In this document: positions 1 to 32,017 of the stretch, piece by piece
Layout: the number at the start of each line of letters is the position of its first letter
Position numbering within the stretch: the first letter of the stretch is position 1
Source of the DNA: Eubacteriaceae bacterium
GTDB taxonomy: Bacteria > Bacillota > Clostridia > Eubacteriales > Eubacteriaceae
Assembly: GCA_016650045.1 (NCBI GenBank)
Contig: JAENWK010000015.1
Coordinates: 1-32,017 of the forward strand
Reading direction: 5' to 3'
Length of the DNA: 32,017 nt
Position numbers and translations under genes: made by a program
The notes under the pieces: generated by a model
What the model was told of the DNA's origin: nothing
Seen by the model: the letters and a program-made list of their open reading frames with translations, nothing else
Databases searched by the model: none

Positions 1-489
1 GTTGGAAAGAATGAATTAGAGCGTGTGGCACAAGGTATTTATATTACCCCAGATACTTTTATTGATGAAATGTTTTACATACAAGTGCGTTCCAAAAAAA
101 ATATATTTTCTCATGAAACGGCACTTTATCTTCATGACTTGACGGATAGAGACCCACTGTATTATTCCGTAACGGTACCAAGAGGTTATGCAACAAATCG
201 GCTTAGGGAATCTGGTGTGGCAGTGTATACAGTAAAGAAAGAATTACATTTACTGGGAATGGAAATCAAAAAGATCATTCATGGCAGAAATGTTCAAGTT
301 TATGATATCGACCGGACAATTTGTGATGTGATTCGCAGCCGCAATCAGATGGATAAAAATATGTTCTATACTGGACTAAATCGGTATGTACGCAGTAAAG
401 AAAAAAACTTAAAACAACTGATGGATTATGCAAAAGAATTTCGAATTGAAAAAACGGTTTTACACTATTTGGAAGGATTACTATTATGA
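1..489 (+). CDS. abiEi: AbiEi-type antitoxin (type IV TA system), 5' end outside window
   Basis: The frame is open from the first base, so the gene is cut by the window edge. A GTG at 25 is an internal codon rather than the likely start. The visible protein carries family hallmarks of the AbiEi antitoxin/transcriptional regulator: FSHETALYLHDLTDRDP, then SVTVPRGY, KKELHLLG and DIDRTICDVIRSRNQMD. These belong to the C-terminal antitoxin domain, and the N-terminal winged-helix part lies mostly outside the window. Its stop overlaps the ATG of abiEii (ATGA, 486-489), the usual translational coupling of the pair. In characterised AbiE systems AbiEi represses the operon and counters the AbiEii nucleotidyltransferase. 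Since abiEii is broken here, this gene is probably an orphan. The family call is from recognised motifs. Confidence 0.85.
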   Translation, partial: VGKNELERVAQGIYITPDTFIDEMFYIQVRSKKNIFSHETALYLHDLTDRDPLYYSVTVPRGYATNRLRESGVAVYTVKKELHLLGMEIKKIIHGRNVQVYDIDRTICDVIRSRNQMDKNMFYTGLNRYVRSKEKNLKQLMDYAKEFRIEKTVLHYLEGLLL

Positions 490-592
490 CAGCAACGCAA
501 ATGAAGGACCTTCTTAGAAATATGTCTAAAGAAAAAAAATTAGTGCCCAAATTCTACAGAGAAGCTACATGATGGAGCGGTTATTAGAACGC
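486..592 (+). pseudogene. abiEii: AbiEii toxin, N-terminal fragment (frameshifted, then interrupted)
   Basis: The ATG overlaps the abiEi stop and begins MTATQMKDLLRNMSKEKK, the usual start of the AbiEii nucleotidyltransferase toxin. A run of eight A at 531-538 appears to have lost one base: the annotated frame stops at the TGA within 570-574. The shifted frame continues as expected for the family (SAQILQRSYMMERLLER) up to about 592. There the sequence passes directly into an IS3-family transposase. The continuation of the toxin (LSHSKYRDKF) is found at 6772. Non-functional as it stands. Confidence 0.8.
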
Positions 593-1020
593 TTTATCTT
601 TCCGTTTTTATTGACTTATTTACACGAAAATGCATCGGTTATTCATTGCGAAATCATATGAAAGAAACGATGGTGATTGATTCTTTGCTTGATGCTGTGG
701 AAAAAGAAAATCCTCAATCTGGTCTTATCGTCCATACAGATCAGGGCGCGCAATACACTGGATCAGCCTTTCGCGAATTATTACAAAAACATCATTTTGT
801 CCAAAGTAATAGTAGAAAAGGTAATCCCTATGATAATGCTGTGATGGAGTCTTTTTATAAAACTTTCAAAAGAGAAGTTTTAGAAATAGAACAGTTTAAA
901 ACAAAAGCACAGGCAAAAATGGAAATTCTTAGCTATGTAAGTAATTATTATAATAACAAAAGAATACATTCATCGTTAGATTATTTAACGCCAAAATTAT
1001 TTGAGAGAATGCATTCTTAA
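592..1020 (+). pseudogene. IS3-family transposase OrfB, C-terminal half
   Basis: Reading from 592 gives LYLSVFIDLFTRKCIGYSL, followed by the rve integrase core. VHTDQGAQYTG carries the second catalytic Asp, and GNPYDNAVMESFYKTFKRE carries the catalytic Glu. The C-terminus YNNKRIHSSLDYLTPK is typical of the family. The first catalytic Asp (VFIDLFTR) is also present, so most of the DDE core survives. The N-terminal helix-turn-helix part and any start codon with a ribosome binding site are gone. The left junction falls inside the abiEii toxin gene. Confidence 0.85.
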
Positions 1021-1060
1021 ATTTGCTTATTCTTTTGTCCAAAAAAGTGTTGACCTTCCA
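592..1060 (+). mobile_element. IS3-family element, 3' part only, with right end
   Basis: This is the right-hand part of an IS3/IS150-like insertion sequence. It contains the C-terminal half of the integrase-type transposase and the right terminal repeat, whose outer bases read TTGACCTTCCA and end in CA at 1060. The reverse complement starts TGGAAGGTCAACAC, as IS3-family ends do. The left end, orfA and the start of orfB are missing, so the element cannot move by itself. Confidence 0.8.
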
Positions 1061-1905
1061 CCACCGATATTTTTGTTAATATGATGAACCTGGATTACTT
1101 TAAACTTCTTGATACTGTCACCATTGCCTGGTCAAGAAAGCACATTGAAAAATACTATAACCTGGACGAAATTGGAAAATTTCCCACACGATTATCGCCA
1201 CAGAATATTTACCCGGTGATTGATACCAAAGGCAAATTCCCTCCCATTGAAACCATCAATAAGCTCATAAAAAAGCTTTCCCTTTGTGTTTATTCTCCTT
1301 TAGGGTATGTGCTTCCTGAAAAACGCAGATCATACGAACTGAAATACGATATGCAGGTTGGCCAAAGCAGCAACAGCGTCTTTCGCCAAGTCGATCGGGA
1401 ACAAAGTCTGGTGGGTCTCTTGCGCATCGGTTTATTAAAACGGATGGAAAGCTCCATTAATTTCTTTGCCTTAACCATTGAAGCTATTATCTTGAGTGGA
1501 ACTTTTACCGAATTGCCGCCAACTCTGCTTTCAGAGGATAAGTTCGGGTTGTATTTACGCCGAAATGACGTACAACTTATCCAAAATGTTGACGATGAGC
1601 CAAAAGACGGAAGCCCTATTTGCCTGACTATTCGGCTTACTATTAATGCATCTCTTGAGCCAAAATGGGAAGTAGTTTGTAATAGAAAAGAGCCTAAACC
1701 TATTTCGCATAATGAGCGTAAAGCTATGTTCATAGGTAGTGTGGGAGAAAACTGCGGAAAGGATATGGTATGGGGACGGTCTTCCGTTTTACAAAAGTAT
1801 GCAGATGCTAAAGGCGTTCTACATGATGCATATACAGCAGAATTAAGAGAAATAGCAGCTGAATCGGTGTTTTCCAACCCAAGCATTTTCTCGGTCTTGA
1901 GTTGA
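1060..1905 (+). pseudogene. SNF2-type helicase fragment fused to unidentified sequence
   Basis: The frame is open from the IS3 right end at 1060 through to 1905, with a first ATG at 1081. Residues NMMNLDYFKLLDTVTIAWSR, RKHIEKYY and FPTRLSP resemble the segment between helicase lobes of large SNF2-family helicases found in defence and mobile regions. The similarity continues to about RMESSINFF (near 1470). The rest (about 1480-1810) does not resemble that family and I do not recognise it. The last about 30 codons run antisense through an IS30 remnant and are not genuine coding sequence. No ribosome binding site precedes 1081. It reads as an internal helicase piece truncated on both sides. Family assignment is from memory of motifs and is moderate. 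Confidence 0.5.
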
Positions 1906-2047
1906 TGAGAAACAGATTCTCAATCAGAATCCTCTCATCGACTTTTGCCAAACCCGTCTTCTTGGGGTAAAACTCCCTGAGAAGCCCATTGGCGTTTTCG
2001 TTACTGCCACGTTGCCATGAGCAGTATGGGTCAGCAAAATACAGTGC
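1808..2047 (-). pseudogene. IS30-family transposase, C-terminal remnant
   Basis: On the minus strand an uninterrupted frame reads ALYFADPYCSWQRGSNENAN, then GLLREFYPKKT and INSRPRKCLGWKTP. This is the end of an IS30-family DDE transposase, with the catalytic Glu in the RGSNENANG motif. The frame closes at a TAG at 1808-1810. Everything upstream of the YFADP segment (N-terminal HTH and the Asp residues) is missing, and no terminal repeats are evident. It overlaps the tail of the plus-strand helicase-like frame. Confidence 0.8.
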
Positions 2048-2148
2048 TAAGCCTACCCAACTTTAGCCAAGTGAGAAATAAAAGTGTGAATAATCCTTAA
2101 AAGTTTCTGGTTAATGTAACAGCACTCTGTTTTATTTTATAATAGATG

Positions 2149-2678
2149 CTATAAAATCCTCCTTGCGGCAACCACGAACCGCGCGTCATCGTATTCGTAT
2201 GTGCAGGTGGAAAGGATTAGTATATCATCGGTGCCGCTTAGTTTAATATCCGTTTTAAATAACGATTTTTCCTGCATTGCAGTTATAAAACCAAGGTACT
2301 GGGCTTCATCAGTAAATTCTGTTTGCAAATAATCATAGCTTGGGTCTGTGATTAGAACAGCAAATATTTCCCATTCATATGTTCGTTCCAAGTTTGCGAA
2401 TTTGATAATATTGTGACTGTTAAAAAAGGCTTCGTCCTTATATTCGACAAGAGTCGCAAACATGGAGCCATCTTTCATGTGATGACCGTATAGTATGTTG
2501 TTCCCTTTTAACGAAACCGGATCGCAGTATTTGATGCGGTGTTTTCCGGGCTTAAAAGCACTATCGAAGTAATCACCAACGCGATACCGACGGCAAAGGT
2601 AACCACTATCAGAGCTTTTAGCCTATTCTTATTAATTTGGATATGAGGTTTTGAGCGCTTATTCAAGTTTTTTCTCAT
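2149..2678 (-). pseudogene. srtB: Class B sortase, internally deleted and frameshifted
   Basis: Translation from the ATG at 2678 gives a basic N-terminus and a membrane anchor (ALIVVTFAVGIALVITSIVL), then stops shortly afterwards at a TAA. In another frame the catalytic part follows: CDPVSLKGNNILYGHHMKDG with the catalytic His, then LILSTCTYEYDD with the catalytic Cys, then ARFVV with the Arg, ending at 2149. Class B sortases normally have roughly 60 or more residues between anchor and catalytic His that are not found here. The gene has therefore lost an internal segment and its frame. It lies directly downstream of a cell-wall protein with an NPKTG sorting signal, its likely former substrate. 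The catalytic triad itself is intact in the second fragment. Confidence 0.8.
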
Positions 2679-2708
2679 ATGAAAGTATACCTCAATGCTT
2701 TAACTTAA

Positions 2709-2739
2709 ACACACCCCGTTTATAACAAATGGGGTGTGT
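2709..2739 (-). terminator. Stem-loop between ice-binding-like gene and sortase
   Basis: A perfect 9-bp stem (ACACACCCC/GGGGTGTGT, 2709-2717 and 2731-2739) with a 13-base loop lies about 30 bases past the stop of the wall protein. Read on the minus strand it is followed by TTTAAGTT, a weak T-tract. It may be a terminator or an intercistronic attenuator limiting sortase expression. Confidence 0.55.
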
Positions 2740-2767
2740 CATGCTTGATTACAATTTTATATATCCC

Positions 2768-4015
2768 TTATCTCTGACTGGCGCCCTTCCTCTGATAAAG
2801 CAGGCACAAGAATATGCCAAACAACAACGCCCCGCCTAAAACGGCCGCCGAAATACCTATCCAAGAAGCAGACCCTGATTCTGTTTTGGCGCCGGTTTTT
2901 GGGTTGGCCCGAATGTCATTCCCTGTGGCTGCGCCAATATCATTATTGGTGATTGTGGCAGACCCTGTGGCTGCCACAATGTCATTATTGGTGATTGTGA
3001 CGGTTTTATTATCGCCGCCAACCAGAGTGACGCTGCCGCTGGAATCACTATCCCCGCTATAGCTGACAGTATAATGCGCATCCGCATCCTCGCTGACCAC
3101 ATAAGTACCCGGGGATAATGTATATGTGATCCCGGGTGATTCAGCGCCTGCCACCGGGCTTCCGGCCACATCGAGACCATCAGTCTTTACATGCACGGTG
3201 AAGTTAGAAGCGATGGATGTACGTCCATCGTCATTGATCACATGCTTGATAACAGTCAGTGTCGCTAATGTCGCGCAAAGTCCGTTTGTGATGGTATTGG
3301 TATCCAACGTAACCTCGCCGTTTCGAGCCAGCAATTGTCCCTGTATCGTCGCACCGGTTTGGGCCCAAATAGAATTCAATGCAAATATATGCCCCACAAA
3401 TTGTGAATTGGTTCCTAATGTTACGTCAGTTCCAACCTGCCAGAACACACGGCAAAACCGGGCGCCGTTGATCAGCTGGATCTGGCTGCCGGACGCTGTG
3501 ACAAGACTAGACGTGGCCTGAAAGATAAAAACGGCTTCAGGATCGCCCTGAGCATCAAGAATCAACGGAGAACTTGCGGTCAGATTTGCCGTTTCGGCAC
3601 CGCCAAATCTGTATACACCGGTTGTAAGCGTTTTCCCGCCGAGCTGGTTATCGGTTTCGACGAATGTGGTGGTCGGCGTTCGCCCGGCAGCATCGTCATA
3701 AGCAAGCGTCAGGTCTGCTTTGGCTTGCAGCGCCACTGCGTCAGTATCGTGAACCACGCCGCTGATCACTCCGGGCGGAAACCCTGTAATCGATGTACCC
3801 GAGTGCAGTCCGATATCACCGCCGGCATCTCCGCTAATGACAGTCGGGCCGGCGTTGGTTATCGTCATACCCGATAAAACCGCAAAATTGGATGTCGTTC
3901 TAAGCTCAACTTTTGTCGGTCCGGAGGCCAAAGCTGTCGTCGGCATTATCATAAAGATAAGCATCAATACAGTCAATGACAACGGAATCAGCCGCTTTTT
4001 ATTTTGTATTCTCAT
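2768..4015 (-). CDS. Wall-anchored ice-binding-like (DUF3494) protein with NPKTG sorting signal
   Basis: The start is placed at the ATG at 4015, which has AAAGGA upstream and begins a clear signal peptide (basic MRIQNKKR, hydrophobic LSLTVLMLIFMIM, ALA cleavage region). An ATG-less extension to 4066 is unlikely. The mature protein starts with an ice-binding/DUF3494-type beta-solenoid domain (about residues 40-245: NFAVLSGMTITN, GDIGLHSG, AVFIFQATSSL, GHIFALNSIW). A prealbumin-like repeat domain follows (about 250-345: LTVIKHVINDDG, SPGTYVVSEDADAHY). Then come short TITNND repeats and a C-terminal NPKTG, hydrophobic span and basic tail (last 45 residues). That is a sortase signal of the class B style. 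DUF3494 proteins are either ice-binding or general surface adhesins, and the role here is unknown. GC-rich codon use differs from neighbouring genes and suggests transfer. The adjacent sortase is broken. Confidence 0.8.
   Translation of the reverse strand: MRIQNKKRLIPLSLTVLMLIFMIMPTTALASGPTKVELRTTSNFAVLSGMTITNAGPTVISGDAGGDIGLHSGTSITGFPPGVISGVVHDTDAVALQAKADLTLAYDDAAGRTPTTTFVETDNQLGGKTLTTGVYRFGGAETANLTASSPLILDAQGDPEAVFIFQATSSLVTASGSQIQLINGARFCRVFWQVGTDVTLGTNSQFVGHIFALNSIWAQTGATIQGQLLARNGEVTLDTNTITNGLCATLATLTVIKHVINDDGRTSIASNFTVHVKTDGLDVAGSPVAGAESPGITYTLSPGTYVVSEDADAHYTVSYSGDSDSSGSVTLVGGDNKTVTITNNDIVAATGSATITNNDIGAATGNDIRANPKTGAKTESGSASWIGISAAVLGGALLFGIFLCLLYQRKGASQR
2921..3004 (-). repeat. 42-bp tandem repeat inside the wall-protein stalk
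   Basis: Two consecutive 42-bp units (2921-2962 and 2963-3004) beginning CCCTGTGGCTGC on the plus strand differ at only a few positions. They encode successive 14-residue units of the type TITNNDIxAATG. Part of a third unit (AATGTCATT) lies immediately before 2921. This is a length-variable stalk candidate just before the sorting signal. Confidence 0.8.
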
Positions 4016-4210
4016 AAAAAAGTACGTCCTTTCGGTTGTTTTGATTGGCGTTCTGAGACTTCTCACTGATTAATCTTCAAATATAAAAAATAAATAGGCT
4101 CTCAAATATTTTTTATATTCAATCCAAACACCTGCTGTCATAGAACTACTTGATGTGAATATTAATAAGCTGGAATTTTGACTTACTTTGCATTATCTCA
4201 TTATCTAAAT

Positions 4211-4237
4211 ATTATACCATTTAGATTGGGATGTCAA
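4211..4237 (-). promoter_or_regulatory. Possible hybrid promoter at IS3 end driving the wall-protein gene
   Basis: Read on the minus strand, TTGACA (4237-4232) is formed exactly by the terminal six bases of the IS3 fragment. TATAAT (4216-4211) lies 15 bp further on and is preceded by TGG, an extended -10. It points at the ice-binding-like gene starting at 4015. The 15-bp spacer is short, so activity is uncertain. Confidence 0.55.
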
Positions 4238-4548
4238 CTTTTTGGAGACAATTTGCTAAGCTACCTTCGCTAGGCTCTCTCTTCTCAATGATCTGAGATA
4301 GTCTCTCGGGGACAAGTACCCGAGCCTTTTCTGGATTCTCTTCACATTGTAGAAGCAATATATATACTCAAACACTGCCGCCCGGACAGACTCTTTCGTC
4401 TCGTAATGCGTCCAGTGTATCAGCTCTTTTTTCATAGTCGCAAAGAAGCTTTCCGACCATGCATTGTCACCCGGCATCCCGACACGCGAGAAGCTCTGGC
4501 GTAGTCCATACTGCTGCAGCAATCCCATCACCGCTTTTGATGTATAAT
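4232..4548 (-). mobile_element. IS3-family element fragment (3' end of orfB plus terminal repeat)
   Basis: The minus strand encodes the C-terminus of an IS3-family OrfB. YTSKAVMGLLQQYGLRQSFS is followed by GMPGDNAWSESFFATMKKE with the catalytic Glu, then NVKRIQKRLGYLSPRDY, with the stop at 4256. The terminal repeat reads TGTCAACTTTTTGGAGACA from 4232. Upstream, the frame stops resembling transposase just before YTSKAV (about 4548), so the first two thirds of the element are gone. It differs in sequence from the IS3 fragment at 592-1060, so the two are not ends of one composite element. Confidence 0.8.
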
Positions 4549-4591
4549 CGATTAAAGAAAAGGGATTACTCCCTTTCCCTCGTCTAAGAAC

Positions 4592-4674
4592 TTATCCCGA
4601 CTTTTAGATTATCCCGATTTTGATTACAACTATCAGCAAATAATACATCTTACTTAGAATTAGTCGGGATAATC
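4592..4674 (+). repeat. Repeated TTATCCCGAC motifs upstream of tyrosine recombinase
   Basis: TTATCCCGAC occurs at 4592-4601, GATTATCCCGA at 4608-4618 and the inverted form GTCGGGATAATC at 4663-4674, so three copies fall in 83 bp directly before the recombinase gene. Short direct and inverted repeats here are what one expects for recombinase core or arm sites at the end of a Tn554-like element. The assignment is inferred from position. Confidence 0.55.
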
Positions 4675-4736
4675 AAACGAATAATTACTTCGATAATAAA
4701 TATGACAAGGTCAAATTTTTTATGGAGGTAATTAAA

Positions 4737-5840
4737 ATGGAAGAAAAACTTATTCGTGAACTGATTCAAACAGCATTATCTCAATTAGCAAGTATGGGAT
4801 TGGCTGATGAAACGCTTAAATCGTATCGAACATATGCATTTCATCCTTTGGAAAGATTTTATGTGGACAAAGGAAAAGTTTTATATGATAGTAGTCTAAT
4901 GATTGAAATGTATCATTTATACCAACTCCAATACAAACAGGGAGTGATTTTGAAACAAACTTTAAACTGGCAATTGCGGGGTATTGGCATTATCGATGAA
5001 ATATACAATACTGGTTTTTTTGAATGGAAAGTCTTTAGTCAGAAGAAAAAAGAGGAAATGCCGGATGTTTATGAAAATATCATCATCGATTTTTCCAACA
5101 CACTGCTGTGCTGTAACAAAAGAAAAAGCAACTATGAATCCATTGTCAGGCGTTTTCTTATTTTTATGATTAAAAGCGGCAAAGAAAATCTTTCTTCAAT
5201 AAACGATGTATTGCTTCGAAATTTTCTGGTTGAAATTTCAGCTGATAAACCCAAAAGTATGGATGATGTAATAACTGGTCTCAAGAAATTTTTACAGTAC
5301 CTGAATGAAAAATTATTTATTGAGAATCGATATTATTCTATTCTTGCAGCGCCAAGGTCAAGGGATCGGAAAGTAAACCCCTGCATGGATGCAAACGAAC
5401 TGGCAATGATGATGAATAGTATCGACAGAAATACAACCAGTGGCAAACGGGATTATGCAATTCTTATTCTTGCCGCCACAACTGGGCTGCGTGCAGGTGA
5501 CATCGCTTCTCTCCGACTGGATTGCATCAACTGGAAAAGAAATGAAATTCAATTTGTTCAGGGCAAGACTTCCGAAGCTAATATATTGCCATTACCCCAA
5601 AATGCAGGCATAGCCATTGCGGATTACATTCTATACGCCCGTCCAAAAACAAGCTTGGACACGTTGTTTCTCAGAAACTATGCACCATATAAGGGTTTTC
5701 ATGATGGCGTGTCTGTGTCATGTATTTTCAGAAAATACCTTAAGAAGTCAAATCTGGCACATAAAAACGGGGATGGAAGAACCATGCACGGCATTCGAAG
5801 AATGATTGGCACTGAAATGATGAGAAACAAATTGAAATAG
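4737..5840 (+). pseudogene. Tyrosine recombinase (phage-integrase family), lacks catalytic Tyr
   Basis: The start is taken at the ATG at 4737, preceded by GGAGG at a good distance. The ATG at 4722 overlaps that ribosome binding site. The 367-residue product has a SAM-like core-binding domain (about 20-200) and the first part of the catalytic domain: Arg252 in TTGLRAGDIASLR, a beta-hairpin Lys around 277 (QGKTSE), and His351/Arg354 in MHGIRR. It then ends abruptly in MIGTEMMRNKLK. The LGH box and the nucleophilic Tyr that should follow about 20-35 residues later are missing. It resembles the recombinases of multi-integrase elements such as Tn554-like transposons. It is probably catalytically dead because of 3' truncation. 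The next gene begins 23 bp later with its own ribosome binding site. Confidence 0.8.
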
Positions 5841-5863
5841 TAGCTATTTCCGGAGAAATAATC

Positions 5864-6761
5864 GTGTCAACACTTACAATCAGCAAAGAAGATGAAAAAA
5901 AAGTAAAAGCAATTGGGTTTTTAAATAATAAGGGAACGGATAATTTTTCAGGGCGTGTGATTACTGAAAATGGCTTAATCACGACTGAACAGGCAAAATG
6001 TATCATTGAAGCGGCAGAAAAATATGGTAACGGCAAGCTTGCACTTACCACCCGTCTAACCATCGAATGCCCTGGCATTCCTTTTGAAAAAATTGATGAC
6101 TTTAGAAGCCATTTAGGTCAGAGTGGAGTGGAAACCGGTGGCACCGCAGGGTACGTCCGATTTTATCCTGCAAAGGAACAACCTGTCAGTATGGTTTAAT
6201 TGACACGTTTTCTCTTGCCAAAGAAATTCATGACCGTTTCTACACCGGTTTTCGTGAATTAACCTTGCCTCATAAATTTAAAATCGCTGTTGGCGGCTGC
6301 CCAATAATTGTGTTAAACCGGATTTAAATGATCTGGGTATTATTGGACAAATGATCCCTGTTTTTAAAAAAGAATGTTGCCGAGGATGTGAAAATTGTGC
6401 GGTTATAAAGGCCTGTCCCATTGATGCTGCAGAAATTAAAGATGATCAACTGAAAATCAATGAAAAAGCCTGCCTGAATTGTGGCCTATGCATTGGAAAA
6501 TGCCCCTTTGATGCCATTACTGATGGTATTAACGGGTATAAAATCATGATCGGTGGCCGATGGGGCAAACAGGGAAAGGCGTTGAAACAGATTTATACAA
6601 ATAAAGAAGATGTTTTAAACCATATTGAAAAGATTATCTATTTTTACAAAGAATACGGATTGCCCGGAGAGCGATTTGCGACAACCATCGACCGGTTGGG
6701 CTTTGACACCGTTGAATTAATCTTGAATAAAGCAGGTTCAACCAATATAGACAACGAATAA
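5864..6761 (+). pseudogene. Sulfite/nitrite reductase-type siroheme-[4Fe-4S] protein with two frameshifts
   Basis: The GTG start at 5864 follows CCGGAGAA. The first frame (to 6199) holds the ferredoxin-like half domain (ALTTRLTIECPGIP). A deletion near 6160 shifts the frame: reading on in the correct phase gives SCKGTTCQYGLIDTFSLAKE, the first Cys pair of the siroheme-coupled cluster. A second single-base loss at about 6302 splits GGCPNNC, the second Cys pair. From 6351 the frame is open again with a 2[4Fe-4S] ferredoxin domain (CCRGCENCAVIKACP, CLNCGLCIGKCP) and a normal C-terminus. The layout matches single-subunit anaerobic sulfite reductases of Clostridia. All motifs survive, so inactivation looks recent, or the shifts are sequencing errors. 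It abuts the second abiEii fragment. Confidence 0.8.
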
Positions 6762-6771
6762 GCTTGCTTGA

Positions 6772-7045
6772 TTGTCGCATTCTAAATACCGGGATAAATT
6801 TGTTTTAAAAGGTGGTCTTTTAATTGCATCAATGATTGGTGTGGATCAGCGAACAACAATGGATACTACAGTTAGAGGATTACCAGTCAATGAAGAATTG
6901 ATTAATAAGATACTGGAAGCAATTTTGCATTTACCATCGGATGATGAAATTGTGTTTTCCCTCCAGGGATTAAAATCGATTCGCGAAAAAAATCAATATG
7001 AGGATTATTATGCGACAATCTTTGCTGATTATGGAAAGGTACATG
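6772..7045 (+). pseudogene. abiEii: AbiEii toxin, central fragment
   Basis: From TTG at 6772 the frame reads LSHSKYRDKF, VLKGGLLIASMIGVDQRTTM and then TVRGLPVNEELINK and FSLQGLKSIREKNQYEDYYA. This is the nucleotidyltransferase core of AbiEii (DUF1814). It continues the fragment that ends ERLLER at 592. The family normally has an Asp-x-Asp pair after the RxTM segment. Here only TMDTT is present, consistent with loss of one six-base ATGGAT repeat, so one catalytic Asp is missing. Similarity ends around ADYGKVHA (about 7045), where IS1182-type sequence begins on the other strand. The plus-strand frame to 7140 is read-through. Confidence 0.8.
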
Positions 7046-7322
7046 CCAGTTTCATCATAGTAACTGGTTTTGTAAGGTTTATGCCCGGCTGGAATTGGCG
7101 TACTTCCGGTTTGTCGGAATCGATGATAAACTCCCTCTGAATGGGATTGGGTATTTTTTCAAGTAATGCCGTGGTGATCAGTTCGATATTGTTTTGGGCT
7201 GCCTGTTCGTGGTTATCGGTGCTTGCATAGGCGCCATCTGCCAGCACCGTGGTTGGTTTGTCCTGAAACCCCAGTTTTTCGATGGTCTCTTTGCAGAATT
7301 GACTATCGCTATGGCTGTTGAC
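7040..7322 (-). pseudogene. IS1182-type (IS4-like DDE) transposase remnant
   Basis: The minus strand from 7322 reads NSHSDSQFCKETIEKLGFQD, KPTTVLADGAYASTDNHEQA and AAQNNIELITTALLEKIPNP. This is the central part of IS1182-family transposases, with a catalytic Asp in LADGAY. Both ends are missing: no start codon with ribosome binding site, no C-terminal domain and no terminal repeats. It truncates the abiEii fragment. Confidence 0.75.
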
Positions 7323-7342
7323 ACCCTAACCAATTTTATAAT

Positions 7343-7573
7343 TTATAGATTTCGATGTTTGATTTCTTCAGTGATTTGTTTAATACATTTCTGGAGCCTC
7401 AAGCTTTCATCATTATATTCCGCCATTTGCTGAGCTACTTTGGCACTGGAAACATGCATCCCGGATTGTTTGAAAATGAATTTTTTTTCATTTTCGTTAT
7501 CTTCCAAGTCTTCCTCTGAACTTGCTAACTTCTTTTTTAGGTCTGAATCATTTAATTCATCAAGCTTTTTCAT
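7343..7573 (-). CDS. Small charged protein of unknown function
   Basis: The start is set at the ATG at 7573, which has AAGGAGATG directly upstream at good spacing. An upstream extension to 7606 has no such site. The 76-residue product is rich in Lys, Glu and Asp (MKKLDELNDSDLKKKLASSE) and is predicted mostly helical by composition. Its C-terminal half has heptad-like spacing (ESLRLQKCIKQITEEIKHR) suggesting a coiled coil. I do not recognise a family. It stands alone between IS debris and the arsR region and has no obvious partner. The good ribosome binding site and intact frame support it being real. Confidence 0.55.
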   Translation of the reverse strand: MKKLDELNDSDLKKKLASSEEDLEDNENEKKFIFKQSGMHVSSAKVAQQMAEYNDESLRLQKCIKQITEEIKHRNL

Positions 7574-7934
7574 AATTTCATCTCCTTTTTTATTTGTGAA
7601 TACCACTTCGCATTTTGGTGGCAGTAGATTAATTCACAGAATACTTAATCGAAACATCTTCAGAATTCATAAATAACACCTTTTCTATTGTTTTTTGGCA
7701 ACATAAAATAATAAGAAGATCCAACAAGAATTAAGGCCTTTCCACTAAGAAAATAAATGAAGAATCAAAAGGTTTGAGCTTCATTATTTTACAAATAACA
7801 TAGTTGAATAATTATTATATCCTCTAGTCTAATCGCAATTGAAGTAAAATATATCTACAATTATATTATAATCAATTGCTTATGGAATTGCAATCTTCTT
7901 TCCATACAGAAGGCATCATTTTTAATAAAAGCAC
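7574..7934. other. AT-rich intergenic spacer between divergent genes
   Basis: About 360 bases without a credible gene. It should hold the promoter of the small minus-strand gene ending at 7343. A weak inverted repeat (ATGAAG...CTTCAT, around 7756-7783) is the only structure I see. No clear consensus promoter could be chosen. Confidence 0.4.
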
Positions 7935-7995
7935 TTGACAATAAAGAGAAAGAAGAACAATATATACATATGCACATAATAGCATATGTATATAT
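7935..7995 (+). promoter_or_regulatory. arsR promoter with 14-bp palindromic operator
   Basis: TTGACA at 7935-7940 can serve as -35, with an AATATA/TATATA -10 around 7959-7966. Overlapping the -10 is a perfect inverted repeat: ATATATACATATGC (7960-7973), an 8-bp spacer, and GCATATGTATATAT (7982-7995). ArsR/SmtB repressors bind AT-rich dyads at their own promoters, so this is the expected autoregulatory operator. It ends 23 bp before the arsR start codon. Confidence 0.8.
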
Positions 7996-8018
7996 TATAA
8001 ATTTGAAAGGAATATGTA

Positions 8019-8378
8019 ATGGAACAGCTAATCACTATTTATAAAATCTTGTCAGACGAAACACGGCTTCGCATCATCGTTCTTCTTGCACAAAAGGAGT
8101 TATGTGTCTGTGAATTAAGTGAGATTTTAGCAGTTTCTCAGCCGAAGATATCTAAAAATTTAGCGAAGTTAAGGGATTTAAGTTTAGTCGAAACGGAGAG
8201 AAAAGAGAAGTTTGTTTTTTATAAACTAAAAACAGACAATCCTATATTAAACAGGACTGTTAAAAGTATTCTTGATAACCTTGATGATTATCCTCAGCTT
8301 GTTTTAGATAAAAGCAGACACATCGACAATGAAAAACTATTGGATCAATGCTGTAATCATCATACGATTCAATTATAA
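8019..8378 (+). CDS. arsR: ArsR/SmtB-family metalloregulatory repressor
   Basis: This is a 119-residue winged-helix repressor starting at ATG after GAAAGGAATATGTA. It contains the ArsR metal-box ELCVCEL (residues 27-33, Cys29 and Cys31), the classical alpha-3 site for arsenite/antimonite or soft metals. The recognition helix (SQPKISKNLAKLRDLSLVE) and wing (KEKFVFYKL) follow. The C-terminus carries a further CCNHH cluster (residues 111-115), which may add a metal ligand. By family analogy the apo-protein binds the dyad at 7960-7995 and releases it on metal binding, derepressing itself and the transport genes that follow. The inducing ion cannot be decided from sequence: the CVC motif favours As(III)/Sb(III), while the CDF exporter downstream would suit Zn or Cd. 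Confidence 0.9.
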   Translation: MEQLITIYKILSDETRLRIIVLLAQKELCVCELSEILAVSQPKISKNLAKLRDLSLVETERKEKFVFYKLKTDNPILNRTVKSILDNLDDYPQLVLDKSRHIDNEKLLDQCCNHHTIQL

Positions 8379-8407
8379 AAATTATTTAAAAGTTAGGAAA
8401 TGAGCGC

Positions 8408-8590
8408 ATGTTTGTATTTGCATGGTTAAATGATCAATTGCTGAAAATGGAGTGGCTCAGCTATTTAGTCACTTAACTGGTTCAAAATGTATTTGGCCTC
8501 AACACCCAGGATCGACTGGAAGGGAGTATTCAGTTATTTACTGATGTAGTAAAAAGTTACAGACAAAAAATTATATATGAGGAGTAAAAA
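8408..8590 (+). pseudogene. N-terminal remnant of ArsP/COG0701-type permease with in-frame stop
   Basis: From the ATG at 8408 the frame reads MFVFAWLNDQLLKMEWLSYL, then VT and a TAA. It continues in the same frame as LVQNVFGLNTQDRLEGSIQL and FTDVVK before losing similarity and stopping next to the MFS start. This is the recognisable beginning of COG0701 permeases (ArsP-like organoarsenical/metalloid transporters), which commonly follow arsR. At least one in-frame stop and loss of the whole membrane domain make it dead. The segment now acts as the spacer between arsR and the MFS gene, and its tail carries the next ribosome binding site. Confidence 0.65.
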
Positions 8591-8592
8591 AA

Positions 8593-9789
8593 ATGGAAAA
8601 CAAAAATAAAATGATCATGATTCTTGGGTTAATGGCATTTCTGGCCAACGGCGATAATTATGCAGCAGCACCGCTTATTATCAATATAGCCAGCGACCTG
8701 AATTTAACAGTCAGTGTGGCAGCGATGTCGGTTACCGCCTACATGCTTGCCTTTGGTGTCTTTACCTTAATATTCGGTCCTCTTTCGGATCGGTACGGCA
8801 AAGTAAAAATTATTAATATTGCAGCCATCGGAACCGCGGTGTTCAGCATGTTGGGGGCTTTTGCCTTTAATCTGCCATCTCTGATTTTTTTTCGAGCGAT
8901 GAATGGCGCTTTTGGAGCGGGGATCTTTCCGGTAACCCTGGCGCTCGTTGGTCAGAGTTTTGATAACGAAAACCGTCAGCAAGCCATAGCCAAAGTAATG
9001 GGTCTGATGTTTCTCGGCGGAGCAACTGCCACTGTTATTGGTGGCGCAATTGCCTATTTTGGTTCATGGCGATATGTTTATCTGGTTTATGGCGTTGCCG
9101 AATTGATCGTTGCCATTATTATGTTTAAAACTCTAGAGCGCGATCAGCCAGTTGTTGATCGGCTCAACTTTATTAAGGCTTACAAGGAGCCGTTGAGCAA
9201 TTACCGGTTTATGCGGCTGGTGGCTGTTATTTTCTTTGTGGGATTTAGTGTTTTTGGCAGTTTTACCTACTCAGGAAAATTGCTTCAGGAGGCGACCGGC
9301 TATAATATTTTGATTGTAGGATTAATACTGTCGCTATTTGGTGTCGGTACAGTTGTAGGCGGTCGCGTTGCCCCATCATTGAAAAAGATATTGAAACACG
9401 GTTTCTTAGTTTCAGCTGGGGTTATTGGCGGTATTTCTCTTTTTGCTCTTTCAGCTTACCAGAATGTGTGGATCTTATCCCTTGGACTATTAGGTTTTGG
9501 AATTGCATTTATATTTCTGCAATCAACACTTATTTCGGCGGCACAGGAAAAACTCCCCAAAATGAGAGGGACTGCCATGTCGCTTGCTTCGTTTAATATG
9601 TTTGTAGGAGGTGCTGTAGGTACCAGTATTAATGCCATGATTGTTCAAAATTATGGCGTTTCAACCATATTTTATAATGCCGCTTATGTCATATTTATTG
9701 TTAGTATGCTGGCAGCTGTATTTATTGCGCGATTTGAAATGAGAAAAAAGCAAGGCTATTATGATGAAATTAAAGAAGAGAATCTTTAA
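8593..9789 (+). CDS. MFS exporter, 12-TM drug/metabolite efflux type
   Basis: This 398-residue major facilitator starts at ATG after a strong GAGGAG site. It shows about twelve hydrophobic spans, the motif A loop between TM2 and TM3 (FGPLSDRYGKVK), an RAMNGAFGAGIFPVTLALV segment in TM4 and a central cytoplasmic loop near residues 185-205. It resembles the DHA1 drug:H+ antiporter group (YceL/arabinose-efflux-like). It sits in the arsR-led cluster, so it is probably co-regulated and may export a metalloid species or an organic arsenical. Substrate assignment is inference from neighbourhood only. The length and the frame are normal for the family. Confidence 0.8.
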   Translation: MENKNKMIMILGLMAFLANGDNYAAAPLIINIASDLNLTVSVAAMSVTAYMLAFGVFTLIFGPLSDRYGKVKIINIAAIGTAVFSMLGAFAFNLPSLIFFRAMNGAFGAGIFPVTLALVGQSFDNENRQQAIAKVMGLMFLGGATATVIGGAIAYFGSWRYVYLVYGVAELIVAIIMFKTLERDQPVVDRLNFIKAYKEPLSNYRFMRLVAVIFFVGFSVFGSFTYSGKLLQEATGYNILIVGLILSLFGVGTVVGGRVAPSLKKILKHGFLVSAGVIGGISLFALSAYQNVWILSLGLLGFGIAFIFLQSTLISAAQEKLPKMRGTAMSLASFNMFVGGAVGTSINAMIVQNYGVSTIFYNAAYVIFIVSMLAAVFIARFEMRKKQGYYDEIKEENL

Positions 9790-9848
9790 AATGATCAAAA
9801 AAATTGAGAGAATTACCGAGTCATTGATAATAAATGAGGTGAAGCATC

Positions 9849-10775
9849 ATGGCTGAACATAATCATGACCACAATCATTCAGAAGTTGGTCGTACCCACG
9901 ATGTATCAAAATTATCCGGCAGAAAAATATTCTGGGTGACTGTTTTAAATGCAACCATTACCATTGCCGAAATCATCGGAGGCATTTTATCAGGAAGTCT
10001 GGCATTGTTATCCGATGCAGTTCACAACTTAAGTGATACGGTAGCCATTGCATTATCCTATGTTGCAAATCGGATTGCGCAAAAGCCAAAGGATGCTAAA
10101 AGAACATTTGGATATAAAAGAGTTGAAATCCTGACAGCTTTTATCAATGCATCCGTGCTATTGGCTCTATCAATTATATTAATTGTTGAAGCGATTAAAC
10201 GATGGCAGTCACCGGAGAGCATTGACGGAACACTGATGATCATCGTCGCATCGATTGGATTGGTTGCCAACTTTGTTTCCGTATTTTTGCTGGAGAAGGA
10301 TTCCCATGAAAATTTAAACATCAAGTCCAGCTATCTCCATCTGATCAGCGACACGGTATCATCGATTGGAGTACTGGTTGGTGGGATCGCCATTCAGTTA
10401 TGGGGTATTGTCTGGATTGATCCGCTCATTACGGTATTAATCTCTGTGTATATTATCCGGGAAACCTGGCATGTTATCAAAAAAACAGTTGAGATTCTGA
10501 TGCAATCATCGGCACCTCTGGACTATGACGAAATCAAAACCGATGTTGAAAAAATCGATAAGGTGAAAAATATCCATCATGTCCATTCCTGGATGTCCAA
10601 TGAAAAAACAATATATTTTGAAGCTCACATTGATATGGAAGATCTGCGGTTATCCGAGGTAGAAACGGTTTATGACAAAATTGAACATTTGCTTATCGAA
10701 CACCATGGCATCAGCCATATAACTTTGCAGGCAGAAGTCGATAAATGCTGTGATAAACGACTGTTTAAAGTTTAA
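9849..10775 (+). CDS. czcD: Cation diffusion facilitator (CzcD/ZitB-type)
   Basis: This 308-residue CDF transporter exchanges protons for Zn2+, Cd2+ or Co2+. The N-terminus is His-rich (HNHDHNH, residues 4-10). Six membrane spans follow, with the transport-site pairs His59/Asp63 in SDAVHNLSD (TM2) and His164/Asp168 in HLISD (TM5). The HxxxD-HxxxD type is typical of zinc-selective CDFs. The cytoplasmic C-terminal domain (about 210-308) has the dimerisation/metal-sensing fold, with HHVHSW and a final KCCDKR. The ATG at 9849 is preceded by GAGGTGAAG. It follows the MFS gene by 59 bp and is probably in the same transcript under arsR control. The frame is intact. Confidence 0.88.
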   Translation: MAEHNHDHNHSEVGRTHDVSKLSGRKIFWVTVLNATITIAEIIGGILSGSLALLSDAVHNLSDTVAIALSYVANRIAQKPKDAKRTFGYKRVEILTAFINASVLLALSIILIVEAIKRWQSPESIDGTLMIIVASIGLVANFVSVFLLEKDSHENLNIKSSYLHLISDTVSSIGVLVGGIAIQLWGIVWIDPLITVLISVYIIRETWHVIKKTVEILMQSSAPLDYDEIKTDVEKIDKVKNIHHVHSWMSNEKTIYFEAHIDMEDLRLSEVETVYDKIEHLLIEHHGISHITLQAEVDKCCDKRLFKV

Positions 10776-10813
10776 ATAATAGACTGAATTGATTGGAAAG
10801 TGGGGATAAAATT

Positions 10814-11293
10814 TTGGATATTGCATTATATGTAGTCACTGGACTATTATTAGCTTTTTCCTTTTATAAAGATAAGCAAAAAACGAAAAAAGCGTTGAAA
10901 AAAGCCTGGAAAGCTTTTGAAAATATTTTACCTGAATTTTTAGTGGTTATTTTATTGGTGGGTCTGTTGCTTGCCATTATGAATCCAGAAATGATTTCAA
11001 AAATCATTGGGGAGAAATCCGGTTGGTTTGGGGTTCTTCTGGCTTCGGTTATTGGTGCAATCACGTTAATACCTGGTTTTGTAGCCTTCCCAATGGCCGC
11101 ATTACTTTTGCAGGGCGGCGCAGGTTATATGCAGATTGGCGCATTCATTTCGTCACTGATGATGGTTGGTGTGGTCACCATGCCGGTTGAAATAAAATAT
11201 TTTGGTAAGAAACTGACAATCTATCGAAATGTGCTTGCATTTCTATTTTCCTCTGTTGTCGCATTTGTGATCGGGATGGTGATGAGTTTATGA
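10814..11293 (+). CDS. COG0701 permease, first half-gene
   Basis: The likely start is TTG at 10814, preceded by GTGGGGATAAAATT. An alternative TTG at 10793 would add seven residues without a ribosome binding site. The roughly 160-residue product has four hydrophobic spans with a basic stretch after TM1 (YKDKQKTKKALKKAWKAF). The half-permease signature follows: VVILLVGLLLAIMNPEMI, then IGAITLIPGFVAFPMAALLL and GVVTMPVEIKYFGKK. COG0701 (DUF318) permeases normally carry two such halves in one chain of about 320-350 residues. Here they are encoded separately, and this gene's TGA overlaps the next ATG. They presumably assemble as a heterodimer in the membrane and, given arsR and CDF neighbours, move a metal or metalloid. 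Confidence 0.75.
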   Translation: MDIALYVVTGLLLAFSFYKDKQKTKKALKKAWKAFENILPEFLVVILLVGLLLAIMNPEMISKIIGEKSGWFGVLLASVIGAITLIPGFVAFPMAALLLQGGAGYMQIGAFISSLMMVGVVTMPVEIKYFGKKLTIYRNVLAFLFSSVVAFVIGMVMSL

Positions 11294-11829
11294 AAAAGTT
11301 GTTAAAACGATACAGAGCCTTTCTAATGGTATTAGGAGCCATGTTAATTCTGACCGTCTTTAACGTTGAACTTGGCGTAAAAGCATTCAGTGTCACCGGT
11401 TATTCCATGAAGGAAATGATTCTAGTCATCCCGCCCATTTTTGTGCTACTGGGTCTTCTGGATATTTGGGTTCCCCGGGAAACAATGATCAAATATATGG
11501 GAGAAGGTTCCGGTTTGAAAGGAATTATCTTAGCCATCTTTATCGGATCTGCGGCAGCTGGACCACTGTATGGGGCCTTTCCAATTGCAGCTGTGCTGAT
11601 GAAAAAGGGCGTTAAGTTCAGCAATATTTTGATCTTTATTGGGGCCTGGTCAACCACAAAGATACCTATGTTTCTCTTTGAGGTCGCTTCTCTGGGGACA
11701 AAATTTGCGGTGACCAGGCTGCTTATCGATATCCCGGGAATTCTTATTATTGCTTTCATACTCTCTGCAGTGATGTCAGATGATGAAGTCAAGAAGATAT
11801 ATGATAATGCAGAACACTTTGATGATTGA
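11290..11829 (+). CDS. COG0701 permease, second half-gene
   Basis: This 179-residue membrane protein is translationally coupled to the previous gene through ATGA (11290-11293). It has an N-terminal basic tail, four to five spans and the second half-permease signature: PPIFVLLGLLDIWVPRETMI, then GSAAAGPLYGAFPIAAVLM and GAWSTTKIPMFLFEVASLG. The repeated G-x-FP-A core corresponds to that of the preceding half, indicating an ancient internal duplication. The acidic C-terminus (SDDEVKKIYDNAEHFDD) is cytoplasmic. Substrate is unknown; context suggests metal or metalloid efflux. The convergent gene at 11876 closes the cluster. Confidence 0.78.
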   Translation: MKKLLKRYRAFLMVLGAMLILTVFNVELGVKAFSVTGYSMKEMILVIPPIFVLLGLLDIWVPRETMIKYMGEGSGLKGIILAIFIGSAAAGPLYGAFPIAAVLMKKGVKFSNILIFIGAWSTTKIPMFLFEVASLGTKFAVTRLLIDIPGILIIAFILSAVMSDDEVKKIYDNAEHFDD

Positions 11830-11875
11830 TTAAGTCCGTATATAGTCAGTGTCTGTTTTAGTCAATATTATAAAC

Positions 11876-12241
11876 TTATTTATAGCTCTCAATAATTTTA
11901 TCAAGTTCTTTCTGTACGTGATCGATTTCTTCATCGATCGTCTCCAGATTTGCATATTTAGCATTGTATTTAATGTCATAATCCGGGGTCATTACAATTT
12001 CATCATAGAGTTCATAACCAACATCTTCGTAGGCCATGGATGCACAGGTTGATGGACAGCCATTGAGTGCGATATATTTTTCGCTGTCACCTGCCGCCTC
12101 AATGTCCTTGGCGATATTCATACTCACATGGGGGAGTATGGTAATGTTTTCCTCATCAATAATACCAAAATACTGGGCAACTGTTTTAGTCATCATGCTG
12201 ACATTGCAACGTCCTGGACAGGGATAAATATTAAGTTTCAT
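11876..12241 (-). CDS. Cysteine-rich putative zinc-binding (DGC-type) protein
   Basis: This 121-residue protein starts at ATG 12241 after GAGAAGGAAAAC. Two CxxxC pairs (Cys8/Cys12 in PCPGRC, Cys62/Cys66 in NGCPSTC) resemble the DGC-domain family of putative metal-binding proteins. Those often sit next to COG0701 permeases and arsR genes. The C-terminal third is acidic and helical. It is convergent with the permease half-genes, with stops 47 bp apart, so it is not in their operon. It may be a metal chaperone or storage protein for the same ion. That is an inference, as no member has a well established biochemical role that I can cite. Confidence 0.7.
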   Translation of the reverse strand: MKLNIYPCPGRCNVSMMTKTVAQYFGIIDEENITILPHVSMNIAKDIEAAGDSEKYIALNGCPSTCASMAYEDVGYELYDEIVMTPDYDIKYNAKYANLETIDEEIDHVQKELDKIIESYK

Positions 12242-12280
12242 AATTGTTTTCCTTCTCTCTTCAAGTTCTGTTAAAGATCA

Positions 12281-12316
12281 CTTGAATAATAATAAATTTG
12301 TTATTATTGATACAAG
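12281..12316 (-). promoter_or_regulatory. Long AT-rich palindrome upstream of DGC-type gene
   Basis: An imperfect dyad centred near 12297 has outer arms CTTG/CAAG and inner arms AATAATAAT/TTATTATT around AAATTT. It lies 40-75 bp upstream of the minus-strand start at 12241. It is a candidate operator or promoter element. AT-richness makes chance symmetry possible. Confidence 0.35.
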
Positions 12317-12786
12317 AAAATCCATAAGCAATTAATTATATTGTATCATTTATATTAGACGTTTTCAATAAATTTAATGAGTAATTTCTGTGAAGTTAAT
12401 AGTCCAGGTGTAAAATAGACCTTCTAAAACATATCAAGATGGAATATGTTTTAGAAAAATTTAATTCTATGGTAGAGATGACTATATTAATCATAAAAAA
12501 ATTTGTTTTTATCAAATGCACTAAAACTGCACCCGATAAAAAGAGATTCTGGTATAAAAGGAAAAACCGTTAATTCTTAATCAAGGTGTCCAAATTTTAA
12601 TTTATTAGAGAATGTGAAATATGTTGAACAAATTCACCATACACAATTTATGCAAATCAGGAATAACATGGTAAGCTTAATGGACATATTAGTGAAACAA
12701 ATGGTGTAAAAAGAAAATGAGTCAAAAGCTCAAACCTCGGTTAAAATAAAAGTGATGAAACCAATACTAATCGAGGAGATGAACAA
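12317..12786. other. Intergenic stretch with one perfect hairpin, no gene seen
   Basis: The region from the DGC-type gene to the IS256 remnant holds no credible gene. The one clear structure is a perfect 13-bp inverted repeat, TTCTAAAACATAT (12422-12434) and ATATGTTTTAGAA (12444-12456), with a 9-base loop. It could be a bidirectional terminator (short A/T flanks) or an element end. The bases just before 12787 supply the GGAGATG ribosome binding site of the transposase. Confidence 0.5.
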
Positions 12787-13392
12787 ATGGCTCAATTAAA
12801 TATTACACTGGATACTGAACTTTTGCACGGTCTTTTTACAAAAGATGGCCGGGATGATGCGTTTTCAAAGTTGCTGGAAGCAATCCTGAATCAGGTGCTG
12901 ATGGCTCAATCAATGGAACAGTTAGGGGCGGAGCCTTATGAAAGCAATGTTGACCGAACAGCCTATCGCAATGGCTTCCGGGAACGTTATCTGACAACAC
13001 GTATCGGTACCATCTCACTCAATGTTCCCCGTCATCGTAACGGTGAATTCAGCACCACGCTGTTTCAGCGTTACCAGAGAAGCGAACAGGCTCTGGTACT
13101 GGCGATGATTGAAATGGCAATCATGGAACTTCCCGAAAAATATCGAAAACGGCTGCGAATCTCAAACAGTATTGAACGTCTCAACGAGGAAATACGTCGC
13201 AGAGAACGTGTGATTCGGATTTTTCCGAATGAGGATTCCGCCATCAGACTGATGGGCGCTTTACTGGTTGAACAGGATGAACGCTGGGCATCCGGCAAAA
13301 GATACTATGATATGATTGATTACTATGATATGATTAACCACTATGATTTTATGGATCATCGGCAATCAATACAAAACATTGTGGCTGCTTAA
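12787..13392 (+). pseudogene. IS256-family transposase with in-frame central deletion
   Basis: The 201-residue frame joins a normal IS256/Mutator N-terminus (SMEQLGAEPYESNVDRTAYR, then LNVPRHRNGEFSTTLFQRYQ, to ALVLAMIEM near residue 111) directly to a normal C-terminus (MELPEKYRKRLRISNSIERL, RRRERVIRIFPNEDSAIRLM, WASGKRYYDM). Full-length members have about 400 residues. Roughly 190 residues containing both catalytic Asp residues are missing, and the Glu (NSIERLNEE) remains. Start codon and GAGGAGATG site are intact, so the shortened protein may still be made. The end has a small repeat (YYDMIDYYDMINHYD). It cannot catalyse transposition but could still bind ends. Confidence 0.85.
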
Positions 13393-13440
13393 CTATTTCA
13401 TCCGGCCGAGGAATTTACACACAAAATAGGACTTGACTAT
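13393..13440 (+). mobile_element. Right end of the IS256-type element
   Basis: Downstream of the transposase stop, GAATTTACACACAAAATAGG (13411-13430) corresponds to the terminal repeat style of IS256 relatives (outward TTTTGTGTGTAAATTC). I could not find a matching left end before 12787, so only one end may survive. Confidence 0.55.
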
Positions 13441-13490
13441 AATTACCGAGATACTGTAATATTGCAATGACACAATAAATGGAGGCTGGA

Positions 13491-13699
13491 ATGGATATTG
13501 TTGGGAAAAAGCTGAGAATATTTCGAAAGGATAAAAAAATTACCTTACGAAAGGAACAGGAGAATTTGTGATTGATAACAAAAGTTATATTGTTAAAACT
13601 GGAGAGACGATTTACCCATCAACTATTCCACACACTTTAAAAAATCCTTTTGATGAGGAGCTGGAAGTGATTAGTATTCTCACTCCGACAATCTTTTAG
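13491..13699 (+). pseudogene. XRE-cupin regulator reduced to its two ends
   Basis: After GGAGGCTGG, the ATG at 13491 opens MDIVGKKLRIFRKDKKITLR, the start of an XRE helix-turn-helix. It soon stops at a TGA. In another frame, GTGEFVIDNKSYIVKTGETI and then PSTIPHTLKNPFDEELEVIS and ILTPTIF read through to a TAG at 13699. That is the end of a cupin_2 sensor domain. XRE-cupin regulators are about 180 residues. Here the rest of the HTH, the linker and the first half of the cupin are deleted with a frame change. It precedes the cupin-hydantoinase operon and was probably its local regulator. Confidence 0.75.
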
Positions 13700-13763
13700 T
13701 AATAATAATTAGATAAACACCCTGTTTTGAGTCGGGATTTATAAATAATGAGGAGGTGAATTA

Positions 13764-14102
13764 ATGATTATTATCAATTCAAAAGACGCGAAGGTTACGG
13801 AATTTCGCAATGGTTCGTTGATTGCAGGAATCATCAATAAAGCACAGGATTCGGAGGTTACAATAGGATCCGCTGTTTTTGGACCTAATTCCAGAGTGCC
13901 GGAAGAGGGTTTCGGAGTTCATGATTTTGATGAATATTCTTTTATCATCGATGGCGAACTGGAAGCTCAGATTGAAGATCAACATGTTACTTTGGGCCCT
14001 GAGCAATTTTCTTATATCGCAGAAGGAGAAAAGCATTGGAGCATGAACAAAACAGATAAAGATTGTAAGTTAGTCTGGGTAAGCGTTAAAAAAATCAAGT
14101 AA
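13764..14102 (+). CDS. Small cupin-domain protein
   Basis: This 112-residue single-domain cupin starts at ATG behind GAGGAGGTGAATTA. The beta-barrel motifs are GVHDFDEYSFIIDGELEAQI (cupin 1-like, His and Glu as possible metal ligands) and PEQFSYIAEGEKHWSMN (cupin 2-like, His). It is the first gene of the tightly spaced cupin-hyuA-hyuB-permease operon, 15 bp before hyuA. Small cupins in such operons may be isomerases, decarboxylases or ligand-binding accessory proteins. The sequence does not decide among these. EutQ/ectoine-synthase-like folds are alternatives. Confidence 0.75.
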   Translation: MIIINSKDAKVTEFRNGSLIAGIINKAQDSEVTIGSAVFGPNSRVPEEGFGVHDFDEYSFIIDGELEAQIEDQHVTLGPEQFSYIAEGEKHWSMNKTDKDCKLVWVSVKKIK

Positions 14103-14117
14103 AGAGGAGAAAATATT

Positions 14118-16163
14118 ATGCGAATAGCTACGGATATAGGCGGAACATTTACAGATATTGTCTATGTAACTAAGGATGGAACAATTGGTGTTGAAAAAGC
14201 ACATACAACACCACCTAATTTTGAAAAAGGGGTCATTGATGTTATAAAAAAAAGTGGCATATCAACCGAAGCCGTCAAGAGCCTCAATCATGGTACAACG
14301 GTTATAATCAATGCCATAACAGAGAGAAAAGGCGCCAAGACTGCTCTGATCACAACTAAGGGATTTAGAGACATGTTGGAAATTGCCAGAGGGAACAGGC
14401 CTGATTTGTTTAATTTAATGTACAAGAAGCCTGAAGTTTTTGTGCCACGTTATCTCAGACAGGAGGTTGAAGAACGAATCAATTACAAAGGTGAAGTTGT
14501 TACACCCCTTAAAGAAGATGATGTGAAGAGCTGCATTGATTACTTTAAGAAAGAAGGTGTTGAGGCTATTGCCGTAACATATCTTCATTCTTATAAAAAT
14601 AGCGATCATGAGAGACAGACCGTTGATCTGATCAAGAAACTTTGGCCAGAAGTATATGTGACAGGGTCATATGAGATTTCAAAGGAATTTCGTGAGTATG
14701 AACGCATAAGCACGACTGTTTTGAATTCATATGTCAAGCCTATAGCAGCCAAGTATATTGATGAACTCTATGGAAAACTAGAAGAGATTGGTATTAATTC
14801 ATCGAAATATATCATGCAGTCAAATGGCGGTACAACGACGTTTGAAAAAGCGAAAGAAACACCGATTAATATGATTGAATCGGGTCCTGTTGCAGGAATT
14901 TTCGGATCAGCCATGTTGGGTAAAATTCTAGGCGAAGAGAAAGTTATTGGATTTGATATTGGCGGGACAACTGCTAAATGTTCACTTATTGATGGTGGCG
15001 AAGTAAAAGTTACCACTGATCATAAAATTGAAAAAACAAATCGCACAGCAGGATACCCAGTCAAAGTACCGGTTGTCGACATTGTAGAAATCGGGAATGG
15101 CGGCGGATCAATCGCATGGGTTGATGAGGGTGGATCCCTCAAGGTTGGACCTCAATCAGCTGGAGCACTTCCTGGACCGGTAGCTTATGGTCAAGGTGGA
15201 ACTCAACCGACGACAACTGATGCCAATCTAATCATTGGCAGACTGTCACCTGATAATTTCGATATGCCAGTTGATATGGAAATGGTGAGGAAATCGGTTG
15301 AAGAAACGATTGCTAAGCCATTTGGGATCAGTATTGAGAAAGCGGCTCTTGGTATTATTCGAATAGCCAATGCAAATATGCTCAATGCTCTTAAATTGAT
15401 TTCAGTTAGAAAAGGATACGATCCTAGAGATTTTTCACTCGTTGCATTTGGTGGTGGTGGTCCAATGCATGCTGCACCATTGGCGAAAGAACTGGGAATC
15501 AAGAAAGTGATCATACCAGTTGCTGCATCCGTATTCTCTGCTTGGGGCATGTTGATGACAGACCTCAGACAGGATGATATCCAGACTTTCAATATAAGAT
15601 TGGATAAAATAGATTACGATCTAATCAATGGTCAGTGGAACAATATGGAGCAGATTGCTATTGATGAGTATTCTCAAAAGGGAATCGATCCTGAAAACGT
15701 TATTTTTGTTAGAAATTTGGACATGCGCTACTGGGGCCAGGAACATACGATTAAGGTATCGATATTCAATGATGATATTAATGAAATGAATCTTGCAAAC
15801 ATTATTGAACGATTTCATGTCGAGCATGAAAAGACTTACAACTTTAGAATAGACGACAGTTTGACTGAGATTGTGAATCTGCATTTGACGGCTTTCGGAA
15901 AAGTCGAAAAGACTGAATTAAAAAAACTGGATATTCTATCGAATGATCCAAATGATGCTATCAAAGAAGTAAGAAAGGTTGTTTTTGAGGAAGTTGGAGA
16001 GATTGATACCAAAGTTTATCTAAGAGATAAACTTTCACCTGAAATGGTAATAGATGGACCAGCAATTATTGAAGAAGTTACAACCTCAACGGTTGTCTAC
16101 CCGGGAATGCAATTAAGTGTGGATGCTTACGGCAATTTACTGATTAATACGGAGGTGGAGTAA
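14118..16163 (+). CDS. hyuA: Hydantoinase/oxoprolinase subunit A (ATP-binding)
   Basis: The 681-residue HyuA-type subunit starts at ATG after AGAGGAGAAAA. The N-terminal acetate/sugar-kinase/hsp70-like fold begins with the phosphate loop DIGGTFTDI (6-14). Later come GTTVIINAITERKGAKTALI, IESGPVAGIFGS and the second phosphate motif GFDIGGTTAKCSL. FGGGGPMHAAPLAKELGI and the C-terminal domain complete a normal length. With HyuB it forms the ATP-dependent hydantoinase/5-oxoprolinase/acetone-carboxylase superfamily complex. The cytosolic enzyme phosphorylates and opens a cyclic amide such as N-methylhydantoin, hydantoin or 5-oxoproline. The exact substrate is not readable. The NCS1 permease neighbour favours a hydantoin-like ring. 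Confidence 0.9.
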   Translation: MRIATDIGGTFTDIVYVTKDGTIGVEKAHTTPPNFEKGVIDVIKKSGISTEAVKSLNHGTTVIINAITERKGAKTALITTKGFRDMLEIARGNRPDLFNLMYKKPEVFVPRYLRQEVEERINYKGEVVTPLKEDDVKSCIDYFKKEGVEAIAVTYLHSYKNSDHERQTVDLIKKLWPEVYVTGSYEISKEFREYERISTTVLNSYVKPIAAKYIDELYGKLEEIGINSSKYIMQSNGGTTTFEKAKETPINMIESGPVAGIFGSAMLGKILGEEKVIGFDIGGTTAKCSLIDGGEVKVTTDHKIEKTNRTAGYPVKVPVVDIVEIGNGGGSIAWVDEGGSLKVGPQSAGALPGPVAYGQGGTQPTTTDANLIIGRLSPDNFDMPVDMEMVRKSVEETIAKPFGISIEKAALGIIRIANANMLNALKLISVRKGYDPRDFSLVAFGGGGPMHAAPLAKELGIKKVIIPVAASVFSAWGMLMTDLRQDDIQTFNIRLDKIDYDLINGQWNNMEQIAIDEYSQKGIDPENVIFVRNLDMRYWGQEHTIKVSIFNDDINEMNLANIIERFHVEHEKTYNFRIDDSLTEIVNLHLTAFGKVEKTELKKLDILSNDPNDAIKEVRKVVFEEVGEIDTKVYLRDKLSPEMVIDGPAIIEEVTTSTVVYPGMQLSVDAYGNLLINTEVE

Positions 16164-17909
16164 ATGAGTGAAGTAAAAAAAATGGACCAATTTACACTTG
16201 ATATCATTAAGGACTCATTGTATGCAATTGGCGAAGAGATGTTTATCTCGGTCGCCAGGTCTTCAAAGAGCCCAGTTATTTATGAAACTCTTGATTTTGC
16301 CTCAGCTATGACTGACAAATACGGTAATTTACTGACTCAAGGTAATGGTGTTACAGGATTTATTGGTCTTCTCAGTTTCATGGTTCAAGAAACAATTGAA
16401 AAGTTCGAGAAGAAGGGCAAGCTGTATCCTGGTGATATCATCATCATTAATGATCCATATTCGGGCGGGGGTTCACATCTATCTGATGTTGGTGTTGTAA
16501 TGCCGATTTACTACGAAGGAGAAATTGTCGCATATTCAGCAAACAAGGCTCACTGGACAGAGGTTGGCGGTAAGGATCCTGGATCATGGACAGTGGATTC
16601 AACAGAAATTTTTCAGGAAGGGATACAATTTCCTTGTATCAAATTGTTTGAGAGAGGACAGATCAACGAGCCACTCATTGACTTGATTAAAGCCAATGTA
16701 CGTTTTCCTGACTTGTCTATAGGTGATATGTGGGCACAGATTGCTGGTCTTAAGACAGGCGAGAAACGCTTTATTGAACTCTGTGACAAGTATTCGAAAG
16801 ACACAGTGATTTCTTCTATAAAAAGAATGTTAAAGACTAGTGAAGAAATTTCCAGAAAAGAAGTCATGAAATTGCCAGACGGCGTTTATGAAGCTACTGA
16901 TTTCATTGATGACGATGGACTGGGTAGTGGACCATTAAATATTCAAGTTAAAGTGACAATTGACGGGGACCGATTTATTTGTGATTTCAGAGGTTCACAT
17001 ATGCAAGTTCCAGGACCAATTAACGTAGCATTAGCTGGATTGAAATCAGCGGTTCGAACAATTTTCTTGGCTGCAACTAATCCTTCGCAGGATGTCAATG
17101 ATGGTGTCTTTACACCCCTTGAGATTATTGTAGATGATCGATCGATTTTCAATGCAAAAAGGCCAGCAGCTGTATCAACTTATTGGGAAACAATGATTGC
17201 TGGAGAGGATCTAATCTGGAAGGCGCTAGCACCAATTCTACCTGAAAGACTCCCGGCTGGACATTTATTGTCAGTATGTGCATTTGTTTTTACAGGAAAC
17301 CATCCTGAGACGTGTGAACCTTATATCGCTGTTGGACCATCTGTCGGAGGCTGGGGAGCAGGGCAAGGCAAAGATGGAGAGAATGGTCAATTTTGTATCG
17401 GTGACGGCGAAACATACAACATTCCTGTTGAAGTTATGGAAACACGTTATGGTTTGTTTGTTGATGAGTATCGTTTAAGAACAGATGGAGCAGGTGTTGG
17501 TGAATTCAGAGGTGGAACAGGTGTTGTCAGAACATATAGACAGCAAAATGAAGGCGGTTCATTCACCGGTACATTCGGTAGATTTAAGTACTTGCCATGG
17601 GGCATGAATGAGGGCGGCGAAGGCTCTAGAAATATGTTTGAGTTTGTTAAAGCGGACGGAACCGTTGATGGGCCTTATGGAAAATATGCTCGTCAGCCAC
17701 TAACTACAGGTGATGCGGTACGCATGAGCACAGCCACTGGCGGCGGTTATGGGAATCCTTTGAATCGTCCAGTTGAAAAAGTGGTTATGGACATTAAAAA
17801 CGGGTTTATTACTGCAGAGCAAGGTTTGAAGGATTACGGTGTAAAGATCAATTCCAATTCATTTGAAGTAATCGGATTGAGCCCTGAAAGGGAGAAAAAT
17901 GGCAAATAA
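16164..17909 (+). CDS. hyuB: Hydantoinase/oxoprolinase subunit B
   Basis: The ATG follows the hyuA stop without a gap. Its ribosome binding site (GGAGGTGG) lies inside the hyuA 3' end, showing translational coupling. The 581-residue product shows the HyuB signatures: NDPYSGGGSHLSDVGVVMPI, the HWTEVGGKDPGSW and STEIFQEGIQFP segments, GPSVGGWGAGQG and the C-terminal GGGYGNPLNRP. It forms the catalytic partner of HyuA in ATP-dependent opening of cyclic amides. Frame and length are normal, and no key segment is missing. It precedes the permease gene by 35 bp. Confidence 0.9.
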   Translation: MSEVKKMDQFTLDIIKDSLYAIGEEMFISVARSSKSPVIYETLDFASAMTDKYGNLLTQGNGVTGFIGLLSFMVQETIEKFEKKGKLYPGDIIIINDPYSGGGSHLSDVGVVMPIYYEGEIVAYSANKAHWTEVGGKDPGSWTVDSTEIFQEGIQFPCIKLFERGQINEPLIDLIKANVRFPDLSIGDMWAQIAGLKTGEKRFIELCDKYSKDTVISSIKRMLKTSEEISRKEVMKLPDGVYEATDFIDDDGLGSGPLNIQVKVTIDGDRFICDFRGSHMQVPGPINVALAGLKSAVRTIFLAATNPSQDVNDGVFTPLEIIVDDRSIFNAKRPAAVSTYWETMIAGEDLIWKALAPILPERLPAGHLLSVCAFVFTGNHPETCEPYIAVGPSVGGWGAGQGKDGENGQFCIGDGETYNIPVEVMETRYGLFVDEYRLRTDGAGVGEFRGGTGVVRTYRQQNEGGSFTGTFGRFKYLPWGMNEGGEGSRNMFEFVKADGTVDGPYGKYARQPLTTGDAVRMSTATGGGYGNPLNRPVEKVVMDIKNGFITAEQGLKDYGVKINSNSFEVIGLSPEREKNGK

Positions 17910-17944
17910 TGCTCAGGTTTTGCAAACAAATATAGGGGGGGGAA

Positions 17945-19291
17945 ATGGAAAAGAAAACGAATTATCAAGAAACACCAGAAGTAGATAAATCAACCAAGAT
18001 TGTCGATGAACCACTAGAGGCAGTGCCGCTGAATCAACGGCAGCACTGGCTGGCACCTACAATAATCTTTGGCGGGTTGGAATTTTGTATTCCGGTATTG
18101 ATGGTTGGTTCCATGCTAATTGGATCATTTGGATTCAAACAATTATTTCCAATATTATTTGTTGCCTTTATAGTTATCCAATGGGCAGGAAATGCACTCA
18201 ATGGATATATGGGAGCTAAGACAGGTCGAGCATCATCCGTATTGGCGAGATCGAGTTTTGGAGCAGCCCAGTCGCGTTTTATCATCGCAACTGTAATATT
18301 TATAGTTTGTTTGGGTTGGTGGGCAGTTCAAACGGCTGTAGCAGGAAATGCGATTTGCGCTATGCTTGGTATTGACTATGTAGCCAGATGGGGTACATGG
18401 GCAATCATTACTACAGTTATCGGTTTGATTTTTGCGATTCCTTCAATCATTGGATATTCATCCATGAAATGGACAGATTATGTCGCAGTACCAGCTGGTC
18501 TGATTTTAGTTGCGCTCGGTATTTATCTTTCATTTAAGAACTTCGGATTAGATGCAATTATGGCGTTTAAACCCCAGGCACAATCTATGACATTCCTAGG
18601 TGCTGTAAGTTTGATACTTAGTATCAATGTGTCACAATGGGTAATCGCAGCGGATTATACGCGCTTTGCAAAACCACGAATTAAAGATAATATGTTGATT
18701 CCACTCGGTATCATCGGTATCGGATTTCCACTCATGTACGTCGGTGCCATGATGGCGATTGGTCAGGGAACAGCGGATATCGTAGCGGTTATGGTAGCGT
18801 TAGGCTTCCCATTATGGGGATTTATCGTACTGTGGTTGTCAACTTGGACTAGTCAGTTAGTTAATAATTACACAATGGGATTGTCGCTCTCTAATTTATT
18901 TAATATCACTTCAAGCAAAGGGCGTTCGGTCATTACTTTGGCAGGGACTCTAATTGCAATAGCAGTAGCATTATCAGGAATATTGAATCACTTCATGGAT
19001 TTTTTATATCTAACAGCATTGGCTTATCCAGCAATGGCAGGAATTATGTTTGTGGATTTCTTCATTCGAAAGCAGGAATGGCAAGATAATAAAGGATGGA
19101 ATTGGATGGCAACAATTGCCTGGATTTCCGGTATTATTATAGGCTATTACACAACATATGTTAATCCGATAGGTTTACCAGCTATTCAGAACTTGGTGGT
19201 TTCTGGACTGGTATACTATATCTCTATGAAGACCAAAGCAAAAATTGCCCCTGACCATTTTACTCCAGCTCAGTTTTTGAGTCAAGAGTAG
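17945..19291 (+). CDS. NCS1-family cytosine/hydantoin-type permease
   Basis: This 448-residue membrane protein starts at ATG after a GGGGGGG site. The acidic N-terminal tail is followed by about twelve spans. NCS1 features include PLNQRQHW before TM1, NGYMGAKTGRASSVLARSSF in the TM2-3 region, WWAVQTAVAGNAI and a TM6-7 segment SQWVIAADYTRFAKP. The NCS1 family covers cytosine, purine, allantoin, thiamine and hydantoin (Mhp1) symporters driven by Na+ or H+. Placed directly behind hyuAB it most likely imports the cyclic ureide or amide that HyuAB opens. A hairpin terminator follows the stop. Confidence 0.85.
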   Translation: MEKKTNYQETPEVDKSTKIVDEPLEAVPLNQRQHWLAPTIIFGGLEFCIPVLMVGSMLIGSFGFKQLFPILFVAFIVIQWAGNALNGYMGAKTGRASSVLARSSFGAAQSRFIIATVIFIVCLGWWAVQTAVAGNAICAMLGIDYVARWGTWAIITTVIGLIFAIPSIIGYSSMKWTDYVAVPAGLILVALGIYLSFKNFGLDAIMAFKPQAQSMTFLGAVSLILSINVSQWVIAADYTRFAKPRIKDNMLIPLGIIGIGFPLMYVGAMMAIGQGTADIVAVMVALGFPLWGFIVLWLSTWTSQLVNNYTMGLSLSNLFNITSSKGRSVITLAGTLIAIAVALSGILNHFMDFLYLTALAYPAMAGIMFVDFFIRKQEWQDNKGWNWMATIAWISGIIIGYYTTYVNPIGLPAIQNLVVSGLVYYISMKTKAKIAPDHFTPAQFLSQE

Positions 19292-19305
19292 GTCGGGAAA
19301 TAGAT

Positions 19306-19345
19306 ACCGGGTCCTTGTACAGCCTATAAGGACCCGGTTTAATTT
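19306..19345 (+). terminator. Rho-independent terminator after permease gene
   Basis: A perfect 11-bp stem, ACCGGGTCCTT (19306-19316) and AAGGACCCGGT (19328-19338), is followed by TTAATTTT. It sits between the permease and the M24 gene, so it probably reduces rather than abolishes read-through into the latter. Confidence 0.8.
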
Positions 19346-19358
19346 TGGGAGGACAGCG

Positions 19359-20444
19359 ATGAACAAAGTTTATATCGAGAGAATGACTATTCAGATGAAG
19401 GCCAATCAATTAGATGCGATGCTGATTGTTCCATCAGATGAATTGAGGATGATGATTGGTATCAAGCCACTTCTTTGCGAACGATTCCAAGGCCTTTTCG
19501 TCAAGAGTGACGGGGATTATTTTTATTTTTGCAATCTCCTCAGTGGCGATGAAGTCCAGGAGATTCTAGGTGACGAGAAAGTCTTCACCTGGTTTGACAA
19601 TGACAGCTTTACAGTTGTTTTGAAAGACCTCATGATAAAACAAGAATTGATTGGAAAGACCATTGGTGTCAATGGCACCGCTAGGGCGTTTAATATCAAG
19701 AGAATCGAAGAGGCCATGGAGATTACCTTTGTAGATGGAAAGGGAATCATTGAGCAATTGAATATGATCAAGAATCAGGAAGAGCTTCAGGGATTGAGAG
19801 AGGCATCAAAAAAAGCGGACGAGGTAATGAAAAAAGCCATCTTATTCATACAGCCGGGTATGTCTGAAAAGAATATTGTTGACTTCATTGAGAATTCTTT
19901 TATGAATAGAGGATGTGTACCGGATTTTGCTTTGGTGGCATCTGGACCCAATAGCGCGCTACCTCATTATGCGGGAACTGAGCGAATTATTATGGAAAAG
20001 GATATCGTTCTCATGGATATAGGAGCCAAGTTCAAGGGGTTCAGTTCTGATACTACAAGGACGATTTTTGTAGGTGAACCATCTGAAAAGATGAAGGAAG
20101 TATATGAGTTGGTCTATAGAGCCAATCAAAAAGGTGAAATGGTTTCGGAGATTGGAACGCCAGTTGGAGAAGTCGATAGAGCTGCCAGGGAAGTGATTGT
20201 CTCAGGCGGTTATGGATTGTTTTTCACAACTCGTCTAGGCCATGGCATCGGGTATTCAACCCATGAAGAGCCATATATCAATCAAGTTAACAATAAGATT
20301 CTCTCTCCGGGAATGGCTTTCACGATTGAACCCGGTATTTATTTGAGAAATCAATTTGGCATTCGGATCGAAGATACCGTGATTATGACAGAAACAGGAC
20401 TAGAGATACTCAATCATGTTGAAAAGACAATAATTGTTATCTAA
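19359..20444 (+). CDS. M24-family metallohydrolase (Xaa-Pro dipeptidase/creatinase-like)
   Basis: This 361-residue protein starts at ATG behind GGGAGGACAGCG. The N-terminal creatinase-type domain (1-135) is followed by the pita-bread catalytic domain. All five dinuclear-metal ligands are visible: Asp220 (MDIGAK), Asp231 (SSDTTRT), His295 (LGHGIG), Glu324 (FTIEPG) and Glu338 (IRIEDT). The substrate-side His203 (LPHYAG) is also present. That supports an active metalloaminopeptidase/prolidase; true creatinases lack several metal ligands, so creatine hydrolysis is less likely. It lies after the hyuAB-permease genes and may cleave the ring-opened product or a related N-acyl/imino compound. It may equally be an ordinary dipeptidase. 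Confidence 0.82.
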   Translation: MNKVYIERMTIQMKANQLDAMLIVPSDELRMMIGIKPLLCERFQGLFVKSDGDYFYFCNLLSGDEVQEILGDEKVFTWFDNDSFTVVLKDLMIKQELIGKTIGVNGTARAFNIKRIEEAMEITFVDGKGIIEQLNMIKNQEELQGLREASKKADEVMKKAILFIQPGMSEKNIVDFIENSFMNRGCVPDFALVASGPNSALPHYAGTERIIMEKDIVLMDIGAKFKGFSSDTTRTIFVGEPSEKMKEVYELVYRANQKGEMVSEIGTPVGEVDRAAREVIVSGGYGLFFTTRLGHGIGYSTHEEPYINQVNNKILSPGMAFTIEPGIYLRNQFGIRIEDTVIMTETGLEILNHVEKTIIVI

Positions 20445-20477
20445 TTAAAGCAATAAAGGATAATCTTCAATAGATGA

Positions 20478-20508
20478 TAAGCACAACCAAATGGTTGCGC
20501 TTATTTTT
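20478..20508 (+). terminator. Rho-independent terminator closing the hyu cluster
   Basis: The stem TAAGCACAACC (20478-20488) pairs with GGTTGCGCTTA (20493-20503), with one G-T pair and a 4-base loop. A T-run follows. It ends transcription 34 bp past the M24 gene. Confidence 0.85.
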
Positions 20509-20590
20509 ATGAAAATATCTGCTGAAGTGAGATCGCAAGTTTCATAAAAACTTAAGAAAATAGGATTGGCTTAAATTTTGGATGTAGTTA

Positions 20591-20618
20591 TTGACATATG
20601 ATTTTTATGTATTATAAT
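20591..20618 (+). promoter_or_regulatory. Sigma-A promoter of the NifX-like gene
   Basis: TTGACA (20591-20596) and TATAAT (20613-20618) with a 16-bp spacer form a near-consensus promoter. The -35 is part of TTGACATATG, the same decamer found in the DUF134 promoter. Confidence 0.8.
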
Positions 20619-20685
20619 AATTAATAGCATATATCGATAGCTAGTTGTTATCAATATCAAATCAAATATATACGGAGGTTTATTT

Positions 20686-21054
20686 ATGAAAATTGCATTA
20701 CCAACGCGTGAGAATTTAATTGATAGTCATTTTGGTCATTGTGAGTATTATACAGTATTCACCATTAATGATGGCAACAAAGAAATACTAAGTCAGGAAA
20801 TTATCCCATCCCCGGTAGGCTGTGGCTGCAAATCAAATATTGCAACAACGCTTTCTCAAATGGGTGTAAACCTTTTGCTCGCCGGCAATATGGGTGAAGG
20901 AGCTGTGAATGTACTGAATAATGCAGGCATTGAAGTCGTCCGGGGATGCACCGGGGATGTTAAAGAAGTGGCTCTCAGCTGGCTTTCCGGATCTGTTCTG
21001 GATTCTGGTGAAATGTGCCACGCCCATGACGAAGGGCATGAATGCAGTCATTAA
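20686..21054 (+). CDS. NifX/NifB-type dinitrogenase iron-molybdenum cofactor family protein
   Basis: This 122-residue protein starts at ATG after ACGGAGG. It has the NifX/NafY/NifB C-terminal fold signature: MKIALPTRENLIDSHFGHCE, the SPVGCGCKSNIATTLSQMGV segment and the LLAGNMGEGAVNVLNNAGIE strand-helix unit. The C-terminus is rich in Cys/His (MCHAHDEGHECSH), probably a metal site. In organisms without nitrogenase such proteins are associated with iron-sulfur or metal-cofactor handling and often accompany MRP-type ATPases and DUF134 regulators. No nif genes are visible in this window. It has its own promoter and is likely monocistronic. Confidence 0.85.
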   Translation: MKIALPTRENLIDSHFGHCEYYTVFTINDGNKEILSQEIIPSPVGCGCKSNIATTLSQMGVNLLLAGNMGEGAVNVLNNAGIEVVRGCTGDVKEVALSWLSGSVLDSGEMCHAHDEGHECSH

Positions 21055-21065
21055 TTCACAAATCA

Positions 21066-21284
21066 TAAGATAGGCTTGTGAAAGAAGTGGTGAAAAGACT
21101 TCAGATAACTGAATGAAGCTTTCGAGATGCCATATGGCAAAAAAATGAGCGATAACAAAAAGAAGTGAGTCGTTAAAGTTGCCTTACTCAGGTGCTGAAA
21201 ATTTAGTTAGTCTGAAGGTAGGGTAGAACTAGATGGCTTTTATTAAGGTAAAGTATTGCTAGTTTAACAATATGAATAATAAAT
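21066..21284 (+). ncRNA. Unassigned multi-hairpin intergenic region (candidate structured RNA)
   Basis: In the 654-bp gap between the NifX-like and DUF134 genes, several local stems follow one another. They are CTTCA...TGAAG containing TCAG-ATAA-CTGA (about 21098-21118), the palindrome TGCCATATGGCA (21128-21139), TGAGT...ACTCA (about 21167-21191) and TAGTT...AACTA (about 21205-21231). They end at a terminator at 21285-21338. No coding frame explains the stretch. It could be a 3' UTR of the NifX-like gene, a small RNA, or the decayed 5' part of a group II intron. I cannot match it to a known RNA family. Confidence 0.35.
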
Positions 21285-21338
21285 AAGCCAGTGAAGCAAG
21301 TATTTCTTGAAAGAAATTCTGTTTTGTTGGCTTTTTTG
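21285..21338 (+). terminator. Terminator-like long hairpin with T-run
   Basis: AAGCCA (21285-21290) pairs with TGGCTT (21328-21333), followed directly by TTTT. An inner hairpin ATTTCTT-GA-AAGAAAT sits in the loop. An 11-base direct repeat GTGAAGCAAGT occurs at 21291-21301 and again at 21349-21359. The remainder to 21630 shows no gene. Confidence 0.6.
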
Positions 21339-21632
21339 TTCGGCTATGGTGAAGCAAGTGTATGAAAATTATTTTCCTGAGGAGTTTATGCATCACCTAC
21401 AATTTATTATACCTGTTTTTCAAGCTTCCAAAATTATAAAATAAACACCATATCATTGCAAGATTTCTATAATATAATAAACATAGTTCTGGAAATATGT
21501 TTATTAAAGCGTATAATACTAAATAAAGGAACAGCTTGAAATGGATCACAAATTAAAATAGTTAGAAATCAGTTATTGGGAAATATTTTAAATTGAAGTA
21601 GCGGTATCGTTTTAAATTAAATAAATAGTAAT

Positions 21633-21683
21633 TGACATATGTTATTAAAGAGGTGTAATAAAAAGTGTTAACGACATATGTTA
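21633..21683 (+). promoter_or_regulatory. DUF134 gene promoter with repeated GACATATGTTA
   Basis: TTGACA (21633-21638) and TAATAA (21656-21661) are 17 bp apart. GACATATGTTA occurs at 21634-21644, over the -35, and again at 21673-21683, downstream of the -10. The 39-bp periodicity and overlap with the promoter suggest an autoregulatory operator for the HTH protein encoded next. Confidence 0.6.
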
Positions 21684-21708
21684 ATAATTTAAAAGAGGAG
21701 TAACACAT

Positions 21709-22065
21709 ATGCCAAGACCCGTTAAATGGAGAAAAGTCTGTTGTCTGCCTGAAACTAATTTATTTGGACCGCTTAATGCGAAAAACCTGGATGAGGGCAT
21801 CATCACAATGTCTGTAGAAGAATATGAAACCATTCGCCTCATTGACCTGGAAGGAATGCTTCAGGAAGAGTGCGCCGAAAGTATGAACGTGGCTCGAACA
21901 ACGGTGCAGCGTATTTATAATGATGCCCGAAAAAAACTAGCCGATGCGTTGATTAATGGCAATGTTTTAAAAATAGAAGGCGGCAATTATAAATTGTGTG
22001 AAGAGGGACAACAAGTATACGGATGCGGCAGATGCCGTAGAGGGAGATTCAAAGACCGAGATTGA
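21709..22065 (+). CDS. DUF134-family HTH regulator
   Basis: This 118-residue protein starts at ATG after AGAGGAGTAACAC. It has the family opening [20 protein letters not shown] and a sigma-70-region-4-like helix-turn-helix ([40 protein letters not shown]). The Cys-rich tail ([10 protein letters not shown]) together with the N-terminal CC may bind a metal or iron-sulfur cluster. DUF134 proteins commonly neighbour NifX/NifB-like proteins, as here. A role as metal or iron-sulfur responsive regulator of both genes is an inference, supported by the shared promoter decamer. Confidence 0.85.
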
Positions 22066-22232
22066 ACATGTGAGCGGTGACTCCCACATTGTAAATGATG
22101 ACGGGTCAATTGATTTTTCACAGATTAAATTTCTTTGATATAGTGTGTTTATATGCATTTCTCATTTATGGAAGAGGATGTTTTCAGGACGATAATACCT
22201 TTGAGCCCCTCAAGACACCCCCCAAGCTGAGA

Positions 22233-22258
22233 TGGTAGTGTCATACTTGACACTACCA
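22233..22258. repeat. Perfect 11-bp hairpin TGGTAGTGTCA/TGACACTACCA
   Basis: Arms 22233-22243 and 22248-22258 with loop TACT. It lies 170 bp past the DUF134 gene and about 100 bp beyond the stop of the minus-strand tetR gene. There is no T-run on either side, so a simple terminator is unlikely. The rest of the 22066-22358 gap shows nothing else. Confidence 0.6.
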
Positions 22259-22358
22259 CCCTAACAAGAATGGGAAAGTTATGATAAAAGCATTCTCTGA
22301 AATGGCATCAATTAATGATGCTGTTTTTATTTTTTGAATTTTCATGATTTGTGAAATA

Positions 22359-23009
22359 TTATACCAAAAATACAAGATGATCATATTTAAGTGAATTAGC
22401 AATTCCAACTGATTTTAATAAGATGCTGTCAACAACGTTCTTATCTATACGAAGCATTAAAGGTATCAATGCTTCAATTAGATTTGATATTTCATAGGGT
22501 GATATGGTTAAATGGTTTTTGAAATAATTGAGAAAAAATTCTCGCCGTGATCCTGCATCGAGAATTGTTATCAAATAGAATTGTTCTTCAGGTATGACCA
22601 AATTAAATTCATCAATAAAATTCTTAAAAATAGGTCCTATGATATGTTTGTTTACCCGAAAATTAGATTTGTTTTCTAAGACCTGATAATAAAAACTTGC
22701 ATTTTTCTCATCACTAAGAATAATTTGGTAATAAATTTTTGAAAGCACTGCCTGTTTTAAAAAATATGAATTTTTCAAATTAGGGTAACTTTCCAAAATA
22801 AAATGATCAATGTTATTAAAAAAACTTTTGTATATTTCATATACAAGCATATCTTTTGTCTTAAAATAGTATGTGAAAATACCAGCAGGTACGTCGATTT
22901 CACTGAATATCTTAGAAATTGTCGTTGCTTTGTAACCGTGGTGATAAAAATTATATTTTGCTGACTGGAGAATTAGATCTCGTGTCGTTTCATTGTTATT
23001 TGCTTTCAT
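22359..23009 (-). CDS. TetR/AcrR-family regulator
   Basis: This 216-residue protein starts at ATG 23009 after GAAGAAGGAAAAAC. The N-terminal TetR HTH is clear: TRDLILQSAKYNFYHHGYKA, TTISKIFSEIDVPAG and then FTYYFKTKDMLVYEIY (residues 9-60). The remaining helical domain is AT-rich and not assignable to a ligand class. It is divergent from the MFS-methyltransferase operon across a 400-bp spacer and is the obvious candidate regulator of it. The inducer may be the methyl-group donor imported by the MFS protein. That link rests on gene order only. Confidence 0.85.
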   Translation of the reverse strand: MKANNNETTRDLILQSAKYNFYHHGYKATTISKIFSEIDVPAGIFTYYFKTKDMLVYEIYKSFFNNIDHFILESYPNLKNSYFLKQAVLSKIYYQIILSDEKNASFYYQVLENKSNFRVNKHIIGPIFKNFIDEFNLVIPEEQFYLITILDAGSRREFFLNYFKNHLTISPYEISNLIEALIPLMLRIDKNVVDSILLKSVGIANSLKYDHLVFLV

Positions 23010-23410
23010 GAATGTTTTTCCTTCTTCAATATAATAAAAAGATTATATAACAATATAATAAGTTAATCAAATTTATTAATCATAAGTAAGATCCAGGATG
23101 CCTCCTATGAAAGCACCGTCAATCAGGCAATAATGCTAGATAAGAGTGCTAAATAATAGAAATACGATATTTTACAAATATATATTGACTGAAATCGATT
23201 TCTGATGTAATCTATAATAGATAAGTATAAAATTATTATATTATATGAATGTAAACGAATAAATAATAAAAATAAATAATAAAATTAACAAGATATATTA
23301 TTCCATGAAGTTTCATTATTCCTTTTTTCAAAGTATAATGTTAATAAATTTTTTAGTAGCTACGAAAAATTTTATTTTATAAATCACAAAATAATAATGG
23401 AGGAATTTTA
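23010..23410. promoter_or_regulatory. Divergent tetR/MFS intergenic region with palindrome
   Basis: This very AT-rich 400-bp spacer has no gene. It contains the perfect 12-bp palindrome GAAATCGATTTC (23191-23202) directly after TTGACT (23185-23190), with TATAAT at 23213-23218. That is 22 bp from the TTGACT, too long for a standard spacer, so the hexamers may belong to different promoters. The palindrome is a candidate TetR operator. The long 5' leader (about 190 bases to the MFS start) shows no recognisable riboswitch. Confidence 0.45.
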
Positions 23411-24610
23411 ATGGAAAACGAAAAAAAGAAAGTTTCAAAATGGTTAGTTCTTATATTACTAACCGCCGCATTTATGGGATCTTTTGCTGCACGAATGATA
23501 TGGTCACCATTTATTGCGTCCGCATCAACTGAACTTGGAATTCAAGCTGCCCAGGCAGGATTATTTGTATCGATGTTCTACATTGGTTATATGATCACTC
23601 AATTACCCGGTGGTATTTTAGCTGATCGATTTGGAGTCAAATATGTTTTATCAATATCTGTTTTAATAACTGGTGTTTTTACATTGCTGGTTGCTTATAT
23701 CGATTCTTACACGGTTGGTTTAATATTTCGATTACTCGCGGGTCTTGGATCAGGTACCATTGTTGCCTGTTCATCCAGGGTGATTGCAAGCTCTTTCGAG
23801 CCGCAAAAGCGGGGAACCCCAATGGGTATATTTTTCTCAGCATCAATGGCGGGTTTATTATTAGCCAATACCATTGCCCCCATTGCTTTAAGTCTTGGGA
23901 CTTGGCGGATTGGGTTCACCTGGTTAGGTATCGGTTTGATGTTGCTGGCAGTACTATTATTTGTCATACTTGAAAAACAGCCCAAAAAAGAAATAACAGA
24001 GACCGTTTTTGGTGGTTTGGCGACGGTTTTTAAATCAAAAAATATTTTGATTATGGCATTTGTCGGTTTTACCTATATTTGGTTGGTACTTGCGTTTGCA
24101 ACCTGGGCTAATCGTTACATGGCATCTATAGGGATTGAACCGGCGACTGCTTCGGGTATTATGCGTTGGTATAGTTTATCAGCAATGATTGCTGTCTTTA
24201 TCGGAGGTTGGGTTGTTGATGCATTAAAGATAAACCGCGTCTATTTTGTTGCCAGTCTTTTTGTCTGTATGATCATCGCCACCTTTATTTTTGCCGCACA
24301 ATCCACTGTGATGGGTTTAACGATTGCTGCGATTGTTTATGGCTTTGTATCCTATTTGCCAAATTCAAATCTTACAAGTTTAGTTGTCGATTATGCAGGA
24401 GTTGAACATGCAGGTACCGCTGTTGGCGGAGCAAACTTCACCTGGCAACTGGGTGCGGTTCTCAGCCCTGTTATTGCAGGAGCAATGTTTCAATCGACTG
24501 GAAACTTTAGTTCAGTATGGCTATTATTGGCAGCGTTACCTGTATTGGGAACTATCGGTTTATTATTTTTAAATAAAAAAGTAAAAATCGTGAGTGAATT
24601 GAGTAAATAA
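23411..24610 (+). CDS. MFS transporter (ACS/nitrate-nitrite-porter-like)
   Basis: This 399-residue, 12-span major facilitator starts at ATG after TGGAGGAATTTTA. Features are FAARMIWSPFIASAS in TM1, the motif A loop GGILADRFGVKY, RLLAGLGSGTIVACSSRVIA in TM4 and a second-half segment (SYLPNSNLTSLVVDYAGVEH). The pattern resembles anion:cation symporters for organic acids rather than drug exporters. It is followed after 22 bp by the UroD-type methyltransferase, so it probably imports that enzyme's methylated substrate. Substrate is unknown. Confidence 0.8.
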   Translation: MENEKKKVSKWLVLILLTAAFMGSFAARMIWSPFIASASTELGIQAAQAGLFVSMFYIGYMITQLPGGILADRFGVKYVLSISVLITGVFTLLVAYIDSYTVGLIFRLLAGLGSGTIVACSSRVIASSFEPQKRGTPMGIFFSASMAGLLLANTIAPIALSLGTWRIGFTWLGIGLMLLAVLLFVILEKQPKKEITETVFGGLATVFKSKNILIMAFVGFTYIWLVLAFATWANRYMASIGIEPATASGIMRWYSLSAMIAVFIGGWVVDALKINRVYFVASLFVCMIIATFIFAAQSTVMGLTIAAIVYGFVSYLPNSNLTSLVVDYAGVEHAGTAVGGANFTWQLGAVLSPVIAGAMFQSTGNFSSVWLLLAALPVLGTIGLLFLNKKVKIVSELSK

Positions 24611-24632
24611 TCTGTTTCAGAAAGGATTTAAA

Positions 24633-25796
24633 ATGAATAAAAAAGAATTATTGAATTATCGTAAAAAGTTGTTTTCAGATGTTGCAAGTCATAAAATTCC
24701 TGATCGAGTGCCCCTTTGTCCTTTTGTTGAGACTTGGGCATTGCATTATGCAGGAATCAGCATCAAAGATGCGTTTTTAAATGACAACAATCTTTTATTT
24801 CAAGCCATCAAAAAATATACCGATGATGTACCTGTGGATGCTGTCGCAAGTATTTCAAATACTGTTCCTTTTAAGATGGGTATGAACTATGGTGGTGGCA
24901 TTTATACAGTGAATGATGATGGTGTTCAAATCAGAGGTTCCCATGGAAAACTTATGGATGGTGATGAGCTCATCGAATTATCAAAAGGTGCCCAGGAATT
25001 TTTTGCCAATAAATTAGCAGTGAGAAAATTCCCTCTATTGGATCAGAGCATTGAAAAAAATGTCGATTTAATCAAAAAATCGATTAAAGACATGAAAGAA
25101 TGGATGAATTATAATGGTGAAGTCATTGAGAGAATTGAAAATGAATTAGGCGTTCCAACAGTCATAAAAGCGACTAATTATATGCCGATGGACGCTGTTC
25201 TTGATTATCTCAGAGATTTCGTTGGAATTTCTTCTGATGTAAGAAAACGTCCTGAAGAATTATATGCAGCTTGTGAAGAACTATACAATTATATGATTGA
25301 AATGTTTTTAGATTCGAATTTACCGGTAGATGATAAATGGTTATTTTCGCCATTGCATTATCCTACATATATGCGGCCTAAAGATTTTGAAAAACTCTAT
25401 TTCCCATTTATGAAAAAATATATTGAAGAATTCAGTGTGAAAAGGGGAAATACCCTGCACTTCTTTATGGAAAACAATTGGATGCCATATTTAGATATTC
25501 TTCAAGATCTTCCGGAAGGTGCCAAAGTTATTGGACTATTTGAAACCGGTAATGCCAAAGAAATAAAAGAAAAGCTGAAAGGCCGAATGATTTATCATGG
25601 TGGTTTGAAAGTCACTGACCTGAAATTCAGTAAGAAGGAAGAAATTAAAGATATTGTTAAAAAGACTTTTGATGAATTAGCTCCAGGGGGTGGTTTTATA
25701 TATGGCACAGATTATAGTATGATGAATCTGAATGATGGAACCCCGGAAAACTTTATTGAAGCGATGTCTTTTGCTAAAGAGTATGGAAAATATTAG
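24633..25796 (+). CDS. Uroporphyrinogen-decarboxylase-fold methyltransferase
   Basis: This 387-residue protein starts at ATG after GAAAGGATTTAAA. It has the UroD TIM-barrel layout: the opening KIPDRVPLCPFVETWALHYA, YTDDVPVDAV near 65, the substrate-side strand segments WLFSPLHYPTYMRPKDFEKL, and GNTLHFFMENNWMPYLDILQ. The C-terminal PEGAKVIGLFETGN, GGLKVTDLKF and GGGFIYGTDYSMM complete the family pattern. True heme-pathway HemE is shorter and has other conserved Arg/Asp residues. Relatives of this length in acetogens are substrate-specific corrinoid methyltransferases for aryl-O-methyl or N-methyl donors. No corrinoid protein gene is adjacent, so the partner must be encoded elsewhere. The donor is unknown. 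Confidence 0.78.
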   Translation: MNKKELLNYRKKLFSDVASHKIPDRVPLCPFVETWALHYAGISIKDAFLNDNNLLFQAIKKYTDDVPVDAVASISNTVPFKMGMNYGGGIYTVNDDGVQIRGSHGKLMDGDELIELSKGAQEFFANKLAVRKFPLLDQSIEKNVDLIKKSIKDMKEWMNYNGEVIERIENELGVPTVIKATNYMPMDAVLDYLRDFVGISSDVRKRPEELYAACEELYNYMIEMFLDSNLPVDDKWLFSPLHYPTYMRPKDFEKLYFPFMKKYIEEFSVKRGNTLHFFMENNWMPYLDILQDLPEGAKVIGLFETGNAKEIKEKLKGRMIYHGGLKVTDLKFSKKEEIKDIVKKTFDELAPGGGFIYGTDYSMMNLNDGTPENFIEAMSFAKEYGKY

Positions 25797-25809
25797 GAGG
25801 AATTTAAAA

Positions 25810-25935
25810 ATGGATTATAATTTAATGGAAGCATTTGAAAAAGTTGTTAATGATTTGGTTGAAGATGGCATGACACAGGAGCAGGCCGAAGGCATTATGA
25901 AAAAAGTTATTTGGAATTTAATTTGTAGAATTTAA
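25810..25935 (+). CDS. 41-residue ORF at end of methyltransferase operon
   Basis: An excellent AGGAGGAATTTAAAA site and ATG lead into MDYNLMEAFEKVVNDLVEDG, then MTQEQAEGIMKKVIWNLICR and one more residue before TAA. It is helical and acidic and starts 13 bp after the methyltransferase. It could be a genuine small protein or the surviving start of a longer gene cut away on the 3' side. The last residues (WNLICRI) look less ordered than the rest. I do not recognise a family. The ORF is followed by a strong terminator at 25997. Confidence 0.55.
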   Translation: MDYNLMEAFEKVVNDLVEDGMTQEQAEGIMKKVIWNLICRI

Positions 25936-25996
25936 TGTACACAATCACATAAAATAATCGTTGCAAAAAAAGTTGACCTCCGGCTATTTACAATTT

Positions 25997-26032
25997 CAAG
26001 CTGCTAATATTTTTATTGGCAGCTTGATTTTT
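25997..26032 (+). terminator. Strong rho-independent terminator
   Basis: CAAGCTGC (25997-26004) pairs with GCAGCTTG (26019-26026). The stem extends inward through TAATA/TATTG to a TTTT loop, and ATTTTTTG follows. It ends the MFS-methyltransferase operon. Confidence 0.88.
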
Positions 26033-26052
26033 TGTTTAACCCGTCTTTCGAG

Positions 26053-26092
26053 TAAAAAAAGAGACATCCATCAAGTAACTGAAGAATGTCTC
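26053..26092 (-). terminator. Terminator of the adh-aor-moaD operon
   Basis: On the minus strand, GAGACAT (26092-26086) and ATGTCTC (26067-26061) form a stem followed by seven T. It lies about 100 bp past the moaD-like stop. Confidence 0.8.
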
Positions 26093-26193
26093 CTTTCGGT
26101 GTTGGCATTAAACCTAAAACAGATGGTTAAAGCTTCCTGAGTTTAAAGCAAAAACGTTATACATAAATTACATCAGTAAAATTGCGATTATAA

Positions 26194-26394
26194 TTAACCG
26201 CCTCCAAGTAGTTTTAAAATTGTTATTTTCATTTCATCCTGAGCCAACCGATGTCCTAAATTAAGCCGTGATAATACACAACCATCCACTATAACAATAT
26301 TCGCCCCTTCAATCACTACTCCAAATTTTTTAAAAGTTTTATCCAGAGTCAATCCTGGATAAAACTCATATTCTTTTTCATTAATAGTAATCAT
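26194..26394 (-). CDS. MoaD/ThiS-family sulfur-carrier-like protein
   Basis: This 66-residue ubiquitin-like protein begins MITINEKEYEFYPGLTLDKT and ends LKLLGGG with the C-terminal Gly-Gly needed for adenylation and thiocarboxylate formation. One extra Gly follows. Its ATG overlaps the aor stop by one base (TAATG), so it is translationally coupled. MoaD-like proteins next to aldehyde:ferredoxin oxidoreductases are thought to serve dithiolene formation of the tungsten pterin cofactor. Here it is the last gene of the operon. The size is slightly short for MoaD and fits ThiS-like carriers. Confidence 0.82.
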   Translation of the reverse strand: MITINEKEYEFYPGLTLDKTFKKFGVVIEGANIVIVDGCVLSRLNLGHRLAQDEMKITILKLLGGG

Positions 26395-28097
26395 TAGAAA
26401 TCAAACAATACTTCCAATTCCAAATCGTTAATGTCAAATACCGAACCAGTAGCAGGTGATCTGTCTGTATAAAAGAACTCAGGGAGACGATCATCTTTAG
26501 CTGTCATACCAGCCATTTGATTGTATCCTCTTTCTGTAAGAAGGGTAGTTACTCCCATGGTAGCCACGCGGGTAAAGTCTGAAGTTCCTCCATAAAGAGC
26601 TGCCATTAGTTCCCCAAGCAAAGGAAGAACAGGAACAGCATGAGCAAAAGCGAAAAGACACATCATACTGTCGGCAAAACACATAGCCACCTGTAATTTA
26701 CCGGAAGCATAGGCTTGACCCGTTCGACCAGCATCATCAAATGCTCGACCCATGGTAAGGCCTGCGGTGTGGTCGGCACCCATAGGACTAGTTGCATAGG
26801 TAATCCCCGTTCCTTTGGTGTTTCTGGGATCGTACCCTGCCATACTCTGGTGTTTAACGACTGGTATTCGCTTGCAGCCCAGGTGTAATCCCACAGCTTC
26901 ACAACCTTGACCAAGCAAATTCCCGAATTCTGTTCCCTCTTTCAATTCATTCAAAAGACCCATTACAGCAGGAATATCTCCCCACTCAATTTTCCCTGCA
27001 TCCATACATACTGCAATGGAATTGGCAGTTTCCATCGTATCCACACCGATGTCGTCACATAAACGATCCATTCGCGCAATGGCATCCAAATCTGAAATAT
27101 GACAATTCGGTCCGAATAATGCAATCGTTTCGTATTCAAAACCAGATGTTATATAATTTCCATTCGGATCATTGTAGCAATTAGAACAGTGAACCACACA
27201 CCCTGGTTGACAGGAGATCTTATTTTTTCCTCCGCCTGATTTCAGCTTATCTAAAAACGCTTGTGCGCCAACTTTTTCATAATCGCCAAAAAACTTCCCT
27301 GAAAAATTATCCACAGGTAAAATGCCGGAGGCACCGGAAATATCCGTTGTCGCAACGGTTCCAATAATACTGAATGGGTCGGTTTTTGCCCCTTCAGCGA
27401 TCACTTTATTAAGCTGTAAACAAACTTCTTTAAACTTTGTCTCATCAGCATAAGTCACTTTAAACTTTTCACTGGGTTCCTCAATAACCACAGCCTTTAG
27501 CCCTTTGCTACCCAAAACAGCAGCGATTCCTCCCCGGGCGGCAGCGCGGCTTGGGTGGCCTGATTTAAACTCGGTAATCTGAATCGAAGCATTTTTATAA
27601 AGACGTTCTCCTGCACAACCGATCGATATGACTGCACAATTATCACCATAAGTTTCTTTCATCGCTTCTGCAAACTCATAATTATTGACACCCTTATAAA
27701 TGGCAGCATCTTTAAGGGTTGCATTGCCATCGGCGCCGATGTGAAGTATCCATAATCCGCTTTCTTCTGGAACATCCAATACCTCAATCATTTTTATTCC
27801 TTGATTGGCCATTTGATAGGCGGCGTTTCCACCACTATTGCTTTCTTTAATTCCCCCGGTTAAAGGACTTTTCGAACCAATAGATAAACGATGTGCTGTT
27901 GTTAGCTTGGTTCCTGCAAAAAGACCCGTACAAATCACCACTCTATTTTGACTTCCAAGTGGATCACATTGAGGTGGAATACGTTTAATCATATATTGGG
28001 CAATCAGGCTTCTGCCCCCAAGTTCCGCTAAATCTTCCTCTATTTTGTCTTTTGTAACCGTGAGTTTTTTCATGTTAACAGTTAATTTTGACCACAT
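26394..28097 (-). CDS. aor: Aldehyde:ferredoxin oxidoreductase (tungsten pterin enzyme)
   Basis: The 567-residue enzyme starts at ATG 28097 behind AAGGAGGTATTGATATA. It has the AOR layout: N-terminal cofactor domain (GGRSLIAQYM, LTTAHRLSIGSKSPLTGGIK, ESNSGGNAAYQMA), then RAAARGGIAAVLGSKGLKAV. The cluster motif is CxxxCxxxCxxC (Cys296, 300, 304, 307: SCQPGCVVHCSNC), and the distal cluster Cys lies in FADSMMCLFAF. It catalyses reversible aldehyde oxidation to the acid with ferredoxin, using a bis-pterin W (or Mo) cofactor in the cytosol. It is co-transcribed with an iron alcohol dehydrogenase upstream and a MoaD-like gene downstream. The pair would interconvert alcohol, aldehyde and acid. Slightly shorter than well-known AORs (about 600). 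Substrate range unknown. Confidence 0.88.
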   Translation of the reverse strand: MWSKLTVNMKKLTVTKDKIEEDLAELGGRSLIAQYMIKRIPPQCDPLGSQNRVVICTGLFAGTKLTTAHRLSIGSKSPLTGGIKESNSGGNAAYQMANQGIKMIEVLDVPEESGLWILHIGADGNATLKDAAIYKGVNNYEFAEAMKETYGDNCAVISIGCAGERLYKNASIQITEFKSGHPSRAAARGGIAAVLGSKGLKAVVIEEPSEKFKVTYADETKFKEVCLQLNKVIAEGAKTDPFSIIGTVATTDISGASGILPVDNFSGKFFGDYEKVGAQAFLDKLKSGGGKNKISCQPGCVVHCSNCYNDPNGNYITSGFEYETIALFGPNCHISDLDAIARMDRLCDDIGVDTMETANSIAVCMDAGKIEWGDIPAVMGLLNELKEGTEFGNLLGQGCEAVGLHLGCKRIPVVKHQSMAGYDPRNTKGTGITYATSPMGADHTAGLTMGRAFDDAGRTGQAYASGKLQVAMCFADSMMCLFAFAHAVPVLPLLGELMAALYGGTSDFTRVATMGVTTLLTERGYNQMAGMTAKDDRLPEFFYTDRSPATGSVFDINDLELEVLFDF

Positions 28098-28131
28098 TAT
28101 ATCAATACCTCCTTTTTAATTTAGATCACTT

Positions 28132-29286
28132 CTAAGCATCAAAAGCTGCTTGAAGCATACTGGCAACCTTTGCTGCTGTTATACGATATGGTGCTATGGC
28201 AAATCCAGCATCGCCCGTCACCATAGGCGCAATAGCTATAACTTTTTCGAGATCGAATCCTAATTCCTTCATATTTGGTATATCTACAGATTTTATAAAT
28301 TCACGAAGGAGTTTATTAGCCAAAGCTCCGATTTCTTCCCAAGTTGCGTCCTCTTGAACCTTCTCACCAAAGCATTCACATATCATGGCTACGTTTTTCC
28401 ATTCTGATTTTGCTGAGTATTCAATGACTTCCGGCAAAACCAATGCACAAGCGAGTCCATGCGGAATGTGAAAAGTCGCTCCCAAAGAGTGACCGATGGA
28501 GTGTCCTAAATGAACCAAAGCATTTGAAAAAGCCATGCCTGCAAACATAGATGCATTTATCATTTTCTCTCTTGCCTCAAGATTTGATCCATCTTTATAG
28601 GCAATTGGTAGCCACTTAACGATATCACGAATTGCTTCTTTCGCTAAAGCATCAGACAAGGGATTGACTTGGCCTCCAGTCATACATTCTACAGCATGAG
28701 CCAAAGCATCGATCCCTGTTGCAGCCGTCATTTTTGCTGGAAGACCCAAGGTTAAATCCGGATCAATAAGAGCCAGCGTTCCAAGACAATGAGGGCCCAT
28801 AACGCTGTCTTTATTTCCTCTGGATGTACACGAGATAACAGCCATATTTGTTACTTCACTTCCGGTTCCGCTAGTCGTAGGAATAAAAATCATAGGCACT
28901 CCGGGTTTCAGATCGGTACGATAACCAAAATACTGTAAGATAGGTGGTGGATTATTAATAAGCGTATTGACGCCTTTTGCAGTGTCAATGGAACTTCCTC
29001 CTCCTACCGCTACAATACCGTCAATTTTTTCATTTCTGGCCAATTCTGCTACTTCTTCAACCAATATGTCCGGTGGATCGGCAAGAACATTGCCAAACAC
29101 AACAGTCTCGATACCTGCTGCTTGAATATTTTCAATTATTATATCCGCTATTCCAACATCCTTAAGTCCCTGATCATGAACCACCAAGACCTTTCGGCAA
29201 CCTAATGCTCTTGCTTTCATACCAACTCGTAGTGAAGCTCCGGACCCCATAAGTGCCGGAACAAATACATCATAATTCGTTATCAT
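28132..29286 (-). CDS. adh: Iron-containing (group III) alcohol dehydrogenase
   Basis: The start is taken at ATG 29286, with AAAGGAAAGACTAAC upstream. A GTG-started extension would lack a ribosome binding site. The 384-residue product has the NAD(P) motif GGGSSID (95-101), IPTTSGTGSEVT (135-146) and the iron ligands Asp193 and His197 (GIDALAHAVE), His262 (GHSIGH) and His276 (FHIPHG). This is the FucO/AdhB spacing. It reduces aldehydes or oxidises alcohols in the cytosol. It is first in the adh-aor-moaD operon, so aldehyde would pass to AOR. Its start region lies inside a 90-bp tandem duplication. The divergent PucR-type gene is the likely regulator. Confidence 0.9.
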   Translation of the reverse strand: MITNYDVFVPALMGSGASLRVGMKARALGCRKVLVVHDQGLKDVGIADIIIENIQAAGIETVVFGNVLADPPDILVEEVAELARNEKIDGIVAVGGGSSIDTAKGVNTLINNPPPILQYFGYRTDLKPGVPMIFIPTTSGTGSEVTNMAVISCTSRGNKDSVMGPHCLGTLALIDPDLTLGLPAKMTAATGIDALAHAVECMTGGQVNPLSDALAKEAIRDIVKWLPIAYKDGSNLEAREKMINASMFAGMAFSNALVHLGHSIGHSLGATFHIPHGLACALVLPEVIEYSAKSEWKNVAMICECFGEKVQEDATWEEIGALANKLLREFIKSVDIPNMKELGFDLEKVIAIAPMVTGDAGFAIAPYRITAAKVASMLQAAFDA

Positions 29287-29428
29287 GTTAGTCTTTCCTT
29301 TCTTTTTCAGATACACAAATTCTTCTAGACCAATCTACATAAGTGCCGGAATAAGTACATCATAATTCGTTATCATGTTAGTCTTTCCTTTCTTTTTCAG
29401 ATACACAAATTCTTCTAGACCAATCTAC
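29249..29428 (-). repeat. 90-bp tandem duplication of the adh start region
   Basis: Copy 1 (29249-29338) and copy 2 (29339-29428) are directly adjacent and differ at two positions that I can see (ACAAATAC versus ATAAGTAC). The unit contains the ribosome binding site, the ATG and the first 13 codons of adh. Confidence 0.95.
29335..29376 (-). CDS. 13-codon leader minigene created by the duplication
   Basis: In copy 2 the duplicated ribosome binding site (AAAGGA) and ATG at 29376 open MITNYDVLIPALM followed by TAG at 29337-29335. The peptide is the adh N-terminus with Phe-to-Leu and Val-to-Ile changes. It is stopped by the repeat junction. It would be translated ahead of adh if the transcript starts upstream. 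Whether it has any function is unknown. Confidence 0.5.
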   Translation of the reverse strand: MITNYDVLIPALM

Positions 29429-29492
29429 ACATATTCTATCAAAAATACATTTTTTTGTATACGGTTTCAATAGACGAATTCCCTCAGGATTT

Positions 29493-29511
29493 TTTATGCT
29501 TTGTGCATAAA
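29493..29511. promoter_or_regulatory. Inverted repeat in adh/PucR divergent region
   Basis: TTTATGC-TTTGT-GCATAAA (arms 29493-29499, 29505-29511) lies in the 170-bp spacer between the divergent operons. It is a candidate binding site for the PucR-type regulator. No convincing -35/-10 pair could be fixed for either gene. Confidence 0.45.
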
Positions 29512-29600
29512 CTACATAAATAACCCATTTCTTATGTAATTTTGAAAGGTTATGTGATAAAATAAGACAATGAATTAACTCAATTTTTAAGGAGACTGAT

Positions 29601-31124
29601 ATGCTTTTTTTAGAAATGGTGAATAAATTAAAAAAAAGTTATGAGATTGCTATTTCAGACTTTGATAACCAAACTTTAATCTTTGATGTTGTGCTTTTAA
29701 CCAGCGGTCAAGTCGATTGGTTTTCCAATACACTTTATATTGGCAGTCTTTCCCAAATCAATTTTCCCTTGGAACTGCCAATTGCGATACTTTCACCGGA
29801 TTGTGATGACTTTGAAAACATGCTTTCGCTAGGAAGCTGTTGGGGGATACTAAAAAGCGAATCTCTGAATGAAATTTACTATATGGCTAAAGAAATCCTC
29901 TACGAAAACCTGAAATCTCAAGCAATATCCTTTCAGGTTGCCCAAGCGGTGCTTGAGAGTAAAAATATTGTCTCACTCATGAATAAGGTAGCAGCTCTCA
30001 TTGGCAACGCCCTAATTCTTGTCGATTCAAATATGAAAGTGCTTGCCTATTCAACGATATATGAAATTATGGATCCTTTATGGCTTGAGAATATTAAACA
30101 AGGCCATTACTCCTACGATTTTATTAAAAAAGTTAAGTTCAATTCGGAAATGCAATCTTGGAGCAAAACAGGAGAGGATAATAAAACCATTACACTTAAT
30201 GGAGATATTCAGCCAAAACTGGTGAGCCGTATCACGAAAAATGGTCATTTAGTAGGAGGCTTGATTATGATCGCTCATCATACACCCATCCGTTCAATTC
30301 ATACCACCCAGCTGCCTCAAATTGCCAAGTTACTCTATGAATTTTTATGTATTTCCACAGAGAATGAAATTTACAAATCCGTTTACAGTTCGGCAATTGC
30401 TCATATTCTTTCTGAAGATAGTGAAAACGTTTCTCATGATCTGTTAATCTTGAACAAATCTGATTTCTCTTCTGGAATGAAGGTTGTGATTGCCCGTTTT
30501 ATTGTGCACACCAAAAATAGATTTCTAAAAAGATCTATCGGTCTTGAATTCGAAAGAATTTTTCAAAAGGGCTATTCATTTCAATATAAGAATTATATCG
30601 GTATTTTAGTGCCTGAAATTTCTTCTGATCAACGACATGCTTTGAGCGAATTAGCAATGCTTGAAAGCATTAACATAGGTATTAGCTGGCTATTTTTTGA
30701 TATTCTTGACTTAAAGAAATACTTTCATCAGTCCGTCGCCTCCATAAAACAAGCGCAACTTTTAAGGAAAACCAATCAGGTCCTGGATTACACGGACTAT
30801 GCTTTTTATCATCTACTTAATCAAATTTGGGGGCAAGCCTCCCTCAATACATTTTGTCATCCAGCTCTGATCATTTTAAAAGACTATGATAAAAATAATT
30901 CTGCTGATTTTTATAGAACTTTGGAGACATTTTTGTCTGCGAATAAAAACTTGAAAGATACCGCAGAGATTTTAAATCTGCACCGTAATTCTCTCACATA
31001 TCGGATCACACGAATTAGAGATCTTACGAGTTTGGATCTCAATGACAACAATACTGTTTTTTCTTTAATGTATTCATTTCGTTTAGTGCATTATCTTGAA
31101 GCTTCTGAGATATTCAATTTGTAA
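29601..31124 (+). CDS. PucR-family transcriptional activator
   Basis: This 507-residue protein starts at ATG after AAGGAGACTGAT. The N-terminal about 100 residues carry a PucR-type receptor-like domain. A middle GAF/CdaR-like region follows (about 105-250: NIVSLMNKVAALIGNALILV, GHLVGGLIMIAHH). The C-terminus is the PucR helix-turn-helix (about 440-500: ETFLSANKNLKDTAEILNLH, RNSLTYRITRIRDLTSLDLN). It is transcribed away from the adh-aor-moaD operon and presumably activates it in response to an alcohol, aldehyde or related metabolite. PucR regulators are known for purine and other catabolic operons. The ligand here cannot be read from sequence. Confidence 0.85.
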   Translation: MLFLEMVNKLKKSYEIAISDFDNQTLIFDVVLLTSGQVDWFSNTLYIGSLSQINFPLELPIAILSPDCDDFENMLSLGSCWGILKSESLNEIYYMAKEILYENLKSQAISFQVAQAVLESKNIVSLMNKVAALIGNALILVDSNMKVLAYSTIYEIMDPLWLENIKQGHYSYDFIKKVKFNSEMQSWSKTGEDNKTITLNGDIQPKLVSRITKNGHLVGGLIMIAHHTPIRSIHTTQLPQIAKLLYEFLCISTENEIYKSVYSSAIAHILSEDSENVSHDLLILNKSDFSSGMKVVIARFIVHTKNRFLKRSIGLEFERIFQKGYSFQYKNYIGILVPEISSDQRHALSELAMLESINIGISWLFFDILDLKKYFHQSVASIKQAQLLRKTNQVLDYTDYAFYHLLNQIWGQASLNTFCHPALIILKDYDKNNSADFYRTLETFLSANKNLKDTAEILNLHRNSLTYRITRIRDLTSLDLNDNNTVFSLMYSFRLVHYLEASEIFNL

Positions 31125-31297
31125 TAAATTGAATATCAAGCTGTTTATTAGGAAGATATAATTGTTTAGCATATTTTGATATTGGCATCACAATTATTTG
31201 TGAATATTACAAAATATCTGATTTGCAATTGAAGATCATATAAAATTATGATACTATGACCAAAATTGAAAGAATAATATCAGGGGGAAAAGACGAT

Positions 31298-32017
31298 ATG
31301 ATTAAACAGAATTCAAACCGAGACAGATGGATGCGTATGCATGCCGATCCTGATATGCGAAAGAAATTATCAAAACATTTAAGGGAAAGCTGGGAGAAAA
31401 GCGATGCCTGCAAAGTGGATTATCTGAATGCGCTTCCGGAAAAAATTTCATCTGGTGAATTTGCAAAGATAAAAATCAAAAACAGACGCTTATACATCTA
31501 TACGAATAGTGTAATCGATTACCCATTATCCCAGATTCATTTTCCAGAGTGCGGAGTACTGTTGTTTGATAAAACGGGGTGTCTCCTACAGCTGTATGGA
31601 AATAATGAGTTTCTTTCATGGGCAGCGGATAATCATATTAAAATCGGGACCCGGTGGACGGAAAAAACAATTGGAACCAATGCAGTTTCATTAGGAATGA
31701 TGAATAAAGAAACCGTATCGCTTAGGGGAGAAGAAAACTATTCTGAATTTCTCACCGGAGGAATATTTTCCTATACCCCAATAAAACGGGATGATGGCGA
31801 ACTTCTGGGGGGAATTGTTCTGGCGGCTCCATCTAATACATCAGTGAACTATTTACGACCACTGTCATTTATGGTAGCCCGGGAAGTTGAACTTCAGATA
31901 TTTTGGTTTGAAACCATCAGCAAGTACAGCAATATGACAGAAAATGTGGGTTTGATGTGTCTGGATCAATCCAATAAAACAAATCGGATTATTATAATGA
32001 ATAATGAAACCATTAGA
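31298..32017 (+). CDS. Sigma-54-dependent (AcoR-like) activator, N-terminal part, cut by window end
   Basis: An ATG behind CAGGGGGAAAAGACGAT opens a frame that is still open at the last base (240 codons). The N-terminus (NRDRWMRMHADPDMRKKLSK) is followed by a GAF-type sensor with the diagnostic GTRWTEKTIGTNAVSLGM segment (about residues 115-132). YTPIKRDDGELLGGIVLAAP comes next. This motif set marks AcoR/DhaR-type enhancer-binding proteins, whose AAA+ and Fis-type HTH domains would lie beyond the window. AcoR-type regulators control acetoin, glycerol/diol or alcohol metabolism via sigma-54. The target may lie to the right, or may be the adh-aor operon. The rest of the protein is not visible. 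Confidence 0.75.
   Translation, partial: MIKQNSNRDRWMRMHADPDMRKKLSKHLRESWEKSDACKVDYLNALPEKISSGEFAKIKIKNRRLYIYTNSVIDYPLSQIHFPECGVLLFDKTGCLLQLYGNNEFLSWAADNHIKIGTRWTEKTIGTNAVSLGMMNKETVSLRGEENYSEFLTGGIFSYTPIKRDDGELLGGIVLAAPSNTSVNYLRPLSFMVAREVELQIFWFETISKYSNMTENVGLMCLDQSNKTNRIIIMNNETIR

Follow-up and report, generated by a model that had tools for sequence, protein, structure and literature searches.

Does the repeated sequence at the start of adh, a gene for an iron-containing alcohol dehydrogenase, represent a regulatory leader that the gene has made from itself, or a duplication that it tolerates? We examined this question in a window of 32,017 bases, the whole stretch of DNA analysed, from a draft genome of a Eubacteriaceae bacterium. 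In the window, adh (384 aa, Pfam PF00465 and PF25137) lies on the minus strand at 28132..29286. The second gene of the pair, on the same strand at 26394..28097, encodes an aldehyde ferredoxin oxidoreductase (AOR; PF01314 and PF02730), and a regulator with a PucR-type C-terminal helix-turn-helix (PF13556) is divergently encoded on the plus strand at 29601..31124. Directly after the AOR gene there is an ORF of 66 aa (26194-26394), which gave no Pfam match at 0.001 and which, judged by eye, is presumably ThiS/MoaD-like, a small sulfur carrier. Together, AOR and ADH may reduce an acid to the corresponding alcohol, a plausible role for this gene pair. One study postulates an AOR/ADH route for acetate (PMC5367853).

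The order adh, AOR, divergent regulator is common to the window and to the loci of two close orthologues. The closest, L002 from a Clostridia MAG, shares 70% identity in adh, 72% in AOR and 43% in the regulator; L013, from genome G029 of the same family, shares 62%, 61% and 43%, respectively. The alignment of adh with both runs from residue 1, which supports the adh start. For Pfam and some of the homologue searches the adh query lacked its initial Met, and the full 384 aa were used in the class-wide search.

On the minus strand, two adjoining 90-bp copies are arranged head to tail at the adh start with a spacing of 90, the upstream copy at 29338..29427 and the gene-proximal copy at 29248..29337, and they are identical at 88 of 90 positions. 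Each unit opens with 51 nt of leader, which carry the ribosome site and include AAAGGAAAG, and continues with 39 nt from the ATG, that is, the ATG and 12 further codons of adh. The probability of at least 88 matches in 90 at one given placement has a log10 of -47.5, and a chance resemblance of the two copies is thus excluded. Tandem Repeats Finder returned five rows for the 32,017 bases, of which two describe the 90-bp array and the other three have periods of 13, 17 and 18. The breakpoints overlap by 2 nt (TG), giving three equivalent registers; the span 29249-29428 given in the original prediction is one of them. The tandem duplication of the ribosome site, ATG and 13 adh codons was therefore correctly recognized from the letters.

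The two start codons, the upstream ATG at 29376 and the adh ATG at 29286, are in the same frame. The upstream ORF (29335..29376, minus strand) encodes the 13-codon peptide MITNYDVLIPALM and, as had also been predicted, stops in TAG exactly at the junction (29337-29335), this TAG being the triplet with which the gene-proximal copy begins. An identical TAG opens the upstream copy at 29427. Since the triplet was already present in the leader that was duplicated, the stop arrived with the duplication and required no selection. From the TAG of the upstream ORF to the adh ATG the distance is 48 nt.

We then considered how widely the duplication occurs. Both close orthologues are single-copy, and neither L002 nor L013 carries a second adh start ahead of the gene. 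A search of the genus matched the region in 2 of 19 genomes: our own, in which the region is present once, and one with two short pieces inside the coding part of adh. The own genome (G000; 2.23 Mb, estimated completeness 98.9%) is smaller than any of the 18 other genomes searched in the genus, which range from 2.7 to 4.1 Mb. A class-wide search of 391 genomes (E <= 1e-110) recovered only the own gene and one in G188, whose locus L067 (4,152 bases) is contained in L002 and adds nothing. Megablast found no copy of the region in plasmids, and a 25-base pattern of the region was not found in viral contigs. The titles and abstract openings that literature searches returned gave no account of this duplication.

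To gauge the background of such repeats, 41 stretches of the own genome, the window among them (400,981 bases in all), were scanned for tandem units 30-400 bp long that are at least 93% identical. The other finds were a microsatellite of 9 bp in L061, a repeat of 31 bp in L092 and, within a long open frame of L106, an array of 36 bp. The microsatellite (TCATTTCTT) occupies L061 1-146, from the first base of contig C140, and the perfect 31-bp tandem repeat at L092 4309-4376 lies in no stop-to-stop frame longer than 80 codons. The same scan of 41 further loci, L002 and L013 among them (212,092 bases), found no tandem unit of 30-400 bp. In two one-contig relatives (400,000 bases, 20 stretches) it found only two period-89 arrays, both in L083, which are tRNA-Thr and tRNA-Asp genes. 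A comparable duplication is thus rare, there being no other one in the sampled own genome or the two relatives. A single event, however rare, is uninformative about function.

The copies are adjacent and direct and share little homology at their breakpoints (2 nt, TG), the two features by which a short-homology tandem duplication is recognized. In bacteria, short spontaneous tandem duplications with little or no breakpoint homology form the replication slippage class. The repeat at adh resembles them in its head-to-tail direct arrangement and its 2-nt breakpoint overlap, but differs in that its copies carry two differences and in that its origin was not directly observed. The duplication is ordinary in kind, and its inclusion of a start region is incidental. 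At present it is an isolated, unreplicated case from one draft genome.

On balance, we consider it probable that this is a chance short-homology tandem duplication, tolerated by the gene and changing adh output modestly at most. Most simply, replication slippage or another short-homology event between breakpoints sharing TG would have doubled the last part of the adh leader together with the opening 13 codons. The gene would have kept a ribosome site and start next to it, leaving adh intact. The upstream copy is probably transcribed; ribosomes could start at its identical site, make the 13-residue peptide and terminate 48 nt short of the adh ATG, and adh would be initiated from its own ribosome site. 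The original prediction had left it undecided whether the second copy modulates adh or is tolerated; tolerance is the reading we prefer, and modulation is kept as a rival below.

As for transcription, the minus strand has two promoter-like matches, with ends at 29433 and 29442, that lie upstream of both copies. The former is a weak pair (29433..29461; TATACA, 17 nt, TAGAAT, with TG ahead of the second hexamer), and from it transcription would begin near the first base of the upstream copy. Counting both strands, the region holds three promoter-like matches and shuffles are expected to hold 2.4, so that the number of matches is no evidence for a promoter. No transcript start inside copy 1 (below 29339), the refuting case named in the original prediction, was seen among these matches, though such a start may exist.

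To determine which copy has changed, we compared the two differences, at 29262 and 29265 in the gene copy and at 29352 and 29355 in the upstream copy, with the homologues. Residues 8-9 read F-V in the gene copy, in L002 (MITSYNVFVPSIMG) and in L013 (MITSYEIFVPVIMG), and L-I in the upstream copy. Since the gene copy keeps the F-V of both close orthologues, the changes probably occurred in the redundant copy, and L-I is probably the derived state. Among 26 aligned homologues, F-V is found only in L002 and L013, residue 8 is L in 15, and L-I also occurs at these residues in L028, a distant homologue (39%). L-I is thus a pair that such enzymes accommodate, and the polarity hangs on the two nearest orthologues.

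It had been argued from the two substitutions that the duplication is not brand new, an argument that holds only in part. The differences do exist, but they lie 3 nt apart, at the first base of two adjacent codons, and two random sites among 90 lie within 3 nt with a probability of 0.066 (and both inside the 39 coding nt with a probability of 0.185). The two substitutions may be one event, and they could date from the duplication event itself, from a diverged strain or from misassembly of the draft genome. Direct repeats of 82 bp and 35 bp carried by an E. coli plasmid were reported to be lost through frequent, RecA-independent deletion (PMC7063769). A multicopy plasmid with spaced repeats is a harsh comparison; by this analogy, a 90-bp direct repeat should nevertheless be lost frequently. 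Two differences in 90 before loss are awkward for a neutral duplication unless both arose at once. If they were gained one by one, the repeat has outlived its instability, which would favour selection; if a single step brought both, by error-prone copying or by recombination with a strain that had diverged, nothing can be concluded about selection.

Next, we asked whether the upstream ORF behaves as a leader peptide. Known leader-peptide ORFs and attenuators (uORF4u, PMC10219788) are alike in placing a short ORF with its own ribosome site before a metabolic gene; the adh leader differs from them in having no terminator, no unusual fold and no sequence conserved in the two orthologues, and its peptide is copied from the gene itself. 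We found no terminator-like site in 29200-29650 and no Rfam match in 29000-29700 up to E = 1. The predicted fold of the 221-nt RNA has -42.9 kcal/mol, where shuffles average -40.54 (sd 4.19; z -0.56), and 48 of 200 shuffles folded at least as well. Attenuation and a riboswitch were rejected on these three results.

Upstream ATG-initiated ORFs as such are common in these leaders, with seven in L002 and four in L013, and in neither orthologue does one resemble MITNYDVLIPALM; a conserved upstream ORF, like a terminator or an unusual RNA structure, is thus lacking. The peptide itself has no run of one amino acid. Translational coupling, in a study of a synthetic system, was highly effective at -1 to 5 bases and weaker with distance (PMC11602170), and the 48 nt between stop and start here are not the close spacing of termination-reinitiation coupling. 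To call the ORF a leader peptide for adh, as the original prediction did, is overreach, given the ordinary fold, the 48-nt gap and the lack of a terminator, an Rfam match and a copy in either close orthologue. As far as this evidence reaches, the MITNYDVLIPALM stub appears to be a by-product.

The two-copy leader might still be kept for tuning adh output, with the second ribosome site and the short ORF altering ribosome loading, RNA folding or mRNA decay. We regard this as unlikely. We modeled the cost of opening the RNA for 20 combinations of assumed transcript start and end, using 42 coding nt per unit. A 12-nt element, UAGAUUGGUCUA, can pair fully with its other copy (G-U pairs included; -10.0 kcal/mol), enclosing the upstream ribosome site, and this site is costlier to open, 4.90 kcal/mol (sd 0.58) versus 2.94 (sd 1.09) in a one-copy leader; the adh ribosome site costs 2.28 (sd 1.61). 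These values would suit tuning, but the leader as a whole folds no better than its shuffles. Opening the adh start region costs a mean of 7.81 kcal/mol (sd 0.66) in the one-copy leader and 7.42 (sd 1.13) in the two-copy leader, so that on average little change is predicted for adh. Five of the 20 combinations, those that end 40 nt past the ATG, gave the opposite sign, with a cost at the adh start of 9.0-9.5 for two copies and 7.6-8.6 for one, and the predicted outcome depends on the assumed transcript end.

Tuning gains some support from other systems. In L002, three upstream ORFs at 4956-4997, one of 35 codons, one of 13 codons (MINIPCQKEGVKM) and a start-stop ATGTAA with GGAAGGAG just ahead of it, end directly at the adh ATG. 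This layout looks coupling-like, although it is unrelated in sequence to MITNYDVLIPALM, and the absence of any orthologous ORF resembling that peptide speaks against tuning, as does the composition of the peptide. In evolved E. coli, a 38-bp duplication at argB is likewise a small duplication just upstream of a start codon (PMC6941894). That one emerged during laboratory selection and begins 13 bp before the start, whereas at adh the start codon was copied too. Six of the mutations, when reintroduced, raised ArgB 2.6-8.2-fold; which six is not named in the section concerned (PMC6941894). The persistence of the repeat with two differences, despite the instability expected of it, also favours tuning.

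It is rather less likely that the repeat is an assembly artefact, in which two strain alleles of one start region, L-I and F-V, were joined in tandem in the draft. The draft genome is split into 217 contigs and has an estimated contamination of 2.71%, and the two differences could be strain polymorphisms. Against this stand the clean 2-nt junction and the lack of any general excess of such duplications in the 400,981 bases of the own genome.

A further reading goes beyond tuning: through duplication of its start, adh would have created a regulatory leader ORF in a single step, the two-copy leader would be held against loss because it adjusts adh output, and the upstream codons would be diverging as a separate small ORF. 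We consider this improbable. If it were true, one- and two-copy states would interconvert by slippage, constituting a reversible expression setting. Should selection be maintaining the repeat, it would exemplify in nature an upstream ORF that arose from its own gene in a single step, and this path to new leader ORFs could be tested.

Read-through of the TAG into a longer dehydrogenase with a 30-residue N-terminal extension is extremely improbable: 90 is a multiple of 3 and no other stop lies between the two starts, but L002 and L013 align from the Met of the gene copy, the TAG came along with the duplicated leader and need not have been selected for coding, and pyrrolysine read-through was rejected because no pyrrolysyl-tRNA synthetase (PylS) was found in this genome, 98.9% complete by estimate (best score 24.6 bits against a cut-off of 178.15, which 1 of 14 control genomes passes).

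Outside the duplication, between the divergent adh and regulator genes, we noticed an inverted repeat, TTTATGC-N5-GCATAAA (29493..29511), which is a candidate operator. This is its sole occurrence in the own genome, and the backwards control occurred 0 times. A three-way alignment of the intergenic regions was informative only near the adh start and ribosome site. In the corresponding intergenic region of L013 there is an overlapping TTATGC/GCATAA palindrome.
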